64,000 nt of DNA from Streptomyces sp. NBC_00247 (GTDB lineage: Bacteria; Actinomycetota; Actinomycetes; Streptomycetales; Streptomycetaceae): positions 6,725,001-6,789,000 of the forward strand of contig NZ_CP108093.1 in the NCBI RefSeq assembly GCF_036188265.1, in the 5' to 3' direction. The notes under the pieces are model-generated. The model did not search any database. It was not told the DNA's origin and was given only the letters and a program-made list of their open reading frames with translations. The position numbers were made by a program, and so were the translations under genes. Of this stretch, positions 1 through 64,000 are shown one piece after another. The number at the start of each line of letters is the position of its first letter. The stretch's first letter is position 1.

Positions 1-2614
1 CGTCGAACTCGACATCAAGGAGTCCGCCCAGGGCGGCATGGGCCCCCACGGCATGCTCATCGGCGCCACCGGCTCCGGCAAGAGCGAACTGCTGCGCACC
101 CTGGTGCTGGGCCTGGCGCTCACCCACTCCTCCGAGACCCTCAACTTCGTGCTCGTCGACTTCAAGGGCGGCGCCACCTTCCTCGGAATGGACGAGCTGC
201 CGCACACCTCGGCCGTCATCACGAACCTGGCGGAGGAACTCCCCCTCGTCGGACGCATGCAGGACGCCCTGCACGGCGAACTGATGAGGCGCCAGGAACT
301 GCTGCGCCGGGCCGGGAACTACTCCTCCGTGCTGGAGTACGAGAAGGCCCGCGCCTCCGGCACTCCGCTGGCACCGCTGCCCTCCCTCTTCATCGTCGTC
401 GACGAGTTCTCCGAGCTCCTGTCCGCGCACCGTGACTTCATGGAACTCTTCGTGATGATCGGCCGTCTCGGGCGCTCGCTCGGCGTCCACCTCCTGCTCG
501 CCTCGCAACGGCTGGAGGAGGGCCGCATGCACCAGCTGGAGTCCCACCTCTCCTACCGCATCGGCCTGCGCACCTTCTCCGCGATCGAGAGCCGCGGCGT
601 GCTCGGTGTCCCCGACGCCTACCACCTGCCGCCCACTCCCGGCAGCGGCTACCTGAAGAGCGGCGTCGAGGCGCTGACCCGGTTCCGCGCCGCGTACGTC
701 TCCGGGGCGTACACGAGCAGGCGCGGAGCCGCCCAACAGGCTCAGATCGCCCGCCAGGTCGTGCCGTGGGGCACCGACTGGGTGGTGCCGCGCACCCTGC
801 CCGCCGCGCCCGAACCGGTGACCGCGGAGCCCGACTCGGGCGAGTCCCTCCTCGCGCTCGCCCTCGGCCGGCTGCGCGACAGCGGGCCGCCCGCCCGCCA
901 GGTGTGGCTGCCTCCGCTGGACGCCCCGCCCGCCCTCGACGCACTGCTGCCACCCCTGGTCCCGGACCCTGAATTCGGCCTGACCACGACGGGGTCCGCC
1001 GACCGGGGAAAGCTGCGCGTCCCCGTCGGCATCGTCGACAAGCCCTTCGACCAGGTGCGCGACCTGCTCACCGTCGACTTCTCGGGCGCGGGCGGACACC
1101 TCGCCGTCGCAGGAGGCCCGCAGAGCGGCAAGTCCACCGTGTTGCGGACCCTCATCGCCGCGCTCGCCCTCACCCACACCCCGCGCGAAGTGCAGTTCTA
1201 CTGCCTGGACTTCGGGGGAGGCGCGCTGCTCGGCCTGTCCGGACTGCCGCACGTCGGCGGGGTCGCCGGCCGTCTCGACCGGGAGCGGATCTCCCGCACC
1301 CTCGCCGAGGTCACCTCGCTGCTCAACCGGCGGGAACTGTTCTTCCAGGAGCAGGGCATCGACTCCATGGCCACCTACCGCAGGCGGCGGGCCGAGGGGC
1401 AGTACCCGGACGAACCGCTGGGTGACGTCTTCCTCGTCGTGGACGGCTGGTCCACTGTACGCAGCGACATGTTCGACGACATCGCGGTCTTCAACGGCAT
1501 CGCCACCCGGGGCCTCAACTACGGCGTCCACCTCATGGTCAGCACCTCCCGCTGGGTGGAGCTGTCCGCCGCCCTCCGCGACCAGGTCGGCACCCGCCTG
1601 GAGCTGCGGATGGGCGACCCGATGGACTCCGCCGTCGACATCCGCAAGGCCGGCACCGTGCCCGCCGTGCCCGGACGCGGTCTGAGCAACGAGAAGCTCC
1701 ACTTCCTCGCCGCACTCCCGCGCATCGACGGCGGCGAGGACGCGGAGGACCTCACGGACGCGCTCGCGGACCTCGTCGAGGCCGTCGCGGAGAACTGGGA
1801 CGCCCCGCCGGCCCCGCCCGTCCGCATGCTGCCGGCCCAGCTCACCGCCGCCGACCTGCCGCCGGCCGACCCGGAGCGGCCGCTGCGCGTCCCGTTCGGC
1901 TTGGACGAAGCCGAACTGGCGCCCATCTGGCACGACTTCGCTCAGAGCCCGCACCTGATGCTGGTCGGGGACACGGAGAGCGGCAAGACCAGTGCGCTGC
2001 GGCTGCTCGTCCAGCAGATCATCGCGAACCACACCCCCGAACAGGCGCGCATCCTGGTGGTCGACTACCGCCGCGAGCTCGTCGAGGCGGTCCCCGAGGA
2101 GTACCGGCTCGGCCACGCGGTGGCGGCGGACCCGCTGCGCGAACTCGTCGACGGGGTCACCCGGGCGATGGTCGTCCGCTCCCCGGGCGAGGACATTTCC
2201 CCGGCCCGGATGCGGCGGGCCGACTGGTGGACCGGGCCGCGCGTGTTCGTGCTCGTCGATGACTACGAGATGGTCGGCACCGGCTTCAGCGTCCCCTTCG
2301 AACCGCTGCTGCCGCATATTCCGCTCGGCTACGAGGTCGGCCTCCACCTCGTCGTGGCCCGCGCGTCGACCGGCGCGTCACGCATGGACCCCCTGATGCG
2401 CAAGCTCCAAGAGGTCAACTCCCCGGCCCTCCAGCTGTCCTGCCCGACCTCGGAGGGATACGTCTTCGACAGCGTCAAGCCGAGGATCCTGCCGCCGGGG
2501 CGTGCGCTGCGGATAGCCCGCCGCAAGGCGGCGCTGGTCCAGATCGCGCTTCCCCGTGAGGTGGCGCCGCCGAAGGGGGAGCGGGAGGAACAGGGTGTGT
2601 CCGGCGGATCCTGA
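1..2614 (+). CDS. eccC: Type VII secretion ATPase EccC (5' end missing)
   Basis: The reading frame is open from base 2, so the N-terminal membrane part lies upstream of the window. Three FtsK/SpoIIIE-type ATPase modules follow in order. D1 has Walker A GATGSGKS and Walker B with a catalytic glutamate (IVVDEFSE). D2 has GGPQSGKS, but its Walker B reads LVVDGW, without the glutamate. D3 has GDTESGKT and LVDDYE. This is the single-chain EccCa+EccCb architecture. In this family D1 drives substrate export across the membrane, and D2/D3 bind EsxB-type signal sequences; the degenerate D2 fits that. The stop lies inside an inverted-repeat element, so the last nine codons belong to it. The next gene is convergent and mycosin-like. 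Identification is firm; substrates are not visible here. Confidence 0.93.
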   Translation, partial: VELDIKESAQGGMGPHGMLIGATGSGKSELLRTLVLGLALTHSSETLNFVLVDFKGGATFLGMDELPHTSAVITNLAEELPLVGRMQDALHGELMRRQELLRRAGNYSSVLEYEKARASGTPLAPLPSLFIVVDEFSELLSAHRDFMELFVMIGRLGRSLGVHLLLASQRLEEGRMHQLESHLSYRIGLRTFSAIESRGVLGVPDAYHLPPTPGSGYLKSGVEALTRFRAAYVSGAYTSRRGAAQQAQIARQVVPWGTDWVVPRTLPAAPEPVTAEPDSGESLLALALGRLRDSGPPARQVWLPPLDAPPALDALLPPLVPDPEFGLTTTGSADRGKLRVPVGIVDKPFDQVRDLLTVDFSGAGGHLAVAGGPQSGKSTVLRTLIAALALTHTPREVQFYCLDFGGGALLGLSGLPHVGGVAGRLDRERISRTLAEVTSLLNRRELFFQEQGIDSMATYRRRRAEGQYPDEPLGDVFLVVDGWSTVRSDMFDDIAVFNGIATRGLNYGVHLMVSTSRWVELSAALRDQVGTRLELRMGDPMDSAVDIRKAGTVPAVPGRGLSNEKLHFLAALPRIDGGEDAEDLTDALADLVEAVAENWDAPPAPPVRMLPAQLTAADLPPADPERPLRVPFGLDEAELAPIWHDFAQSPHLMLVGDTESGKTSALRLLVQQIIANHTPEQARILVVDYRRELVEAVPEEYRLGHAVAADPLRELVDGVTRAMVVRSPGEDISPARMRRADWWTGPRVFVLVDDYEMVGTGFSVPFEPLLPHIPLGYEVGLHLVVARASTGASRMDPLMRKLQEVNSPALQLSCPTSEGYVFDSVKPRILPPGRALRIARRKAALVQIALPREVAPPKGEREEQGVSGGS

Positions 2615-2757
2615 CCGGGTCCGCGGTGTCCGGCACGGCGCCTCGTGGCGTTGTCGAAACGCCCGGATCGCTCCGCGATGCGGGCATTCCAGCGCCTTGC
2701 GATGCACCGCACCGGACGCCGCGTCCTGTCCGGTCCTGATCCGCCGGACACACCCTG
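2591..2757. repeat. 167-base inverted-repeat element between eccC and the mycosin-like gene
   Basis: The ends are perfect 20-base inverted repeats at 2591-2610 and 2738-2757, starting CAGGGTGTGTCC. The interior is also imperfectly self-complementary around about base 2675, so the whole unit can fold into one long hairpin. It fills the gap between the two convergent genes and supplies the last nine codons and stop of eccC. It could act as a bidirectional terminator, or be a MITE/REP-like repeat that inserted at the gene end. No transposase is nearby and no target duplication is obvious. Confidence 0.75.
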
Positions 2758-2761
2758 GCCG

Positions 2762-3964
2762 TCAGGCGGTGCCGCCGCTCCCGCGGGTGTCCCCCGTACC
2801 CAGCCGTCCCGGCCGCCAGCCCCTGGCCCGCCCCCGCGGCAGCACCAAGGCGAGGAACGCCACGAGCAGGGCCACCCCCGCGGCGCCCGCCGTGACCAGC
2901 AGCGCGGTGTTCCTGGCGCCCGCGGCGTCCGGCGGCGGCACCGGCCGTACCGGGTCCGGGCGCGCCGCCACCGCCCGCGAGGCCGGGGCCTCGGCGCCCG
3001 CCACCGCGCCGTAGGGGTCCAGCGCGGGCAGGTCCGCCGGGTACGCCGTACGCAGCAGCCTCTCCCGCACCTGGGCCGCGTCCAGCTCGGGGTGGTAGGA
3101 GCGCACCAGCGCCGCCGCGCCCGCCGTCACCGCCGCCGCCAGCGACGCGCCGGAGCCCGTCCACATGCCGCCGCCCACCGGGCCCGGGCCGACGAGCGCG
3201 TCACCGGGCGCGGTGAGGTCGGCACGCGTGTAGGGCGGGGCACCGTCCGGACGAGTGCCCTGCGGGCCGGTGTCCAGTACGGCGAGGACGCTCTCCGGAG
3301 GCGCGGGAGCGGGTTCGGCGGGGGCATCGGCACTGGTGGACAGCGGCACACTGTCCGCCGCCGCCGGGGCCACGACCAGCGAGTCCTCGGCCGCGGCCAC
3401 CGCCAGAGCCTCCCGTACCGCCTTGTCCGCGCCGTTCAGCGGCGCGGACACGACGATCACACCGGCCCCGCGCTCGGCCGCCGTCCGCACCCCGGCCGCC
3501 AGCCGCGCCGGGTCGGATTCGCCGCGGACGCCCGTGCCCCGTACGGCCAGAATCCTCGCCCGCGGCGCGACCCCGGCGAAGCCCTGGCCGGGAGTGGCCG
3601 CCCCCGCGACGAGGCCCGCCTGGAAGGTCCCTCGTCCCACGCAGTCCTCGTCCGCGTCACCCACCGCGTCGACCCGGCCGGCCGGCACGGCGGGCACGTC
3701 GCTCACCCCGGTGCCGACGATCGCGACCGTCACACCCCGCCCCTGCGACAGGGTCCACACATGGTCCAGGCCGAGCGCCTGGCGCGTCCAGGGGGCGTCG
3801 GAGGTGGCACGGCCCTCGGCGGTCGTGCACGCCTGCTGCGGGGACAGTCGCTCAGGGACCCCGGGCAGCACCACTCGTCCGTCGCCGTCCTCCGCGAGAG
3901 CGAGCCGGACCGGCAGGACGGTGAGAGCGGCGCAGAGCAGCACAAGGGTCGTACGGCGGTGCAT
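2762..3964 (-). CDS. Mycosin-like subtilisin-fold protein, probably proteolytically inactive
   Basis: 400 residues: signal peptide (about 1-24), subtilase-fold domain (about 60-310), Pro/Ala-rich linker and one C-terminal membrane helix (about 357-379), the layout of type VII mycosins (MycP). Two of three triad residues are replaced. The Asp motif, normally DTG, reads VGTGV with Gly84; the His motif, normally GHGT, reads GRGT with Arg111. The Ser motif survives (GSGASLAAA, Ser274). The oxyanion Asn region reads APAAADS, so the Asn also seems lost. The ATG at 3964 has an AGAGG ribosome site. The frame is intact with normal codon use, so this looks like a maintained pseudoprotease, perhaps structural in the secretion complex. 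Mycosins have been reported to stabilise ESX complexes independently of proteolysis. Confidence 0.85.
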   Translation of the reverse strand: MHRRTTLVLLCAALTVLPVRLALAEDGDGRVVLPGVPERLSPQQACTTAEGRATSDAPWTRQALGLDHVWTLSQGRGVTVAIVGTGVSDVPAVPAGRVDAVGDADEDCVGRGTFQAGLVAGAATPGQGFAGVAPRARILAVRGTGVRGESDPARLAAGVRTAAERGAGVIVVSAPLNGADKAVREALAVAAAEDSLVVAPAAADSVPLSTSADAPAEPAPAPPESVLAVLDTGPQGTRPDGAPPYTRADLTAPGDALVGPGPVGGGMWTGSGASLAAAVTAGAAALVRSYHPELDAAQVRERLLRTAYPADLPALDPYGAVAGAEAPASRAVAARPDPVRPVPPPDAAGARNTALLVTAGAAGVALLVAFLALVLPRGRARGWRPGRLGTGDTRGSGGTA

Positions 3965-4054
3965 GCGGGGCGTTCCTCTGTTCGATGAGGTCCAAGACGT
4001 ACGGAGATCCGGAAGGTCCGGGCGGGACTGCGCGGCGGCACGGCCGGGCGGCCT

Positions 4055-7000
4055 TCAGGAAGGCTGCGGCAGAGCGGTCAGGTCCTCCGGCAACAGGAGC
4101 CGCAGATCCTCCAGGCTCGGCGCCGCGACCACGCTCAGCCGACCGGCCTGACGCGTCATCATCTCCTCCAGGGTCTGCCGCGCGAGACGTGCGTTGCCGA
4201 ACGCGCGGCCCCTGGGCAGCCCGTCGAAGTGCGCGCGCAGCGCGGTGGCGGCGCCGGGCGCGCACTCGTAACCGTTGTCGACGGCGTGCTGGCGCACGAT
4301 CGTGACCAGTTCGTCGGAGGAGTAGTCGGGGAACTCGACGTGCCGGGGGAAACGGGACGCGAGACCCGGGTTGGAGCCCAGGAAGCGCGCCATCTCCTCG
4401 GTGTAGCCCGCCGCGATCACCACCACCTCGTCGCGGTGGTCCTCCATCAGCTTCAGGAGAGTGTCCACGGCCTCCTGGCCGAAGTCGGACGAACCGCCGC
4501 TCCCCGCGGGGGTGAGGGTGTACGCCTCGTCGATGAACAGCACACCGCCGAGCGCCCGCGTGAACACCTCCTTCGTGAGCTGCGCGGTGTGCCCGACCCA
4601 CCGGCCCACCAGATCGGCCCGCGACACCTCGACCAGCTGCCCGCGCGGCAGCACACCGAGTGAGGCCAGCAGTTCTCCGTACAGCCGGGCCACCGTCGTC
4701 TTGCCGGTCCCGGGCGGGCCCGCGAAGACCAAGTGGTTGCTGATGCGGGGCGCGGGCAGTCCGGCCTCGGCACGGCGGCGTGCGGTGGCCAGCAGGTTGA
4801 CCAGGTCGCCCACCTCCCGTTTGACCGCGGCGAGCCCCACCAGCGCGTCCAGCCGCAGCAGCGGGTCGTCGTCGGCCTTGGGGTCCACGGCCGCGTTCAC
4901 GCCGACGTCCTTCGCGGTCAGTACCGCCAGATCGCGTTCGTTCACCTCCGCCATGACCGCCAGCCGGGACGCCTGTCGGTCCACCATCTCCTCGAACACC
5001 TTGCGCGCGGTGCGCCCGTTGCCGAACGACGCATCGCGCGGAATGGCGTCGAAGTGGCCGTGCAACGCGGTCCTGGCCGCCGGTTCGAGCTCGTAGCGGT
5101 GCCCCGCGCACATCCGCTCGACGATGGTGACCAGCTCGTCCGAGGTGTAGTCGGTGAACTCCACGGTGCGGGTGAACCGGGAAGCCAGACCGGGGTTGGA
5201 AGAGAGGAAACCGGTCATCTCCTGCGGGTAGCCGGCCGCTACGACCACCACGTCCTCCCGGTGGTCCTCCATCAGCTTCACCAGCGTGTCGATGGCCTCC
5301 CGGCCGAAGTCCGCGCCCGAACCGCCCCCGTCGGACACCAGGGTGTACGCCTCGTCGACGAACAGCACTCCGCCCAGCGCCTTGTTGAACGTCTCGGTGG
5401 TCTTGATGGCGGTGCCGCCCACGATCTGGGCCACCAGGTCGGCCCGCGAGACCTCCACCAGGTGCCCGCTGCGCAGCACTCCGAGCGACGCGAGGATCGA
5501 GCCGTACAGCCGGGCCACCGTCGTCTTGCCGGTTCCGGGCGGGCCCGCGAACACCAGATGGCGGCTCATCGGCGGGGCGGGCATGCCGAGGCTGGCGCGC
5601 CGCTGGGCCAGCCGGTTCAGGTTGATCAGCGTCAGGACCTGCTGCTTCACGTCGGCGAGACCGATCAGGGACTCCAGCTCGGCCACCGGGCCGGTGTCGG
5701 CGTCCGGTTCCGCCGCCGTGGGGACCGCGCCTCCCGGGAGCCGTCCGTCGCCCGCCGCCTCGGCACCCGCGGCGCTGCCCCAGGCGTCCGGAGCGCCGTT
5801 GTCCGCGCTGTTCAGGCCCTCGACGGCGAGCCGGTCGCCGGGCACCGCCTGCCGCAGCCCGCTGCCCCGGTTGTCCCGTACCGTGCAGCCGGTCAGCGAC
5901 GCCGGGTCGGTACCCTCGACCCGTACGCCGTCGGCGCCGGAGCCGGACACTTCGCAGGACTTCAGGGCCGCCCGCGCGCCCGCCGCGACCAGGACTCCGT
6001 GCTCACCCGAGCCGGTGACCCGCACCCGCGCGGCGGACAGCTCGCCCTCCGGATCGATCCGGACGCCCGCACCGGACGCTCCCTCGACGGCGGTGTCGCG
6101 CAGGGTGACCGTGCCGAGCGCCCCGACCCGCACGCCCGACTCGGCCGCCGTCCGCAGCGTGCCGCCGCCGACGTACAGGCTGCCGTGCCCCGAGACGTGC
6201 ACGGCCGAGCCGGCCGACGCCTCGACGACGCACTCCTCGAGCCGGCCTCGCCCGTCCTTGGCGACCTCCACCCCGTGCGACCCCGACCGGGTGACGGTCG
6301 CGCGGCGCAGCAGCGGGTTGGCACCGGTACGTACGACGATGCCGGACCCGCCCGCGTCCCGTACCTCCAGGCGGTCGAACTCACCCGCCGAGTCCTCGTC
6401 GAGCAGTACTCCGACGGCCTCCGCATCCGCCACGACGGTCCCGGTCAGTACCGGCGAGGAGAACCCGTTGACCCGGATCCCCGCGTCCCGCGCGGAGGTG
6501 AACACGCAGTTCTCGAACGTGCCCCGGCTGCGTTCGGTCACGAACAGCCCGTGGCCCGCCGTCCGTTCCGTCCGGCAGGCGGTCAGGGCGGGGGAACTGC
6601 CGGCGCCCAGCACGAAGCCGTGCCCGGTCGTGTCGGTGACCGTCACCTCCTCCAGCACGGTGTGCCCGGTCGAGCTGACGTACACCCCGACCACCGCCTG
6701 CCGGACCGAACCGCGCACCATGCGCACCGTGCTGTCCTCCTCGACGGCGACCCCGGGCTTGTCCGTCGCGGATATCTCGCAGTCCTCCAGGCGCAGGTGC
6801 GCCTGGCCGTTCGTCAGCACCCCGTTGCCGCGGGTGTCGCGCAGCCTGCCGCCGCGTACGGTGATCCGCCCGCGCTCGCCGGCGACCACCGCGGAGGTGC
6901 CAAGATGCTCGACGACACAGTCCTCGACGAAACTCTCGTTCCCGGACGTCGAGACCACACCGGCGCCCGCCGGATTGCTGACCCGGCACTCGCGCAGGAC

Positions 7001-7372
7001 GAGGGACCCGCTGCCCCGCGCGAACAGCGCCGCCCACGCCGAGCCGTGCACTTCGCACCGGTCCATCGCGATCTGCCCGCGCGGTGAGTCGACGACCGGC
7101 AGCTCGTCGTCGTGGCCGCGCAGCACCAGATCGCTCACCAGCACGGCGTCGCCGGTGAAGGTCAGCGCGGTGCCGCGCCGGGGCGCCAGCTCCACCGTCC
7201 CGGCACCCTCGGACGCGGTCAGTGTGATCGCGGCGGAAACGGTGAGGGACTCCTGGTAGCGGCCGGGACCGATACTGACCACGGCCCCGTTACGGGCCCG
7301 TGCGACGGCCTCCGCCACGGTGCGGAAATCGCCCGAACCGTCCACTGCGACGGTGAGCATCTGGCGTGACAC
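4055..7372 (-). CDS. Right-handed beta-helix protein fused to two CbxX/EccA-type AAA ATPase domains
   Basis: About 1105 residues. The chosen start is GTG at 7372, seven bases after GGGAGGT; earlier in-frame ATGs lie in non-coding-like sequence. Residues 1 to about 530 are parallel beta-helix repeats with recurring G-V-V/E-D-C rungs, as in pectate-lyase-like proteins. Two AAA domains of the CbxX/CfxQ/EccA class follow, each with Walker A GPPGTGKT (about 607 and 885) and Walker B VLF[VI]DEAYTL. The second has the usual pore segment VGHTA; the first reads VGGTA. EccA-type ATPases are cytosolic chaperones of type VII secretion, and the location beside eccC suggests the same. A fused beta-helix could be a substrate- or partner-binding platform; that part is inference. 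The mycosin-like gene follows on the same strand. Confidence 0.85.
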   Translation of the reverse strand: MSRQMLTVAVDGSGDFRTVAEAVARARNGAVVSIGPGRYQESLTVSAAITLTASEGAGTVELAPRRGTALTFTGDAVLVSDLVLRGHDDELPVVDSPRGQIAMDRCEVHGSAWAALFARGSGSLVLRECRVSNPAGAGVVSTSGNESFVEDCVVEHLGTSAVVAGERGRITVRGGRLRDTRGNGVLTNGQAHLRLEDCEISATDKPGVAVEEDSTVRMVRGSVRQAVVGVYVSSTGHTVLEEVTVTDTTGHGFVLGAGSSPALTACRTERTAGHGLFVTERSRGTFENCVFTSARDAGIRVNGFSSPVLTGTVVADAEAVGVLLDEDSAGEFDRLEVRDAGGSGIVVRTGANPLLRRATVTRSGSHGVEVAKDGRGRLEECVVEASAGSAVHVSGHGSLYVGGGTLRTAAESGVRVGALGTVTLRDTAVEGASGAGVRIDPEGELSAARVRVTGSGEHGVLVAAGARAALKSCEVSGSGADGVRVEGTDPASLTGCTVRDNRGSGLRQAVPGDRLAVEGLNSADNGAPDAWGSAAGAEAAGDGRLPGGAVPTAAEPDADTGPVAELESLIGLADVKQQVLTLINLNRLAQRRASLGMPAPPMSRHLVFAGPPGTGKTTVARLYGSILASLGVLRSGHLVEVSRADLVAQIVGGTAIKTTETFNKALGGVLFVDEAYTLVSDGGGSGADFGREAIDTLVKLMEDHREDVVVVAAGYPQEMTGFLSSNPGLASRFTRTVEFTDYTSDELVTIVERMCAGHRYELEPAARTALHGHFDAIPRDASFGNGRTARKVFEEMVDRQASRLAVMAEVNERDLAVLTAKDVGVNAAVDPKADDDPLLRLDALVGLAAVKREVGDLVNLLATARRRAEAGLPAPRISNHLVFAGPPGTGKTTVARLYGELLASLGVLPRGQLVEVSRADLVGRWVGHTAQLTKEVFTRALGGVLFIDEAYTLTPAGSGGSSDFGQEAVDTLLKLMEDHRDEVVVIAAGYTEEMARFLGSNPGLASRFPRHVEFPDYSSDELVTIVRQHAVDNGYECAPGAATALRAHFDGLPRGRAFGNARLARQTLEEMMTRQAGRLSVVAAPSLEDLRLLLPEDLTALPQPS

Positions 7373-7718
7373 GTATCTGACCTCCCGGCCCCCGGGGCCG
7401 GTGGGGCGACGGGGACACGCGGCATGTGATGGGGCGTACGGAACTTGAGTGCCCATCATGCCTGTTGCCGCAGGTCGACCGCCATGGTGATCCCTGGCCC
7501 CGCCCACCTTGCGGGGCCGGCCCCGGGCGGCGGAGACGAAGACCGCCCCAGGACCTGACGGCCGGCCGGCTCCGGGCCGGCCCGAGAACGTTTCACTGCG
7601 CTCCCGGTACTGACGCTGGACACGGCCCCGCCACACAGGCATGCCCGCCGTCGCGGACTTGGTCCGCGTCCCCGTGGGCACCCCGGAGCGACTTCGAAAG
7701 CTGCCCCCGGCACTCACC
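7373..7718. other. Intergenic region upstream of the beta-helix/AAA gene
   Basis: No credible gene: reading frames here lack coding-like third-position bias or a ribosome site. It contains short G+C-rich hairpins, for example CCCCGC/GCGGGG near 7500 and GCCGGC repeats near 7565, which may terminate the GNAT gene. It must also hold the promoter of the AAA gene, which I could not assign. Confidence 0.4.
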
Positions 7719-8240
7719 TCAGACCCGATCGAACGGCTCCGCGTACGTGAACACGCCCCGCAGCGCGGGGCTGTCGGCGGTCAGGGCGCGGACCTGGAAG
7801 TACTCGCCCCACGAGGGGTCCGGTGCGGTGATGCCGTGGTCCGAACCGGCGCGGAAACCGAAGCGGCCGTAGTACGCCGGGCTGCCGAGGAGAGCGACGA
7901 GGGGCTCGCCCAGCGCGTCCGCCGCGCCGAGCACGGCGTGGACAAGGGCGAGGCCGACACCGCGGCGCTGGTGGTCGGGGTGCACGCTGAGCGGGCCGAG
8001 GCCCAGGGCAGGCGCGGTGCCCACACGGCCACGAGTGCAGACCACGTGGCCGACGACCTCGTCCCTGTCGCTGACGGCCACGAGCGACAGTTCCGGTAGC
8101 CAGCCGTCGCAGACGCGCAGCTGGGCGAGGAGGGTTACCTCCACCGGAACCGGAGTCTCCGGCTTGGCGAATGCCAACGCGGTGACCGTGGTCACGGCGA
8201 GGATGTCGTCAGGTGTTTCACGTCGGATCAGCACCCGCAC
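7719..8240 (-). CDS. GNAT family N-acetyltransferase (YhbS-like)
   Basis: 173 residues, the usual length of a single GNAT domain. Motif A, which binds the acetyl-CoA pyrophosphate, is visible as PLSVHPDHQRRGVG, followed by a helix and the segment AYYGRFGF typical of the YhbS-like predicted acetyltransferases. The substrate cannot be read from sequence; relatives are mostly uncharacterised. The GTG start at 8240 lacks a strong ribosome site, and another GTG two codons on is equally possible. It stands alone between longer gaps on the same strand as its neighbours, so it is probably monocistronic. Confidence 0.85.
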   Translation of the reverse strand: MRVLIRRETPDDILAVTTVTALAFAKPETPVPVEVTLLAQLRVCDGWLPELSLVAVSDRDEVVGHVVCTRGRVGTAPALGLGPLSVHPDHQRRGVGLALVHAVLGAADALGEPLVALLGSPAYYGRFGFRAGSDHGITAPDPSWGEYFQVRALTADSPALRGVFTYAEPFDRV

Positions 8241-8480
8241 AGTCTGAGTCCCGGATCGCGGCGCCGCAACGCATGTGCCGGTACGCCCGTCCGTCCGGTG
8301 GCCCGGCTGTCCGAGACGACGCGATCACTCGAAATGGCCGGCCCCTCCGTCTCTTCGAGAGGGCGGGTTGCCGGGCCGTCGGTCTGTTCTGCCGCAAGGC
8401 CGAACCACGCCGTGTGCGGAGAACGTCGGCTGGTGGGCGGACGGTCGGCGAGGGGACGGGCCGAGTCGGCTCGCGCGGGT

Positions 8481-8524
8481 CGGAGGGGTCCGGCCCTGCG
8501 GCTCTTCGGAGCCGGACCCCTCCG
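8481..8524 (-). terminator. Hairpin terminator of the SAM methyltransferase gene
   Basis: A 14-base-pair inverted repeat (8481-8494 with 8511-8524, CGGAGGGGTCCGGC and its complement) with a 16-base loop lies two bases past the stop of the minus-strand methyltransferase gene. There is no T-run, as is normal for Streptomyces terminators. Confidence 0.75.
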
Positions 8525-8525
8525 G

Positions 8526-9344
8526 TTAGCGTTTGATGCCCACACCTGCCAGCAGGCTGATCTCGGCGTCCGCGATCTCCGGCGCGTTCGTGGCGCGTTC
8601 GGCGGCACGCCAGCGATGACAGCAGACGATGCCGGGCTCGATCAGGTCGAGCCCGTCGAAGAAGCGGCTGACGTCGCTGTGCGAACGGAACTTCACCGGG
8701 GTCCCGGAGTTGGTGTAGGCATCCGCGACCTGGTTCCAGGTGTCGGGGTCGAAGTCGGGCGTGCAGTGGTTCATGGCGAGGGCGCTGCCCACCGGGAGCG
8801 GTTCGAGCAGCCGACGGACGATGCTGTAAGGGTCGTGCGGCTCGGTGATGAAGTGCATGAGCGCGTTGAGGGAGAGGGCGATGGGCCGGCTGAAGTCAAG
8901 GACTCCCGAGTCCTGCACGGCGCTCATCAGCGCATCGGCATCGGTGGCGTCGGCCTCGATGTAGGCCGTACGCCCTTGAGTCGTGCTGCGCATGAGGCGT
9001 TCGGCGTACTTGAGGACGAGGGGGTCGTTGTCGGCGTACACGACGCGGGCCTCGGGCACCACCGACTGGGCGATCTGGTGCAGGTTGGGCTCGGTCGGGA
9101 TGCCCGTGCCGATGTCGAGCCACTGGCGGATGCCGTGCTCCTCCGCCAACACTCGGGTGGCCCGTTGCATGAAAGCCCGGTTCTCTCGGGCGGTCAGGTA
9201 GAGACCGGGGTGGGCCTCGGCCGCGCGCAGGGCCGCTTCCTTGTCGATTTCGAAGTGGTCCTTGCCACCGAGGAAGTAGTCGTACATCCGGGCCGAGTGC
9301 GGCCTGCTCGTGTCGAGATCCCGGCGGGCCTGACTGGTGGTCAT
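8526..9344 (-). CDS. SAM-dependent methyltransferase of the DUF574 / Methyltransf_19 family
   Basis: 272 residues, full family length. The N-terminal segment RPHSARMYDYFLGGKDHF is the hallmark of this actinobacterial family. The SAM site is the Rossmann motif LDIGTGIPT (about residue 77), followed by an acidic strand end (VVYADNDPLVL) and a DATD motif. Substrate unknown; these genes are multiplied in Streptomyces and often sit near XRE/DUF397 regulators, as here. The ATG at 9344 follows GGGGAG closely. It is downstream of the DUF397/XRE pair on the same strand with an 82-base gap, so it may be co-transcribed with them. Confidence 0.88.
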   Translation of the reverse strand: MTTSQARRDLDTSRPHSARMYDYFLGGKDHFEIDKEAALRAAEAHPGLYLTARENRAFMQRATRVLAEEHGIRQWLDIGTGIPTEPNLHQIAQSVVPEARVVYADNDPLVLKYAERLMRSTTQGRTAYIEADATDADALMSAVQDSGVLDFSRPIALSLNALMHFITEPHDPYSIVRRLLEPLPVGSALAMNHCTPDFDPDTWNQVADAYTNSGTPVKFRSHSDVSRFFDGLDLIEPGIVCCHRWRAAERATNAPEIADAEISLLAGVGIKR

Positions 9345-9426
9345 GTTCTCCCCTTGATACGTGTGTCTGTCGGCCCACAGGGCCGGTGCGGGACCGGTGT
9401 CGTCGTCCCTCCTGCCCGCCGCCGGT

Positions 9427-9678
9427 TCACCCGGCGGCCAGGTGATCGGCCAGACCCTCCTTGACCCCGCGGACGAACGCGGCGATCTCCTGCGGTGTGT
9501 AGATCAGCGCGGGCCCGGCCGGGTCGGTCGACTGCCGGACGGCCACGCGGCCGTCGGTGAGCTGCTTCGTCTCGACGCACTGGCCGCCGTTGGGCCCGCT
9601 CCACGGGCGTTCCCAGCCCTGTTCCCCGAGGTTGCGGGCCGGCATGCCGTTGTAGATGCTTTCGTCGGTGGTCGTCAT
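9427..9678 (-). CDS. DUF397 domain protein, partner of the upstream XRE regulator
   Basis: 83 residues, essentially one DUF397 domain: W-x-R-P-W-S-G-P-N-G-G-x-C-V-E, then VAVRQSTDPAGPALIYTP and a final helix. The ATG start overlaps the stop of the XRE gene by four bases (ATGA), implying translational coupling. DUF397 proteins nearly always accompany DUF5753-type XRE regulators in Streptomyces (WhiJ/Scr families), and at least some pairs behave like toxin-antitoxin or developmental control modules. No enzymatic motif is visible, so a regulatory protein-protein role is the best guess. Confidence 0.88.
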   Translation of the reverse strand: MTTTDESIYNGMPARNLGEQGWERPWSGPNGGQCVETKQLTDGRVAVRQSTDPAGPALIYTPQEIAAFVRGVKEGLADHLAAG

Positions 9679-10541
9679 GAGTGCTCCTTGCGCATTCGGT
9701 TCAAGAGCGCCCTGCTGTCCTCGGACGACGTCTGGAGCGCCATACGGGAATGCGCCTCGAGGTGGGATACGACGTCCGCGCGCTGGTCGAGGTAGACAGC
9801 GGCGGACAGGAGTTCGCTGTAGACGATGTCGGGCAACTCGGGTTCCTCGAAACGGAAATACGTGAACGGGGCGCACGCTCCGATGTGCGCGCCCGCCGAG
9901 AACGGCACGATGTCGATGCTGATGTGCGCGAGCTCGGAGACGTCCAGGAGCCGTTCGATCTGTTCCCTCATCACCTGAGGTCCGCCCACCGTCCGGTGCA
10001 GGACGGCCTCCTCCATGACCACCCACAAGGTAGGGGCGTCCTCCCGCTCCAACAGGGCCTGGCGGCGCAGCCGCAGCTCCACGCGGCGCGCGATCTCCTC
10101 CTCGCTGCCGTTCGGCAACCCGCCCCGGAGCACGGCTTGTGCGTAGTCGGGGGTCTGCAGAAGGCCCGTGACGTACTGGGGTTCGTACGTGCGGAGGGTC
10201 TTGGCGCCGGCCTCCAGGCTGACATAGGCGGTGAACCAGCTGGGGACGGCGTCGCGATAGGAGTGCCACCAGCCGGGCTTGTTGGCCTGCTCGGCCAAGT
10301 CGACGAACTCGTCGATCTCCTGGCGGTCCGCGCCGAAGGTCTCCAGGAGCTTCTCCACGTAGAGAGGCTTCAGCGCGACCTCGGCCTTCTCCAGCCGACG
10401 GATCGTCAGAGTCTTGACCCGCAGAGCCCTTGCCGCATCCTCCAGCGAGGCGCCGGCGCCGATCCGCATCTCCTGCAGCCGGCGGCCGAGGATCATGCGC
10501 AGGACTGTCGGCGCGCTGGTGCCGGTACGGGCTTCGCTCAC
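9675..10541 (-). CDS. XRE-family HTH regulator with DUF5753 domain (WhiJ-like)
   Basis: 288 residues. An N-terminal helix-turn-helix (about 17-70, GRRLQEMRIGAGASLEDAA then VKTLTIRRLEKAE) is followed by a DUF5753 domain (about 95-280) containing the family signature YEPQYVTGLLQTPDYA. The GTG at 10541 is chosen because AGGAGG sits six bases before it; a TTG two codons earlier would lie inside the spacer. It overlaps the DUF397 gene by four bases and faces the RsbW-like ATPase gene. That three-gene set recalls the abaA/whiJ-type loci that tune development and antibiotic production. The effector is unknown. Confidence 0.9.
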   Translation of the reverse strand: MSEARTGTSAPTVLRMILGRRLQEMRIGAGASLEDAARALRVKTLTIRRLEKAEVALKPLYVEKLLETFGADRQEIDEFVDLAEQANKPGWWHSYRDAVPSWFTAYVSLEAGAKTLRTYEPQYVTGLLQTPDYAQAVLRGGLPNGSEEEIARRVELRLRRQALLEREDAPTLWVVMEEAVLHRTVGGPQVMREQIERLLDVSELAHISIDIVPFSAGAHIGACAPFTYFRFEEPELPDIVYSELLSAAVYLDQRADVVSHLEAHSRMALQTSSEDSRALLNRMRKEHS

Positions 10542-10858
10542 GCCCAACCTCCTGAGGGTCCATCAATAACGCCATTCTGACACTGACTTGAAATGGACAC
10601 CAGGGTGATACCCGCGCTTCTGAAATTATCAGGGAGTCGGTTGCAGCGTGAGTCCGATCACGCGCATAGTGGTGGGGTGAGCGGCCGAGTCGCAGTGCCG
10701 ACGCAGGATCCGACCGGGAGAGGATGCGTGATGTCGATGGTGCCGTCGGCGCCCCGCCGCCGGACGCCTGCCTCGGCACACGCCTTTCACCGCTCGTGCT
10801 GCAGCCCGCACCCCCTCACCGCGCCCGTCCCTCCGGCAGGCGCTGGAAGGCGACACAC
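10542..10858. promoter_or_regulatory. Divergent regulatory region between the XRE regulator and the ATP-binding protein
   Basis: A 317-base gap between divergent genes. The part nearest the XRE gene (about 10560-10640) is clearly more A+T-rich than the rest, with TTGAAA on the plus strand near 10586 and AAATTATCA near 10622, so both promoters probably lie there and the XRE protein may bind it. Exact -10/-35 boxes could not be fixed. The rest holds out-of-frame ATGs without good ribosome sites. Confidence 0.4.
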
Positions 10859-11317
10859 GTGACACTGTCCATGCCCTCAGCCCCGGCCTCGACCCCCGTC
10901 TTAGCCGCGACGGTGCCACGCCGGGAGTACTGGTTCGGCCTCCCCGCCCTGCGTACCAGTGTGAGATCCGCCCGCGACACCGTGCGGGACCGGCTCCGCC
11001 TCTGGGAGGTACCCGGCGACACGTGCTGCGACGCGGTGCTGCTGGTCTCCGAACTGACCACGAATGCGGTACTCCACACCGACAGCGGTCATGTCATGTG
11101 CGGCCTCGCACTGACCGGCGACGAGCGGCGCCTGCGCATCGAACTCCACGACGAGAGCAGCACCCCGGTCCGCCCGTCCGAGCGTCACGCCGGCCCTGGC
11201 GAAGAGGGCGGGAGAGGGCTGCTCCTCGTCCAGCAACTCGCGGACAGCTGGGGCTCCGCACGTTCGACCCGGGGCGTAGGAAAGGTCGTCTGGGCCGAGT
11301 TGACGGCCCGGTCCTGA
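10859..11317 (+). CDS. ATP-binding protein, RsbW/SpoIIAB-like HATPase_c domain
   Basis: 152 residues from the GTG at 10859, which has GGAAGG eight bases upstream; an in-frame ATG 135 bases earlier would add a sequence unlike the family. The fold is a minimal GHKL ATPase: N-box SELTTNAVLHT, a G1-like segment IELHDESSTPVRP in which the usual DxGxG is eroded, and G2 as GGRGLLLVQQLADSWG. Such small proteins resemble anti-sigma factor kinases and are often paired with WhiJ-type regulator/DUF397 genes, which lie divergently here. The target could be a sigma factor, an anti-anti-sigma factor or the neighbours themselves. Confidence 0.85.
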   Translation: MTLSMPSAPASTPVLAATVPRREYWFGLPALRTSVRSARDTVRDRLRLWEVPGDTCCDAVLLVSELTTNAVLHTDSGHVMCGLALTGDERRLRIELHDESSTPVRPSERHAGPGEEGGRGLLLVQQLADSWGSARSTRGVGKVVWAELTARS

Positions 11318-11394
11318 CGTCGTGGGCGTAGGGCGTGTGTCGAAAGTGGCGCCGTCCGAACCCCCCTTCCTCGATCCATCGACAGAAGGCGCCC

Positions 11395-11775
11395 ATGACC
11401 CCCCACGATGAAAACACTTCCCCGGTCGTGCTGTACGTGTGCGCCGACCGGGCCCCCGGTGCACCCGGGGAAGCCGCACAGCGCGCGCGGACGGAAGGCC
11501 AGGAGTTCGCCCGGGAACGCGGACTGACGATCGCCGAGGTCGTCACCGACACCTACGGTGAGCCCGACCCGGCCCGACGCCGAGGGTGGCGGCGTGTCAG
11601 ACAGCTGGCACAGACGGGCCACGTCACCGCGGTACTCGTCCGCTGGCCCAGCGCCATCGCGCCGGAGTCCGCACGCGAACTCCGTCACCGCGAGGCCGCG
11701 TGGCTCCGCGACCGGGGCGTGGGCGTCCGATACACCTGGGCGCCCCTGTCGAGGCCGGGCGTCGAGGCGCGGTGA
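11395..11775 (+). CDS. Small resolvase-like protein, catalytic serine not apparent
   Basis: 126 residues. The start is ATG 11395, four bases after AGAAGGC. The arrangement (VVLYVCADR, a long helix ending FARERGLTIAEVVTDTYGEPDP, then RGWRRVRQLAQTGHVTAVLVRWPS and a final ARELRHREAAWLRDRGVGVRY) follows the order of the N-terminal domain of serine recombinases. The start of that domain normally reads Y-x-R-[VL]-S; here it is ADRAP with no serine, and no DNA-binding domain follows. It is more likely a domesticated or regulatory relative than an active recombinase. Function unknown; the family link is tentative. Confidence 0.5.
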   Translation: MTPHDENTSPVVLYVCADRAPGAPGEAAQRARTEGQEFARERGLTIAEVVTDTYGEPDPARRRGWRRVRQLAQTGHVTAVLVRWPSAIAPESARELRHREAAWLRDRGVGVRYTWAPLSRPGVEAR

Positions 11776-12490
11776 GTGTTCTCCGTGTCGCCTCCCCACG
11801 CGGGGGTGGTGGCTTCGGCGGATGACGTCGTCCGGTCCGGGCGGCTCACGATCTTCCGAAGGCCGACCAGGCACGAGCAGTGCCGTACCGCGCCGAGTTC
11901 GGCGGGAGCCCGGGACAGGGCCGGTATCCGGTCGGCCTTCCGTTCCGCCGAGGGGCGGGCTGTGCGCCGTGGGCGTCCGAGCCCGGTGGCGGTCGGGGCC
12001 GGCGTCCGTCCCGCGTACGGCTGCCGCCCGCAGGCAGAGGGACGCCCTGGCGTTCGTGGACCCGGATGCTCCGGGTGTCCGCTGCCCCCCAGCCCCCAGC
12101 CCCCAGCCCCCTGCCCCCTGCCCATGGCCGTGTCGCTCTGCGGGGCATCGCCTCCGTACCCGCGGGACGACGGCCTGGCGGCGTCCACGTGACCGGACCG
12201 AGGGCGCAAGTGCCGCTCCGCACGAGCGTCTCCCGGTGGGGCCGCTACGGAGGGCGGGCCCGGGCCGAGGCCCCACCACCCCCGCCGAGTCAGGAGGCGA
12301 GCCGCCCCTGCGCGCGGAACGGCGAAGTACATGACGGGTGCGGGCCGTACGCAGAAGAGGAGGCAGCCGAACCCGTTGTCAGAGGGGGCGCCTAGAGTCT
12401 CCGCTACTGGTCACGGTGAGTCGCCGTCGACGGGTTTCATCGGCGTGCCGCCGGTTCGGCGGCCATCCGGAACAACGGGGAGAACAGCGC
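11776..12490. other. Long non-coding gap before the DUF4132/MoxR operon
   Basis: 715 bases without a gene I can support. Open frames exist in several phases because of the base composition, but none shows a coherent protein-like composition or ribosome site. Around 12086-12120 is a short C-rich repeat (CCCCCAG repeated about three times, then CCCCTGC twice). The last 100 bases must contain the operon promoter; GGGGAG at 12477-12482 is the ribosome site of the first gene. Confidence 0.5.
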
Positions 12491-13351
12491 ATGGGGTGGG
12501 TTCAGGCGGGCGACTACGAAGTCGCCCTGGAGGCGGGCAAGGTGGTCTGCCGCAACGGGAAGGGCCGGCGGCTGCAGTCCGTTCCGGCCAAACTGAAGGA
12601 CGATCCGGCGGTCGTCGGGCTCCGGCAGTTGACCGAATGGCTGGAGCGGCACGACCACCAGTGCCTGAAGGACGTCGAGCAGTGGATGGTGCGTTCGCTT
12701 CCCGTCCCCACGGCCGTGCTCGCCCGCGTCTGGCCCGACCCGGCGTGGCGGGCCGCCCTGCGGGACGTCGTGGTCACCGGAGCTGACGGTGGGATCGCCG
12801 GGTTCCTGCGCGACGTCGACCCCGACCGCGGTCTCGGCCTCGTCGACCTGGACGGCGACACGGTCCGCATCACCCCGGACGTCGTGAGCGTGCCCCACCC
12901 CGTACTCCTCGACGACCTCGACGACCTGCGCGAATTCGCGGTCGAGCTGGCGGTGAGCCAGAACGTGGACCAGCTGTTCCGCGAGGTGTGGCGCCGCCCG
13001 CCCGGACTCGCCCCGGACACGACCTCCGTGGACACCTACGCCGGCGGCGTGTTCAAGGAACTGCGCTTCCTGCACGGCCGCGTCACCCAACTCGGGTACC
13101 GGTCGCGCGGCGGATACGCGGTCTGCCCGGCAGTCGAGGGCGGTGCCACCGTCGAGGCACGCATCTGGATCGGCGAGCACGACGGCTACGGCGAGTACGA
13201 CACCGAGACGGGCCCCCTGGGCTGGACCGACCCCGCGGGGCGCGCGCTGGCGGCCGCCGAGGTCGGCCCGGTCGCGTGGTCCGAGGGCATGCGCATGGCG
13301 GCGGCGCTCTACGCCGGCCGCGACGTGGCGGACGAGGAGCGGGCGGCATGA
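12491..13351 (+). CDS. DUF4132 (MolR-like) domain protein, first gene of the MoxR/VWA/SWIM operon
   Basis: 286 residues, start ATG 12491 after GGGGAG. The central part, DPAWRAALRDVVV, GFLRDVDPDRGLGLVDLDGDTV, then VPHPVLLDDLDDLREFAVEL and REVWRRP, matches the DUF4132 domain found in E. coli MolR/YehI, although here only the minimal domain is present (E. coli YehI is over 1000 residues). The C-terminal part may bind or sense something (GGYAVCPAVEGGATVEARIWIGEHDGY) but has no recognisable active site. It overlaps the next gene by four bases (ATGA). Domain call fairly confident; function unknown. Confidence 0.75.
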   Translation: MGWVQAGDYEVALEAGKVVCRNGKGRRLQSVPAKLKDDPAVVGLRQLTEWLERHDHQCLKDVEQWMVRSLPVPTAVLARVWPDPAWRAALRDVVVTGADGGIAGFLRDVDPDRGLGLVDLDGDTVRITPDVVSVPHPVLLDDLDDLREFAVELAVSQNVDQLFREVWRRPPGLAPDTTSVDTYAGGVFKELRFLHGRVTQLGYRSRGGYAVCPAVEGGATVEARIWIGEHDGYGEYDTETGPLGWTDPAGRALAAAEVGPVAWSEGMRMAAALYAGRDVADEERAA

Positions 13352-16300
13352 GCATCACGACGACGAACACCCACACGATCCCGACGGCGGAGGGCGAGGC
13401 GTCCCTCCCCGCCCAGGACCGGGGTGAGAGCATCTCCCGCACCGCCGCAGAGGCACGCGCGGCGGCCCTGCTGGACGCGGGCGCGATCCTCCCGGCAGGT
13501 ACCACCGACCGGGACGACGCCGACGCGCTGACCGCCCGCACCTACACCCACACCGCCCTCGACGACCGCGCCGTGGTCCGGCTCGTTCCCGGCACTCTCG
13601 GCGAAGCCGAGGACCTGGCGCTGGAGTTCCTCGGGCTGGCCCGGACCTCCGAGGCGCCCGTCGTGGGACAGGTGCGCCGCGAGACTCTGGGCTTCCCGGC
13701 GTGGGCGCTGGTCAACGACCCGGCCAACGGACACCATGCCCTGGCCCTGGTCAAGGACATCGAGCGGCTGGGCCGGCAGGCCAGAACCCGTGCCGGAGCG
13801 GCCAAGGAGGGATTCGACGAACTCGGCACCCGGCTCGGCCGTGCCGTCCCCCACTTCCTCCCCACCTACTACGAGCAGGTCGCACGCCTTTTCCTCCAGG
13901 CCGAGAACACCACCTACGCCGCCTCCTTCTTCGGCAAGGCCCGCGAGGCCGAGCGGGTGCACGGACTGGTCGTGGACGAGGAGCGGCAGCGAGCCGTCTT
14001 CCTGGAGTTCGCCTTCGCCGGGGCGCTGACGGTCAAGGCGCTGCGGCAGTACGTGCGGGACCTGGTGGCCCGGCTCGCACCGGTGGACGCCTGGGCACAG
14101 TTCCGACGTCTGCTGGTCGAGCGCTGCGCGGCCGGCATGCCGCCGTACGCGGCGCTGCCGCAGGACGTACGCGCGCTGGTCAAGGCCGCCGGTCTGGACC
14201 GCGAGGCCGCCGAACGCGAGCTGATGGCCGATCTGATCGGGTCCCCGGGCGTCGTCCGCGCGCCGACCTCGTTCTGGACGACCTACCGTTGCGCGCTCGT
14301 CGCCCTCGCCCGACAGGACGAGGCCGTGCGGGTCCGGCTCCTGGGCTTCTTCCCGGAGACCTTCGGCGAGACCAAAAAGGACACGGACGGCGACGCCGAC
14401 TGGCTCGTGTTGCTGGCCGATTCCGGCGCGGAGGACCTGCTCACCGCCCACCCGGACACCTCCGAGGGCGCAGCCTCCGACTTCGCCTCGTCCGCCTCGG
14501 CCACCGCGCCCGTCTCCCCGGCCGACTGGCTCGCCCGCTGGGAGGCGCACCGCCGGCGCAACCGCGCCACCGCGGCCCGCAGTCCGCAGACCCTCGGCCT
14601 CGCCGCCCGGATGGCGGACCGGCTGCGCGCAGACGGGCGTCCTGTCGAGTTGTTCCAGGGCCGCTGGCAGCGCAACGCGGACCTGGACCTTCTCGACCTC
14701 TGCCTGGCCTCCGGCGTCCCCGTCGTCGAGCCGGACGATCAGGGCACCGGACAGCCTGCCGGTGTCCCTCTCGGCCAGTGGCTCACCGACACCGCGCCCG
14801 GCGCGCGGGACCTCGCCGCCGTCGCCGAACGGCCGGTCTTCCGCGCCCTCCTGCGCCGGAACATCGGCGGCCTCGGCAGCGAACGCAGTCAGCGGCTGGG
14901 CGACGCCGGCATGGCGAAGCTGGCAGCGCATCCCGCGCTCTCCCCGATCCTCCGGGAGTGGCTGACCGTCTGCGCCGAGGAGTACACCGCCGCCCGTGGG
15001 CTTCCCGGGCTGCGCACCGCGCAGAACAAACTCTCGCCGTTCCGCACCGTGATCGCGGACGTCGCCCCAAAGGCCGTACGGCTCCTCAAGGACCACGACG
15101 TCGTGCCCCTGCTCGCTTCCACTCTGCGTACCGGCGTCCTCGACGAGCTGGGCTGGCCCGCGCTCGACGAGACGTACGCCGAACTCGCCGCCGAGGTCGC
15201 TTCCGCGACACGTCAGCGGCATCACCGGTCGGAGAGCGTCGGTGTCACCGGCGCCTGGCCCGCGCTGATCCTGCACACCCTCGAACGAGCCGTCGTCATC
15301 GGCCCGGAGGGTGTTCTGCTCCGGCACACCCTGCGGCTGCCCGCCGCCGTCGACCACTGGCGGACGTTCGCCTTCCGCTACGTCGACGGCGAGTTGCTGG
15401 TCATCTGGTGGGAGGACGGCACGCAGCGCGGCTACTGGTCGCACCGCCCCGCCGAGGTGTTCACCGTCGCCGGCGAGCAGATCCCCCGCTGGGGCGGCTC
15501 CGGCGCCTCGGACGACGTGTGTCTGCCCCTGCCCGGCGGCGGCCGGGCCACCGGCGGGAAGGCCCTGCACGCGGGCGACACCTCCCTCCCGCCCCAGCGT
15601 GCCGTCATCTCCGACGGCACCGGCCACTGGCGCGAAGGCCACCAGGGTTCCCAGCAGGTGTGGCTGGAATACGACCCGGCCGCCGGTACCCACGGCCGTG
15701 CGTCCCTCCCCGCCTTCCTCCGCTCCGGGGTTCGGGACAGCACCCGGCTGCTTGCCGAGCACTGCCAGGTGCTGCCCCTCCAGCCCGGTCTGGAGTCCAC
15801 GCCGTTCGGCACGGACGGCACGGTCCTCGGCCGCTGGGTCCGCCGCACGGTCGACGAACCCGGCACGGCAGCCCCGGCCCACGGGCACCGGATCGTCGCG
15901 GGCACCCCCGACGGACACACGGTGACCCTGCCGTACCCGCTGCCCGGGGGAGGCTCCCCGGTGCCGCTCGGCGCCCTCACCCTGCCCGGCGGGTCACGGC
16001 CTGTCGCGGTCCTGCGCCACCGCTCCGTCGAAGCGCACCCGGCGGACACGGACGGCACCGGTGGCGCCCTGTGGTCCGTCAACCCCGGCTCCTCCGGCGG
16101 GAACGACGTGGCGGGCACCCCCTACGTACCTCCCGTCGCCTACTGGCACGCCCTGCGCCCCAGGGACGAGCGGGGCTCCGCGGTCCTGCGGAACCTGACC
16201 GACTCCCGGGCGGGGGAGCTGTTCGAGCAGGTCGCCGTCGCGGTCGTCCAGCACCTCCAGGCGTTCCGGGCCGTCGAGGAGTACACGGGGCCCTCGTCGA

Positions 16301-18546
16301 GGGAGCTGTGCGAGGAAGCCGTCGCCCGGGTGCTGCCCGAGGTGACCGACCCACGGCTCCTCGCGGGCATCACCGGGCTCGTCCGGAACGCGGTGGACCG
16401 GGCTGCCGCAGCCGACCGGTACCTCGAACCGCCCAAGCCCGTGCAGCCCGCCGCTCCCCAGGACCTCGCGCGCACCCGAGGCATGTTCTTCGACCACGAG
16501 CCCGAGCACGGCGACGACACGACCCTGCAGAACGCCTCCGCCTGGAGCTCCGAGCGGATGCGCGGCGGCTGGTGGGGAGCCGGACGCCGGTGGACCGTGA
16601 TCCGGCAGATCCTCGCCGTCAACCATGTCCTCGCCGGCCGGCCGGCGTTCGGCCCGCCCGCGCCGTCCAAGGTCCCGTTCACGTCCGTGGACGGCTGGCA
16701 ACGGGACGAGTACACCGTGCCCGGCGACTCCCTGAGCTGGACCTCCGTCCTCGGCATGCTGCCCGAACTCTCCTACCGTGCAGCCTCGGCGACCACGTCC
16801 CCCGAACACCGCACCGGGCTTCTCGTGCTGCTGGAAGCCCTCGCCGCAGGCCCGCTGGCCGACCCGGCGGGCACCGTCCGGCAGGTGGTGCTCGTCGAGC
16901 CGTACGACGCGGGGACTCCAGGGACGGGACGCCACGAGCCCGTGGACCGCCTCGGCCAGGTGCTGCGCAGAGGTGCCCGCACCGTGGTGGTTCTCGACAG
17001 CCGCGGCCAGAACTCCCGGAACGACGCCGCACGCTGGCTCGCCCTGGACCACGATCCGACCGGCGCCTTCGGCCCCGTCCCCGGCTTCACCCTGGACCGC
17101 GAGTACGTGTACCGGAACGGCATCGCCCGCGACCGGCTCACCCGGCTCACCACCCAGGTACGGGAGCAGGGCCCGGCACCCTGGAGTCCGGAGGCCGCCG
17201 AGGCGTTCCACGCGGCCACCGGCATCGGCCCCCTCCAGTCCGCCGCGCTGCTGTCCGGCGCCGTGCGGGAACCCGGCACCGAGGCGCTGGCGCTGCTCGG
17301 AGTGAAAACGCGTGCCTTCGAGGCCGCCCAGGCCGGGCTGGACGCACTGCCCGCCGCCGACCTGCACGCCCTGCTCCGGGCTCTGCTCCCCGCGGACCCG
17401 GCCGAGCTCTGGTCCACCGGCCCCGACGTCGGGGCCGCCGCCGAGGTCTGGCAGGAGAGACTGGCCTCCGTCGTCCGCGTCCCCGAGGAACTGGACCTCG
17501 ACCTGTCGGGTACCACCGCGGACGCCGTCGACCTGATCCTCAACACCGGCTCCCGGACCTGGCTCGCCCACGGCACCGATGTACCGGACGGCACCGGCCG
17601 CCCGGTGCTGCGCCTGGTGAGCGCACGCGGTGCCCTCGTTCCGGTACTCACCGCCCTGCGCACCCTCGCCTACACGTTGCCGTACGGGCATCCCCTGCGG
17701 GCGCACCTGCCCGTCGGGCTCACGGCTCTGCGCGGCCACCTCGCCGACCCGGGCCTGGTGCTGGACCTCGGTCTGCACTGGACCGAGGCGGGGAACTCGA
17801 TCGGCCCCGCGGTCCGCGCCGCCCACCAGCTCCCCGAGTCCGGCGGCGCCGGCGCGGACGGACTGGTCCGGGTCGGTACGGCGCTGCTCCTCGCCCCCGA
17901 CCACGGCAGCAGCGAGAGGCTGCTGATTCGCCCGGCCGGCCTGGCGGGCCCCGACGATCCGGCGTTCGGCTTCGTCGAGGGCATCGTCGCCCGCCACGCC
18001 ACCGGCGATCTGCTCGCCCTGCGCGCGCTGCTGGGCGAAGAGACGTTCGCGCTGGCCGCGTCGGGCGCCCCCGACGGCTCCCCGCTCCACCCTGTCCAGG
18101 ACCCGACACGGGCGGTGCCGGACCTTCTGGCCGAGGCCGTCGACGCCCTCGGCCTGAGCGAGGACGCCGCCGCTCTCTACCTGATGCTGCTCGCCCTGCC
18201 CGACCCCACGGACCGCAACTGTGTCCGGTGGACCGGGTGGAAACCGGCACGGGTCAAGAAGGCCCGTGCGGAGCTCACCGCCACCGACCTCGTCGTGGAG
18301 GCGAAGCGCTCCCGCGCCGGGCGCACGCTGTTCCTCCCCTGCGGCTGGCTGGAACGCGGCGCCCCCGGACTGCCGCTGGAGACCTGGAAGGAAAAGCTGT
18401 ACCCGGTGGCCGGGTACGCCCGGACCCTGCCCCACCACCCCGTGCCCGCGCTGTTCGCAGCCGCCTGGGCACGGGTCCGCGGCGGGGACGCCCCCGCTTT
18501 CGAAGAACTGGACACCCGCGCAACCCGGAAGGGCCGCCGCCGATGA
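13348..18546 (+). CDS. 1732-residue protein of unknown function in the MoxR/VWA operon
   Basis: Start ATG 13348 overlaps the previous stop by four bases and the gene ends overlapping the MoxR gene, so it is an integral operon member. No signal peptide or membrane segment. The N-terminal third is alpha-helical (for example 100-330, including FLPTYYEQVARLFLQAENTTYAASFFGKAREAERVHGL), suggestive of a helical-repeat scaffold. The middle (about 640-900) has beta-rich segments such as WRTFAFRYVDGELLVIWWEDG. The C-terminal end (about 1600-1660) resembles a winged-helix-like stretch (RWTGWKPARVKKARAELTATDLV). I recognise no catalytic motif. It is probably the large scaffold or target-recognition subunit of the system. 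Confidence 0.8.
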   Translation: MSITTTNTHTIPTAEGEASLPAQDRGESISRTAAEARAAALLDAGAILPAGTTDRDDADALTARTYTHTALDDRAVVRLVPGTLGEAEDLALEFLGLARTSEAPVVGQVRRETLGFPAWALVNDPANGHHALALVKDIERLGRQARTRAGAAKEGFDELGTRLGRAVPHFLPTYYEQVARLFLQAENTTYAASFFGKAREAERVHGLVVDEERQRAVFLEFAFAGALTVKALRQYVRDLVARLAPVDAWAQFRRLLVERCAAGMPPYAALPQDVRALVKAAGLDREAAERELMADLIGSPGVVRAPTSFWTTYRCALVALARQDEAVRVRLLGFFPETFGETKKDTDGDADWLVLLADSGAEDLLTAHPDTSEGAASDFASSASATAPVSPADWLARWEAHRRRNRATAARSPQTLGLAARMADRLRADGRPVELFQGRWQRNADLDLLDLCLASGVPVVEPDDQGTGQPAGVPLGQWLTDTAPGARDLAAVAERPVFRALLRRNIGGLGSERSQRLGDAGMAKLAAHPALSPILREWLTVCAEEYTAARGLPGLRTAQNKLSPFRTVIADVAPKAVRLLKDHDVVPLLASTLRTGVLDELGWPALDETYAELAAEVASATRQRHHRSESVGVTGAWPALILHTLERAVVIGPEGVLLRHTLRLPAAVDHWRTFAFRYVDGELLVIWWEDGTQRGYWSHRPAEVFTVAGEQIPRWGGSGASDDVCLPLPGGGRATGGKALHAGDTSLPPQRAVISDGTGHWREGHQGSQQVWLEYDPAAGTHGRASLPAFLRSGVRDSTRLLAEHCQVLPLQPGLESTPFGTDGTVLGRWVRRTVDEPGTAAPAHGHRIVAGTPDGHTVTLPYPLPGGGSPVPLGALTLPGGSRPVAVLRHRSVEAHPADTDGTGGALWSVNPGSSGGNDVAGTPYVPPVAYWHALRPRDERGSAVLRNLTDSRAGELFEQVAVAVVQHLQAFRAVEEYTGPSSRELCEEAVARVLPEVTDPRLLAGITGLVRNAVDRAAAADRYLEPPKPVQPAAPQDLARTRGMFFDHEPEHGDDTTLQNASAWSSERMRGGWWGAGRRWTVIRQILAVNHVLAGRPAFGPPAPSKVPFTSVDGWQRDEYTVPGDSLSWTSVLGMLPELSYRAASATTSPEHRTGLLVLLEALAAGPLADPAGTVRQVVLVEPYDAGTPGTGRHEPVDRLGQVLRRGARTVVVLDSRGQNSRNDAARWLALDHDPTGAFGPVPGFTLDREYVYRNGIARDRLTRLTTQVREQGPAPWSPEAAEAFHAATGIGPLQSAALLSGAVREPGTEALALLGVKTRAFEAAQAGLDALPAADLHALLRALLPADPAELWSTGPDVGAAAEVWQERLASVVRVPEELDLDLSGTTADAVDLILNTGSRTWLAHGTDVPDGTGRPVLRLVSARGALVPVLTALRTLAYTLPYGHPLRAHLPVGLTALRGHLADPGLVLDLGLHWTEAGNSIGPAVRAAHQLPESGGAGADGLVRVGTALLLAPDHGSSERLLIRPAGLAGPDDPAFGFVEGIVARHATGDLLALRALLGEETFALAASGAPDGSPLHPVQDPTRAVPDLLAEAVDALGLSEDAAALYLMLLALPDPTDRNCVRWTGWKPARVKKARAELTATDLVVEAKRSRAGRTLFLPCGWLERGAPGLPLETWKEKLYPVAGYARTLPHHPVPALFAAAWARVRGGDAPAFEELDTRATRKGRRR

Positions 18547-19766
18547 CGAACGACACCACACCCACCATGGACAGCACCGCCGCGGCCCGCGTCCCGGATC
18601 GGGCGGCGCCGCCCGGCCGGGAGCACCGCCAGACCACGCCGCCCGAGGACCGGTACGCCACCGAGCTGGCCTTCCTGGCCGTCCACGACGCAGGGCCCCG
18701 CCCACCCGGCTGGCTGCTCACCCCGCGTGCCGTCGTCACCTTCGTGATGGGCAGCGCGGGCGAGGCACTGAGCCTGCCGAAGGGCGCCCGGTCAGGAGCC
18801 GGGGTGCCGCTCCGCCTGGTGATCGAACAGAAGTTCGTCGGCGAGCGCGCCCTGGTCGAACGGTGCGTGGTCACCCTCGCGGGAGAGCGCGGACTTCTCC
18901 TCGTGGGAGAACCCGGCACCGCCAAGTCCATGCTCTCCGAGCTGCTGTCTGCGGCCGTCTGCGGAACCAGCGCTCTCACCGTGCAAGGCACCGCCGGCAC
19001 CACCGAGGACCAGCTCAGGTACGGCTGGAACTACGCGCTGCTGCTCGCCCAGGGGCCCACCGAGCAGGCCCTGGTGCCCTCGCCGGTGCTCACGGCCATG
19101 ACCCGGGGGGCCGTCGCCCGTATCGAGGAGGTCACCCGCTGCCTGCCGGAGGTCCAGGACGCCCTCGTGTCGCTGCTTTCCGAGCGGCGGATCGCGGTCC
19201 CCGAACTGGCGGGCGGCGAAGGCTCCCAGGTGCACGCGGCCCCCGGCTTCACCCTCATCGCCACCGCCAACCTGCGGGACAAGGGCGTCTCGGAGATGTC
19301 CGCCGCGCTGAAGCGGCGCTTCAACTTCGAGACCGTGGGTCCCATCGGGGACGTGGACGCCGAGACCGCGCTCGTCCGGCGCCAGTCCCGGGCGGCCGTC
19401 GAACGGGTGGGCGCCGCCTACCAGGTGGACGACGCGGTCCTCGAAGCCCTTGTCACCGCCTTCCGGGACCTGCGTGAGGGCCACTCGGTGGAGGGCTGGG
19501 AGGTCGAGCGCCCCTCCACGGTGATGAGCACGGCGGAGGCTGTCTCCGTCGCGGGCTCCCTGGGCCTGGCCGCCGCCTACTTCCCCGGTGACCGGGACGT
19601 GCTCTCCCTCCTGCCCGGCCATCTGCTCGGGGTCGTCCGAAAGGACGACCCCGCCGACGCGGCACGGCTGCTGGGGTACTGGGACGGGCCGGTGCGCAGG
19701 CGTGCGGAGCAGGGTTCGGCCACCTGGCGTGCCCTGTGGGACCTGCGCGCGGTGCTGGAGAACTGA
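18543..19766 (+). CDS. MoxR-type AAA+ ATPase (YehL-like)
   Basis: 407 residues, ATG at 18543 overlapping the previous stop. Walker A is GEPGTAKS (122-129), the GTAK variant typical of MoxR proteins. The Walker B region follows the RG[AE]-VARIEEVTRCLPEVQDALVSLLSERR pattern, sensor 1 is LIATANLRDKGVSEMSAALKRRF, with the arginine-finger segment at its end. MoxR ATPases act with VWA-domain partners as chaperones that mature or activate protein complexes. Here a VWA protein is encoded immediately downstream. E. coli YehL, YehM, YehP and YehQ form the equivalent set. The roughly 60-residue N-terminal extension is low-complexity. Confidence 0.92.
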   Translation: MTNDTTPTMDSTAAARVPDRAAPPGREHRQTTPPEDRYATELAFLAVHDAGPRPPGWLLTPRAVVTFVMGSAGEALSLPKGARSGAGVPLRLVIEQKFVGERALVERCVVTLAGERGLLLVGEPGTAKSMLSELLSAAVCGTSALTVQGTAGTTEDQLRYGWNYALLLAQGPTEQALVPSPVLTAMTRGAVARIEEVTRCLPEVQDALVSLLSERRIAVPELAGGEGSQVHAAPGFTLIATANLRDKGVSEMSAALKRRFNFETVGPIGDVDAETALVRRQSRAAVERVGAAYQVDDAVLEALVTAFRDLREGHSVEGWEVERPSTVMSTAEAVSVAGSLGLAAAYFPGDRDVLSLLPGHLLGVVRKDDPADAARLLGYWDGPVRRRAEQGSATWRALWDLRAVLEN

Positions 19767-19769
19767 CGG

Positions 19770-23713
<3,944 letters not shown>

Positions 23714-23717
<4 letters not shown>

Positions 23718-25633
23718 CCGCCGCCCAGTTGCCACCCGTCGCGCCGGAGGTCACGGCCACGCTGGTGGAGGACCTCCCGCCCCGGCTGCGCAAGCGGCTG
23801 GACGCGGCAGTCACCAAACTCGGCGCCCGCCCGACACACCGCGTCGGGGACACGGTGACGATCGCGGTCGACGACGAGAGCGAGTTGCGCCTGCACGCCC
23901 CGGGCGGCGTGGTGAAGACGGCCGACGCCATCACCTGCGGGTGCCTACTCGCCCCGGCGTGCGTCCACCGGGCTGCCGCCGCCTGCGCCGCCCCCGTGGC
24001 GGACCCGGCGCCGGAACTCGCCGACCAGCCCACCCCGGGGGTCCCCGAACCCGTCTCCGGGACCGAGCCCCCCTCCACTCCCGACCCTGCCACAGCCACA
24101 ACCACAGCCACTGCCGCTGCCGCTGCCACCTCCGCCTCCGCCTCCGCCTCCGCGACCGACTCTGCCCCCACCGCACCGGTCGCCCCCACCGCCCCCACCG
24201 CACCCGCTCCCGACCCTGCCGCCGCGATCGAAGTGGCGAGCCCGGCCCAGCGTGCAGCGGCCGACGCCCTGTGGTCGGCGGGAGCCGCCGTGCTGGAGGG
24301 CGGCGTCGACGGGGCAGGCGCGGTCGCCCAGTCGGCCCTCCTCCGTGCCGCGCACACCGCCCGGCTCCGGCACCTGCCGCGCGCCGCGGGCGCCGCGCTG
24401 TCGGTCGTCACGCTGTTGCGCGCGGCCCGCTCCGGTTCCCCGTCCTTCCGCACCGCCGACCTCGTCACAGCCCTGGCCGAACTCCTCGGCACCGCACACC
24501 GGGTGGGGACGGCGTCCGGTGCGGAACTGGCCGCCGTCAGGGGTCGCGCGCGCCGCCCGTACAGCCCGGACGGCGCGCTGCGCCTGTACGGCCTGTTCAC
24601 CGAACCGGTGGTCACCGACTCGGGGCACGGCGGTGTCCGCACCTGGGTGGCCGGATCCGACGGCCGTCTCTGCACGGTCGGTGACGTGGCGCCCGGCGGC
24701 GTCGGACGCGCCCTGGGCGTGGCCGACCGGGCCGTGCGCCTGGGAGACAGCGCGCTCACCCATCGGGAGCTGGGCCGGGCCGGCCTGGCGGTCTCGGGCG
24801 CCACGGTGTCACCGGACGGCAGACTGGGCGCAGGCAAGGGGGTCAAGGCCGTTACCGCCCGGGGCGTGGCGTGGACGGAGACGCCGCTCGCGGCCCTGTG
24901 GGAGACGGCTCCGGCCGAACAGGCAGCCCGTGCCCTGAGGTCCACCTCCCGCTACGAGGACCAGCACGGCGGCGGCAGCGACCTGCTCTTCCTGGACGTC
25001 GAACTCCTCGGCGCCGTGCGGGAGCCGGGTGGCAGCTGCCTGCTCGCCCGGTGCGAGGGAGGGACGCACGTCCGGCTCACCGTCGCCGACGACGACCCCG
25101 CGCTGGCCCACCGCGACAACCTGATGCTGCTGGCCGCGGCGCCCGGGACCCGGCTGAGGATCATCGGCCGCCTCGTGCCCGCCCTCCACCCCCGGCTCAC
25201 CCTCCTCGCCTGTTCGCACCCCACCGGCGAGGGCACGATCGACCTCGGCTTCGACCGCCTGCGCCGCGCCGACCTTCCGGACCCTGCCGCCTCCGTGCAC
25301 CCGGCCCTTCCACACCCCGAAGGGTCCGGCGCGCACTCGCCGCTGTACCTCCTGGAGCGCCGGGTCGAACAGGCGGTTCCGGCGGGCCGTGCCGCCCTCG
25401 GCATGCTCGGGGACGTCACCGCCCAGACCCGCCGCCTCGGCCGGGCGGGTCTTCCCACGGCCGCCGGACTCCTGACGGCGCTGTGCGCCTCGGCGACCCG
25501 ACGCGACCGCGACCTCTTCGGCCGGCTCCTTCCCGCCGACAACGACGCCTTCGCCATGTACTGGCTCGCCGCCGCCCGTTACACGGCCGCCGTGGCAGAG
25601 TCCTTGTGCGCGGCGGCCTGGGAACCGACCTGA
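23714..25633 (+). CDS. SWIM zinc-finger protein (YehQ-like), last gene of the MoxR/VWA operon
   Basis: 639 residues, ATG 23714 overlapping the previous stop by four bases. The SWIM motif CxCx(n)CxH is present as Cys75, Cys77, Cys83 and His85 (TCGCLLAPACVH). It is followed by a roughly 75-residue Pro/Ala/Thr/Ser linker that is almost certainly disordered, then a helical domain (from about 175) with AQRAAADALWSAGAAVLEGG, and a beta-rich C-terminal half. SWIM fingers bind DNA or proteins; in this operon type (E. coli yehQ) the role is untested. A hairpin terminator follows 58 bases after the stop. Confidence 0.85.
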
Positions 25634-25690
25634 TCACCGCAGGAGGGCTGAAGCCGATCGGTGCCGGACCACTCGAACGATCCCGTGAGC

Positions 25691-25711
25691 CGGGAGGCCA
25701 TCGGCCTCCCG
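25691..25711. terminator. Hairpin between the SWIM gene and the convergent oxidoreductase
   Basis: Nine-base-pair stem (CGGGAGGCC with GGCCTCCCG) and 3-base loop in the 112-base gap between two convergent genes. It could stop transcription from both sides. Confidence 0.65.
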
Positions 25712-25745
25712 CAAGTCCGTCGGCCGCTGCCCGACGGGATGGCTC

Positions 25746-26825
25746 TCATGTCCCGGTGGATTCGGCATCGCGGGCTGACAGCCGGAAACGCGCCGGGTCC
25801 GGGCCAGTGCGTTCGCGGCCGGCCGCCCCCTCCCGACGGTGTCCGCATTCGGGTCGGACGGTGATCACCGCTTTGCCCAGCAGCGCTCGGGACTCGATCG
25901 CCTCGTGCGCCGAAGCCGCGTGCGCAAGGGGGAAGGTGGCTCCGACCACCGTCTTCAGAACCTTCTTCGCGGCCGCGTCGAGAACGCGCGTGAGGAGTGC
26001 GGCGTGAGCCGAGGCGGTCAGCCGGATGTCTCCGATACCGAGCAGCCGGACGCCGCGGGCCGTCGCTTCCGAGGGGTTCACCGGCGCGAATCCCCCTGTC
26101 GGGGCGCCGTGGGCGGAGAACCGGCCGCCGTTCGCGACCAGGGAGAACGCGGCCAGTCCGACCTCGCCGCCCACCCCGTCCAGGACGACGTCCGCGCCCG
26201 CGTCGCCGAGCGCCTCCCGCGCGCGGTCCACCCAGTCCGCGCCGGTCGGGTCGATGACCGCATCCGCTCCCAACTCCGTTACCAGGTCCATTTTCCGCTG
26301 CCCGCGGGCCAGGCCGACTACCCGGGCCCCGGCAGCTCCGGCCAGCTGCACGAGGAGTGTTCCCATGCCGCCCGACGCCCCCACGATCAGAACCTGCTCA
26401 CCCGGCCGGACGGCCGTGACGTCCAGCAGTTCGGCCGCTGTCGCCCCGTCGTGCGCCAAGGCGGCGGCGTCCACGAAGGAGACCTCGTCGGGGACGACGG
26501 CCAGAGCCTCCACCGGAGCCACGGCCAGTTCCGCGTAGGCTCCGGTGTACCCGATGGAGGCAACGACACGGCGTCCTGCCCAAGCCGGTTCCACTCCCTC
26601 GCCGACCGCGCGTACCGTCCCGGCGATACCGCCCCCGGGAACGTACGGAGGGGTGACCGGGAAGAACTTCCTGCCCCAGCCGGCCCGCACCTGAGTCTCC
26701 ACGAAGATCGTGTCCACGGCGGCCACGGCGACCAGCACCTGCCCCGGCCCCGCCACCGGGTCGACGGCCTCCGCCGCGACCAGTACCTCCGGGCCTCCGA
26801 ACCCGACCACCTGTGCCACACGCAT
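25746..26825 (-). CDS. NADPH:quinone oxidoreductase-like, zinc-type MDR family
   Basis: 359 residues. The start ATG at 26825 (MRVAQVVGFGGPEVL) lies just after GGAG and matches the family's usual N-terminus; a longer version from 26885 is unlikely. GroES-like domain residues 1-120, then Rossmann domain with LIVGASGGMGTLLVQLAGAAGARVVGL for NADPH. The Cys/His ligands of catalytic-zinc alcohol dehydrogenases are absent, as in quinone oxidoreductases. The normal family C-terminus (GKAVITVRP) is followed by about 35 extra residues rich in Arg/Gly that look like read-through into former non-coding DNA. It probably reduces quinones or enones. Monocistronic. Confidence 0.88.
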   Translation of the reverse strand: MRVAQVVGFGGPEVLVAAEAVDPVAGPGQVLVAVAAVDTIFVETQVRAGWGRKFFPVTPPYVPGGGIAGTVRAVGEGVEPAWAGRRVVASIGYTGAYAELAVAPVEALAVVPDEVSFVDAAALAHDGATAAELLDVTAVRPGEQVLIVGASGGMGTLLVQLAGAAGARVVGLARGQRKMDLVTELGADAVIDPTGADWVDRAREALGDAGADVVLDGVGGEVGLAAFSLVANGGRFSAHGAPTGGFAPVNPSEATARGVRLLGIGDIRLTASAHAALLTRVLDAAAKKVLKTVVGATFPLAHAASAHEAIESRALLGKAVITVRPECGHRREGAAGRERTGPDPARFRLSARDAESTGT

Positions 26826-27007
26826 GGCGTTCTCCATTCGCTCGGGCCCACCGGGTTCCGGCGGCGGTGCCCGAGTCTCTGACATCGAGTGCGCTTGAGG
26901 TCAAGGGCCGGACTCTCCGTCGATCGCCGGGGATCCACGGGTTCAGCGTCCGGTCGGTTCAGCGTCCGATCGGTTCGAAGAGCCGTCACGCGTGGGCGGA
27001 GGAGCCG

Positions 27008-27097
27008 CCATCTGGAGTCCCGCCACCTGACGTCCGGCCACCTGACGTCCGGCCACCTGACGTCCCGCCGTCTGACGTCCGGCCATCTGACGTCCCG
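27008..27097. repeat. Six tandem 15-base repeats in the gap upstream of the oxidoreductase
   Basis: Unit consensus CCACCTGACGTCCGG, six copies with one to three changes each; five of them contain TGACGTC. Just before it (about 26940-26971) GGTTCAGCGTCCGRTC is present twice. The tract lies in the 430-base gap between the oxidoreductase start and the katG terminator. No supported gene covers it. It may hold binding sites for a regulator of the oxidoreductase or be a simple slippage repeat. Confidence 0.9.
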
Positions 27098-27164
27098 CCG
27101 TCGCCGTCGCGGCCGTCACCTCGGCTCTCGAGCCAGTCGGGTCGGTGCCGCGTCACGGTGAAAT

Positions 27165-27206
27165 GGCTGTGGGGCCGGTGCGCACGTGCGCACCGGCCCC
27201 ACAGCC
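27165..27206 (-). terminator. 42-base perfect palindrome, katG terminator
   Basis: Two 21-base arms (beginning GGCTGTGGGGCCGGTG) are exact complements with no spacer. It lies 49 bases past the katG stop and is almost certainly a factor-independent terminator; folding would leave a short loop around GCACGTGC. Its length and perfection are unusual. Confidence 0.85.
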
Positions 27207-27255
27207 GCGACCGGGGTGCGCCGGCCGCTGAGGGAGCGATCGTGATGGGGCAGGG

Positions 27256-29712
<2,457 letters not shown>

Positions 29713-29770
29713 TCACGTGTCTCTGCTGCCGTACCGGAGTCTTCCTGTCTCTTGGATGTCGCCGGAACAG

Positions 29771-29798
29771 ATCCTACGATGGACTTCGTCCAAGTCAA
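29771..29798 (-). promoter_or_regulatory. Probable katG promoter with overlapping FurA operator
   Basis: On the minus strand TTGACT (29793-29798) and TAGGAT (29771-29776) are 16 bases apart, close to -35/-10 consensus in an otherwise G+C-rich gap. Between them lies the inverted repeat TGGAC-GAA-GTCCA, a plausible binding site for the divergently encoded FurA. On the plus strand TAGAAT (29808-29813) could be the furA -10, so one operator could serve both genes. The katG leader would be about 250 bases. Confidence 0.6.
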
Positions 29799-29890
29799 GA
29801 AGTGCCTTAGAATCACATCGTTCGGGGCGTGGTGTCGTCGGATTCTTTCCGGGTGGCTCGTTCCCCGCGGAGCGGAGCGGGTGAGACCGG

Positions 29891-30301
29891 ATGAGCGACC
29901 TCCTTCAGCGGCTGCGGAACCGTGACTGGCGGTTGACCTCGCAGCGGCGTGTCGTCGCGGAGGTCCTCGACGGCGATCACGTGCACCTTACGGCGGACGA
30001 GGTGCATCTGCGGGCCGCCGCGCGACTGCCCGAGATCTCCCGTGCGACCGTCTACAACACGCTGGGGGAACTCGTCGCGCTCGGCGAGGTGCTGGAAGTC
30101 TCGACCGTCGGCCGGGCCAAGCGCTACGACCCGAACGCGCACCGCCCCCACCAGCACCTGGTGTGTTCCGGCTGCGGCACGGTCCGCGACGTCCACCCGG
30201 TCGGCGACGCCCTCGGCGACCTGCCCGAGGCCGAACGGTTCGGGTTCGCCGTCGGCTCGGTGGAGGTCACCTACCGCGGCCTGTGCCCGGCCTGCGTCTG
30301 A
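29891..30301 (+). CDS. furA: Fur-family regulator FurA/CatR (peroxide-type)
   Basis: 136 residues. Winged helix (about 1-80: RLTSQRRVVAEVLDGDHVHLTADEVHLRAAARLPEISRATVYNTLGELVALG), then the metal-binding dimerisation domain with HRPHQHLVCSGCGTVRDV and a C-terminal CPAC. The two CxxC pairs form the structural zinc site, and the His cluster supplies the regulatory metal site. In Streptomyces the Fur homologue divergent from or preceding katG/cpeB represses it and is released by oxidation; the same is inferred here from position. Start ATG 29891; an upstream GTGAG is a weak ribosome site. A hairpin terminator follows. Confidence 0.95.
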   Translation: MSDLLQRLRNRDWRLTSQRRVVAEVLDGDHVHLTADEVHLRAAARLPEISRATVYNTLGELVALGEVLEVSTVGRAKRYDPNAHRPHQHLVCSGCGTVRDVHPVGDALGDLPEAERFGFAVGSVEVTYRGLCPACV

Positions 30302-30623
30302 CCGCGACGGGTTCCGCGCGCCCGGCGGAACCACTGGACCGAGGTCACCCCGCACCTGACCGGCCCGTGGCCGATCCGCTGTCCGCCGAACGACGAAGCC
30401 GGCCGGTGACTCGGTGTGCCGGAGGGGGGCCGGAGGCTGAACGCCGAACTCGGCGTCCCGGGCGGTCGGGCGGGGATACGCCCCACGGTTCGGCGGTGTG
30501 CCGGTCCCGTACCCGGAAGGTCTCCATCGGCAAAGGGTCACGAAGCGCACGGATACCTCCCACCGGCCCATGCTCCCGGGTGCCCGCGCCGAGGACGCCC
30601 GGGAGCGCCGGCAGGAGCACGTC
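30302..30623. other. Gap between furA and the metallophosphoesterase, with furA terminator
   Basis: At 30310-30332 an 8-base-pair stem (GGTTCCGC with GCGGAACC, 7-base loop) just past furA is a likely terminator. The remaining 290 bases between these convergent genes contain no supported gene and no other clear signal. Confidence 0.6.
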
Positions 30624-31829
30624 CTACCGCGGGGAACGGAGCACGAGAAGGGTGATCTCGCTGGGTGCGAAGACGCGGAAGGGCGGGCCCCAGAAACCGG
30701 TGCCGCGACTCGTGTAGAGGAGGGTCCGGGACCCGTGCCGGCTGAGTCCGGCGAGGGCCGGCTGGTCGAGGCGGACCAGGTGGTGGAAGGGCCATATCTG
30801 GCCGCCGTGGGTGTGGCCGGAGAGCTGGAGGTCGACGCCGTGGGCCGCCGCCCGGTCGATGAACTTGGGCTGGTGGGCGAGGAGGAGGACGGGGAGCTCG
30901 GGGTCGGCGCCCTGGAGGGCTCCGGCGAGGTGGGCCCCGTGCCCCGCCAGTCCGGAGGACTCGGCGGTGACGTCGTCGACGCCGGCGACCACGAGGGTGT
31001 CGCCGCCGCGTTCGAGCAGCAGATGGCGGTTGCGCAGCGGCTCCCAGCCGAGTTCGTCCATCAGGTCGACCCAGCCCTGGGCCTCGCTGTAGTACTCGTG
31101 GTTGCCGGTGACGTAGACGCGGGCCCGAGTCGCCCGCACGGTGCCGAGCGGGGCGGCCTGGGCGCGACGGCGTTCGGCCGTGCCGTCCGCGATGTCGCCG
31201 GTGTGGCAGACCAGGTCGGCTTCCAGAGTGTTCACCGTCTCGCACACCCGCTCGGACCAGCGGGCGCGGTCGAGGGGGCCGTAGTGGGTGTCGGTGATCA
31301 GGGCGACGCGGGTTCCGTCCAGCCCGGCCCCCAGGCGGGGGAGCCGCACGTCGAGTCGGCGTACGCGGGGCACGCGCCGGGCCTCGGCGTACCCCCAGGC
31401 GAGCAGCACGGCGGCTGTTCCGAGGACGGCCCAGGTGACGGTGCGCGCCCGGTCCTGTCCGTCACCGACCCCGGCCACTGCCAGGGCGAGCCGCAGCAGG
31501 ACGCCGAGCAGAACCGACCAGGTGAACAGGACCCAGATGCCGCCCAGCAGCGTGTCCCCGACGATCGCCGCCCGGTCCCGCTGGCGCCGGCCGTGGCCGC
31601 GCACCATCGCGAGCGGCATACCGGCCAGGCCGAGGAGGAACAGCGCGGTGCCGATGGACGTGACGGGGGGCGGCCAGTGCTGCCCGGCGTGCAGGAGAAC
31701 CCAGCACGGCACCGCCCACAGCAGCACGGGAGCGGTCAGGGGGACCCAGCGCATCAGTCGCCCCAGTCCACTCGGTGGTGCTTTCGCCGCTTCACCGGCG
31801 GCGGATCGGGTGTCGCTCGTCTCGGTCAT
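30624..31829 (-). CDS. Membrane-anchored metallophosphoesterase (YkuE-like)
   Basis: 401 residues, ATG 31829 after AGGAGGGG. The N-terminal 165 residues contain four membrane helices, placing the catalytic domain next to the membrane. The calcineurin-like domain has all metal motifs in order: ITDTHYG, HTGDIAD, VTGNHEYY, LLLAHQP and SGHTHGGQ. This is the family of B. subtilis YkuE and related phosphohydrolases proposed to act on membrane lipids such as UDP-linked lipid A-type precursors; the substrate in Streptomyces is unknown. No partner gene adjoins it. The family call is firm, the substrate open. Confidence 0.93.
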   Translation of the reverse strand: MTETSDTRSAAGEAAKAPPSGLGRLMRWVPLTAPVLLWAVPCWVLLHAGQHWPPPVTSIGTALFLLGLAGMPLAMVRGHGRRQRDRAAIVGDTLLGGIWVLFTWSVLLGVLLRLALAVAGVGDGQDRARTVTWAVLGTAAVLLAWGYAEARRVPRVRRLDVRLPRLGAGLDGTRVALITDTHYGPLDRARWSERVCETVNTLEADLVCHTGDIADGTAERRRAQAAPLGTVRATRARVYVTGNHEYYSEAQGWVDLMDELGWEPLRNRHLLLERGGDTLVVAGVDDVTAESSGLAGHGAHLAGALQGADPELPVLLLAHQPKFIDRAAAHGVDLQLSGHTHGGQIWPFHHLVRLDQPALAGLSRHGSRTLLYTSRGTGFWGPPFRVFAPSEITLLVLRSPR

Positions 31830-32381
31830 GCTTCCCCTCCTGAGGTTCCGTCCGGCGGACCGTTCCGTACCGGAGCCGGGTGGTGGCCGCGGCGCGGTCG
31901 TCGTACCACCCGTCCGCCGCGGCCCCGGAACGATCCGCCGCCCGTGCCCTGGTTCCGCTCCGGCCTCGGCTGCCGGAGTCTCCTTGAGGGCTCATTGTCC
32001 GCCGCCGCGGAAAGAGCCGTCCTCCAGGCCCCGGTAAGTCCGCTTCGGACCGTCTGCTGCGCCCGGCCCACGGCTCGCGCGCGGGTGGTCCCGCGGTGAC
32101 GCGTGCTCAGGACGGACCGCACGGTGCCCGGTTCAGCACCCGGGAGCCGGATTCGGCGGCCCGGGCATGCTTCGCTACCGTTCCTCGGGCCGAGGGGCCA
32201 TGGGTGGAATCGTGCGCTTCTCATGGCTTCGTCCGGTAGGTGCGCGGGCCTTCAAATCCCCCTTGCTGCACGCGCATTGACGCTCCACATCCGCGGTGAT
32301 TCACTTCGTGGCTGAGAGAGCGCTCTCAGAGATCGGGGGCCCGGTGACGGCCCCGTCCATTCACGCCATGCAGGGAGAGCC
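31830..32381. promoter_or_regulatory. Divergent region with a LacI-type operator before the beta-helix gene
   Basis: 552 bases between divergent genes with no supported gene. At 32316-32327 is the perfect palindrome GAGAGCGCTCTC, flanked as CTGAGAGAGCGCTCTCAGAG. It is the core of operators used by LacI-family sugar regulators of Streptomyces such as CebR and its relatives. It lies 55 bases upstream of the GTG start, fitting repression of the secreted beta-helix gene. AGGGAG at 32371-32376 is that gene's ribosome site. Confidence 0.6.
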
Positions 32382-34226
32382 GTGTCCATGATTCCCTCTC
32401 GCCGTAGTGTGCTGCGCGGGGCAGCCGCTGCCGCTGCCTCGGTGCCGCTGATCAGCGGAGTCAGTTCAGGACCGGCGTTCGCGTCGGCCGCGGCCTCCGG
32501 CGAGCACGGGGCCGGCCACGCTTCTGATGAGCACCGGACCGGCCACGCCACCTCCGCGCTCGGCCCGAACGTCCTGGTCTTCGATCCGTCCATGAGCGAC
32601 GCCTCGATCCAGGCCAAGGTCGACGCCGTGTTCGCCGTCCAGGAGTCCAACCAGTTCGGCGACGAGCGCTTCGCCCTGGCATTCAAGCCGGGCACCTACA
32701 CCGTCGACATCAACGTCGGTTTCTACACGCACGTCCTCGGTCTCGGCGCGAGCCCTTCCGATGTAGTGATCAACGGTCATGTCACCGTCGACGCCCAGTG
32801 GTTCGACGGGAACGGCACCCAGAACTTCTGGCGGGCCGCGGAGAACCTGACCATCGTGCCGCCGGACGGGCTGGAGCGCTGGGCGGTTTCCCAGGCGGCC
32901 CCGATGCGCCGCGTTCACATCAAGGGGAACATGACCCTGATGCCGAGCCCGCCCGGCAACCAGTGGTCCAGCGGCGGCTTCCTGGTCGACAGCAAGGTGG
33001 ACGGGCAGGTCGATTCCGGCTCCCAGCAGCAGTGGCTGTCGCGCAACGACACCTTCGGCAGCTGGACCGGCTCCAACTGGAACATGGTGTTCGTCGGTAC
33101 CGAGGGCGCCCCCGCCCAGTCCTTCCCGGCCCCGCCGATGACCACCGTCGACCGCACCCCCGTGGTACGGGAGAAGCCGTTCCTCACCGTGGACCGCCAC
33201 GGCTCCTACCAGGTCTTCGTGCCCGCGCTGCGCTCCAACAGCACCGGCACGACCTGGGAACACGGGCAGGCCCGGGGGCACAGCATCCCGCTGTCGCGGT
33301 TCCACGTGGCCCAGCCGGGCGACTCGGCCGCCGAGATCAACCAGGCCCTCGCCCACGGCAAGCACCTCCTGTTCACGCCGGGCATCTACGACATCTCCGC
33401 GCCGCTGCGGGTCAACCGGGCCGGCACCGTGGTGCTCGGCCTCGGCCTGACCACCCTGCGCTCCACCCGCGGCAACACCGTGATCGACGTCGCCGACGTC
33501 GCCGGTGTCACCCTCGCCGGGCTGCTGGTCGAGGCGGCCTCCAAGCACACCCCGGTGCTGGTACGCGTCGGCAAGGGCCGGAGCCGGCTGCGGCACAAGG
33601 GCGACCCGACCGTGCTCTTCGACATCGTCGCCCGCATCGGCGGCGCGATCGCCGGCGGCGCGGGCATCAGTGTCCAGGTCGACAGCAACGACGTGATCTG
33701 CGACCACCTCTGGCTCTGGCGCGCCGACCACGGTCTCGACGGCACCGTCGGCTGGACGGTCAACCCCGCCGACACCGGCATCGTGGTGAACGGCGACCAC
33801 GTCACCGTGTACGGGCTCTTCGTCGAGCACTACCAGAAGTACGAGGTGGTGTGGCAGGGCGAACACGGCCGCACCTACTTCTTCCAGAACGAGCACCCGT
33901 ACGACGTGCCCACGCAGTCGGCCTGGCGGCACGGCTCCGCCCTCGGGTACGCCGCGTACAAGGTCGGCGACAACGTGCGCGAGCACCACGCCTGGGGCCT
34001 GGGCAGCTACTGCTTCTTCAACCTCGGCGCGAACATCTACACCGACGCCGCCTACGAGGTCCCGAACACCCCCGGCGTCGTCTTCACCGACCTGATGACG
34101 GTCTGCCTCAACGACGCGGCCGGCGGCGGCATCCTGCACTGCATCGACAATGCGGGCGACCCGGTCCAGAACGGCTTCGGGACGTACTTCATGAAGTCGT
34201 ACTCCAACGGGGTCGTCGGAGCCTGA
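32382..34226 (+). CDS. Tat-exported right-handed beta-helix protein (GH55-like fold)
   Basis: 614 residues from GTG 32382 (ATG two codons on is an alternative). The N-terminus PSRRSVLRGAAAAAAS with an Ala-x-Ala-type site near residue 35 is a twin-arginine signal. The mature part has two blocks that look like parallel beta-helices (about 65-280 and 320-610; FKPGTYTVDINVGFYTHVLGLG, LLFTPGIYDISAPLRVNRAGTVVLGLGLTTL), the arrangement seen in GH55 glucanases and related exported carbohydrate enzymes. Relatives are often annotated as coagulation factor 5/8-type or adenylyl cyclase; neither is supported by motifs here. The LacI-type operator upstream supports a role in polysaccharide use. No catalytic residue assigned. 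Confidence 0.75.
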   Translation: MSMIPSRRSVLRGAAAAAASVPLISGVSSGPAFASAAASGEHGAGHASDEHRTGHATSALGPNVLVFDPSMSDASIQAKVDAVFAVQESNQFGDERFALAFKPGTYTVDINVGFYTHVLGLGASPSDVVINGHVTVDAQWFDGNGTQNFWRAAENLTIVPPDGLERWAVSQAAPMRRVHIKGNMTLMPSPPGNQWSSGGFLVDSKVDGQVDSGSQQQWLSRNDTFGSWTGSNWNMVFVGTEGAPAQSFPAPPMTTVDRTPVVREKPFLTVDRHGSYQVFVPALRSNSTGTTWEHGQARGHSIPLSRFHVAQPGDSAAEINQALAHGKHLLFTPGIYDISAPLRVNRAGTVVLGLGLTTLRSTRGNTVIDVADVAGVTLAGLLVEAASKHTPVLVRVGKGRSRLRHKGDPTVLFDIVARIGGAIAGGAGISVQVDSNDVICDHLWLWRADHGLDGTVGWTVNPADTGIVVNGDHVTVYGLFVEHYQKYEVVWQGEHGRTYFFQNEHPYDVPTQSAWRHGSALGYAAYKVGDNVREHHAWGLGSYCFFNLGANIYTDAAYEVPNTPGVVFTDLMTVCLNDAAGGGILHCIDNAGDPVQNGFGTYFMKSYSNGVVGA

Positions 34227-34308
34227 CGCCGGTGCGCGGCGGCGGTGGTGGGGCCTGGTGGCCACCACCGGGCCGACCGTGAGCGGGTGACGTCAGGAGA
34301 GGTGCGCG

Positions 34309-34343
34309 GTGGCGCGGCGGTCGTACGGACCGCCGCGCCACCC
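34309..34343. terminator. Bidirectional terminator between the beta-helix and SDR genes
   Basis: 15-base-pair perfect stem (GGTGGCGCGGCGGTC and complement) with a 5-base loop GTACG, in the 173-base gap between convergent genes. A weaker GGTGGTGG/CCACCACC hairpin precedes it at about 34245. Confidence 0.8.
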
Positions 34344-34399
34344 GCGTATCCCCGCAGCCGTGAGCGGTGCCGTGTGCCCATGCAAGGAGGGGAGGGCGA

Positions 34400-35188
34400 C
34401 TACAGGGTGGTGACCAGGCCGCCGTCGACGACGAAGTCGGCCCCGGTGATGTTCCCGCTCCGGTCGCTCGCCAGAAAAGCGACGAGGTCGGCGATCTCTT
34501 CGGGACGGGTGAAGCGACCGGTCACCGAACCGCCCGCGGCTTGCTCCGCCACGGATTCGGGGCTGCCACCCGTCGCCGCGGAAACCGAGGCGGCGACACC
34601 GTCGTCCCCCAGCCACAGCGCGGTGCTGACGGGTCCGGGGCTGACCGTGTTGACGCGGATGCCCTGCGGCCCGAACTCCTTGGACACCGCCTTGCAGAAG
34701 TTGGACAGCGCCGCCTTCGCGGTGCCGTAGTCGATCACCAGCGGATCGGGGAGGAAGGCGTTGACCGAGCTGATCGTGACCACGCCGGCTCCGGTCCTTC
34801 CGGCCATGTGGGGGAGCGCGGCCCGGGTGGCACGGACGGCCGCCAGGAAGTTGATGGTCCACGCGGCCTCCCACTCCTCGTCGGTCACCGTCAGGAAGCC
34901 GTCCACGCGTGGGCGCACCGCGCCGACGTTGTTGACGAGGACGTCCACGCCGCCGTACGCGGAGACCGCTGCGTCGACGAGAGAGCGGGGGCCGGTCGGA
35001 CCGCTCAGATCGACCTCGACGGCGAGGACGCGTCCGGTACCGGCCAGCGCTTCGAGTTCAGGGGTGTTCTTCCGCGCCCCCGTGACCACGGTCGCGCCTT
35101 CGCGGACGAGAGCCCGGGTGACGGCGAGTCCGATGCCACGGCTCGCACCGGTGACGATCGCGATGCGGTGGGACAGGCCCAGGTCCAT
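34400..35188 (-). CDS. SDR family oxidoreductase
   Basis: 262 residues, ATG 35188 preceded by GAAGGA. Classical short-chain dehydrogenase: cofactor motif TGASRGIG (about 14-21), NNVGA (NNAG-type) near 89, catalytic Ser in ISSVNAF, and YxxxK as YGTAK. After the glycine motif comes VVTGARK, with basic residues that favour NADP(H). The C-terminal LASDRSGNITGADFVVDGG is the family's usual end. The substrate is unknown; relatives act on ketones and 3-oxoacyl compounds. The frame stays open well upstream of the chosen start into a coding-like fragment (see 35435-35710). Confidence 0.92.
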   Translation of the reverse strand: MDLGLSHRIAIVTGASRGIGLAVTRALVREGATVVTGARKNTPELEALAGTGRVLAVEVDLSGPTGPRSLVDAAVSAYGGVDVLVNNVGAVRPRVDGFLTVTDEEWEAAWTINFLAAVRATRAALPHMAGRTGAGVVTISSVNAFLPDPLVIDYGTAKAALSNFCKAVSKEFGPQGIRVNTVSPGPVSTALWLGDDGVAASVSAATGGSPESVAEQAAGGSVTGRFTRPEEIADLVAFLASDRSGNITGADFVVDGGLVTTL

Positions 35189-35434
35189 GGTGGATTCCTT
35201 CGCAGGTCGATCTCGACGAGGACGGCCGGTACGGCCGGTTCGGCACGGTGCCGGCGACATCGCGCGAGCCGGGGGAGGCAGCGGTGCCGTCCACCGTGCC
35301 GGAGTTCCGGCACGTACCGCCTGAGCGTCCCACGGGTCACCGCCTCCGGGCGCGGCGTGACCCTCTGCGCCGCGCCGTCGCCTCCCGCGGTCGGTGACGG
35401 TCGCCGGGACACCCCACCCTCGTGGCGAGCGTTC

Positions 35435-35710
35435 GAGACCGGAGAGGTCAGCGGCGGCGACCACCGAGACGTTCTCCAGTGTCGGCGCGTTCTCCCAGAC
35501 CTCCGCCGCGAGCGCCGAAGCGCGGTCGTGGAGGCGGTCTGCGCGGTCGGCGGCCGCTTCGGCCGGGCCCTCGCAGGCGAGCGTCTCGGCCTGCTCTTCG
35601 AGTTCGTTCAGCAGCGCGACCGCGTGCTCCGGATGGTCCGGTGCCGGCAACTCTGCGGCCGGCGCCCAGGCCTCGATGCGGGGCCGTTCCCGTCCCGTGC
35701 GTGGTCCCAC
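35435..35710 (-). pseudogene. Coding-like fragment upstream of the SDR gene, stop lost
   Basis: In the same frame as the SDR gene, 35435-35710 has G/C-biased third positions and a protein-like helical composition (HPEHAVALLNELEEQAETLA, then ADRLHDRASALAAEVWENAP and NVSVVAAADLSGLERS). Below about 35430 the frame loses that bias and runs without a stop into the SDR start. No convincing start with a ribosome site is seen. The best reading is the remnant of a small hypothetical gene that lost its end. A genuine 436-residue fusion is possible but less likely. The remaining bases of this 595-base gap show nothing else. Confidence 0.4.
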
Positions 35711-35783
35711 GTCGCATCGGTTGCCGCGCCCGGTGACGGCGGCGGGGGGCCGAGGCCCCCGGCCGGCCGCCGTGGACCGTCGG

Positions 35784-36803
35784 TCACAGGTACGCCGGGG
35801 ACACCGCCGCGGTCATCACCGGGTGCGGGCGGCCGGAGCCGTCGGCCGGGACCTCGTAGAGGTCGGCGCCGAAGTCGCCCGGCAGAGCGTAGGTGACGGT
35901 GGTGTCGTCCTTCCAGACCGCCTGGTCGTCCACGCTGCGGGTCTCGGCGAGCGGGTGGTCGGCGAGTGTGCCCAGGTCCAGGACGTGCAGGCGCCAGGGG
36001 GCGTCGGCGGGCAGGCCCTCGTCGCGGCTCTTGTAGGCGATGCGGGTGCCGTCCGGGGAGAGCGAGGGGCACTCCACGTTGGTCCGGAGAGTGGTGAGCG
36101 TACGGTCCTCCAGGTCACCGCGGATCAGGTAGGTCCGGCCCTTCGTGGCGAGGGTCGCGTAGAAGTGCCGGTCGTCCGAAGCGAAGGTGACGCCCCAGAA
36201 GTTGACGTCCGCGGCGCGGTAGGGGCGGCCGTCCTTGCGTATCGCGAAGTCCTCCAGACTCGGGACGAGCTTGCCGGTGCGGGTGTCGAGGATCGCGGCG
36301 CGGGTGGAGAAGTTCGTGCCCGCGTAGCTGTCGCCGCCCACGAAGACCGTCCAGGCGGCCAGCCGGCCGCTGGGGGAGACACGGGCGCGGGAGGGGATGC
36401 CGGGGATCGGGTAGTGCGCCTTCTCCTTCAGGCTCCGGTCGAGGATCGTGGCCCGGTAGGTGTCCTGGAGCGCCCCGTGCACCGCCTGGAGGCAGACTCC
36501 GGTACCCGAAGCCGCGTAGAAACGCAGGCACTTGACGCCCGAGGCGGTGCGCGCCCCGGTGGGCGCCGTGACTGGTACGGTCGTCAGCTCGTCGCGGTGC
36601 GGGCCCCAGGCCATGTTCCGGAAGATCATCCGGTGCTGGTCCGCGAGCGTGATCCGCCCGGTGGTGACGACCGGCCCGCCGGGCTTCGCCACGTCGAGCC
36701 GGTCGGACCTGGCCGCGGCGTGCAGCACGGAGGCGGTGGCGACGACCGCGAGCACGGTGACGGCGCAGAGGAGGACGAGGAGCCGGGAGCGTGGGCGCGT
36801 CAT
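35784..36803 (-). CDS. Secreted or membrane-anchored beta-propeller (TolB/PD40-like) protein
   Basis: 339 residues. The ATG at 36803 overlaps the stop of the MFS gene by four bases, so the two are translationally coupled. The N-terminal hydrophobic helix (about 8-28, LLVLLCAVTVLAVVATASVL) is a signal or anchor. The rest contains WD40-like/PD40 strands: SRARVSPSGRLAAWTVFVGGD, FASDDRHFYATLATKG, CPSLSPDGTRIAYKSRDE and DDQAVWKDDTTVTYAL. No enzyme motif is present. It is probably an extracytoplasmic binding or signalling component working with the transporter encoded before it. The partner and ligand are unknown. Confidence 0.75.
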   Translation of the reverse strand: MTRPRSRLLVLLCAVTVLAVVATASVLHAAARSDRLDVAKPGGPVVTTGRITLADQHRMIFRNMAWGPHRDELTTVPVTAPTGARTASGVKCLRFYAASGTGVCLQAVHGALQDTYRATILDRSLKEKAHYPIPGIPSRARVSPSGRLAAWTVFVGGDSYAGTNFSTRAAILDTRTGKLVPSLEDFAIRKDGRPYRAADVNFWGVTFASDDRHFYATLATKGRTYLIRGDLEDRTLTTLRTNVECPSLSPDGTRIAYKSRDEGLPADAPWRLHVLDLGTLADHPLAETRSVDDQAVWKDDTTVTYALPGDFGADLYEVPADGSGRPHPVMTAAVSPAYL

Positions 36804-38122
36804 GCGGGAACCTTCACGGTCGGGCCGGTGCGGAGTGCGAACGCGGCGCACACGGCGAGTGCGGCCGCCGCCGCGAGCAGGGCCGTGCGGTCGCCCCACG
36901 CGGTCCAGGCCGCGCCGAAGGCCAGCGAGCAGATGAACCGGGCGAAGGCCTGCCCGGTCTGGATCAGTGCGAGACCGGAGGAGCGCAGTTCCTCCGGCAC
37001 GCTCTGCGAGGCCGCCGCCATCAGGACCCCGTCCGTGGCCGCGTAGAAGGCGCCGTGCAGGACGAGCACCAGGTACGGGAGCGCCGCCCCGTGCCACGAG
37101 GAGAGCAGCAGACCGTACGCGCCCAGCAGTGCGACGTGCCCGGCGAGGAAGACCCGCCAGGGACCGACCCGGTCCGCGAGCCGGCCCAGGGGCAGGGCGA
37201 GCAGCAGGAACGCGGCGGCGGTCCCGACCGGCATCAGGGCGAACCAGCGGTCGGGCACCCCGAGACGGTGCTGGAGCAGCAGGTAGACGAACGAGTCGCT
37301 CACCGTCGCGAGACCCAGCAGCAGCGCGCAGACGGCGATCCGCCGGATCGCGCGGTGCCGGAGCAGCGCGAAGGCCGCGCGCAGGGTGGGCCGGGGGGCG
37401 GCGGTGCCGGGGTGCTCGGCCGGCTTCACGACACGCGGGGTGCCCGGACCGGAGGAGGCAAGCGGGGCGGTGCTCTTCGCGGGTACGAACAGCACCAGTA
37501 CCAGCACGCCCACAGCCGCCACGCAGAAGCTCACGGTGAACACCGCGTCGTAGCCGTCGACGGTGGCGCGCAGGATCAGGAACGCGGCGAACGGACCGAG
37601 CAGGGCGCCCGCGGTGTCCATGGCGCGGTGGACGCCGAAGGCGCGGCCACGGGCCTCCGGCGGCGACGACAGGGAGATCATCGCGTCGCGCGGCGCGGTG
37701 CGAAGCCCCTTGCCGGTACGGTCGGCCGCCAGGACGAGACCGATGGGCGTGAGGGTGTGGGCCATGAGGAGAAGGGGTTTGCAGAGCGCCGAGAGGCCGT
37801 AGCCGAAGACGGCGACGTGCTTGTGGCGCCCGCCTCCGCGGTCGGCGAAGTGACCGCCGACCAGCCGGACCAGGGCGGAGAAGCCGTTGTAGACACCGTC
37901 GAGCAGCCCGAAGCCGAGAGGGCTGAGGCCGAGACCCGCCACCAGGTAGAGCGGCAGGACCGCGGTCACCATCTCGGAGGACACGTCGGTGATCAGACTG
38001 ACCGTGCCGAGCGCCAGCACGGTGGGGGCGACCGCCACGCGCCGCCGGGCCGGCTGTGTGCCCGGCCCGGCGGCGCGTTCGGCGGACCCCGCACGAGTGG
38101 CGCGGCTGTCCGCTACGTACAT
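36800..38122 (-). CDS. MFS transporter
   Basis: 440 residues with about 12 predicted membrane helices. The loop between helices 2 and 3 carries the MFS motif-A-like GGHFADRGGGRHK, and another copy in the second half reads GRLADRVGPWRV. A long charged central loop (about 222-256) splits the halves. The ATG at 38122 is one base after the stop of the phosphoesterase gene, and its own stop overlaps the beta-propeller gene, so the three form an operon (phosphoesterase, MFS, propeller). Direction of transport and substrate unknown; general resemblance is to drug/metabolite exporters. Confidence 0.88.
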   Translation of the reverse strand: MYVADSRATRAGSAERAAGPGTQPARRRVAVAPTVLALGTVSLITDVSSEMVTAVLPLYLVAGLGLSPLGFGLLDGVYNGFSALVRLVGGHFADRGGGRHKHVAVFGYGLSALCKPLLLMAHTLTPIGLVLAADRTGKGLRTAPRDAMISLSSPPEARGRAFGVHRAMDTAGALLGPFAAFLILRATVDGYDAVFTVSFCVAAVGVLVLVLFVPAKSTAPLASSGPGTPRVVKPAEHPGTAAPRPTLRAAFALLRHRAIRRIAVCALLLGLATVSDSFVYLLLQHRLGVPDRWFALMPVGTAAAFLLLALPLGRLADRVGPWRVFLAGHVALLGAYGLLLSSWHGAALPYLVLVLHGAFYAATDGVLMAAASQSVPEELRSSGLALIQTGQAFARFICSLAFGAAWTAWGDRTALLAAAAALAVCAAFALRTGPTVKVPA

Positions 38123-38123
38123 G

Positions 38124-39014
38124 TCAGGAGGTCCAGACTCCGGTGATGTCCTTGGCGGTCGCGGCGTTCCCCGCGTGCCCGAGGCCGTGCATGTCCTCCA
38201 GCGTGCGCAGGAGGTCGTAGTGGTTGTAGGTGGTGGCGGAGGTGGCGCCCGCGGTCACCCGCTGCCCGTAGAGGACCGTCGGGATGCGGTTGCCACTGAG
38301 CCGGTTGTCCTCGTCGAAGGTGACGACGAGCAGGCTGTTGTGGGTCTTGGCCCAGGTCGCGTAGGCGCCGAGGTTGTTCTTCAGCCAGGTGTCGCCGCTC
38401 GACACCGAGCAGTCGTGCATGTCGCTGCACAGGTTCGGGACGACGAAGGAGACCTGCGGCAGCTTCGTGTAGTCGGTGGGGAACTGCTGGAAGGTGTAGG
38501 CGGACGAGGTGGGGACGTTGCTGAAGCCGAACCAGGGGTTGTGCTTGCGGGCGTAGTTGCCGCTGCTGCACGTGGTCGAACCCTGGCTGGGCAGCGTCTC
38601 GTTGTAACTCGCCCAGCTCTTGCCCGCCGCGATCAGCTCGGACGCGAGGTTGGGCCGGCTGGAGAAGCCCGGGGTGTAGCAGCTGTCGTCCGTGATGCCC
38701 TGGGTGGCTCCGGAGAACAGGGCGAAGTAGTTGGGCTGGCTGGGGTGCGTCTCGGCGTAGGAGGCGGTGAGGTTGGCACCGCCGGTCTTCAGCGAGTTGA
38801 TGTACGGGGCGCTCGACGAGCCGATGACCTGGCTGTAGCCGTGGTTCTCGAAGACCACCACGATCACGTGGTCGGGGGTGGGCACACTGGCCGCGGCCTG
38901 CGCCGACGACGACCCGCCGATGCCGGTCCACAGGCCGACGGCAGCCAGGGCGGTGAGGGCAAAGGCGCAGGTGAGGGCGGTGCGACTGCGGCGGAACACG
39001 GATCTGCCGAGCAC
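38124..39014 (-). CDS. Secreted phosphoesterase (acid phosphatase / phospholipase C superfamily)
   Basis: 296 residues from GTG 39014, with GGAGG six bases upstream. Signal peptide about 1-40 ending AQAA. The mature enzyme belongs to the phosphoesterase family PF04185: DHVIVVVFENHGYSQVIG carries the first metal ligand, THPSQPNYFALFSGATQGI supplies the conserved Ser/Asn segment, and VVTFDEDNRL the Asp pair. Relatives are acid phosphatases and non-specific phospholipases C released under phosphate limitation. I saw no clear PHO box upstream. First gene of the operon with the MFS and propeller genes. Confidence 0.88.
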   Translation of the reverse strand: MLGRSVFRRSRTALTCAFALTALAAVGLWTGIGGSSSAQAAASVPTPDHVIVVVFENHGYSQVIGSSSAPYINSLKTGGANLTASYAETHPSQPNYFALFSGATQGITDDSCYTPGFSSRPNLASELIAAGKSWASYNETLPSQGSTTCSSGNYARKHNPWFGFSNVPTSSAYTFQQFPTDYTKLPQVSFVVPNLCSDMHDCSVSSGDTWLKNNLGAYATWAKTHNSLLVVTFDEDNRLSGNRIPTVLYGQRVTAGATSATTYNHYDLLRTLEDMHGLGHAGNAATAKDITGVWTS

Positions 39015-39229
39015 GGGGGCCTCCGGTGGGGAAGTCGGGAGTGGTACGGGGGCGGTGCAGGCCAGAGCATGCTCACGCCAAGAATCATCTGGGACGCTCC
39101 CTGCCGGTGGAGTCATGAAGAGCGGGTGAACTGTGCGTTCCGGTGCGCCCGGTCCGAGGGCGTGGGCGCCGCGCGCGTCCCTTTCCGCGGCGCGGGGCCC
39201 TCTCGACACGAAGGCGGCGGCGGCCCATC

Positions 39230-39556
39230 ATGATGGTCATGGCCTCGACGCGATTGCAGGGTCTGGTGCTGCCCCTGGCCGCCGCCCTCGCCCTGATCGC
39301 CGCCGGATCGGCGCAGGCCGAGCCGACGGTTCCGGACCACGCCGTCATCGTCTGCGACAGCGCCAGCTTCTACGCCAACTACGACAGCGCCTCCGGGCCT
39401 GCGGGTCTGAAGCGGGTACTCGCGCGGGGCGACAAGGTCGGACACACGCGTGGCGCCCACCCCGTCTACAACGGATGGGCGGCCACCTTCGACTTCGGGC
39501 CCAACGACTGGGGGTTCGTCAGGCAGGAGTGCCTGGGCGGTTACGGATCATGGTGA
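39230..39556 (+). CDS. Small secreted protein, SH3-like fold
   Basis: 108 residues. Signal peptide about 1-30 (LVLPLAAALALIAAGSAQA). The mature part of about 78 residues has two cysteines at its ends (IVCDSASFYANY and VRQECLGGYG) and a short beta-rich pattern like bacterial SH3 (SH3b) domains. Start uncertain: ATGs at 39230, 39233 and 39239 are all possible, with only a weak AAGGCGG upstream. It is followed 32 bases later by a second protein of the same plan. Function unknown; cell-wall or inhibitor roles are possible. Confidence 0.7.
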   Translation: MMVMASTRLQGLVLPLAAALALIAAGSAQAEPTVPDHAVIVCDSASFYANYDSASGPAGLKRVLARGDKVGHTRGAHPVYNGWAATFDFGPNDWGFVRQECLGGYGSW

Positions 39557-39588
39557 CGTTCCCGAATCGCACCCCCGGAGGGCACCTT

Positions 39589-39876
39589 GTGACCCGTACC
39601 AGTAAGCGCGTAGCCCTCGTCCTGGCCGTTGCCGCCACGGTGGCGGCCCTGGCCACAGGTCCCGCCGCAGCTGCCAACGGCACCGCCGGGCAGCGCGAAA
39701 CCGTCTGCGCCGAGGACCTCTTCGTCCGGGTCACGGCCCCCAACGGGGCCTGGATGGGCACCCTGTACCGGGGGCAGACCTTCCTCGTGGAGGAAGCCGG
39801 CGGAACATGGGTTCACGGGTTCGCCTACGGCGACATCAACCGCCGGGGCTGGGTCCAGAACGGCTGGTTCTGCTGA
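39589..39876 (+). CDS. Small secreted protein, SH3-like fold (second of a pair)
   Basis: 95 residues from GTG 39589 with GGAGGG six bases upstream. Signal peptide about 1-29 (VALVLAVAATVAALATGPAAA). The mature 65 residues again carry one cysteine near each end (TVCAEDLFVRV and NGWFC) and the SH3b-like pattern APNGAWMGTLYRGQTFLVEE then GGTWVHGFAYG. It shares cysteine placement and length, but little sequence, with the preceding protein; the two are probably old paralogues co-expressed. A short hairpin follows the stop. Confidence 0.75.
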   Translation: MTRTSKRVALVLAVAATVAALATGPAAAANGTAGQRETVCAEDLFVRVTAPNGAWMGTLYRGQTFLVEEAGGTWVHGFAYGDINRRGWVQNGWFC

Positions 39877-39908
39877 CCGCCGTGCCGTCCCGGAGACTCG
39901 GACCCGGT

Positions 39909-39928
39909 GCCGGCCCGTATCGGCCGGC
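39909..39928 (+). terminator. Hairpin after the SH3-like gene pair
   Basis: Seven-base-pair stem GCCGGCC / GGCCGGC with a 6-base loop, 32 bases past the stop. Short for a terminator, but it is the only one in the gap. Confidence 0.5.
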
Positions 39929-40370
39929 GCCTTCCCTCCCCCGGTGCGCGTGGTGGGCTGTCCTCAGCCGGCCGGCCGAACCGTGATCGCGGCGGCAGTG
40001 TGTCATTCACGTTTCAGGTGGCTCCGTTCCGTGGAACGCGTGTCACTCGCATGATCGAATGACGAACATGCTGATCGCGCACCCCGGCCGCCTCCCGTCA
40101 CTCGTCCCGTCCCGGCCCCTGTGCGTGTGCCGTGCGGGCCGTTGTGGCGGGACCCGGTGACCTGATTCGGGCGCGGACCCGCAGAAGGCGCGGGCCTCTT
40201 CCGCCGGGTGCGGCGGTGACAGGTCCGTCGGGCCACGGAGCGGCTCCGCGAAACGGCCCCGGGGCGTCGTCCGTGCGCGATCTCCCGTGCACCGGGCAGT
40301 CCTTCTCCCGTCCACGCCCCTCCGTCCGGAACGGGGCGCGGCCACACCCTTCTCTGGAGCAGAAATACCC
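39929..40370 (+). other. Leader region of the M28-like gene
   Basis: About 440 bases without a supported gene. A somewhat A+T-richer patch at 39995-40070 (TGTGTCATTCACGTTTCAGG) may contain the promoter of the following gene, leaving a long leader. GGAG at 40356-40359 is the likely ribosome site, 11 bases before the start. Confidence 0.35.
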
Positions 40371-41639
40371 ATGAACCGACCGAACTTCCAGGGCGGCCCG
40401 TCACGTCGTGCCGTGCTCACCGCCGGAGCCGCCGCGGCCGGTCTCGCAGCTTTCGGCGCCGCTCCCGCGCACGCCGAGTCCTCCCACCGGGTGGCCGGGG
40501 CCGGCCGCCGTGCCCTCGGGTCGGGTGCCTCGCTCTACTCCCTGGTCGAGGGGTACAGCAGGTGGCAGCACCGCACCGGAAGCAGCGAGGAGGCCGCCGC
40601 CCTCCGGTGGCTGGAGGGACGGTTGCGGGAGCTGGGCGCGACCACCGCCCGCTGGTACTACGACTACCCGCACTACGCGTGGAAGGCGCAGGTCCGGGCC
40701 GGAGGCGTCAGCGTTCCCACCGTTCCGCTGTATTACGAGGGCGTCGGCCGGCGGAAGGGCCGCGCCGACTTCGTACGGCCCGTGACCACCAGCAAGGACG
40801 GCAACGACCCCGCCGTGCTCGCCGCGGTGGCCGACGCCGCCGCGGCCGGAGCCTCGGTGGCGGTCCTGCCCACCACCAGCACCACGGCCAACTACCCGGC
40901 GTACGACGGTCTTGTGGCCTACAACAGCGATCCCGACGCCCCGAAGACGGGCGTCCCGACGCTCCTCGTCCCCGGACGGTTCGCCGACCGGATCCAGCGG
41001 TACGGAGCCGACGTCGACTTCCGGGCCCGGACCGTCCAGGGGCGTGCGTACTGCCTGACCGGCTGGTTCGGCACCCGGAGGCCGGTCGCCGACCCGATCG
41101 TGGTCACCACCCCCCTCAGCGGATGGTTCACCTGCGCGGCCGAGCGCGGGACCGGCCTCGCGCTGGCTCTGGCGCTCGCCGCCGAGCTCTCGCGCGAGCA
41201 CCCGGTCTTCTTCCTCGGCAACACCGGCCACGAGCTGAGCAACTACGGTGTGCGCGCCTACCTGGCAGACGGTTTCGACCTCCGGCCGCGCGCGGTCTTC
41301 CACCTGGGCTCCGCCCTCGCGGCTGCCGCTCCCGGCCCCGACGGACGGCTCGCACTCACGCCCCGGGGCGCGGCCGCCAACCCCCGTCTCGACACGGTTC
41401 CCGGCCTCGCCGCCGATCTCGCCACCGCACGGTTCGGCCCGCTCGCCGCGTTCCCCGGTGAGGGCGCGGTCTGGAACAAGCTCCTCGGCCCCGCGGTCCC
41501 CCTGCTCTCCCTCGCCGGGAACTTCCGCCAGTTCCACACCCCCGACGACGTGCCCCGGGAGACCACCTCGCCCGAGGTGCTGGAACAGGCGTACACGGCG
41601 GTCCGGGCCGCGGCGGGTGACCTGATCGCCGTCGGCTGA
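40371..41639 (+). CDS. Tat-exported M28-like (PA domain) peptidase homologue
   Basis: 422 residues, start ATG 40371. Twin-arginine signal GGPSRRAVLTAGAAAAGL with cleavage near AHAES. The middle region (about 130-260, DPAVLAAVADAAAAGASVAVLP then GVPTLLVPG) resembles a protease-associated domain; the last third has the M28 fold order, ending FHTPDDVP, which corresponds to the C-terminal zinc His of the family. The usual first ligand motif (H-x-D-S) is replaced by TPLSGWFTCAAERGTG, and the Glu-Glu motif by NTGHELSNYG. Either the metal site differs or it is a non-peptidase homologue. Confidence 0.65.
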   Translation: MNRPNFQGGPSRRAVLTAGAAAAGLAAFGAAPAHAESSHRVAGAGRRALGSGASLYSLVEGYSRWQHRTGSSEEAAALRWLEGRLRELGATTARWYYDYPHYAWKAQVRAGGVSVPTVPLYYEGVGRRKGRADFVRPVTTSKDGNDPAVLAAVADAAAAGASVAVLPTTSTTANYPAYDGLVAYNSDPDAPKTGVPTLLVPGRFADRIQRYGADVDFRARTVQGRAYCLTGWFGTRRPVADPIVVTTPLSGWFTCAAERGTGLALALALAAELSREHPVFFLGNTGHELSNYGVRAYLADGFDLRPRAVFHLGSALAAAAPGPDGRLALTPRGAAANPRLDTVPGLAADLATARFGPLAAFPGEGAVWNKLLGPAVPLLSLAGNFRQFHTPDDVPRETTSPEVLEQAYTAVRAAAGDLIAVG

Positions 41640-41752
41640 CCCGGTGCGAGGTGCCGCCCGCGTCGACCCGCCCGCGAAAGAGCTGTCGCGGGGCCCCGGA
41701 ACACCGGGAGCGCCGACCGCTTGATCGTCCGAAGCCGGGGTAGCGAGATGCC

Positions 41753-43714
41753 ATGACCACCGACAACGCAACCACCCCCGGCACCGGTCACGTGCGGCCC
41801 GAGGTCGACGTCCGGGCGCTGACCGGGCTGCTCGACGGCGAGTACGCCGAGATCCGCGATCTCGTCCGGACCAACCTGGTGGCCCACGCCGCCGTCCTCG
41901 ACGAGGCCGACGAGCTCGGCATCGACGCGTTCCGCGAGCGGGTGCGCGAGATCGTGGTCGAGTTGGCCGCGACCGGCCAGACCGGCATGGGCTTCCCCGG
42001 CGAGTACGGCGGGGGCGGCGACATCGGAGCCTCCGTCGCCGCGTTCGAGACGCTCGCCTTCGGCGACCTCTCGGTGCTGGTGAAGGTCGGTGTGCAGTTC
42101 GGGCTCTTCGGAGGCGCGATCCTCCAACTCGGCACCCGACGCCACCACGAAGCCCATCTGGCCGACCTGATCACCGGGCGGCTGATGGGGTGCTTCGCGA
42201 TGACCGAGAGTGGGCACGGCTCCAACGTCCAAGCGCTCGGCACCGTCGCGAGGTACGACCCCGCCGCCCAGGAGTTCGTCATCACCACCGAGGGCGACCG
42301 GGCGCGCAAGGACTACATCGGCAACGCGGCCCGCCACGCCGAGCTGGCGGTCGTCTTCGCCCAGCTGGAGGTCGGCCGGAAGTCCGTGGGCGTGCACGCG
42401 TTCCTCGTGCCGATCCGCTCCGGTGGTGAGGTGGTGCCCGGAGTCCGGATCGAGGACGACGGCCGCAAGATGGGCCTCAACGGCGTGGACAACGGCCGCA
42501 TCCGGTTCGACGGGGTACGCGTGCCGCGCGAGGCGCTGCTCAACCGCTTCGCCGACGTCACCGCCGACGGCGTCTACGAGAGCGCGATCGACAACCCCGA
42601 CCGGCGCTTCTTCACCATGCTCGGCACGCTGGTGCAGGGCCGGGTCTGCGTCGGTGGAGCCGGCATCAACGCCGCGAAGGTAGCCCTCACGATCGCCACG
42701 AAGTACGCGGTACGGCGGCGGCAGTTCCAGGCGGCCCCGGAGGCCGAGGAGCAACTCCTCCTCGACTACGGCCTCCACCAGCGTCGGCTGCTGCCGCTCC
42801 TCGCGCGCACGTACGCCCTGCACTTCGCGCAGGACGTCGTGCGCACACAACTCCACGAGGCGTTCTCCGGCACCGGGGACGATCCGCACGCGCGGCGCCT
42901 GCTCGAATCACGCGCCGCCGGTACCAAGGCCCTCGGCACCTGGCACGCCACCCGGGTCATCCAGGAGTGCCGCGAGGCGTGCGGCGGCGCCGGGTATCTC
43001 ACCGTCAACCGTTTCGCCGCCCTCAGGAGCGACAGCGACGTCTTCACCACCTTCGAGGGCGACAACCACGTTCTCCTGCAGCTCGTGGCCAAGGGCCTGC
43101 TCACCCACTACGCGAGCGAGTTCGAGGACCTGGACCAGCTCGGCATGGTCCGCCACGTGACCGGTCTCGCCGTCGAGACGGTGCTGGAGAAGACGTCGGC
43201 CCACAAACTCCTCGAGCGGGTACGCGACCTGCTGCCCGGTGGCGACGAAGGGGACCAGGAAGCGGGCCTCCTCGACCCGGAGTACCAAATCGCCATGCTC
43301 CGCTACCGGGAGGAGCACATGCTCGCCGGCGCGGCACGCCGTCTCCAGCGCGGGATCGACCAGAAGCGCGACCCGGGCGCCGTCTTCTCACAGGTGCAGG
43401 ACCATGTGATCGGGGTCGCCCGCGCCCATGTCGAACGACTGGTGCTGGAGGCCTTCACCGACAAGGTGCGTACGTTGCCCGAGGGCGGCAACAAGGCCGC
43501 GCTGAGCCTGCTCCGCGACCTGTCCGCGCTGTCGGTCATCGAGTCGGACCGGGCCTGGTTCATGGAGCACGGCCGGCTGACCGTCCAGCGCTCCAAGGCG
43601 ATCACCCGCGAGGTCAACGAACTCTGCCGCAAGGTCCGCCCCCTCGCCGTCGACCTCGTCGACGCCTGGGGAATCCCGCCCGAGATGCTGCGCGCACCGG
43701 ACCTGGTCGGCTGA
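41753..43714 (+). CDS. Acyl-CoA dehydrogenase / acyl-CoA oxidase-like enzyme
   Basis: 653 residues, longer than standard acyl-CoA dehydrogenases (about 380) and in the size range of acyl-CoA oxidases. The FAD/substrate segment CFAMTESGHGSNVQALGT matches the family's MTE-x-G-x-G-S-x motif. Further on come VQGRVCVGGAGINAAKVAL and the C-terminal CGGAGYLTVNRF...TTFEGDN, whose Glu is the catalytic base in oxidases. The last 200 residues form the additional helical oxidase domain. It would introduce a trans-2,3 double bond into acyl-CoA. Start ATG 41753 with only a weak GCGAG. No other beta-oxidation gene adjoins it. Confidence 0.88.
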   Translation: MTTDNATTPGTGHVRPEVDVRALTGLLDGEYAEIRDLVRTNLVAHAAVLDEADELGIDAFRERVREIVVELAATGQTGMGFPGEYGGGGDIGASVAAFETLAFGDLSVLVKVGVQFGLFGGAILQLGTRRHHEAHLADLITGRLMGCFAMTESGHGSNVQALGTVARYDPAAQEFVITTEGDRARKDYIGNAARHAELAVVFAQLEVGRKSVGVHAFLVPIRSGGEVVPGVRIEDDGRKMGLNGVDNGRIRFDGVRVPREALLNRFADVTADGVYESAIDNPDRRFFTMLGTLVQGRVCVGGAGINAAKVALTIATKYAVRRRQFQAAPEAEEQLLLDYGLHQRRLLPLLARTYALHFAQDVVRTQLHEAFSGTGDDPHARRLLESRAAGTKALGTWHATRVIQECREACGGAGYLTVNRFAALRSDSDVFTTFEGDNHVLLQLVAKGLLTHYASEFEDLDQLGMVRHVTGLAVETVLEKTSAHKLLERVRDLLPGGDEGDQEAGLLDPEYQIAMLRYREEHMLAGAARRLQRGIDQKRDPGAVFSQVQDHVIGVARAHVERLVLEAFTDKVRTLPEGGNKAALSLLRDLSALSVIESDRAWFMEHGRLTVQRSKAITREVNELCRKVRPLAVDLVDAWGIPPEMLRAPDLVG

Positions 43715-43730
43715 CCCGGGGAGGCGGCGA

Positions 43731-44477
43731 TCACCAGGGGCGGCGGCCGGTGAGGTTCCGCCAATCCGTGCGGGCGTCGTCCAGGGCCGCACGAGCGCGC
43801 GGGAGCCTGGGGTCGGAGCTGTGGCGGGCGCGCGTCTCCTCCAGCCGCTGCTGCGCCTCTTCCACCGGACCGGTCGCCTTGCGGGCCTCGCCGAGGGCGG
43901 TTTCGAGCGCGGCGATGTCCTTCTCGCGCGTCTCGCGTGTCCGGTGCGCCGCGGCGGCGGCGTTACCGATTCGCACGCTGAACCTGCGCACGATCTCCTC
44001 GGGGAACTCTTCGCCCTCGTACCGCTCCATGTGCGTCTGCCCCTCGGGCCGGGTGAGGTAGACGTACGACACGTGCTCGGTGCGTGCGAGCTCGAACCGG
44101 ACGTGCAGGCCCGCCAGCGGAAGTTCGTCCTCCGCGACGAGGACCGCGTGTTCGTACAGCGAGATCGCACCCAGCTGGTCGATTCGAGTACCACGGACCG
44201 GCGTGCGCAACTGCTCCAGATCGGACTCGACTCGGCGGACCCCGCGCCGGTGGGCGGACTCCGCCCGCTTCACGCCGAACCACGCCCGCCTCGTCTCGCG
44301 ACGAGCGGTGCTCCTCAGCTTCCTCACCGAGCCGCGGGCTTCCGCCAGCGCCTTCCGCTCCTTGCCGTACGCCTCGTGGAACGCGTGGGCCCACCTGCCC
44401 GGGTACCGGACGAGCCGCCAGGCGGTCCAGCAACCGAGCAGAACCGGCGGCGCCGGCACCCACCACCACGTACTCAC
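43731..44477 (-). CDS. Membrane-anchored coiled-coil protein, unknown function
   Basis: 248 residues from GTG 44477, with GGGAG upstream. One N-terminal membrane helix (WWWVPAPPVLLGCWTAWRLV), then a basic coiled coil (about 40-95, KERKALAEARGSVRKLRSTARRET), a small globular beta segment (about 100-170, GAISLYEHAVLVAEDELPLAG, LARTEHVSYVYLTRPEG), and a second coiled coil to the end. I do not recognise a characterised family. The topology, with a short N-in or N-out anchor and long cytosolic coil, suggests an envelope-associated scaffold. It converges with the acyl-CoA oxidase-like gene. Confidence 0.75.
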   Translation of the reverse strand: MSTWWWVPAPPVLLGCWTAWRLVRYPGRWAHAFHEAYGKERKALAEARGSVRKLRSTARRETRRAWFGVKRAESAHRRGVRRVESDLEQLRTPVRGTRIDQLGAISLYEHAVLVAEDELPLAGLHVRFELARTEHVSYVYLTRPEGQTHMERYEGEEFPEEIVRRFSVRIGNAAAAAHRTRETREKDIAALETALGEARKATGPVEEAQQRLEETRARHSSDPRLPRARAALDDARTDWRNLTGRRPW

Positions 44478-44749
44478 ACGTTCTCCCTCCGCCGCGACAC
44501 GCCCGCACGGTCAACGACACCAATAGCGGGGAGCGGTGAGGTCCGTCAACCGCTGTGGCGGTCCGGCAGACGGGGAGGGCGCAGAGCGGCAGGTGTCGGG
44601 CACGAGCCGGGGCGGCTCGCCGCCCCGAACGGAGCCGGACGCCGCCCTGTCGGGAACCGTGGTGCGTACATGCGAAAATCCCCTCAGTTCGATGGATCAC
44701 CGCGGCCGACGGCGTACCGCCTGCCGCACCCGGGGGAGGGGAGCCTCGC

Positions 44750-46684
44750 ATGGCCCTGTTGTCGTCGAGTCCGAAGCCGTCCGCGACGCCCGGCCACGGC
44801 GACGAGTGGGCGCTGGTCGACGTGGAGACGTCCGGGCTGAGGCCTGGCCAGGACCGTGTGCTGTCCCTGGCGGTGCTCACGCTGGACGCGCACGGGCGGC
44901 AGACGGGGGAGTACCACACCCTCCTCGATCCGGGCTGCGACCCGGGACCGGTACACGTCCACGGCCTCACCTCCGAACGTCTCGCGGGCGCGCCCACCTT
45001 CGGCCAGGTGGCGCCGAAGGTGGGCGAGTACCTCGACGGCCGCGTGTTCGTCGCCCACAACGCGCACTTCGACTACAACTTCCTGTCCCACGAGTTCGCC
45101 CGCGCCGGTCTCGTGCTCCCCGTCGGCAGACGACTCTGCACGCTGGCCCTCAACCGTCTGGTCGGTCCCCCGACGGCCGATCTCAAGCTGGGCACACTTG
45201 CCGCGCACTACGGGGTGCGTCAGGAGCGGGCGCACGACGCGCAGGACGACGTACGCGTCCTCTCCGCAATCCTGCGCGGTTCGCTCGGCGCCGCCGAACG
45301 GCTCGGGCTCTCCTTGCCGTTCCTGGACTGCCCGCCGCGCCAGGGGTTCAGGCCCCGCACCCCCAAGGTGCCGTGTGCCTACCGGAATCCGGGCCGCCTG
45401 GAGCGCGGAATGCCACTGGTCCAGGGCATGAAGGTCAGCATCACCGGAGACACCCACGTATCCCGGGAGGAACTCGTCGCCCGTTCGGTCGAGGCCGGAC
45501 TGAACATGACGACCTCGGTCAGCGGTCAGACCAGCGCTCTCGTGACCAACGACCCCGCCACCGCGTCCGGGAAACTGCGCCGCGCCGCCGACGAGGGCGT
45601 TCTCCTCCTGGACGAGCCGACCTACCTGCGACTGCTGGAGGACGTACGGCCCGGTCAGGCCAAGGGTGCCGCTCGTCAGCCCCGCGCGGGCAGGGTGCCC
45701 GTGAGCGGGGCGACGGCGACGCCCGCCCCGAGCGCCGCCCCGGCCGTGAGCGTTCCGGAACCGCGCGTACCCGCTTCGACGGTGACCCCGCTCTCCACCC
45801 CGAAGGGCAGGGGAAGGGGGCCCCTGGCCGGGCGCCGGGTCCTGGTTCTCGGCGGCACCCACGGCGAGGCCGCCGAGGTACGCGTTCGGGCTGTCGCGCG
45901 GGGTGCCTCCGTGGCGGTGAACCTGTCGGCCGGTGTGACCGATGTCGTGGTGCTTCCCGGCGGCGAGGCCGACACGCGGCGGAGCCGGGTCACCTCCCTC
46001 GGCCTGCGGGTGCACGACGCCGACTGGCTCCTCGCCGCCGAGTCCGTCGTACTCGCCGAGTCCGCCGAGTCCGCCGAGCCCGTCGCACTCGCTGAATCCA
46101 CCGAGTCGGCCGCGCCCGGCGCGCTCCCACGGAGCGTGGCCGAGAACCCGCGGGACGGTGCGGAACTCATGGTCCGAGGCGCTGTCATCGACCTGTCGGA
46201 GACCGGTACGGCCTGGACGGTGGCAGCGGCCTGGGCCCAGCACACCGCATGCGACGTCGACGTGGTCGCGTTCGCCCTCGACGCGCACGAAAAGGTACCG
46301 GGGGACGAGGACTTCGTCTTCCACGGGGCGCCCGAGCACCCGGACGGGACGGTGAGACTCGCTACGGACGGTCCGACGGGGCAGGCCGTCTCCGTCGAGC
46401 TGGAGCGTCTGCCCCTGGAGATCCACCGGGTCGTCGTCGCTGCCGCGATCGACGGCGATGCGACGTTCTCCGAGGTCGGGGCCATCGAGATCACCGCCCT
46501 GCGCGGGGTCGGCGCAGCCCCTGCCGCGCGGGCCACACTCGACGCGGCCACCACCGAACGCACCATGATCCTGGCCGAGTTGTACCGCCGGGGCGACGGC
46601 TGGCGACTGCGGGCCGTAGGGCAGGGATACGACCACGGGCTGGCAGATCTGGCCCGCGGCTACGGCGTCGACGTCGCTGGATGA
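44750..46684 (+). CDS. DEDDh exonuclease - BRCT - BRCT - TerD fusion protein
   Basis: 644 residues, ATG 44750 after GGGGGAGGGGAG. Domains in order: DnaQ-like 3'-5' exonuclease (about 18-180) with all five catalytic residues visible (Asp24, Glu26, Asp108, His162, Asp167 in LVDVETSG, HNAHFDYNFL, HDAQDD); first BRCT (about 226-297); Pro/Ala linker; second BRCT-like domain (about 365-430, LAGRRVLVLGGTHGEAAEVRVRA); linker with repeated AES; and a C-terminal TerD calcium-binding domain (about 470-644, DVDVVAFALDAHEKVPGDEDFVFHG). BRCT and TerD domains link it to DNA damage and the tellurite/stress (Ter) network. It probably processes DNA ends in response to damage or phage; the role is untested. Confidence 0.9.
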   Translation: MALLSSSPKPSATPGHGDEWALVDVETSGLRPGQDRVLSLAVLTLDAHGRQTGEYHTLLDPGCDPGPVHVHGLTSERLAGAPTFGQVAPKVGEYLDGRVFVAHNAHFDYNFLSHEFARAGLVLPVGRRLCTLALNRLVGPPTADLKLGTLAAHYGVRQERAHDAQDDVRVLSAILRGSLGAAERLGLSLPFLDCPPRQGFRPRTPKVPCAYRNPGRLERGMPLVQGMKVSITGDTHVSREELVARSVEAGLNMTTSVSGQTSALVTNDPATASGKLRRAADEGVLLLDEPTYLRLLEDVRPGQAKGAARQPRAGRVPVSGATATPAPSAAPAVSVPEPRVPASTVTPLSTPKGRGRGPLAGRRVLVLGGTHGEAAEVRVRAVARGASVAVNLSAGVTDVVVLPGGEADTRRSRVTSLGLRVHDADWLLAAESVVLAESAESAEPVALAESTESAAPGALPRSVAENPRDGAELMVRGAVIDLSETGTAWTVAAAWAQHTACDVDVVAFALDAHEKVPGDEDFVFHGAPEHPDGTVRLATDGPTGQAVSVELERLPLEIHRVVVAAAIDGDATFSEVGAIEITALRGVGAAPAARATLDAATTERTMILAELYRRGDGWRLRAVGQGYDHGLADLARGYGVDVAG

Positions 46685-46698
46685 AGGAGCGCGGTTCC

Positions 46699-47583
46699 GT
46701 GGATTCTCACGAAGCGATACTGGTCGAGCGTCTCCACCGAGCGGGATACGCGGCCACGGGGATTGACAGATCCACCGGCGGAGCGGTCGCCGTCGCCGGG
46801 CTGGTGACCCTTGAGGACGGTTCCCAGGTATTCGCGAAAACCCTCCTCGGGCCGGACCAGGACGTCTTCCCCGTCGAGGCGGTCGGCCTGACGGAACTCC
46901 GCGAGATCGGCGGGGTGATCACGCCGGAAGTACTCTGCGCCTCGCCCCGACTGCTCGTGCTGGAGAAGATGCGGCCGCGCCGCGACGACGCACGTTTCTG
47001 GGAGCGGCTCGCCCACACGGTCGCCGCCCTCCACACCACCACCACCGGCGAGCGCTTCGGCTGGCACCGTCCGGGCTGGCTGGGCAGGCTGCGCCAGGAC
47101 AACACCTGGGACACCGACGGCCATACGTTCTTCGGGGAGCGGCGCATCCTGCGCTGGCTGGAGGAACCCCTGGTCGAGGCGGCTTTCGACGCCTCGGAGC
47201 GGCAGGCCCTGGAGCGGCTGTGCGCGGCCCTGCCCGAGCTGGTGCCGAACCGGCCACCGTGCCTGACCCACGGCGATCTGTGGCAGGAGAACATCGTCGC
47301 CACCGCCGACGGCGCACCCGTGCTCATCGACCCCGCCGTCTCCTACAACTGGCCGGAAGTCGACCTCAGCATGCTGTGGTGTTCCCCCCGTCCACCCGCC
47401 TCGGACCGGTTCTTCGCCGTCTACGAGGAGATCACCGGGATCGACGCGGGCTGGCGGGAGAGGATGGACCTCTTCCACCTCCGGGAACTGCTGGGCGTCA
47501 TCGCCCACGACGACGACGGCTGGGGAGCGGCGGAGGCCGTACGGAAGATCATCGCCCCGTTTCGGCGGGTCACGGGTTCGTAG
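46699..47583 (+). CDS. Fructosamine kinase-like / aminoglycoside phosphotransferase-fold protein
   Basis: 294 residues from GTG 46699, chosen because AAGGAG lies nine bases upstream. An ATG at 46681 would overlap the previous stop (ATGA) but has no ribosome site. The kinase fold is complete: GGAVAVAGLVTLEDGSQVFAKTL (ATP loop and Lys), CLTHGDLWQENIV (catalytic loop, Asp) and PVLIDPAVSYNWPEVDLSML (metal-binding Asp). The GDLW-x-x-N and WPE-D-L segments match fructosamine-3-kinases, which phosphorylate glycated lysines and promote deglycation. Probably in one transcript with the exonuclease gene. Confidence 0.88.
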   Translation: MDSHEAILVERLHRAGYAATGIDRSTGGAVAVAGLVTLEDGSQVFAKTLLGPDQDVFPVEAVGLTELREIGGVITPEVLCASPRLLVLEKMRPRRDDARFWERLAHTVAALHTTTTGERFGWHRPGWLGRLRQDNTWDTDGHTFFGERRILRWLEEPLVEAAFDASERQALERLCAALPELVPNRPPCLTHGDLWQENIVATADGAPVLIDPAVSYNWPEVDLSMLWCSPRPPASDRFFAVYEEITGIDAGWRERMDLFHLRELLGVIAHDDDGWGAAEAVRKIIAPFRRVTGS

Positions 47584-47922
47584 GGGCGGAGCGCGACGCG
47601 AGACGCCACCCCTCCGCCGAACGCGGGCTCACCCTCGACGCGACCGCGGTCCCCGCGTTCTTCCGCCCGCCCTCGAACGCTCGACGGCATGGAGCCGCAC
47701 ACGCTCCCGCGCTGTCCTTCCGGCGTCGGTCGACCCGCCGCCGTGCATGCTTCACCTCCACCGGAATGCCCGTCTCGCGGGCCCCGATGTCCGGCGAACG
47801 GGACCGACACCACGCTTTCCGGTCCCGCAGCACGCGCGCCATGGACCCTGCCCCGCCCGCGGCCTTGGACCCACGAGCCCGGTCGGCGGTGACGGTCAGC
47901 TCCTGAGCCGGGCGGTCACGGA
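47584..47922. other. Gap between the fructosamine kinase and 2-MIB genes
   Basis: About 340 bases with open frames in several phases but no ribosome site, family match or composition suggesting a gene. I see nothing else until the terminator at 47923. Confidence 0.4.
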
Positions 47923-47952
47923 AGTGGGCCCGTTCCGGGGAACGGGCCCACT
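47923..47952. terminator. Bidirectional terminator ending the 2-MIB operon
   Basis: 14-base-pair perfect stem AGTGGGCCCGTTCC / GGAACGGGCCCACT around a 2-base centre, 28 bases past the methyltransferase stop. It also faces the convergent fructosamine kinase gene. Confidence 0.82.
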
Positions 47953-47979
47953 GCACGGTGAGGCCGGAGACCGGACGGG

Positions 47980-48876
47980 TCAGACGCGGTCCGCCGCGAT
48001 CAGCAGGTACTGGAAGGAACCGTCCTTGTACGAGTTGATGAAGGCGTCCTCGATCCCGGTGACCAGCGAGGAGGTGGCCCGCAGCTCCCAGTAGGGCAGC
48101 GTGTCGGGGGTGAGGTCGACGACGGCCGTCGGCACGAGGCGGTTGTCGGCCATGGCGCGCAGGTACTCGCGGCGCGAGTGGATGTTGCACTCGAAGTGCG
48201 CGTTGATCTGCGAGACCCACTTGGAGGGCTGGCCGTAGCGCGGGTTCCAGCAGCCGGTGATGGTCACGTAGCGACCGCCGACTTCGAGGACGCGGGAGTG
48301 CTCGGCGAAGAGGTCCTCCAGGTCGACGTACATGCTCGACTCGTTGTTCCAGGAGCCCGCGACCGACCCGGTCTCGAAGGGGGTGGCGAGCATGTTGCAG
48401 ACGCGGGAGCGGACGTGGTCCTGGATACCCAGCTCAGCGGCACGGCCGTTGGCGAATTCGGCCTGCTTGGCGGAGAGCGTCACGCCCTCGACCGTGCAGC
48501 CGAAGCGCTGGTGCGCCATCACCATCGAGCCACCGCGGCCGCAGCCCGCGTCCACCAGGGTGTCGTCCCGGCCGATGTCGCCGAGGTGTCCCAGCAGGTA
48601 CTCGGCCTGGGCCGACTCCAGCCGGTGGAGTTCGGCGACGAGCTTCTTCTCGCTCTCGCTGTCCTCGGGACTGCCGAGTGCCGCGTGGTCCACGTCGCCG
48701 ATGCCGTAGTGGTGGTGGTACAGGCCGTCGACATCGCCCAGGCGCAGGTTCACCGGCCTGGCCTCCCCGTCCCAGTAGCGGGCGATGTCCCCCTGGTAGG
48801 GCGTCGCCGGGCTGGCCGTCGCCGGCCGGGGGAGGCGCAGGGAGGCGGGGGCGGGGGTGAGTTCGGTGTGGGTCAC
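47980..48876 (-). CDS. mtf: Geranyl diphosphate 2-C-methyltransferase (2-MIB pathway)
   Basis: 298 residues. Class I SAM methyltransferase with motif I LVDAGCGRGGSMV and the family signatures RLGDVDGLYHHHYGIGDVD and SWNNESSMYVDLEDLFAEHSRVL. These match the known GPP C-methyltransferases of Streptomyces, which add a methyl to C2 of geranyl diphosphate to give 2-methyl-GPP. The product feeds the cyclase encoded 15 bases upstream. Last gene of the shell-cyclase-methyltransferase operon. Confidence 0.96.
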   Translation of the reverse strand: MTHTELTPAPASLRLPRPATASPATPYQGDIARYWDGEARPVNLRLGDVDGLYHHHYGIGDVDHAALGSPEDSESEKKLVAELHRLESAQAEYLLGHLGDIGRDDTLVDAGCGRGGSMVMAHQRFGCTVEGVTLSAKQAEFANGRAAELGIQDHVRSRVCNMLATPFETGSVAGSWNNESSMYVDLEDLFAEHSRVLEVGGRYVTITGCWNPRYGQPSKWVSQINAHFECNIHSRREYLRAMADNRLVPTAVVDLTPDTLPYWELRATSSLVTGIEDAFINSYKDGSFQYLLIAADRV

Positions 48877-48891
48877 AGGTGGGTCCGTTCT

Positions 48892-50382
48892 TTACCAGAA
48901 GTCGGGCAGTCGGTAGCGGAAGGTGTTGGTCCGGTGCCAGTAGTGGTTGCCGTCGACCCATGCGGCCACGCCCCGCAGGAAGCGCTGCACATGGGGGGAG
49001 GGGCACGCCTCGGTCAGGGCCGCGGCCTCGGCCTCGAAGTCGTGCATGAGGTCGTTGTGCACCTCGACCGACTTCAGATAGGCGTCCCGTTCGGAGAGGC
49101 CCTCGCGTTCGGCGATCACCACGGGCAGGTTCAAGTGGTGTCCGGGGGAGTCGAGTTCCTTGGTGTAGGAGTACAGGTCGTTCACGATGGTCGTCGCGTT
49201 CCCGGCGAGCGCGATGACCTTCTGCATGGCGGTTCGGGCGTGCAGATCGGCCGGCAGTTCGTAACCGCCGACGGTGTCGGTGATCGTCGGGCAGGGGCGG
49301 AAGTTGTTGAACTGGCGCATCGCCAGGTACTCCCACACCTCCGGTACGCGGTCCAGCTGCGCCCAGGCCGCCTCGGCGAGGTACCCCAGGTGCAGCCGGG
49401 CCATGTCGTGCCGGAGCCGGTCCGCCTGGGAGGGGCTGGCCGCCCGGACGAAGTACTCCATGGCGGAGTGGTACGCGCGCCGGGGTGCGTCGGCCCCGAG
49501 CGACTCCGCCCACCGCGGCTGGTACTCCTCGGTCGTGTAGAGCGGGTCCAGGGCGGTGTGCGCCAGCAGGAGGCGTTCGCCGAGGCCGTCGGGCGAGCCG
49601 CCGTGGTCCTCGCAGTAGCAGTCGTCCACCGCGTTCTCGGCCACCATCAGCCGGGTGGCGAGCATGAGGTGGTCGACGGTGGGCGCGTCCGGATGGCAGG
49701 CGACCATGTAGCGGCCGACGGAGAAGCCGTCGAACTCCTTCTCCCAGTCGTCGGGGAACAGGCTGACCTCGTCCACGGCCCAGGCCTTGATCCGCCTGCT
49801 GACCTCCTCGACCCGCGCCGGATCGGGCTCGGCCACCGGGTGGTAGTAGAGCCCCGGGACGGGCGTACCCTCCGCCGTGTCCACGACCGCCTCGGCACCC
49901 GTCGCCGGTGTCGCCGGCGAAAGCAGGGGTGCCGACAGTGGCGGAAGCACGGGTGCAGGCAGAGGCGCCGCCGCCGGTGGCGCTTCCCGCAGGATCAGGC
50001 GGAGCCCCGCCGTGCCCAGGCCGCTGGGGCCGCGCAGGAGGCGCTCCAGACCGGCGTCCGGTGCCGGAGCGACAGCCCCCGCGCCGGCGGGGGGCGGCGG
50101 CGCGGCCTGCGGGGCAGCGAGTGGGGCGGGTACGGGACCCGCGGGCGGGGCGGGCACGGAGAGCCCGCCGGGTGCGCCGCCGATGGCGGCCTCGACGTCT
50201 GGGGCGCGGGTCGTGGCGGACGCGAGTACGTGCGCCCCGAAGTGGGCGGCGGCCTCAGGCAGGCTCGACCGCGGCGGAGGCAGCTCGGGCGCTGGCATCC
50301 ATGGCTCCTCGGGTGGGGTGGGCGGCTGTCCGAAATCCCTCCGGGGCACCCGCGACCGTCCCTGCTGGTCCGGGGACGTCAC
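48892..50382 (-). CDS. tpc: 2-Methylisoborneol synthase with long disordered N-terminus
   Basis: 496 residues from GTG 50382 (AAGGGG upstream). Residues about 175-496 are a class I terpene cyclase with the acidic motif DDCYCED (253-259) and the NSE triad NDLYSYTKE (Asn401, Ser405, Glu409); they match 2-methylisoborneol synthases, which cyclise 2-methyl-GPP to the earthy odorant 2-MIB. The first 170 residues are Pro/Ala/Gly-rich and predicted disordered, with short conserved-looking stretches (LPEAAAHFGAHVLAS and LERLLRGPSGLGTAGLRL). In family 2B encapsulin systems such tails target the enzyme into the shell, whose gene lies just upstream. The exact start could be the in-frame ATG at residue 29. 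Confidence 0.96.
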   Translation of the reverse strand: MTSPDQQGRSRVPRRDFGQPPTPPEEPWMPAPELPPPRSSLPEAAAHFGAHVLASATTRAPDVEAAIGGAPGGLSVPAPPAGPVPAPLAAPQAAPPPPAGAGAVAPAPDAGLERLLRGPSGLGTAGLRLILREAPPAAAPLPAPVLPPLSAPLLSPATPATGAEAVVDTAEGTPVPGLYYHPVAEPDPARVEEVSRRIKAWAVDEVSLFPDDWEKEFDGFSVGRYMVACHPDAPTVDHLMLATRLMVAENAVDDCYCEDHGGSPDGLGERLLLAHTALDPLYTTEEYQPRWAESLGADAPRRAYHSAMEYFVRAASPSQADRLRHDMARLHLGYLAEAAWAQLDRVPEVWEYLAMRQFNNFRPCPTITDTVGGYELPADLHARTAMQKVIALAGNATTIVNDLYSYTKELDSPGHHLNLPVVIAEREGLSERDAYLKSVEVHNDLMHDFEAEAAALTEACPSPHVQRFLRGVAAWVDGNHYWHRTNTFRYRLPDFW

Positions 50383-50408
50383 GGGGCCGCCCCTTCTGGG
50401 CAGGCCCG

Positions 50409-51821
50409 CTACCTGGGCCAGTGGGCGATCTGCACGTTCTCCAGCACACCCACCGCGTCCGGCACGAGGATGGCGGCGGAGTAGTAGGTGCTCACGAGGT
50501 AGGACGTGATCGCCTTCTCGTCGAGGCCCATGAAGCGGACCGACAGGCCCGGTTCGTACTCGTCCGGCAGGCCGGTCTGATGCAGACCGATGACGCCCTG
50601 GTTCGCCTCGCCGGTACGCATGACGAGGATCGAGCTGGTCTTCTCCGGCGTGACGGGGATCTTGTTGCAGGGGAGGATCGGAACCCCGCGCCAGGCCGGC
50701 ACCTGCTGCCCGCCGAGGTCGACGTGGTCCGGGTAGATCCCGCGCGCGTTGAACCCGCGCCCGATCGCCGCGATCGTCCGGGGGTGCGCCAGGAAGAACT
50801 TGGAACCCCGGCGACGGCAGAGCAGTTCGTCCAGGTCGTCCGGGGTCGGCGGGCCGGAGTGCGGCTGGAGGCGCTGCTTGAAGTCGGCGTTGTGGAGCAG
50901 CCCGAACTCCCGGTTGTTGATGAGCTCGTGCTCCTGGCGCTCCCGCAACGCCTCGATGGTGAGCCTGAGTTGCTCCTTGGTCTGGTTCATCGGTCCGTTG
51001 TAGAGGTCGGCGACCCTCGTGTGGACCCGCAGAATGGTCTGCGCGACGGAGAGCTCGTACTCGCGCGGCTTCAGCTCGTAGTCGACGAAGGCGCCGGGAA
51101 GCTCGTGCTCGCCGACGTGACCGGCGGACATGGCGATCTCCGCCTCACCGCGATGGTTCTGGTGCCGGCCGGAGAGCGCCGTGAACTCCTCGACGTGGGA
51201 ACGGAGTCCGGGTGCCTGGGACAGCACGGTGGCGAAATCGGAACGCGACAGGGTGAGCAGAGTGCCGGAGGTCTCCGCGGTGGCGGTCTGCTCCCACCGG
51301 GCGTCCTCGTCCAGCAGTGCGTGCTCGCCGAACCGGTCGCCGTCGGCGAGTACGTCCAGATCGACCTCGTCGCCGTAAGTGCCCACGCTGGTCTGGCTGA
51401 TGCGGCCGTGGGCGACCAGATGGATCCGGTCCGCCGGTGCTCCGCGCTCGACCAGCGTCTCACCGGCGCGGAAATCGCGCTGCTCGCACCGGTCGGCGAG
51501 CGCGGCCAGCACCTCGACGTCGTCGAAGCCGCGCAACAGAGCCAGTTCACCGAGTTCACGCGGGATCACCCGGACATCGGCGCCCTCCTGGACGAACTCG
51601 ATGGTCCCGTCGCCGACGGTGTAGGACAGACGGCGGTTCACCCGGTACGCGCCACCCTGGGTCTCCACCCAGGGGAGCATGCGGAGCAGCCAGCGGGAGG
51701 TGATCTCCTGCATCTGCGGGGCGGATTTGGTCGTGTTGGCAAGGTTGCGGGCAGCCGCCGTGCTCAGGCTGGACTGCCGGGGCAGTGCCAGTTGCTCGTC
51801 CGGGCTCGAGTCAACAGTCAT
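50409..51821 (-). CDS. Family 2B encapsulin shell protein with cyclic-nucleotide-binding domain
   Basis: 470 residues, ATG 51821 with GGAGAG seven bases before. It looks like a Crp/cNMP-binding protein because of a cyclic-nucleotide-binding domain (about 95-215, [43 protein letters not shown]), but there is no helix-turn-helix. The flanking sequence matches the HK97-type encapsulin fold of family 2B: N-terminal arm (about 1-60), and after the inserted domain [38 protein letters not shown] and [14 protein letters not shown]. These shells have been reported with 2-MIB synthase cargo. First gene of the operon; 26 bases separate it from the cyclase. Confidence 0.9.
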
Positions 51822-52398
51822 CGTGCACGCTCTCCATGGTCAGGGCGGTGACGCGGGCATACGGACGTCACCGGGCAACACGAGGGAAAAGGGGTATGTG
51901 GAAGGAAACCCCTCCAGACGCAGAGGACACTAATGGCCGATCCGCCCCCGGGACCAAGGAAAACCGCTGACATTAACTCGATACGATGATCACGCGCCGC
52001 CTGATGTTTGTACGGGCGCGGACGTGTTTCGGCCGCATCTGCGGCGGCACAACTGCCGTACGCCGACGGGTATTCGGGTGAGCGGGCCGGTGCTGCCAAA
52101 AAATGTGGCGAACGAGTGTGCCCAGGTCGAACGGAACCCCGCTCCCTCCGAGCGGTTCCGGGTGGCCGGACCGGACGGGAGGGCCCGGTTCCTTCCGGTG
52201 CCCCGCCCTCCTTCGCTCTCCCTGGTCGGTGGGGGTGTCCATGTCCGAGGGCCCTTTGGGAAACAACGTCTCTTACCTGGCGAGTAATTGACCCTCGGAG
52301 CGAGTCCTCGGCACGCTGTGCGAACCGCTCGGTCCCGCGTCCATGCGGACGTGAACGCCGACGGGACCTCCCCTCGTGAACGATCAGGAGTCCGACCG
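51822..52398. promoter_or_regulatory. Divergent promoter region of the 2-MIB operon and the MFS exporter
   Basis: 577 bases, no supported gene. The patch 51930-51995 is the most A+T-rich, and on the minus strand TTGGTC and ATTAGT lie 17 bases apart (about 51926-51955), a weak candidate for the operon promoter. AGGAG at 52386-52390 is the ribosome site of the MFS gene. No cyclic-nucleotide receptor (Crp) site was obvious. Confidence 0.35.
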
Positions 52399-53865
52399 AT
52401 GACCACCGAGACCGACCGCGGCGCCCCGGCGCTCCCACCGCCAGCCGTGCCGCCCGGGAGTCCGGGCGTTCCGCACCGGCTGGTCCTGCCCGTCGTGCTG
52501 GCCGGCGTCTTCATCGCCACCCTCGACTTCTTCATCGTCAACGTCGCGATACCCTCGCTGCGGACCGACATCGGAGCGAGCTCCGCCGCCGTCGAATGGG
52601 TGGTCGCGGGGTTCGGTCTCGCGTACGGCGTCGGGCTGATCACCGGGGGGCGCCTCGGCGACCTCTACGGGCGGCGCAGGATGTTCCTGCTGGGCCTGGC
52701 CCTGTTCACCGTCGCCTCGCTCCTGTGCGGCATCGCCCGGACCGGGGACTTCCTGGTCTTCTCCCGGGTCCTCCAGGGGCTGGCCGCGGCGCTGCTCGCC
52801 CCCCAGGTCCTGGCGCTGCTGAGTACCGTCTTCACCGGGGCGGCCCGGGGCAAGGTGTTCGTCGGCTACGGCCTGGCCATGGGACTGGCAGCCGTTTTCG
52901 GCCAGTTGATCGGCGGTCTGCTGATCGAGGCCGACATCGCCGGCTGGGGCTGGCGCTCCTGCTTCCTGGTCAACGTGCCGCTCTGCTCACTCATCATCGG
53001 TCTGACCCTGAAGGTGGTACCCGAGGCCCGGGCGGAGGGCCGGCCGAAGCTCGACCTCGCGGGCGTCGCCCTCATCACCCTCGCCCTGGTCGCCCTCGTG
53101 CTGCCGCTGGTGGAAGGCAGGGAGCAGGGCTGGCCGGCGTGGACCTGGGTGTCCTTCGGCGCGTTCGCGGTGCTGCTCGCCGTGTTCGTGGCCGTGGAGC
53201 GGACGATCGCCGCGCGCGGCGGATCGCCTCTGGTGAACATGGACTTGTTCGGTGACCGCGCCTTCGTCGTCGGTCTCGCCCTGCAGCTGGTCTTCTGGAC
53301 GGGCCAGGCGTCATTCTTCCTCGTACTCGCCCTGTACCTCCAGGACGGCCGGGGCCTGACCGCCCTGGAGGCGGGCCTGCTCTTCGCCGCGATCGGCGCC
53401 GGGTACCTCTACACGTCGATGAACGCCTCGAAGTACGCCGCCCGTCTCGGCCGTCAGGTGCTCGCCGTCGGCGCCCTGCTCATGCTCGCCGGCCTGGTCG
53501 TCATCGGCCTCACCGCCGACCGGCTCGGTACGGACGGCAGCACCGCGTGGCTCGTCCCGGGACTGGTGATCGACGGCGCCGGCATGGGCCTGGCGGTCGC
53601 ACCCCTGGCCTCCACGGTGCTGGCCCGGGTCGGCCCGCAGTACGCCGGGGCCGCCTCCGGCGTACTGACCACCGGCCTGCAGATCGGCAACGCGATCGGC
53701 GTGGCGGCGATCGGCCTCGTCTTCTTCGGAGCCCTCGGCGAGAACCCCGCGGCGGCCTCCTATCCGCACGCCTTCATCCGGGGAATCGTCTTCCTGGTGG
53801 CGGTCGCCGCCGCACTGGCCCTGCTGGTGCAGGCCCTGCCCCGCACGAACGCCCCCGCCGAGTGA
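52399..53865 (+). CDS. MFS drug exporter, DHA2-like (14 helices)
   Basis: 488 residues, ATG 52399 after AGGAG. About 14 membrane helices; motif A GRLGDLYGRRRMF, motif C-like GLAMGLAAVFGQLIGGLL, and the first helix pattern LAGVFIATLDFFIVNVAIPSL, typical of actinobacterial EmrB/QacA-type proton-driven exporters. The substrate is unknown; such pumps commonly export antibiotics or toxic organics. The gene for an NTF2-like protein follows after 65 bases and an XRE regulator after that, so local control is possible. Confidence 0.92.
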   Translation: MTTETDRGAPALPPPAVPPGSPGVPHRLVLPVVLAGVFIATLDFFIVNVAIPSLRTDIGASSAAVEWVVAGFGLAYGVGLITGGRLGDLYGRRRMFLLGLALFTVASLLCGIARTGDFLVFSRVLQGLAAALLAPQVLALLSTVFTGAARGKVFVGYGLAMGLAAVFGQLIGGLLIEADIAGWGWRSCFLVNVPLCSLIIGLTLKVVPEARAEGRPKLDLAGVALITLALVALVLPLVEGREQGWPAWTWVSFGAFAVLLAVFVAVERTIAARGGSPLVNMDLFGDRAFVVGLALQLVFWTGQASFFLVLALYLQDGRGLTALEAGLLFAAIGAGYLYTSMNASKYAARLGRQVLAVGALLMLAGLVVIGLTADRLGTDGSTAWLVPGLVIDGAGMGLAVAPLASTVLARVGPQYAGAASGVLTTGLQIGNAIGVAAIGLVFFGALGENPAAASYPHAFIRGIVFLVAVAAALALLVQALPRTNAPAE

Positions 53866-53930
53866 TCCCCACCGACCTCCCGGAGCGGCGGCCTGCCGTG
53901 CCCCCGGGGCCGACCGGAAGAGAACCCCGC

Positions 53931-54629
53931 ATGAGCGCGCACGCGACCCTGGAACGCTACATCGCCCTCTGGAACGAGCCCGACCCCGCGGCCCGGCGAG
54001 CCGCGGTGGCGGCCCTGTGGCGGCCCGACGGCCTGCATCTCACCGCGACCCGGCGCTTTCGGGGCACCGAGGAACTGGTGGCCCGCATCACCGAGGCGTA
54101 CGACCAATTCGTCGGCGGCCGGGCACTTCGATTCAGGTCCGGCGGCGAACTCATGCGCAACCGCAGCGCACTGGCGTTCGACTGGGTGATGACGCCCGCG
54201 GACCGGAAGGACGAGGTGCTCGCAGTCGGCTTCGACGTGGTGCTGCTGGACGGTGACGGCCGGATCGCCGCCGACTACCAGTTCAACGAGCCCCCGGAGG
54301 CTTCGGGAGCACTCGACGGGCAGGCGGAGCGCCACCTGGCGCTGACGGACGCGGCCCGGCTCTACCTGCCGGACGCCCGCCTCGTCGACGGCGACGGAGT
54401 GCACGAAGGCCCGCACTCCATCACCGCCGCACTCGTGGACGGAGGCGTGCGGCTCCTGGCGGGTAGCACCTCCGCGCAGCACGATGCGCTCCGCTACCGG
54501 TGGCGCGAGGCCAGCGCCGGCGAGAGGGCCGACCAGGGAGCGGAGGGCGTGGACTTCCTGCTCCGCGACGGTACGGGACAGGTCCGGGAGCACCACCGCT
54601 TCACCCGGACGAAGCGGCACGAGGGGTGA
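53931..54629 (+). CDS. NTF2/SnoaL-like protein, apparently two tandem folds
   Basis: 232 residues, ATG 53931 after GGAAGAG. The first half (about 1-125) is a standard SnoaL-type NTF2-like domain: YIALWNEPDPAARRAAVAALWRPDGLHLTATRRFRGTEEL, then VGFDVVLLDGDGRIAADYQF. The second half (about 132-230) has a similar strand order (ARLYLPDARLVDGDGVHEGPHSI, DFLLRDGTGQVREHHRF), suggesting an internal duplication that lacks the first helix. Such domains bind small hydrophobic molecules or act as cyclases/isomerases; no catalytic residues can be assigned. Likely in one transcript with the exporter. Confidence 0.72.
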   Translation: MSAHATLERYIALWNEPDPAARRAAVAALWRPDGLHLTATRRFRGTEELVARITEAYDQFVGGRALRFRSGGELMRNRSALAFDWVMTPADRKDEVLAVGFDVVLLDGDGRIAADYQFNEPPEASGALDGQAERHLALTDAARLYLPDARLVDGDGVHEGPHSITAALVDGGVRLLAGSTSAQHDALRYRWREASAGERADQGAEGVDFLLRDGTGQVREHHRFTRTKRHEG

Positions 54630-54769
54630 CCTCCGGCCCCGCGGCCCGTCCGGGCCCCGCTGCCCGGACCCGGGCGGGCAGCGGCCCCTCCACGGACGGC
54701 CCGTCCCGTCATCTCCCGCGACCCGTACCGCGGTTGTCTCCCGAACCCGCACTGATGCAGGGTGGGGGG

Positions 54770-55657
54770 ATGACCGAGGCGCACGACGAACGGCAGCCGC
54801 ACCGACCGGTGGGCGCACTCGTGCGCCGGTGGCGGGAACGCCGGGGCTACAGCCAGCTCGTGCTGGCCACCCGGGCCGACATCTCCGCCCGCCACCTCAG
54901 CTTCCTGGAGACCGGCCGGTCGAGCCCCAGCCGCGACATGGTGCTGCGCCTGGGCCGGCACCTGGAGCTGGCGCCGCGCGAGAGGAACCAGCTTCTGCTG
55001 GCCGCCGGGTACGCCCCCGTCCGCACCGACTCACCGTTGGACACGGACGGCATGCGCCCCGTTCGCGACGCGCTCCGGCAGATCGTCACCGGACACGAAC
55101 CGCTGCCCGCCCTCGTCGTCGACCACGACTGGAACATCGTGCTCAGCAACAGCGGCTTCGCGCTCTTCGCCGAGGACGCGGCGCGCGAACTGCTGCGCCC
55201 GCCCGTCAACGCGCTGCGACTCGCGCTGCACCCCCGGGGGATGCGGCCGCGCATCCTGAACTTCCCCGAATGGCGGGACCAGTTGCTGCTGCGCCTGGAG
55301 CGGCGGGTCGAGCTGACCGCGGAACCGGGGCTGACCGGGCTGCTGCGGGAGCTGCGGGGCTACCCGGCGGCCGGCGAACCGGACCGGCCGGCCCGCGCCG
55401 AGGGCACCGACCTCACCCTGCCGCTGCGGTTGCGGTACCGGGGCGCCGAACTCTCGCTGATCTGCACCATCGCCACCTTCGGCATGCCGCTCGACGCGAC
55501 CGTCGCGGAGCTGGCCGTCGAGGCGTTCCTGCCTGCGGACGCCGCCACCGCCCAGGCGCTCAACCGCCTCAACGCCGCCGACCCGGCCGGTCGTCCCGAC
55601 CGGACCGCCGTTTTCGCCTCGGCACCGGAGTCTCCGGGCGACGTACCCGGCGTGTGA
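54770..55657 (+). CDS. XRE-family regulator with MmyB-like ligand-binding domain
   Basis: 295 residues, ATG 54770, with a G-rich stretch immediately upstream. Helix-turn-helix at about 13-75 (LVRRWRERRGYSQLVLATRADISARHLSFLETGRSSPSRDMVLRL) followed by the MmyB-like domain (about 100-270, LPALVVDHDWNIVLSNSGFALF, then NFPEWRDQLLLRLERRV). Relatives control adjacent dehydrogenase or transporter genes and may bind fatty-acid-like ligands. Candidate targets here are the exporter/NTF2 genes upstream and the photolyase gene 79 bases downstream. Confidence 0.9.
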   Translation: MTEAHDERQPHRPVGALVRRWRERRGYSQLVLATRADISARHLSFLETGRSSPSRDMVLRLGRHLELAPRERNQLLLAAGYAPVRTDSPLDTDGMRPVRDALRQIVTGHEPLPALVVDHDWNIVLSNSGFALFAEDAARELLRPPVNALRLALHPRGMRPRILNFPEWRDQLLLRLERRVELTAEPGLTGLLRELRGYPAAGEPDRPARAEGTDLTLPLRLRYRGAELSLICTIATFGMPLDATVAELAVEAFLPADAATAQALNRLNAADPAGRPDRTAVFASAPESPGDVPGV

Positions 55658-55736
55658 GGGACACCGCCCGGACCGGCGTGCGCTTTGATCGGTGGACGAG
55701 GACAGGGCAGAACGGACCGTCGAGGGAGCGCCCGGC

Positions 55737-57248
55737 ATGAGCGACGAAGAGTCCGCCACCCCCCACTGGCTGTTCGGCGATCAGCTCGGGCCCCACTTCA
55801 CCGATCCGTCGGGCGGCGGGCCGCACCGGGACGCGCCGCTGCTGATGATCGAGGCCAGGAGCGTCTTCCGCCGCAGACGGTTCCACCGCGCCAAGGCCCA
55901 TCTGATCCTGTCGGCGATGCGCCACCGGGCCGCCGAACTCGGGGAAAGGGTGCGCTACGTCAAGGCGGACACCTACCGCGAAGGGCTGCGCGAGGCCGTG
56001 GGGGACGGACCGGTGACCGTGCACCACCCCACGTCCCACGCCGCCCGCGCCTTCGTGGACACCCTGCCCTCCGTACGTGTCCTGCCGGCGCGCGGTTTCC
56101 TCGTGGCGCACGAGGAGTTCAGGAAATGGGCGGACGGCCGCGGCACGAAGCATCTCCGTCAGGAGGACTTCTACCGCTGGGTCCGCCGGACACACGATCT
56201 GCTGATGGAGGGCGACCGGCCGGCCGGCGGCCGGTGGAACCTGGACCACGACAACCGGGAGCCGCCACCGCGCGGCGCGAGTGGGCTCGGTGTCCCGGCG
56301 CCCTACCGGCCCCGGGAGAGCGACATCGACGCCGAGGTGCGCTCGGACCTCGACCGCTGGGCGCGCGACGGGGACGTCGGGTTCGTCGGGGAGGACGCGC
56401 CGCGCAGATTTCCCGCCACCCGTCGCGAGGCCCTCGCGGCACTCCGCCGCTTCGCCGAGCACCGGCTCGCCACGTTCGGCGCGTACGAGGACGCGGTCCT
56501 CGCCGAGGACAGGACGATGAGCCACAGCCTGCTCTCCTCGTCCCTCAACCTCGGGCTGCTGGACCCCGCGGAGTGCGTCGAACGGGCGGAGGCGCGGTGG
56601 CGGTCCGGCGACGCTCCGCTCAACAGCGCCGAGGGCTTCGTACGGCAGATCGCCGGATGGCGCGAGTTCGTCTGGCACGTCTACTGGTACTTCGGCCCGG
56701 AGTACCGGGAGAGCAACACCCTGCGCCACCGGGGCCGGTTGCCCGAGTGGTTCACCGAACTGTCCTCGCGGGGCACGGGCGCGAACTGCGTCGCCCACGT
56801 CCTCGACCAGGTCAGGGAGACCGGCTGGACCCACCACATTCCGCGCCTGATGATCCTGGGCAGCCTCGCCCTGCAACGGGGCTGGGAACCGCGCGCCGTC
56901 ACCGACTGGTTCCACCGCAGCTTCGTGGACGGCTACGACTGGGTCATGGTTCCCAACGTGGTGGGCATGTCGCAGTACGCGGACGGGGGCCGGATGACCA
57001 CCAAGCCGTACACCTCCGGAGGCGCCTACATCGACCGCATGAGCGATCTCTGCGGCCCCTGCCGCTACAAGCCCACCGTGCGGGTGGGCGAGGACGCCTG
57101 CCCCTTCACCGCCGGATACTGGAACCTGCTGCACCGCCACCGCGACCGGTTCGAGCACAACGCCCGGATGGGCCAGGTGGTCCGGGGACTGGACCGGCTC
57201 ACCGATCTGGACGAACTGCTGGAGCAGGAGCGCCACCGCCCGGACTGA
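55737..57248 (+). CDS. Iron-sulphur bacterial cryptochrome/photolyase (FeS-BCP, PhrB-like)
   Basis: 503 residues, ATG 55737 after GAGGGAG. N-terminal antenna domain starting WLFGDQLGPHF and C-terminal FAD-binding domain (INSAEGFVRQIAGWREFVWHVYW-type segment, MILGSLALQRGWEP). The four cysteines that bind the 4Fe-4S cluster in this class are at 351, 439, 442 and 455 (LCGPCRYKP, DACPF). This spacing closely follows Agrobacterium PhrB. The class repairs (6-4) photoproducts or acts as a photoreceptor. Paired with the radical SAM photoproduct lyase-like gene 58 bases downstream, a repair role is likely. Confidence 0.93.
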   Translation: MSDEESATPHWLFGDQLGPHFTDPSGGGPHRDAPLLMIEARSVFRRRRFHRAKAHLILSAMRHRAAELGERVRYVKADTYREGLREAVGDGPVTVHHPTSHAARAFVDTLPSVRVLPARGFLVAHEEFRKWADGRGTKHLRQEDFYRWVRRTHDLLMEGDRPAGGRWNLDHDNREPPPRGASGLGVPAPYRPRESDIDAEVRSDLDRWARDGDVGFVGEDAPRRFPATRREALAALRRFAEHRLATFGAYEDAVLAEDRTMSHSLLSSSLNLGLLDPAECVERAEARWRSGDAPLNSAEGFVRQIAGWREFVWHVYWYFGPEYRESNTLRHRGRLPEWFTELSSRGTGANCVAHVLDQVRETGWTHHIPRLMILGSLALQRGWEPRAVTDWFHRSFVDGYDWVMVPNVVGMSQYADGGRMTTKPYTSGGAYIDRMSDLCGPCRYKPTVRVGEDACPFTAGYWNLLHRHRDRFEHNARMGQVVRGLDRLTDLDELLEQERHRPD

Positions 57249-57306
57249 GCACGCGACCACCCCGTCCGGTGGCCGCCGACCGCCCGCACGAGAGAAGGAG
57301 CAGGAC

Positions 57307-58515
57307 GTGGACCCGCGTTCCGGGCGGCCCGCGAGGGAAGAACCCGCCCCGGCGGAGGAACCCGCCCCGGCGGAGCCCCAGCAGCAGGCACTCTTCGGAT
57401 GGCCGGACACCGCAGGGGAGTCCGCCGTGCCCCAGCCGTTCCGTGACACCCCCCGGGCACGCAGGATGCTCGACGTGCGGGAGGTCTACGCCGAGCCGGC
57501 GGCGCTCGACTCGCCGCGCGGCCGGCAGATCATGGCCCGGTTGCCCGGGGTGCCCGTGACGGAGGTCCCCACCCACTGGCGCATCCCCTCCCTCCACGGC
57601 AACGACGGCAACATCGCCCGGTGGGTACGCGTCAAGACCGAGACGCTCGTCCTCGGAGTCAAACAGCACCTGGTCACACGCCCCAACGGAAGGTCGGCCG
57701 ACTGGATCGCACCCGGCGCCTCCAACGGCTGCGCGATGGCCTGCGTCTACTGCTACGTCCCCCGGCGCAAGGGCTTCGCCAACCCCATCACGCTGTTCAC
57801 CAACATCGAGGCGATCGTCGCCCACGTCCGGCGCCACGTACGGGCGCAGGGCCCCAAGACGGAACCCAACAGTTGCGATCCCCGCTCGTGGGTCTACGAC
57901 ATCGGCGAGAACGGCGACTGTTCCGTGGACGCCCTGATCTGCGACAACACCGCCGACCTCGTCGCCGCGTTCCGTACGCTGCCGACGGCGAAGGCCTCCT
58001 TCGCCACGAAGTTCGTCAACCCCGACCTGCTCGCGCTCGACCCCCGGGGCCGTACCCGGGTGCGCTTCTCCGTGATGCCGCACGACGACGCACGGCTGCT
58101 GGACATCCGTACCAGCCCGGTCGCCGAACGGATCGCCGCCGCCGCCGATTTCCTCGACGCGGGCTACGAGGTCCACTTCAACCTCTCGCCGGTCGTACTT
58201 CGCCCCGGCTGGCAACGGGACTGGGCCGAGCTGTTCACCCACCTCGACGACGTGCTGCCCGCCCGGGTGAAGGAGCAGGCGGCGGCCGAAATCATCATGC
58301 TGACCCACAACCGGGCGCTGCACGAGGTCAACCTCGGCTGGCACCCCCGCGCCGAGGACGTGCTCTGGCAGCCCGAGGCCCAGGAGACCAAGCGCTCGCA
58401 GAACGGCGCGCTCAACGTCCGCTACGAGCGGGAGATCAAGCGGCGGTCCCTGACCCGCGTCCAGGGCCTGCTGGGGGAGCACGCGCCCTGGATGCGGGTC
58501 AGGTACGCCTTCTGA
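57307..58515 (+). CDS. splB: Spore photoproduct lyase family radical SAM protein
   Basis: 402 residues, GTG 57307 with AAGGAG six bases upstream. The radical SAM cluster motif CxxxCxxC is GCAMACVYC (Cys142, Cys146, Cys149), inside GASNGC...VPRRKGFANPITLFTNIE, which is characteristic of the SplB family. Further cysteines (Cys190 in NSCDPRSW, and GENGDCSVDALIC) could include the hydrogen-donor Cys of the lyase, not assigned here. SplB reverses the spore photoproduct of endospores. Streptomyces make no endospores, so the lesion repaired is uncertain. The first 40 residues are a Pro/Ala/Glu tail. Operon with the photolyase. Confidence 0.9.
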   Translation: MDPRSGRPAREEPAPAEEPAPAEPQQQALFGWPDTAGESAVPQPFRDTPRARRMLDVREVYAEPAALDSPRGRQIMARLPGVPVTEVPTHWRIPSLHGNDGNIARWVRVKTETLVLGVKQHLVTRPNGRSADWIAPGASNGCAMACVYCYVPRRKGFANPITLFTNIEAIVAHVRRHVRAQGPKTEPNSCDPRSWVYDIGENGDCSVDALICDNTADLVAAFRTLPTAKASFATKFVNPDLLALDPRGRTRVRFSVMPHDDARLLDIRTSPVAERIAAAADFLDAGYEVHFNLSPVVLRPGWQRDWAELFTHLDDVLPARVKEQAAAEIIMLTHNRALHEVNLGWHPRAEDVLWQPEAQETKRSQNGALNVRYEREIKRRSLTRVQGLLGEHAPWMRVRYAF

Positions 58516-58553
58516 CGGCGTCGGGTCACCGGGCCCACCGCCGCCGTTCGGGG

Positions 58554-58710
58554 ACTCCGGACGGTGATGACGGTCTTCCCGCGCAGCGCGCCCCGGTCGG
58601 CCTCGGCGTGGACGGCGGGGAGGCCGACCGGGGGGACGGCGGCCCGCGACGTCGTTGCGGACCCCGCCCGCGGCCACGTCGTCCAGGAGCCGGGCCGGCC
58701 GGCCGGCGTC
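58554..58710 (-). pseudogene. Frameshifted C-terminal remnant of a quinone oxidoreductase
   Basis: Reading the minus strand from 58710 gives DAGRPARLLDDVAAGGVRNDV, the end of a typical zinc-type quinone oxidoreductase. A shift of one base then restores AAVPPVGLPAVHAEADR followed by GALRGKTVITV, the normal family C-terminus; compare SRALLGKAVITVRP in the intact oxidoreductase at 25.7 kb. No start, no upstream domain and no stop remain. It is a decayed fragment between the SPL gene and the permease gene. The rest of this 314-base gap shows only a hairpin. Confidence 0.7.
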
Positions 58711-58740
58711 GCCGCGACCTGGCCCGCTGCCGGAACGGCG

Positions 58741-58760
58741 CCCCGGCCCCGCGGCCGGGG
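58741..58760. terminator. Hairpin upstream of the KimA-like gene
   Basis: Eight-base-pair stem CCCCGGCC / GGCCGGGG with a 4-base loop. It could end the photolyase-SPL transcript before the permease gene, although it lies 225 bases past the SPL stop. Confidence 0.5.
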
Positions 58761-58829
58761 CGCCCCCGTGTGAGTGGCTGCCGGTGGTGCCTGCCGGGCT
58801 CCCGTACGCCCGCCCGTTCTGATGGGGGC

Positions 58830-60779
58830 GTGACCCTCGACCGGCCGATGTACCGCGCCAAGCGCCGCCTCCTCGGTGCGCCCCTCACCACCGAGTCCAT
58901 CGGCCGGAAGCTCGGCAACCGGACGGCGCTGGGCGTCCTCGCCTCCGACTGCGTCAGTTCTTCGGCGTACGGCTCCGAGGAGATGCTCCGGGTGCTGGTG
59001 CCCGTCGTCGGTGCCGCAGCCTTCACCCTGCTGATGCCGCTGACCGGCGCGATCCTGCTGGTGCTCTTTCTCCTGACGCTCTGTTACAGCGACGTGGTCA
59101 CCCTCTACACCCGGGCCGGCGGCTCCTACGTGGTCGCCCGGGAGAACTTCGGACCGGACGTCGCGCAGGTCGCCGCCGTGGCGCTGCTGGTCGACTACAT
59201 CGTCACCGTCGCCGTACAGGTCTCGGCCGGAACCAACGCGCTGATCTCGCTCGCCCACCTCGCCGGCGACGACTGGACGGGCCTGGACCACCTCCAACTT
59301 CCGGTCTCGGCGGGGGTGATCGTCCTGCTCGCATTCGGAAACCTGCGCGGAATCCGTGAGGCGGGCCGGATGTTCGCGCTGCCCGCCTACCTTTTCATGA
59401 CCGCCGTCGGCCTCGTCCTGGTCGTGGCGGCCGTGCGTGGCCTGACCGGCGGACTGCCGCACGCCGACCTGAAGGCCGCCGGGGTCGTGCCCCTGGGCAC
59501 TCCCGGCGACGGATGGCTCTACGGCGCCTCGCTCTTCATCGTGCTCCGCTCCTTCGCCAACGGCGGCTCGTCCCTCACCGGCCTGGAAGCGATCTCGAAC
59601 GGCATCTCCGCCTTCCGCGAACCACAGGGCCGCAACGCCAGGCGCACCCTCGTCACCATGAGCTGCGTCCTCGCCGTCCTGGTCCTCGGCGTCTCCACCA
59701 TGGCGCACTTCACCCACGCCGTCCCGTACACCGACGGAACACCGACGGTCATCGCACAGGAGGCGCATCTCGCCTTCGGCGACGGCGTGCCGGGGACAGC
59801 CGGGCTCGTCTTCGTCCAACTGGCGACCGCACTGGTCCTCTACACCGGAGCCAACACCCCGTTCACCGGGTTTCCCTTTTTGGCCAGCTTCGTGGCCCAG
59901 GACCGGTTCCTGCCGAGGGTGCTGACCCGGCGAGGGCACCGGCTCGCCTTCTCCAACGGCATCATCGCCCTCGCCGTGATCTCCCTGGCGCTGCTGCTCG
60001 CCACCGGCGCCAGCGTGGACCGACTGGTGGCCCTGTACGCGATCGGTGTGTTCACCGCCTTCACCATGGCGGGAGCCGGTCTCACCGCGTACCACCTGCG
60101 AAGGCGCGAGCCGCTGCGCCGGACGAAGATCACGGTCAACGCGCTGGCGGCGGCCATCTCCGCGGCCGTGGTGCTGATCTTCGCGGTCACCAAGTTCACC
60201 GAGGGGGCCTGGCTGGTCGTGGTGATCTTCCCGCTCGGAGTGTGGGTACTGATGCGGATCAACCGCGAGTACCGGCGCGAGGCCGCCGTACTGCAACGGC
60301 TGCCCACCGGAGCGGACCGGCCCCGGGTGCGGCGCCACCAGGTGTTCGTCCTCGTCGACTCACTGGACCTCGCCACGCTGAAGGCTCTGCGGTACGCCCA
60401 CGAACTGCGGCCGGACGAGACCCGGGCGGTGCACTTCGCCATCGACGAGACCCGCGCACGGCACCTGTCCGACGTGTGGGAGTCGACGGCCGCGACCTCG
60501 GTGGCTCTGGAACTGGTGGCCTGCCCGGACCGCAGGCTGCGCCACGCGATGCGGGAACTGGCCGTGCGCACCACCCGGGACGGCGAGACCTCGCTGACGG
60601 TGCTCGTGCCCCGGCGGCTGTACGCCAACGCCCTCGGCAAGGTGCTCCACCGGGGCACCGGCGAGGCGATGGCGAAGGCGCTGGGCAACCTCCCGCACGT
60701 CGCGGTCACGATCCTGCCCTTCGACGTCTCGCGTGCCCTGCGGGAGCTGGAGTCGGGACGCACACCCCCGCCCGACTGA
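58830..60779 (+). CDS. APC-superfamily permease, KimA/YdaO-like (probable potassium importer)
   Basis: 649 residues from GTG 58830 (a MYRAKRR start at 58848 is possible). The opening RRLLGAPLTTESIGRKLGNRTALGVLASDCVSSSAYGSEEMLR matches the KimA/YdaO group of the KUP-APC superfamily, followed by about 12 membrane helices up to residue 470. A soluble C-terminal domain (about 490-645, VFVLVDSLDLATLKALRYAHEL, LTVLVPRRLYANALGK) has the universal-stress-protein-like fold of KimA, which senses c-di-AMP. B. subtilis KimA imports K+ with protons. No c-di-AMP (ydaO) riboswitch is visible upstream. Confidence 0.82.
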   Translation: MTLDRPMYRAKRRLLGAPLTTESIGRKLGNRTALGVLASDCVSSSAYGSEEMLRVLVPVVGAAAFTLLMPLTGAILLVLFLLTLCYSDVVTLYTRAGGSYVVARENFGPDVAQVAAVALLVDYIVTVAVQVSAGTNALISLAHLAGDDWTGLDHLQLPVSAGVIVLLAFGNLRGIREAGRMFALPAYLFMTAVGLVLVVAAVRGLTGGLPHADLKAAGVVPLGTPGDGWLYGASLFIVLRSFANGGSSLTGLEAISNGISAFREPQGRNARRTLVTMSCVLAVLVLGVSTMAHFTHAVPYTDGTPTVIAQEAHLAFGDGVPGTAGLVFVQLATALVLYTGANTPFTGFPFLASFVAQDRFLPRVLTRRGHRLAFSNGIIALAVISLALLLATGASVDRLVALYAIGVFTAFTMAGAGLTAYHLRRREPLRRTKITVNALAAAISAAVVLIFAVTKFTEGAWLVVVIFPLGVWVLMRINREYRREAAVLQRLPTGADRPRVRRHQVFVLVDSLDLATLKALRYAHELRPDETRAVHFAIDETRARHLSDVWESTAATSVALELVACPDRRLRHAMRELAVRTTRDGETSLTVLVPRRLYANALGKVLHRGTGEAMAKALGNLPHVAVTILPFDVSRALRELESGRTPPPD

Positions 60780-60801
60780 GGTCTCTTCGCGGAACCGCTC
60801 G

Positions 60802-60846
60802 CCGGGGGACGGACGCGCCTGTGGGACGGGCGCGTCCGTCCCCCGG
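60802..60846. terminator. Bidirectional terminator between the permease and GH16 genes
   Basis: 18-base-pair stem (60802-60819 with 60829-60846; CCGGGGGACGGACGCGCC and complement) around a 9-base loop, in the 129-base gap between convergent genes. Confidence 0.88.
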
Positions 60847-60908
60847 GTGGAACACCGGGCCAGTCCTTTCCGCCGGAGGGGTCGGGTACGGCGGGAAGGA
60901 CGGGGACA

Positions 60909-62354
60909 TCAGGCCGCCGGCACGGTGTCCTCGAAGGCGGTGCCCGCCGCCCGGTAGGCGGCGATCTCCGCGGTGACCTGGGCCGGGGTCAGCACCTGGT
61001 CCTTGACGTGCAGCACCCAGTCGACCTTCTGGTCGTAGGCGCGCGGGGTGGTGCTGGTCTGGCCCGCGAGGTCGATCAGCCACTGGTTGAAGTTGATGGA
61101 CATGGGCCGCTCCGGCAGGTAGCGGGAGTCGTGGCGGCCGAACTCGACGCCGTCGATGTAGTAGACGATGGCGGTGTTGTCGATGGTGAGCACGAGGTCG
61201 TGCCAGCCCGCGTAGCTGGTCCGTGATTCCGAGTGCTGGTTGACCGCCTCCCACGGGTCGGGGCGGTAGGTCTCCCAGGACGTGGTGTAGAGGATGTTGG
61301 AGGGCTCGCCCCAGCCGCCGTTGGGCAGGTACTCGAAGTCGTACTCGGCGTAGTCGTCGGCCATCGGGGCCTTGAGGTCGTTGATGGTGAAGAAGGTGCT
61401 GACGAGGTGGTCCCCGTCCGGCCCGGACTTCGGGGCGTCGGCGAACCGGACCCGCGCCGCGTAGGTGCCGTTGCGGAACTTCGTCGCCTTGGTGAGGACT
61501 TCGCTCTGCTCGGTGCTCTCCGCCGTACCCGCGGTGGAGGTCTCCAGGTTCATGATCGAGTTGGTCCCCTCCTTGGCGAAGGTGACGTTCTCGGCCGGCC
61601 AGCTCGCGCCCGGCACCCCGGGACCGCCCGAGTTGGAACGCACGTTCCAGCCGTGGGCGCCGATCGCCGGGTCGCTGTACGAGGTGTAGTCGAAGTCGTC
61701 GAACAGCCGGGGCCCGCCCGTGGGCGGGTCGGTCGGGTCCGTCGGGTCGGTACCCGGGTCGTTGCCGGTGGGCGCCGTGCCCCACACCTGGGTGCCGCCG
61801 ACGGTCGCCGTGACCTTGGACCAGTTGGCGTACGAGGTCTGCCCGGATCCGAAGGAGTAGTCGTCGGCCTGGTTCAGCGACTGCCAGTTGGAGCGGTAGA
61901 AGCGCAGTTGCATGTCTCCGGTGTCCGCGCCCGGTGCGAGCGAGCCGGCGCCGGCGGTGAAGCCGATCTCCAGGTACCGGTCGGCCGTCGCGGTGGGGTT
62001 GGCCAGGGTGCCGAAGGTCCCGGTGATGTTCGCGCACCCCTTGACCGCCCAGGAGCAGGCGTAGGTGTACGAGGCCCCGGAGTCCGCCTTGAAGTAGTAG
62101 CGGATCTTGACCTGGGCGAGGGAGACGGACGCGCTGCCGGTATTGACAGCCTTGAACCAGGGTTCCGCCTGGTCGGAGCCGGTGGAGCTCTGGCGGTACT
62201 GGATCGTCAACGGCTCGCCGGCCGCGGTGGCGGGAACGGCCGCCAGGGTGGCGCAGCCGAGGCCCGCCAGTGCGGTGGCGGCCAGTGCGACGCGGACGCG
62301 GGAGACGCCGCGGCGGGGGGTGCGTGCTCTTCTGCTCGTGCTGGTGCTCGTCAC
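60909..62354 (-). CDS. Secreted CBM3-GH16 glycoside hydrolase
   Basis: 481 residues from GTG 62354, with AGAGGA upstream and a 4-base GTGA overlap with the GH20 stop. Signal peptide about 1-45 (VALAATALAGLGCATLAAVPATAA). Family 3 carbohydrate-binding module (about 48-195, LTIQYRQSSTGSDQAEPWFKAVNTG, IRYYF, DMQLRFYRSNW), then a Pro/Thr/Asp linker (GTDPTDPTDPPTGG), then a GH16 domain (about 215-470). The catalytic motif is E-x-D-x-E as AEYDFEYLPNG. GH16 enzymes cut beta-1,3 or beta-1,3-1,4 glucans and galactans; the CBM3 suggests binding to cellulose or chitin-like surfaces. Coupled translationally to GH20. Confidence 0.9.
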   Translation of the reverse strand: MTSTSTSRRARTPRRGVSRVRVALAATALAGLGCATLAAVPATAAGEPLTIQYRQSSTGSDQAEPWFKAVNTGSASVSLAQVKIRYYFKADSGASYTYACSWAVKGCANITGTFGTLANPTATADRYLEIGFTAGAGSLAPGADTGDMQLRFYRSNWQSLNQADDYSFGSGQTSYANWSKVTATVGGTQVWGTAPTGNDPGTDPTDPTDPPTGGPRLFDDFDYTSYSDPAIGAHGWNVRSNSGGPGVPGASWPAENVTFAKEGTNSIMNLETSTAGTAESTEQSEVLTKATKFRNGTYAARVRFADAPKSGPDGDHLVSTFFTINDLKAPMADDYAEYDFEYLPNGGWGEPSNILYTTSWETYRPDPWEAVNQHSESRTSYAGWHDLVLTIDNTAIVYYIDGVEFGRHDSRYLPERPMSINFNQWLIDLAGQTSTTPRAYDQKVDWVLHVKDQVLTPAQVTAEIAAYRAAGTAFEDTVPAA

Positions 62355-63865
62355 CTGGAATTCCTCTCGGGATGGTGGAGCGTGGAGGGACGGCTCGGCA
62401 CGCCGAGGGTGTCGAGCCGGGTTCTGTGGTGGTCCAGCCGCGTCCGGAATCCGTCCCAGTCGCGGCCGCCGGACCAGGCGGTGTCGGCCAGGGCGCACAG
62501 CCGGGGGAAGACGAGGTACTCGGCGTGCGCTGCGGTGGGCACGTACTCGGTCCACAACTGAGCCTGGGTTCCGAGGACTTGTGCGGAGTCCGCCGCGTCC
62601 CAGTGGGCCGGCGCGGGGTCGGTGGCGTAGACGGTGGGCAGGTCCACGGAGAAGCCGGGCTGGCCCGGCGGCTCCTGCGGGTGCGTGGACTGCGGGTAGT
62701 CCAGGTAGGTGGAGCGGTGCGGCGCCATGATGACCGGGTGGCCGTTGCGCGCGGCCGCGAGCCCGTGCTCCTGGTCCCGCCAGGCCAGTACGGTGAACGA
62801 CTCCGGCAGGTCGTCCCCGTGCTCGGTCCAGCCGAGCGGGCGCCTGCCGTGCTCGGTCAGGAACGCCCCGACCCGCTCCATCAGCCAGCCGCGGAGCGCC
62901 TCGGGGCCGGCCAGCCCTTCGTCCGCGACGCGCCGCAGCGCGGAGGGCGAGGTGCGCCACTCGCCGGTCGGGCACTCCTCGCCGCCGACATGGATGTACG
63001 GCGAGGGGAAGACCTCCATGACCTCGCCGAGTACGGTCCGGCAGAAGTCGAGGGCCTCGTCGTGGACGCCCAGGACGGTGTCGCACACGCCGTAGCGGTC
63101 CCAGACCTCCAGCCGCCTGTCCGGGAAGTTCCCGAGGTGCGGGTAGGCGGCGAGGGCGGCACGGACGTGACCGGGCATCTCGATCTCCGGGACGACGGTC
63201 ACCCCCCGGTCGGCGGCGTACGCCACCAGGTCCGTCAGCTCCCGGCGGGTGTACGCGCCCCCGTGCGGCACCCCACCGACCTCGGTGAGCCGGGGACAGG
63301 CGCCGACCGGCATCCGCCAGCCCTGGTCGTCGGTGAGGTGCAGGTGCAGCACGTTCAGCTTGTGGAGGGCGAGCAGGTCCGTGAAGCGCCGCAGGAACGA
63401 GACGGGCTGGAAGTGACGGGCCACGTCGAGCATCGCCCCGCGCCAGGCGAACCGCGGCACGTCCGTCGTCTCCAGGCAGGGGACCGACCACGGCGTGCCG
63501 CGCACCGGGGCGGCCGAGAGGACGGCGGGCGGGAGAAGCTGGCGGAGGGTCTGGACGCCGTGCAGCAGCCCCTCCGGCCGGGCCGCCCGCAGCAGGACGG
63601 CGTCCTCGCTGACGGTCAGTCCGTAGCCCTGGTCGCCGAGCCCGGTGAGCCCGGGGTCGAGGGCGAGGACGACCCGGCCGTCGTCCGCGAGGGGCAGGGG
63701 CAGCCCGGTCGCCGGGGCGAGCAGGGTACGCAGCAGCAGGGCGGCGGGCTCGGTGCCCGGGGTGGCGCGGATCGCCGTCGCGGCGTCGAAGGTGAACCGG
63801 CCCCGTCGCAGATGGAGCCGTAAGGGGCCCGGTACGAGGCCGAGACCGGTGGGGGGCATGGACAC
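62351..63865 (-). CDS. GH20 beta-N-acetylhexosaminidase, Asp-to-Glu at the catalytic pair
   Basis: 504 residues; GTG 63865 with AGGAG five bases upstream. No signal peptide, so it is cytoplasmic. N-terminal GH20b-like domain (about 10-130), then TIM barrel with RFAWRGAMLDVARHF, NVLHLHLTDDQGWR and VPEIEMPGH. The catalytic pair usually reads HxGGDE; here it is HVGGEE (Glu296-Glu297), so the residue that holds the substrate acetamido group is Glu instead of Asp. Position directly after a sugar ABC permease matches dasD after dasABC in S. coelicolor, where the enzyme cleaves imported chitobiose to GlcNAc. A shared amino-sugar role is inferred. Confidence 0.88.
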   Translation of the reverse strand: MSMPPTGLGLVPGPLRLHLRRGRFTFDAATAIRATPGTEPAALLLRTLLAPATGLPLPLADDGRVVLALDPGLTGLGDQGYGLTVSEDAVLLRAARPEGLLHGVQTLRQLLPPAVLSAAPVRGTPWSVPCLETTDVPRFAWRGAMLDVARHFQPVSFLRRFTDLLALHKLNVLHLHLTDDQGWRMPVGACPRLTEVGGVPHGGAYTRRELTDLVAYAADRGVTVVPEIEMPGHVRAALAAYPHLGNFPDRRLEVWDRYGVCDTVLGVHDEALDFCRTVLGEVMEVFPSPYIHVGGEECPTGEWRTSPSALRRVADEGLAGPEALRGWLMERVGAFLTEHGRRPLGWTEHGDDLPESFTVLAWRDQEHGLAAARNGHPVIMAPHRSTYLDYPQSTHPQEPPGQPGFSVDLPTVYATDPAPAHWDAADSAQVLGTQAQLWTEYVPTAAHAEYLVFPRLCALADTAWSGGRDWDGFRTRLDHHRTRLDTLGVPSRPSTLHHPERNSR

Positions 63866-63873
63866 GGTTTCTC

Positions 63874-64000
63874 CTATCCCTTGACCGCGCCACCGGTCAT
63901 ACCGGTGGCGACCCGTCGCTGGAGAACGAGGAAGAGGACGAGGACGGGCAGCGCGAAGAGGGTGGAGGCGGCCATGGTGGCGCCCCAGTCGGTGCCGAAG
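63874..64000 (-). CDS. Carbohydrate ABC transporter permease, C-terminal end (cut by window)
   Basis: The final 41 codons are in the window: FGTDWGATMAASTLFALPV, then VLFLVLQRRVATGMTGGAVKG and a TAG stop. These are the last cytoplasmic loop and helix of an MalG/DasC-type inner-membrane permease, with the common C-terminus RRVATGMTGGAVKG. The stop is eight bases before the GH20 start, so the genes are one operon. It could be dasC or another oligosaccharide permease gene; the rest of the operon lies beyond 64 kb. Confidence 0.85.
   Translation of the reverse strand, partial: FGTDWGATMAASTLFALPVLVLFLVLQRRVATGMTGGAVKG

Follow-up and report, generated by a model that had tools for sequence, protein, structure and literature searches.

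The mycosin-like protein encoded in the window (the whole stretch of 64,000 nucleotides analysed here, G000:C1:6725001-6789000 of a single-contig Streptomyces genome) is most likely kept as a structural part of a T7SS that has no EccE, without normal serine-protease action. We infer both its lack of proteolytic activity and its structural role, because a subtilisin fold, an export signal and a membrane anchor are predicted, the catalytic chemistry is absent, and the mycobacterial MycP proteins offer a precedent. Exported and anchored in the membrane, such a pseudo-mycosin would clamp the periplasmic ring of EccB and, by analogy with MycP1 and MycP5 in mycobacteria, may stabilise the EccB-EccC-EccD complex. 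In M. marinum, the passages concerned of PMC5082899 report that MycP1 and MycP5 are required for secretion and for the stability of the ESX complex, and that secretion continues with MycP1 S354A or with the oxyanion mutant N239Y, MycP5 S461A being likewise functional. In the M. tuberculosis ESX-5 structure, as described in the relevant part of PMC8131196, the EccB5 chamber is capped by a MycP5 trimer. From these parts of the two papers (PMC5082899, PMC8131196), mycosins hold ESX complexes together independently of protease activity.

The protein resembles MycP1, MycP3 and MycP5 in its subtilisin fold, export signal, C-terminal helix and gene position beside eccB, eccC and eccD; however, it differs from them in having no catalytic Asp or His, no oxyanion Asn and no Thr before the Ser. 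It shares triad and oxyanion loss with the laboratory-made inactive mycosins (MycP1 S354A and N239Y; MycP5 S461A), mutants in which the T7SS works according to the sections on them, yet the case in the window is natural, clade-wide and involves several residues together. Literature covered through titles and abstracts, with most subscription journals outside that scope, yielded no catalytically dead Streptomyces mycosins and no paper on a mycosin pseudoprotease.

Fold, export signals and catalytic positions

The gene lies on the complementary strand at 2762..3964 and encodes 400 aa in an open frame, from an ATG start to a stop codon within the interval. Plus-strand coding of 2762-3964 was ruled out by the minus-strand mycosin match and by codon bias. 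The N-terminus resembles a signal peptide over residues 1–24 (3893..3964, minus strand), where a hydropathy scan, as distinct from a dedicated signal predictor, places its best window from residue 6, the signal end being set by eye. A C-terminal membrane helix is predicted at residues 347–380 (2825..2926, minus strand), from the model helix and from a hydropathy peak at 356–357 inside it. The first-pass annotation had described an intact frame with a signal peptide and a membrane anchor beside eccC, and these features stand, the gene lying tail to tail with eccC. The protein matches Pfam Peptidase_S8 (subtilase; 1.7e-19) and the NCBIfam model T7SS_mycosin (TIGR03921; 8.8e-53 over residues 65–380). 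Its score of 179.6 bits falls below the TIGR03921 equivalog cut-off of 278.75, a cut-off also missed (267.2) by one of the intact mycosin pair near this genome's EccE locus. An AlphaFold2 model built with 80 sequences has a mean pLDDT of 87.7 and a subtilisin/mycosin fold; Foldseek ranked MycP1 structures at the top, and VIA-align superposed the model on MycP1 4m1z_B with Z 34.6 and 2.7 A rmsd over 260 residues, a score at which other subtilisins tie.

The columns of the catalytic residues were set by alignment to the MycP1 structure 4hvl and to 36 subtilase-family relatives. At the Asp motif, VAVIDTGV has become VAIVGTGV, so that Gly84 (codon 3713..3715, minus strand) stands in place of Asp; at the His motif, DCDAHGT reads DCVGRGT, with Arg111 (3632..3634, minus strand) for His. 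The Ser motif AGTSFAA reads SGASLAA, which keeps the nucleophile position as Ser274 (3143..3145, minus strand) and replaces the preceding Thr by Ala273. The oxyanion motif AAAGN is APAAA, and Ala203 (3356..3358, minus strand) occupies the Asn position. Both the Thr before the Ser and the Gly before the Asn have roles in the oxyanion hole. The alignments thus agree with the earlier reading of the letters that Asp and His were lost and Ser was kept, and they settle the loss of the oxyanion Asn, which had been given there as apparent. Since the protein's only His residues are at positions 2, 68 and 291, an alignment that would place the real His elsewhere, which was looked for, is not credible. 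The Asn changed in the mutant MycP1 N239Y appears to fall in the same column as Ala203 (4hvl chain position 217 plus an offset of 22 suggested by the VIA superposition).

Spread of the losses and selection among relatives

The window protein shares the Gly/Arg/Ala/Ser pattern with its four closest relatives (L041, L186, L198 and L052, at 84, 67, 66 and 67% identity). The same substitutions in four other genomes rule out isolated decay or a sequencing error. A profile search (E<=1e-70) of 295 genomes of the genus gave 90 matches in 81 genomes, of which 72 had a single match when clade matches only are counted. In the named collection, the best 80 of 219 matches gave 79 loci; S. palmae (69%), an Actinomadura, a Catellatospora and a Crossiella are among the matches listed, and this sample is biased at the first triad position because one of the two search patterns admits only Asp or Gly there. 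A pattern scan of viral contigs yielded zero relatives.

For the alignment, 166 mycosin-like frames were combined with the window protein and MycP1 (168 rows) and reduced to 153 distinct rows for a quick tree, computed without the four catalytic columns, by dropping six identical sequences and nine named rows: L207_04, L107_06, L122_02, the "own others" of L006 and L007, the partial L099_08 and L239_02, P0002 (a duplicate of G000win_10), and L083_04, a second Micromonospora pseudo-mycosin. Two further loci with profile matches, L197 and L234, are absent from the mycosin table, no mycosin gene having been called there. On this tree the oxyanion Asn shows two kept/lost changes. One concerns a clade of 111 rows, none of which has the Asn, and whose basal joints are weakly supported (SH-aLRT 90 for the set without L103 and 92 for a core of 105 rows). 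The core excludes six pseudo-mycosins (L103, L080, L072, L083, L085 and L087) and a five-row GQD group, and that group is the second, separate loss.

In the core, the Asn is lost in 105/105 rows (Pro in 88, Ala in 12, Gly in 4, Tyr in 1), the Gly before it is kept in 3/105, and the Thr before the Ser survives in 1/105, being lost in the other 104. Outside the clade, all 37 DHNS rows (Asp, His, Asn and Ser present) keep that Thr. The triad is broken in 40/105 core rows, the Ser position itself being altered in 24/105, and Asp, His and Ser are all kept in the remaining 65. The minimum number of kept/lost changes within the core, over three trees, is 10–11 for Asp, 9–10 for His and 5 for Ser, with the counts of 11, 10 and 5 from the 153-row tree and those of 10, 9 and 5 from two further trees with wider masking. 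Because 65/105 rows keep the triad and 0/105 keep the Asn, the clade-wide shared event, as read from these sequences, is the loss of the oxyanion residues, and losses of triad residues are dispersed across it. Orthologues with an intact triad had been named in advance as grounds for doubting the first-pass annotation: they do exist, in those 65 rows, yet none of them keeps the oxyanion Asn. It follows for annotation that 65/105 clade proteins seem active when judged on the triad alone.

These same 65 rows are what favours residual or altered catalysis, in which an ancestor lost the oxyanion Asn and kept a slow triad reaction, for example self-processing, that sub-branches including that of the window lost later. 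The triad columns also change more slowly than the median column: Asp, His and Ser columns show 14, 10 and 9 changes against a median of 16 over 355 columns (42nd, 32nd and 30th percentile). We nevertheless think residual catalysis quite improbable. It cannot apply to the window protein, which has neither Asp nor His, the core has given up the Asn altogether and nearly all of its preceding Gly and of the Thr, and PMC4182778 reports that in PC1/3 a change of the oxyanion residue impairs activity. The below-median change and the 65 rows with a triad do mean that the triad residues are under some constraint in other members, and speak against simple free drift. Even so, these residues vary more than the motifs in which they lie: His is present in 81/105 core rows, and the residues around it (Asp107, Cys108, Gly110, Gly112 and Ala116) are each present in 105/105.

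Purifying selection acts on the clade genes, whose frames are open: dN/dS is 0.17–0.45 over 15 chosen pairs among 20 sequences, and the pairs of the window protein with its four relatives give 0.45, 0.39, 0.40 and 0.32. The many changes of the catalytic residues could be read as neutral decay of a gene that is no longer needed; however, an open frame with a dN/dS of 0.32–0.45 in the window protein, the conserved Cys and Gly near the missing His, the retained anchors and one pattern held across 66–84% identity make it very improbable indeed. The selection for a non-proteolytic role proposed at first is supported insofar as a conserved role goes, by the clade-wide loss, by purifying selection and by the published work on mycosins, and that this role is non-proteolytic is the probable reading.

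Other degenerate subtilases were seen during these searches. A second, independent group of pseudo-subtilases (L086, L089, L093, L109 and L112, each with its match near 10 kb) has Gly, Gln, Asp and Gly or Ala at the four positions; EccC was not found within the flanks examined, and by eye the neighbours resemble glycosyltransferase and glycosidase genes. Outside Streptomyces, a change of His to Arg or another loss is seen in mycosins at EccC loci of Micromonospora (L083, L085, L103), Virgisporangium (L087) and Nocardiopsis (L080), and L083 has two degenerate mycosins in a single locus.

The EccE-less locus and its genome

The pseudo-mycosin is encoded together with eccB, eccC, eccD and WXG100 genes. 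In order along the locus come eccB, eccD, eccC, the pseudo-mycosin gene and an EccA-like gene; eccC is on the plus strand, and eccB, eccD and the pseudo-mycosin gene are on the minus strand. Only the 3' part of eccC is in the window (1..2614, plus strand); the whole gene, of 1316 aa, spans G000:C1:6723664-6727614 and starts outside it. The EccA-like protein of ~1105 aa (4055..7372, minus strand, with a GTG start at 7372 picked by homology) has an N-terminal right-handed beta-helix (PF13229, 2e-44) and two AAA domains (AAA, 1.7e-37 in two stretches), and scores 480.1 bits with T7SS_EccA, over the cut-off of 466.65, and higher, 522.9, with spore_V_K. The EccC of the window has an EccC_b match above cut-off. 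On the orthologous locus L041, EccB, EccC and EccD all exceed the curated cut-offs for a T7SSa, the eccC homologue with both EccC_a and EccC_b; the window genes cluster with those of L041, and the window EccB matches solved EccBs. There is no EccE at the window locus, and the only EccE match of the genome is at 1.514 Mb. Among 11 genomes (nine of the genus and two of a sister family), no EccE was found at the loci of the window type, and one of the 11 has no EccE match at all. Past eccB come WXG100, lone7_assoc_B and AAWKG proteins, as well as one of 3042 aa that has a WXG100-like domain. Further inside the window, two very long overlapping frames of 1852 and 2021 aa lie at 12988-18546 and 13701-19766 on the plus strand.

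The EccE-type Streptomyces T7SS (like that of S. coelicolor and S. scabies, treated in parts of PMC8401907) shares EccB, EccC, EccD and WXG100 proteins with the window type. In this genome, however, it is accompanied by two intact DHNS mycosins, whereas both EccE and an intact mycosin are absent from the window type. The relevant passages of the same paper report that several Streptomyces have a second ESX copy without eccE, which is possibly the window type, so the EccE-less type of system may have been described before. The main text of PMC8401907 does not contain the word "mycosin", and its passages on this copy do not discuss catalytic residues.

Three EccC loci in the genome are above cut-off: that of the window, one near 1.50 Mb and one near 0.19 Mb. 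The first-pass annotation had offered a decoy role in regulating a second mycosin that is active, and for such a partner within the locus there is no support: a search of the genome with the mycosin model found no second mycosin near the window locus, and the T7SS mycosins that are intact map to 1.507-1.511 Mb, with EccE. A broader form of the idea is a pseudo-protease decoy or peptide binder that keeps the groove and regulates secretion, either by binding substrates or in competition with an active mycosin. Such a function would suit the retention of Ser274 and of the predicted fold, the intact mycosins in the EccE-containing T7SS, and a paralogue at the second locus of the same type, near 0.19 Mb (G000:C1:188543, 47%), that keeps Asp, His and Ser with Pro at the oxyanion position. 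We still regard the decoy as unlikely, given that the window locus has no active mycosin, that the Ser position has changed in nearly a quarter of the core, and that most genomes have only one clade match, a count in which the intact mycosins of other systems do not figure. The structural role remains the reading that we prefer.

The beta-helix part of the EccA-like protein was searched for separately in a draw of 295 genomes of the genus and gave strong matches (E<=1e-100) at 89 places in 80 genomes, each of which also belongs to the 81 genomes carrying a clade mycosin. A clade mycosin is within 10 kb of 85/89 of these places and within 40 kb of 87/89, and the remaining 2/89 are on contigs without a mycosin match. 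The oxyanion Asn is lost in 102/102 rows with a beta-helix EccA; in rows without it, the Asn is kept in 36 and lost in 14, some of which may lie at contig edges. As the rows are non-independent and belong nearly to one clade, we make no causal claim between the beta-helix and the oxyanion loss.

Related systems with and without mycosins

A quick EccC tree (61 chosen rows, LG+G4) joins the pseudo-mycosin loci, a sister pair (L050 and L051) and a third type into one 53-row lineage with support 100, and gives no order among the three. The sister pair has intact DHNS mycosins, and the beta-helix EccA was not found at its loci. The tree also places the Catellatospora locus L072, whose mycosin is degenerate, with the third type (support 83, with a long-branch warning).

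The third type was reached through 16 weaker beta-helix matches, from which 12 loci were examined; the sample omits G207:C513 and G108:C46, and at G283 a clade mycosin lay close by. Of the 12, L247 and L251 are partial, one (L256) has a mycosin, and nine are left (L248/L259, L249/L260, L250/L261, L252/L262, L253/L263, L254/L264, L255/L265, L257/L266 and L258/L267). These nine Streptomyces loci carry EccC, EccD, EccB and the beta-helix EccA, and neither a profile search nor tblastn with ten mycosin queries found a mycosin in them or in flanks of ~13–15 kb beyond eccC and 6–7 kb beyond eccA. In G232, assembled as one contig, the sole EccC above cut-off is of the third type, and the nearest mycosin-model match, a 1119-aa frame, is ~82 kb away. 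The negative searches at nine loci and the distance in G232 make a mycosin-free T7SS likely, if unproven, and because a related type apparently lacks a mycosin, the mycosin cap may be dispensable in the lineage of the window. Six of the nine loci have a protein of 865–1035 aa between eccB and eccA, and the other three have shorter frames only; the protein has no Pfam match in the six tested and gives a poor AlphaFold model (mean pLDDT 43.9).

The partner of the mycosin was also compared. Compared with mycobacterial ESX, the window locus has no EccE, and its EccB lacks the tryptophans that are buried with MycP5: Tyr and Leu stand here in place of EccB5 Trp437 and Trp469, both of which are buried with Trp523 of MycP5. 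Beside Asn-less mycosins, both tryptophans are present in 0/91 EccBs and the first one in 1/91. The second position is Trp in 13/16 EccBs beside DHNS mycosins, in 0/91 beside Asn-less ones and in 0/9 of the mycosin-free type. The sister systems L050 and L051 also lack the EccB5 tryptophans, and because their mycosins are intact, this co-variation says nothing about contact with the mycosin. On these sequences, a MycP5-type EccB interface cannot be assumed for the pseudo-mycosin. The exact string GIPGAP in EccB (48/91 beside Asn-less mycosins, 1/16 beside DHNS, 3/9 in the mycosin-free type) is not diagnostic.

We hold it to be an evenly balanced question whether an EccE-less actinobacterial T7SS lineage has abandoned mycosin proteolysis, with an intact branch, a pseudo-mycosin branch in which the oxyanion hole was dismantled once and the triad eroded repeatedly, and a mycosin-free branch. 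If true, protease activity, and even the mycosin cap, would be optional in T7SSa machines. The Asn-less clade, its intact sister and the apparently mycosin-free relative form an evolutionary series with which the structural and proteolytic roles could be separated in harmless Streptomyces.

Several smaller observations concern individual loci. EccC matches above cut-off at G023:C1:4365257-4366963 and G023:C2:197474-199213 have no mycosin-model match nearby. At L256:5526-9461 (G078), the beta-helix EccA and the mycosin are in one long called frame, whereas the search split EccA over two frames; gene fusion, frameshifting or misassembly would account for this arrangement. The EccA-like gene is split or shortened at L045, L184, L197, L217 and L233, where pseudogenes, assembly errors or gene-call errors are possible. 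Upstream of the window, the 3042-aa protein (L039:2-9130) and an AAWKG-family protein (L039:10013-12919) lie beside Esx genes, and both are possible substrates secreted by this system.
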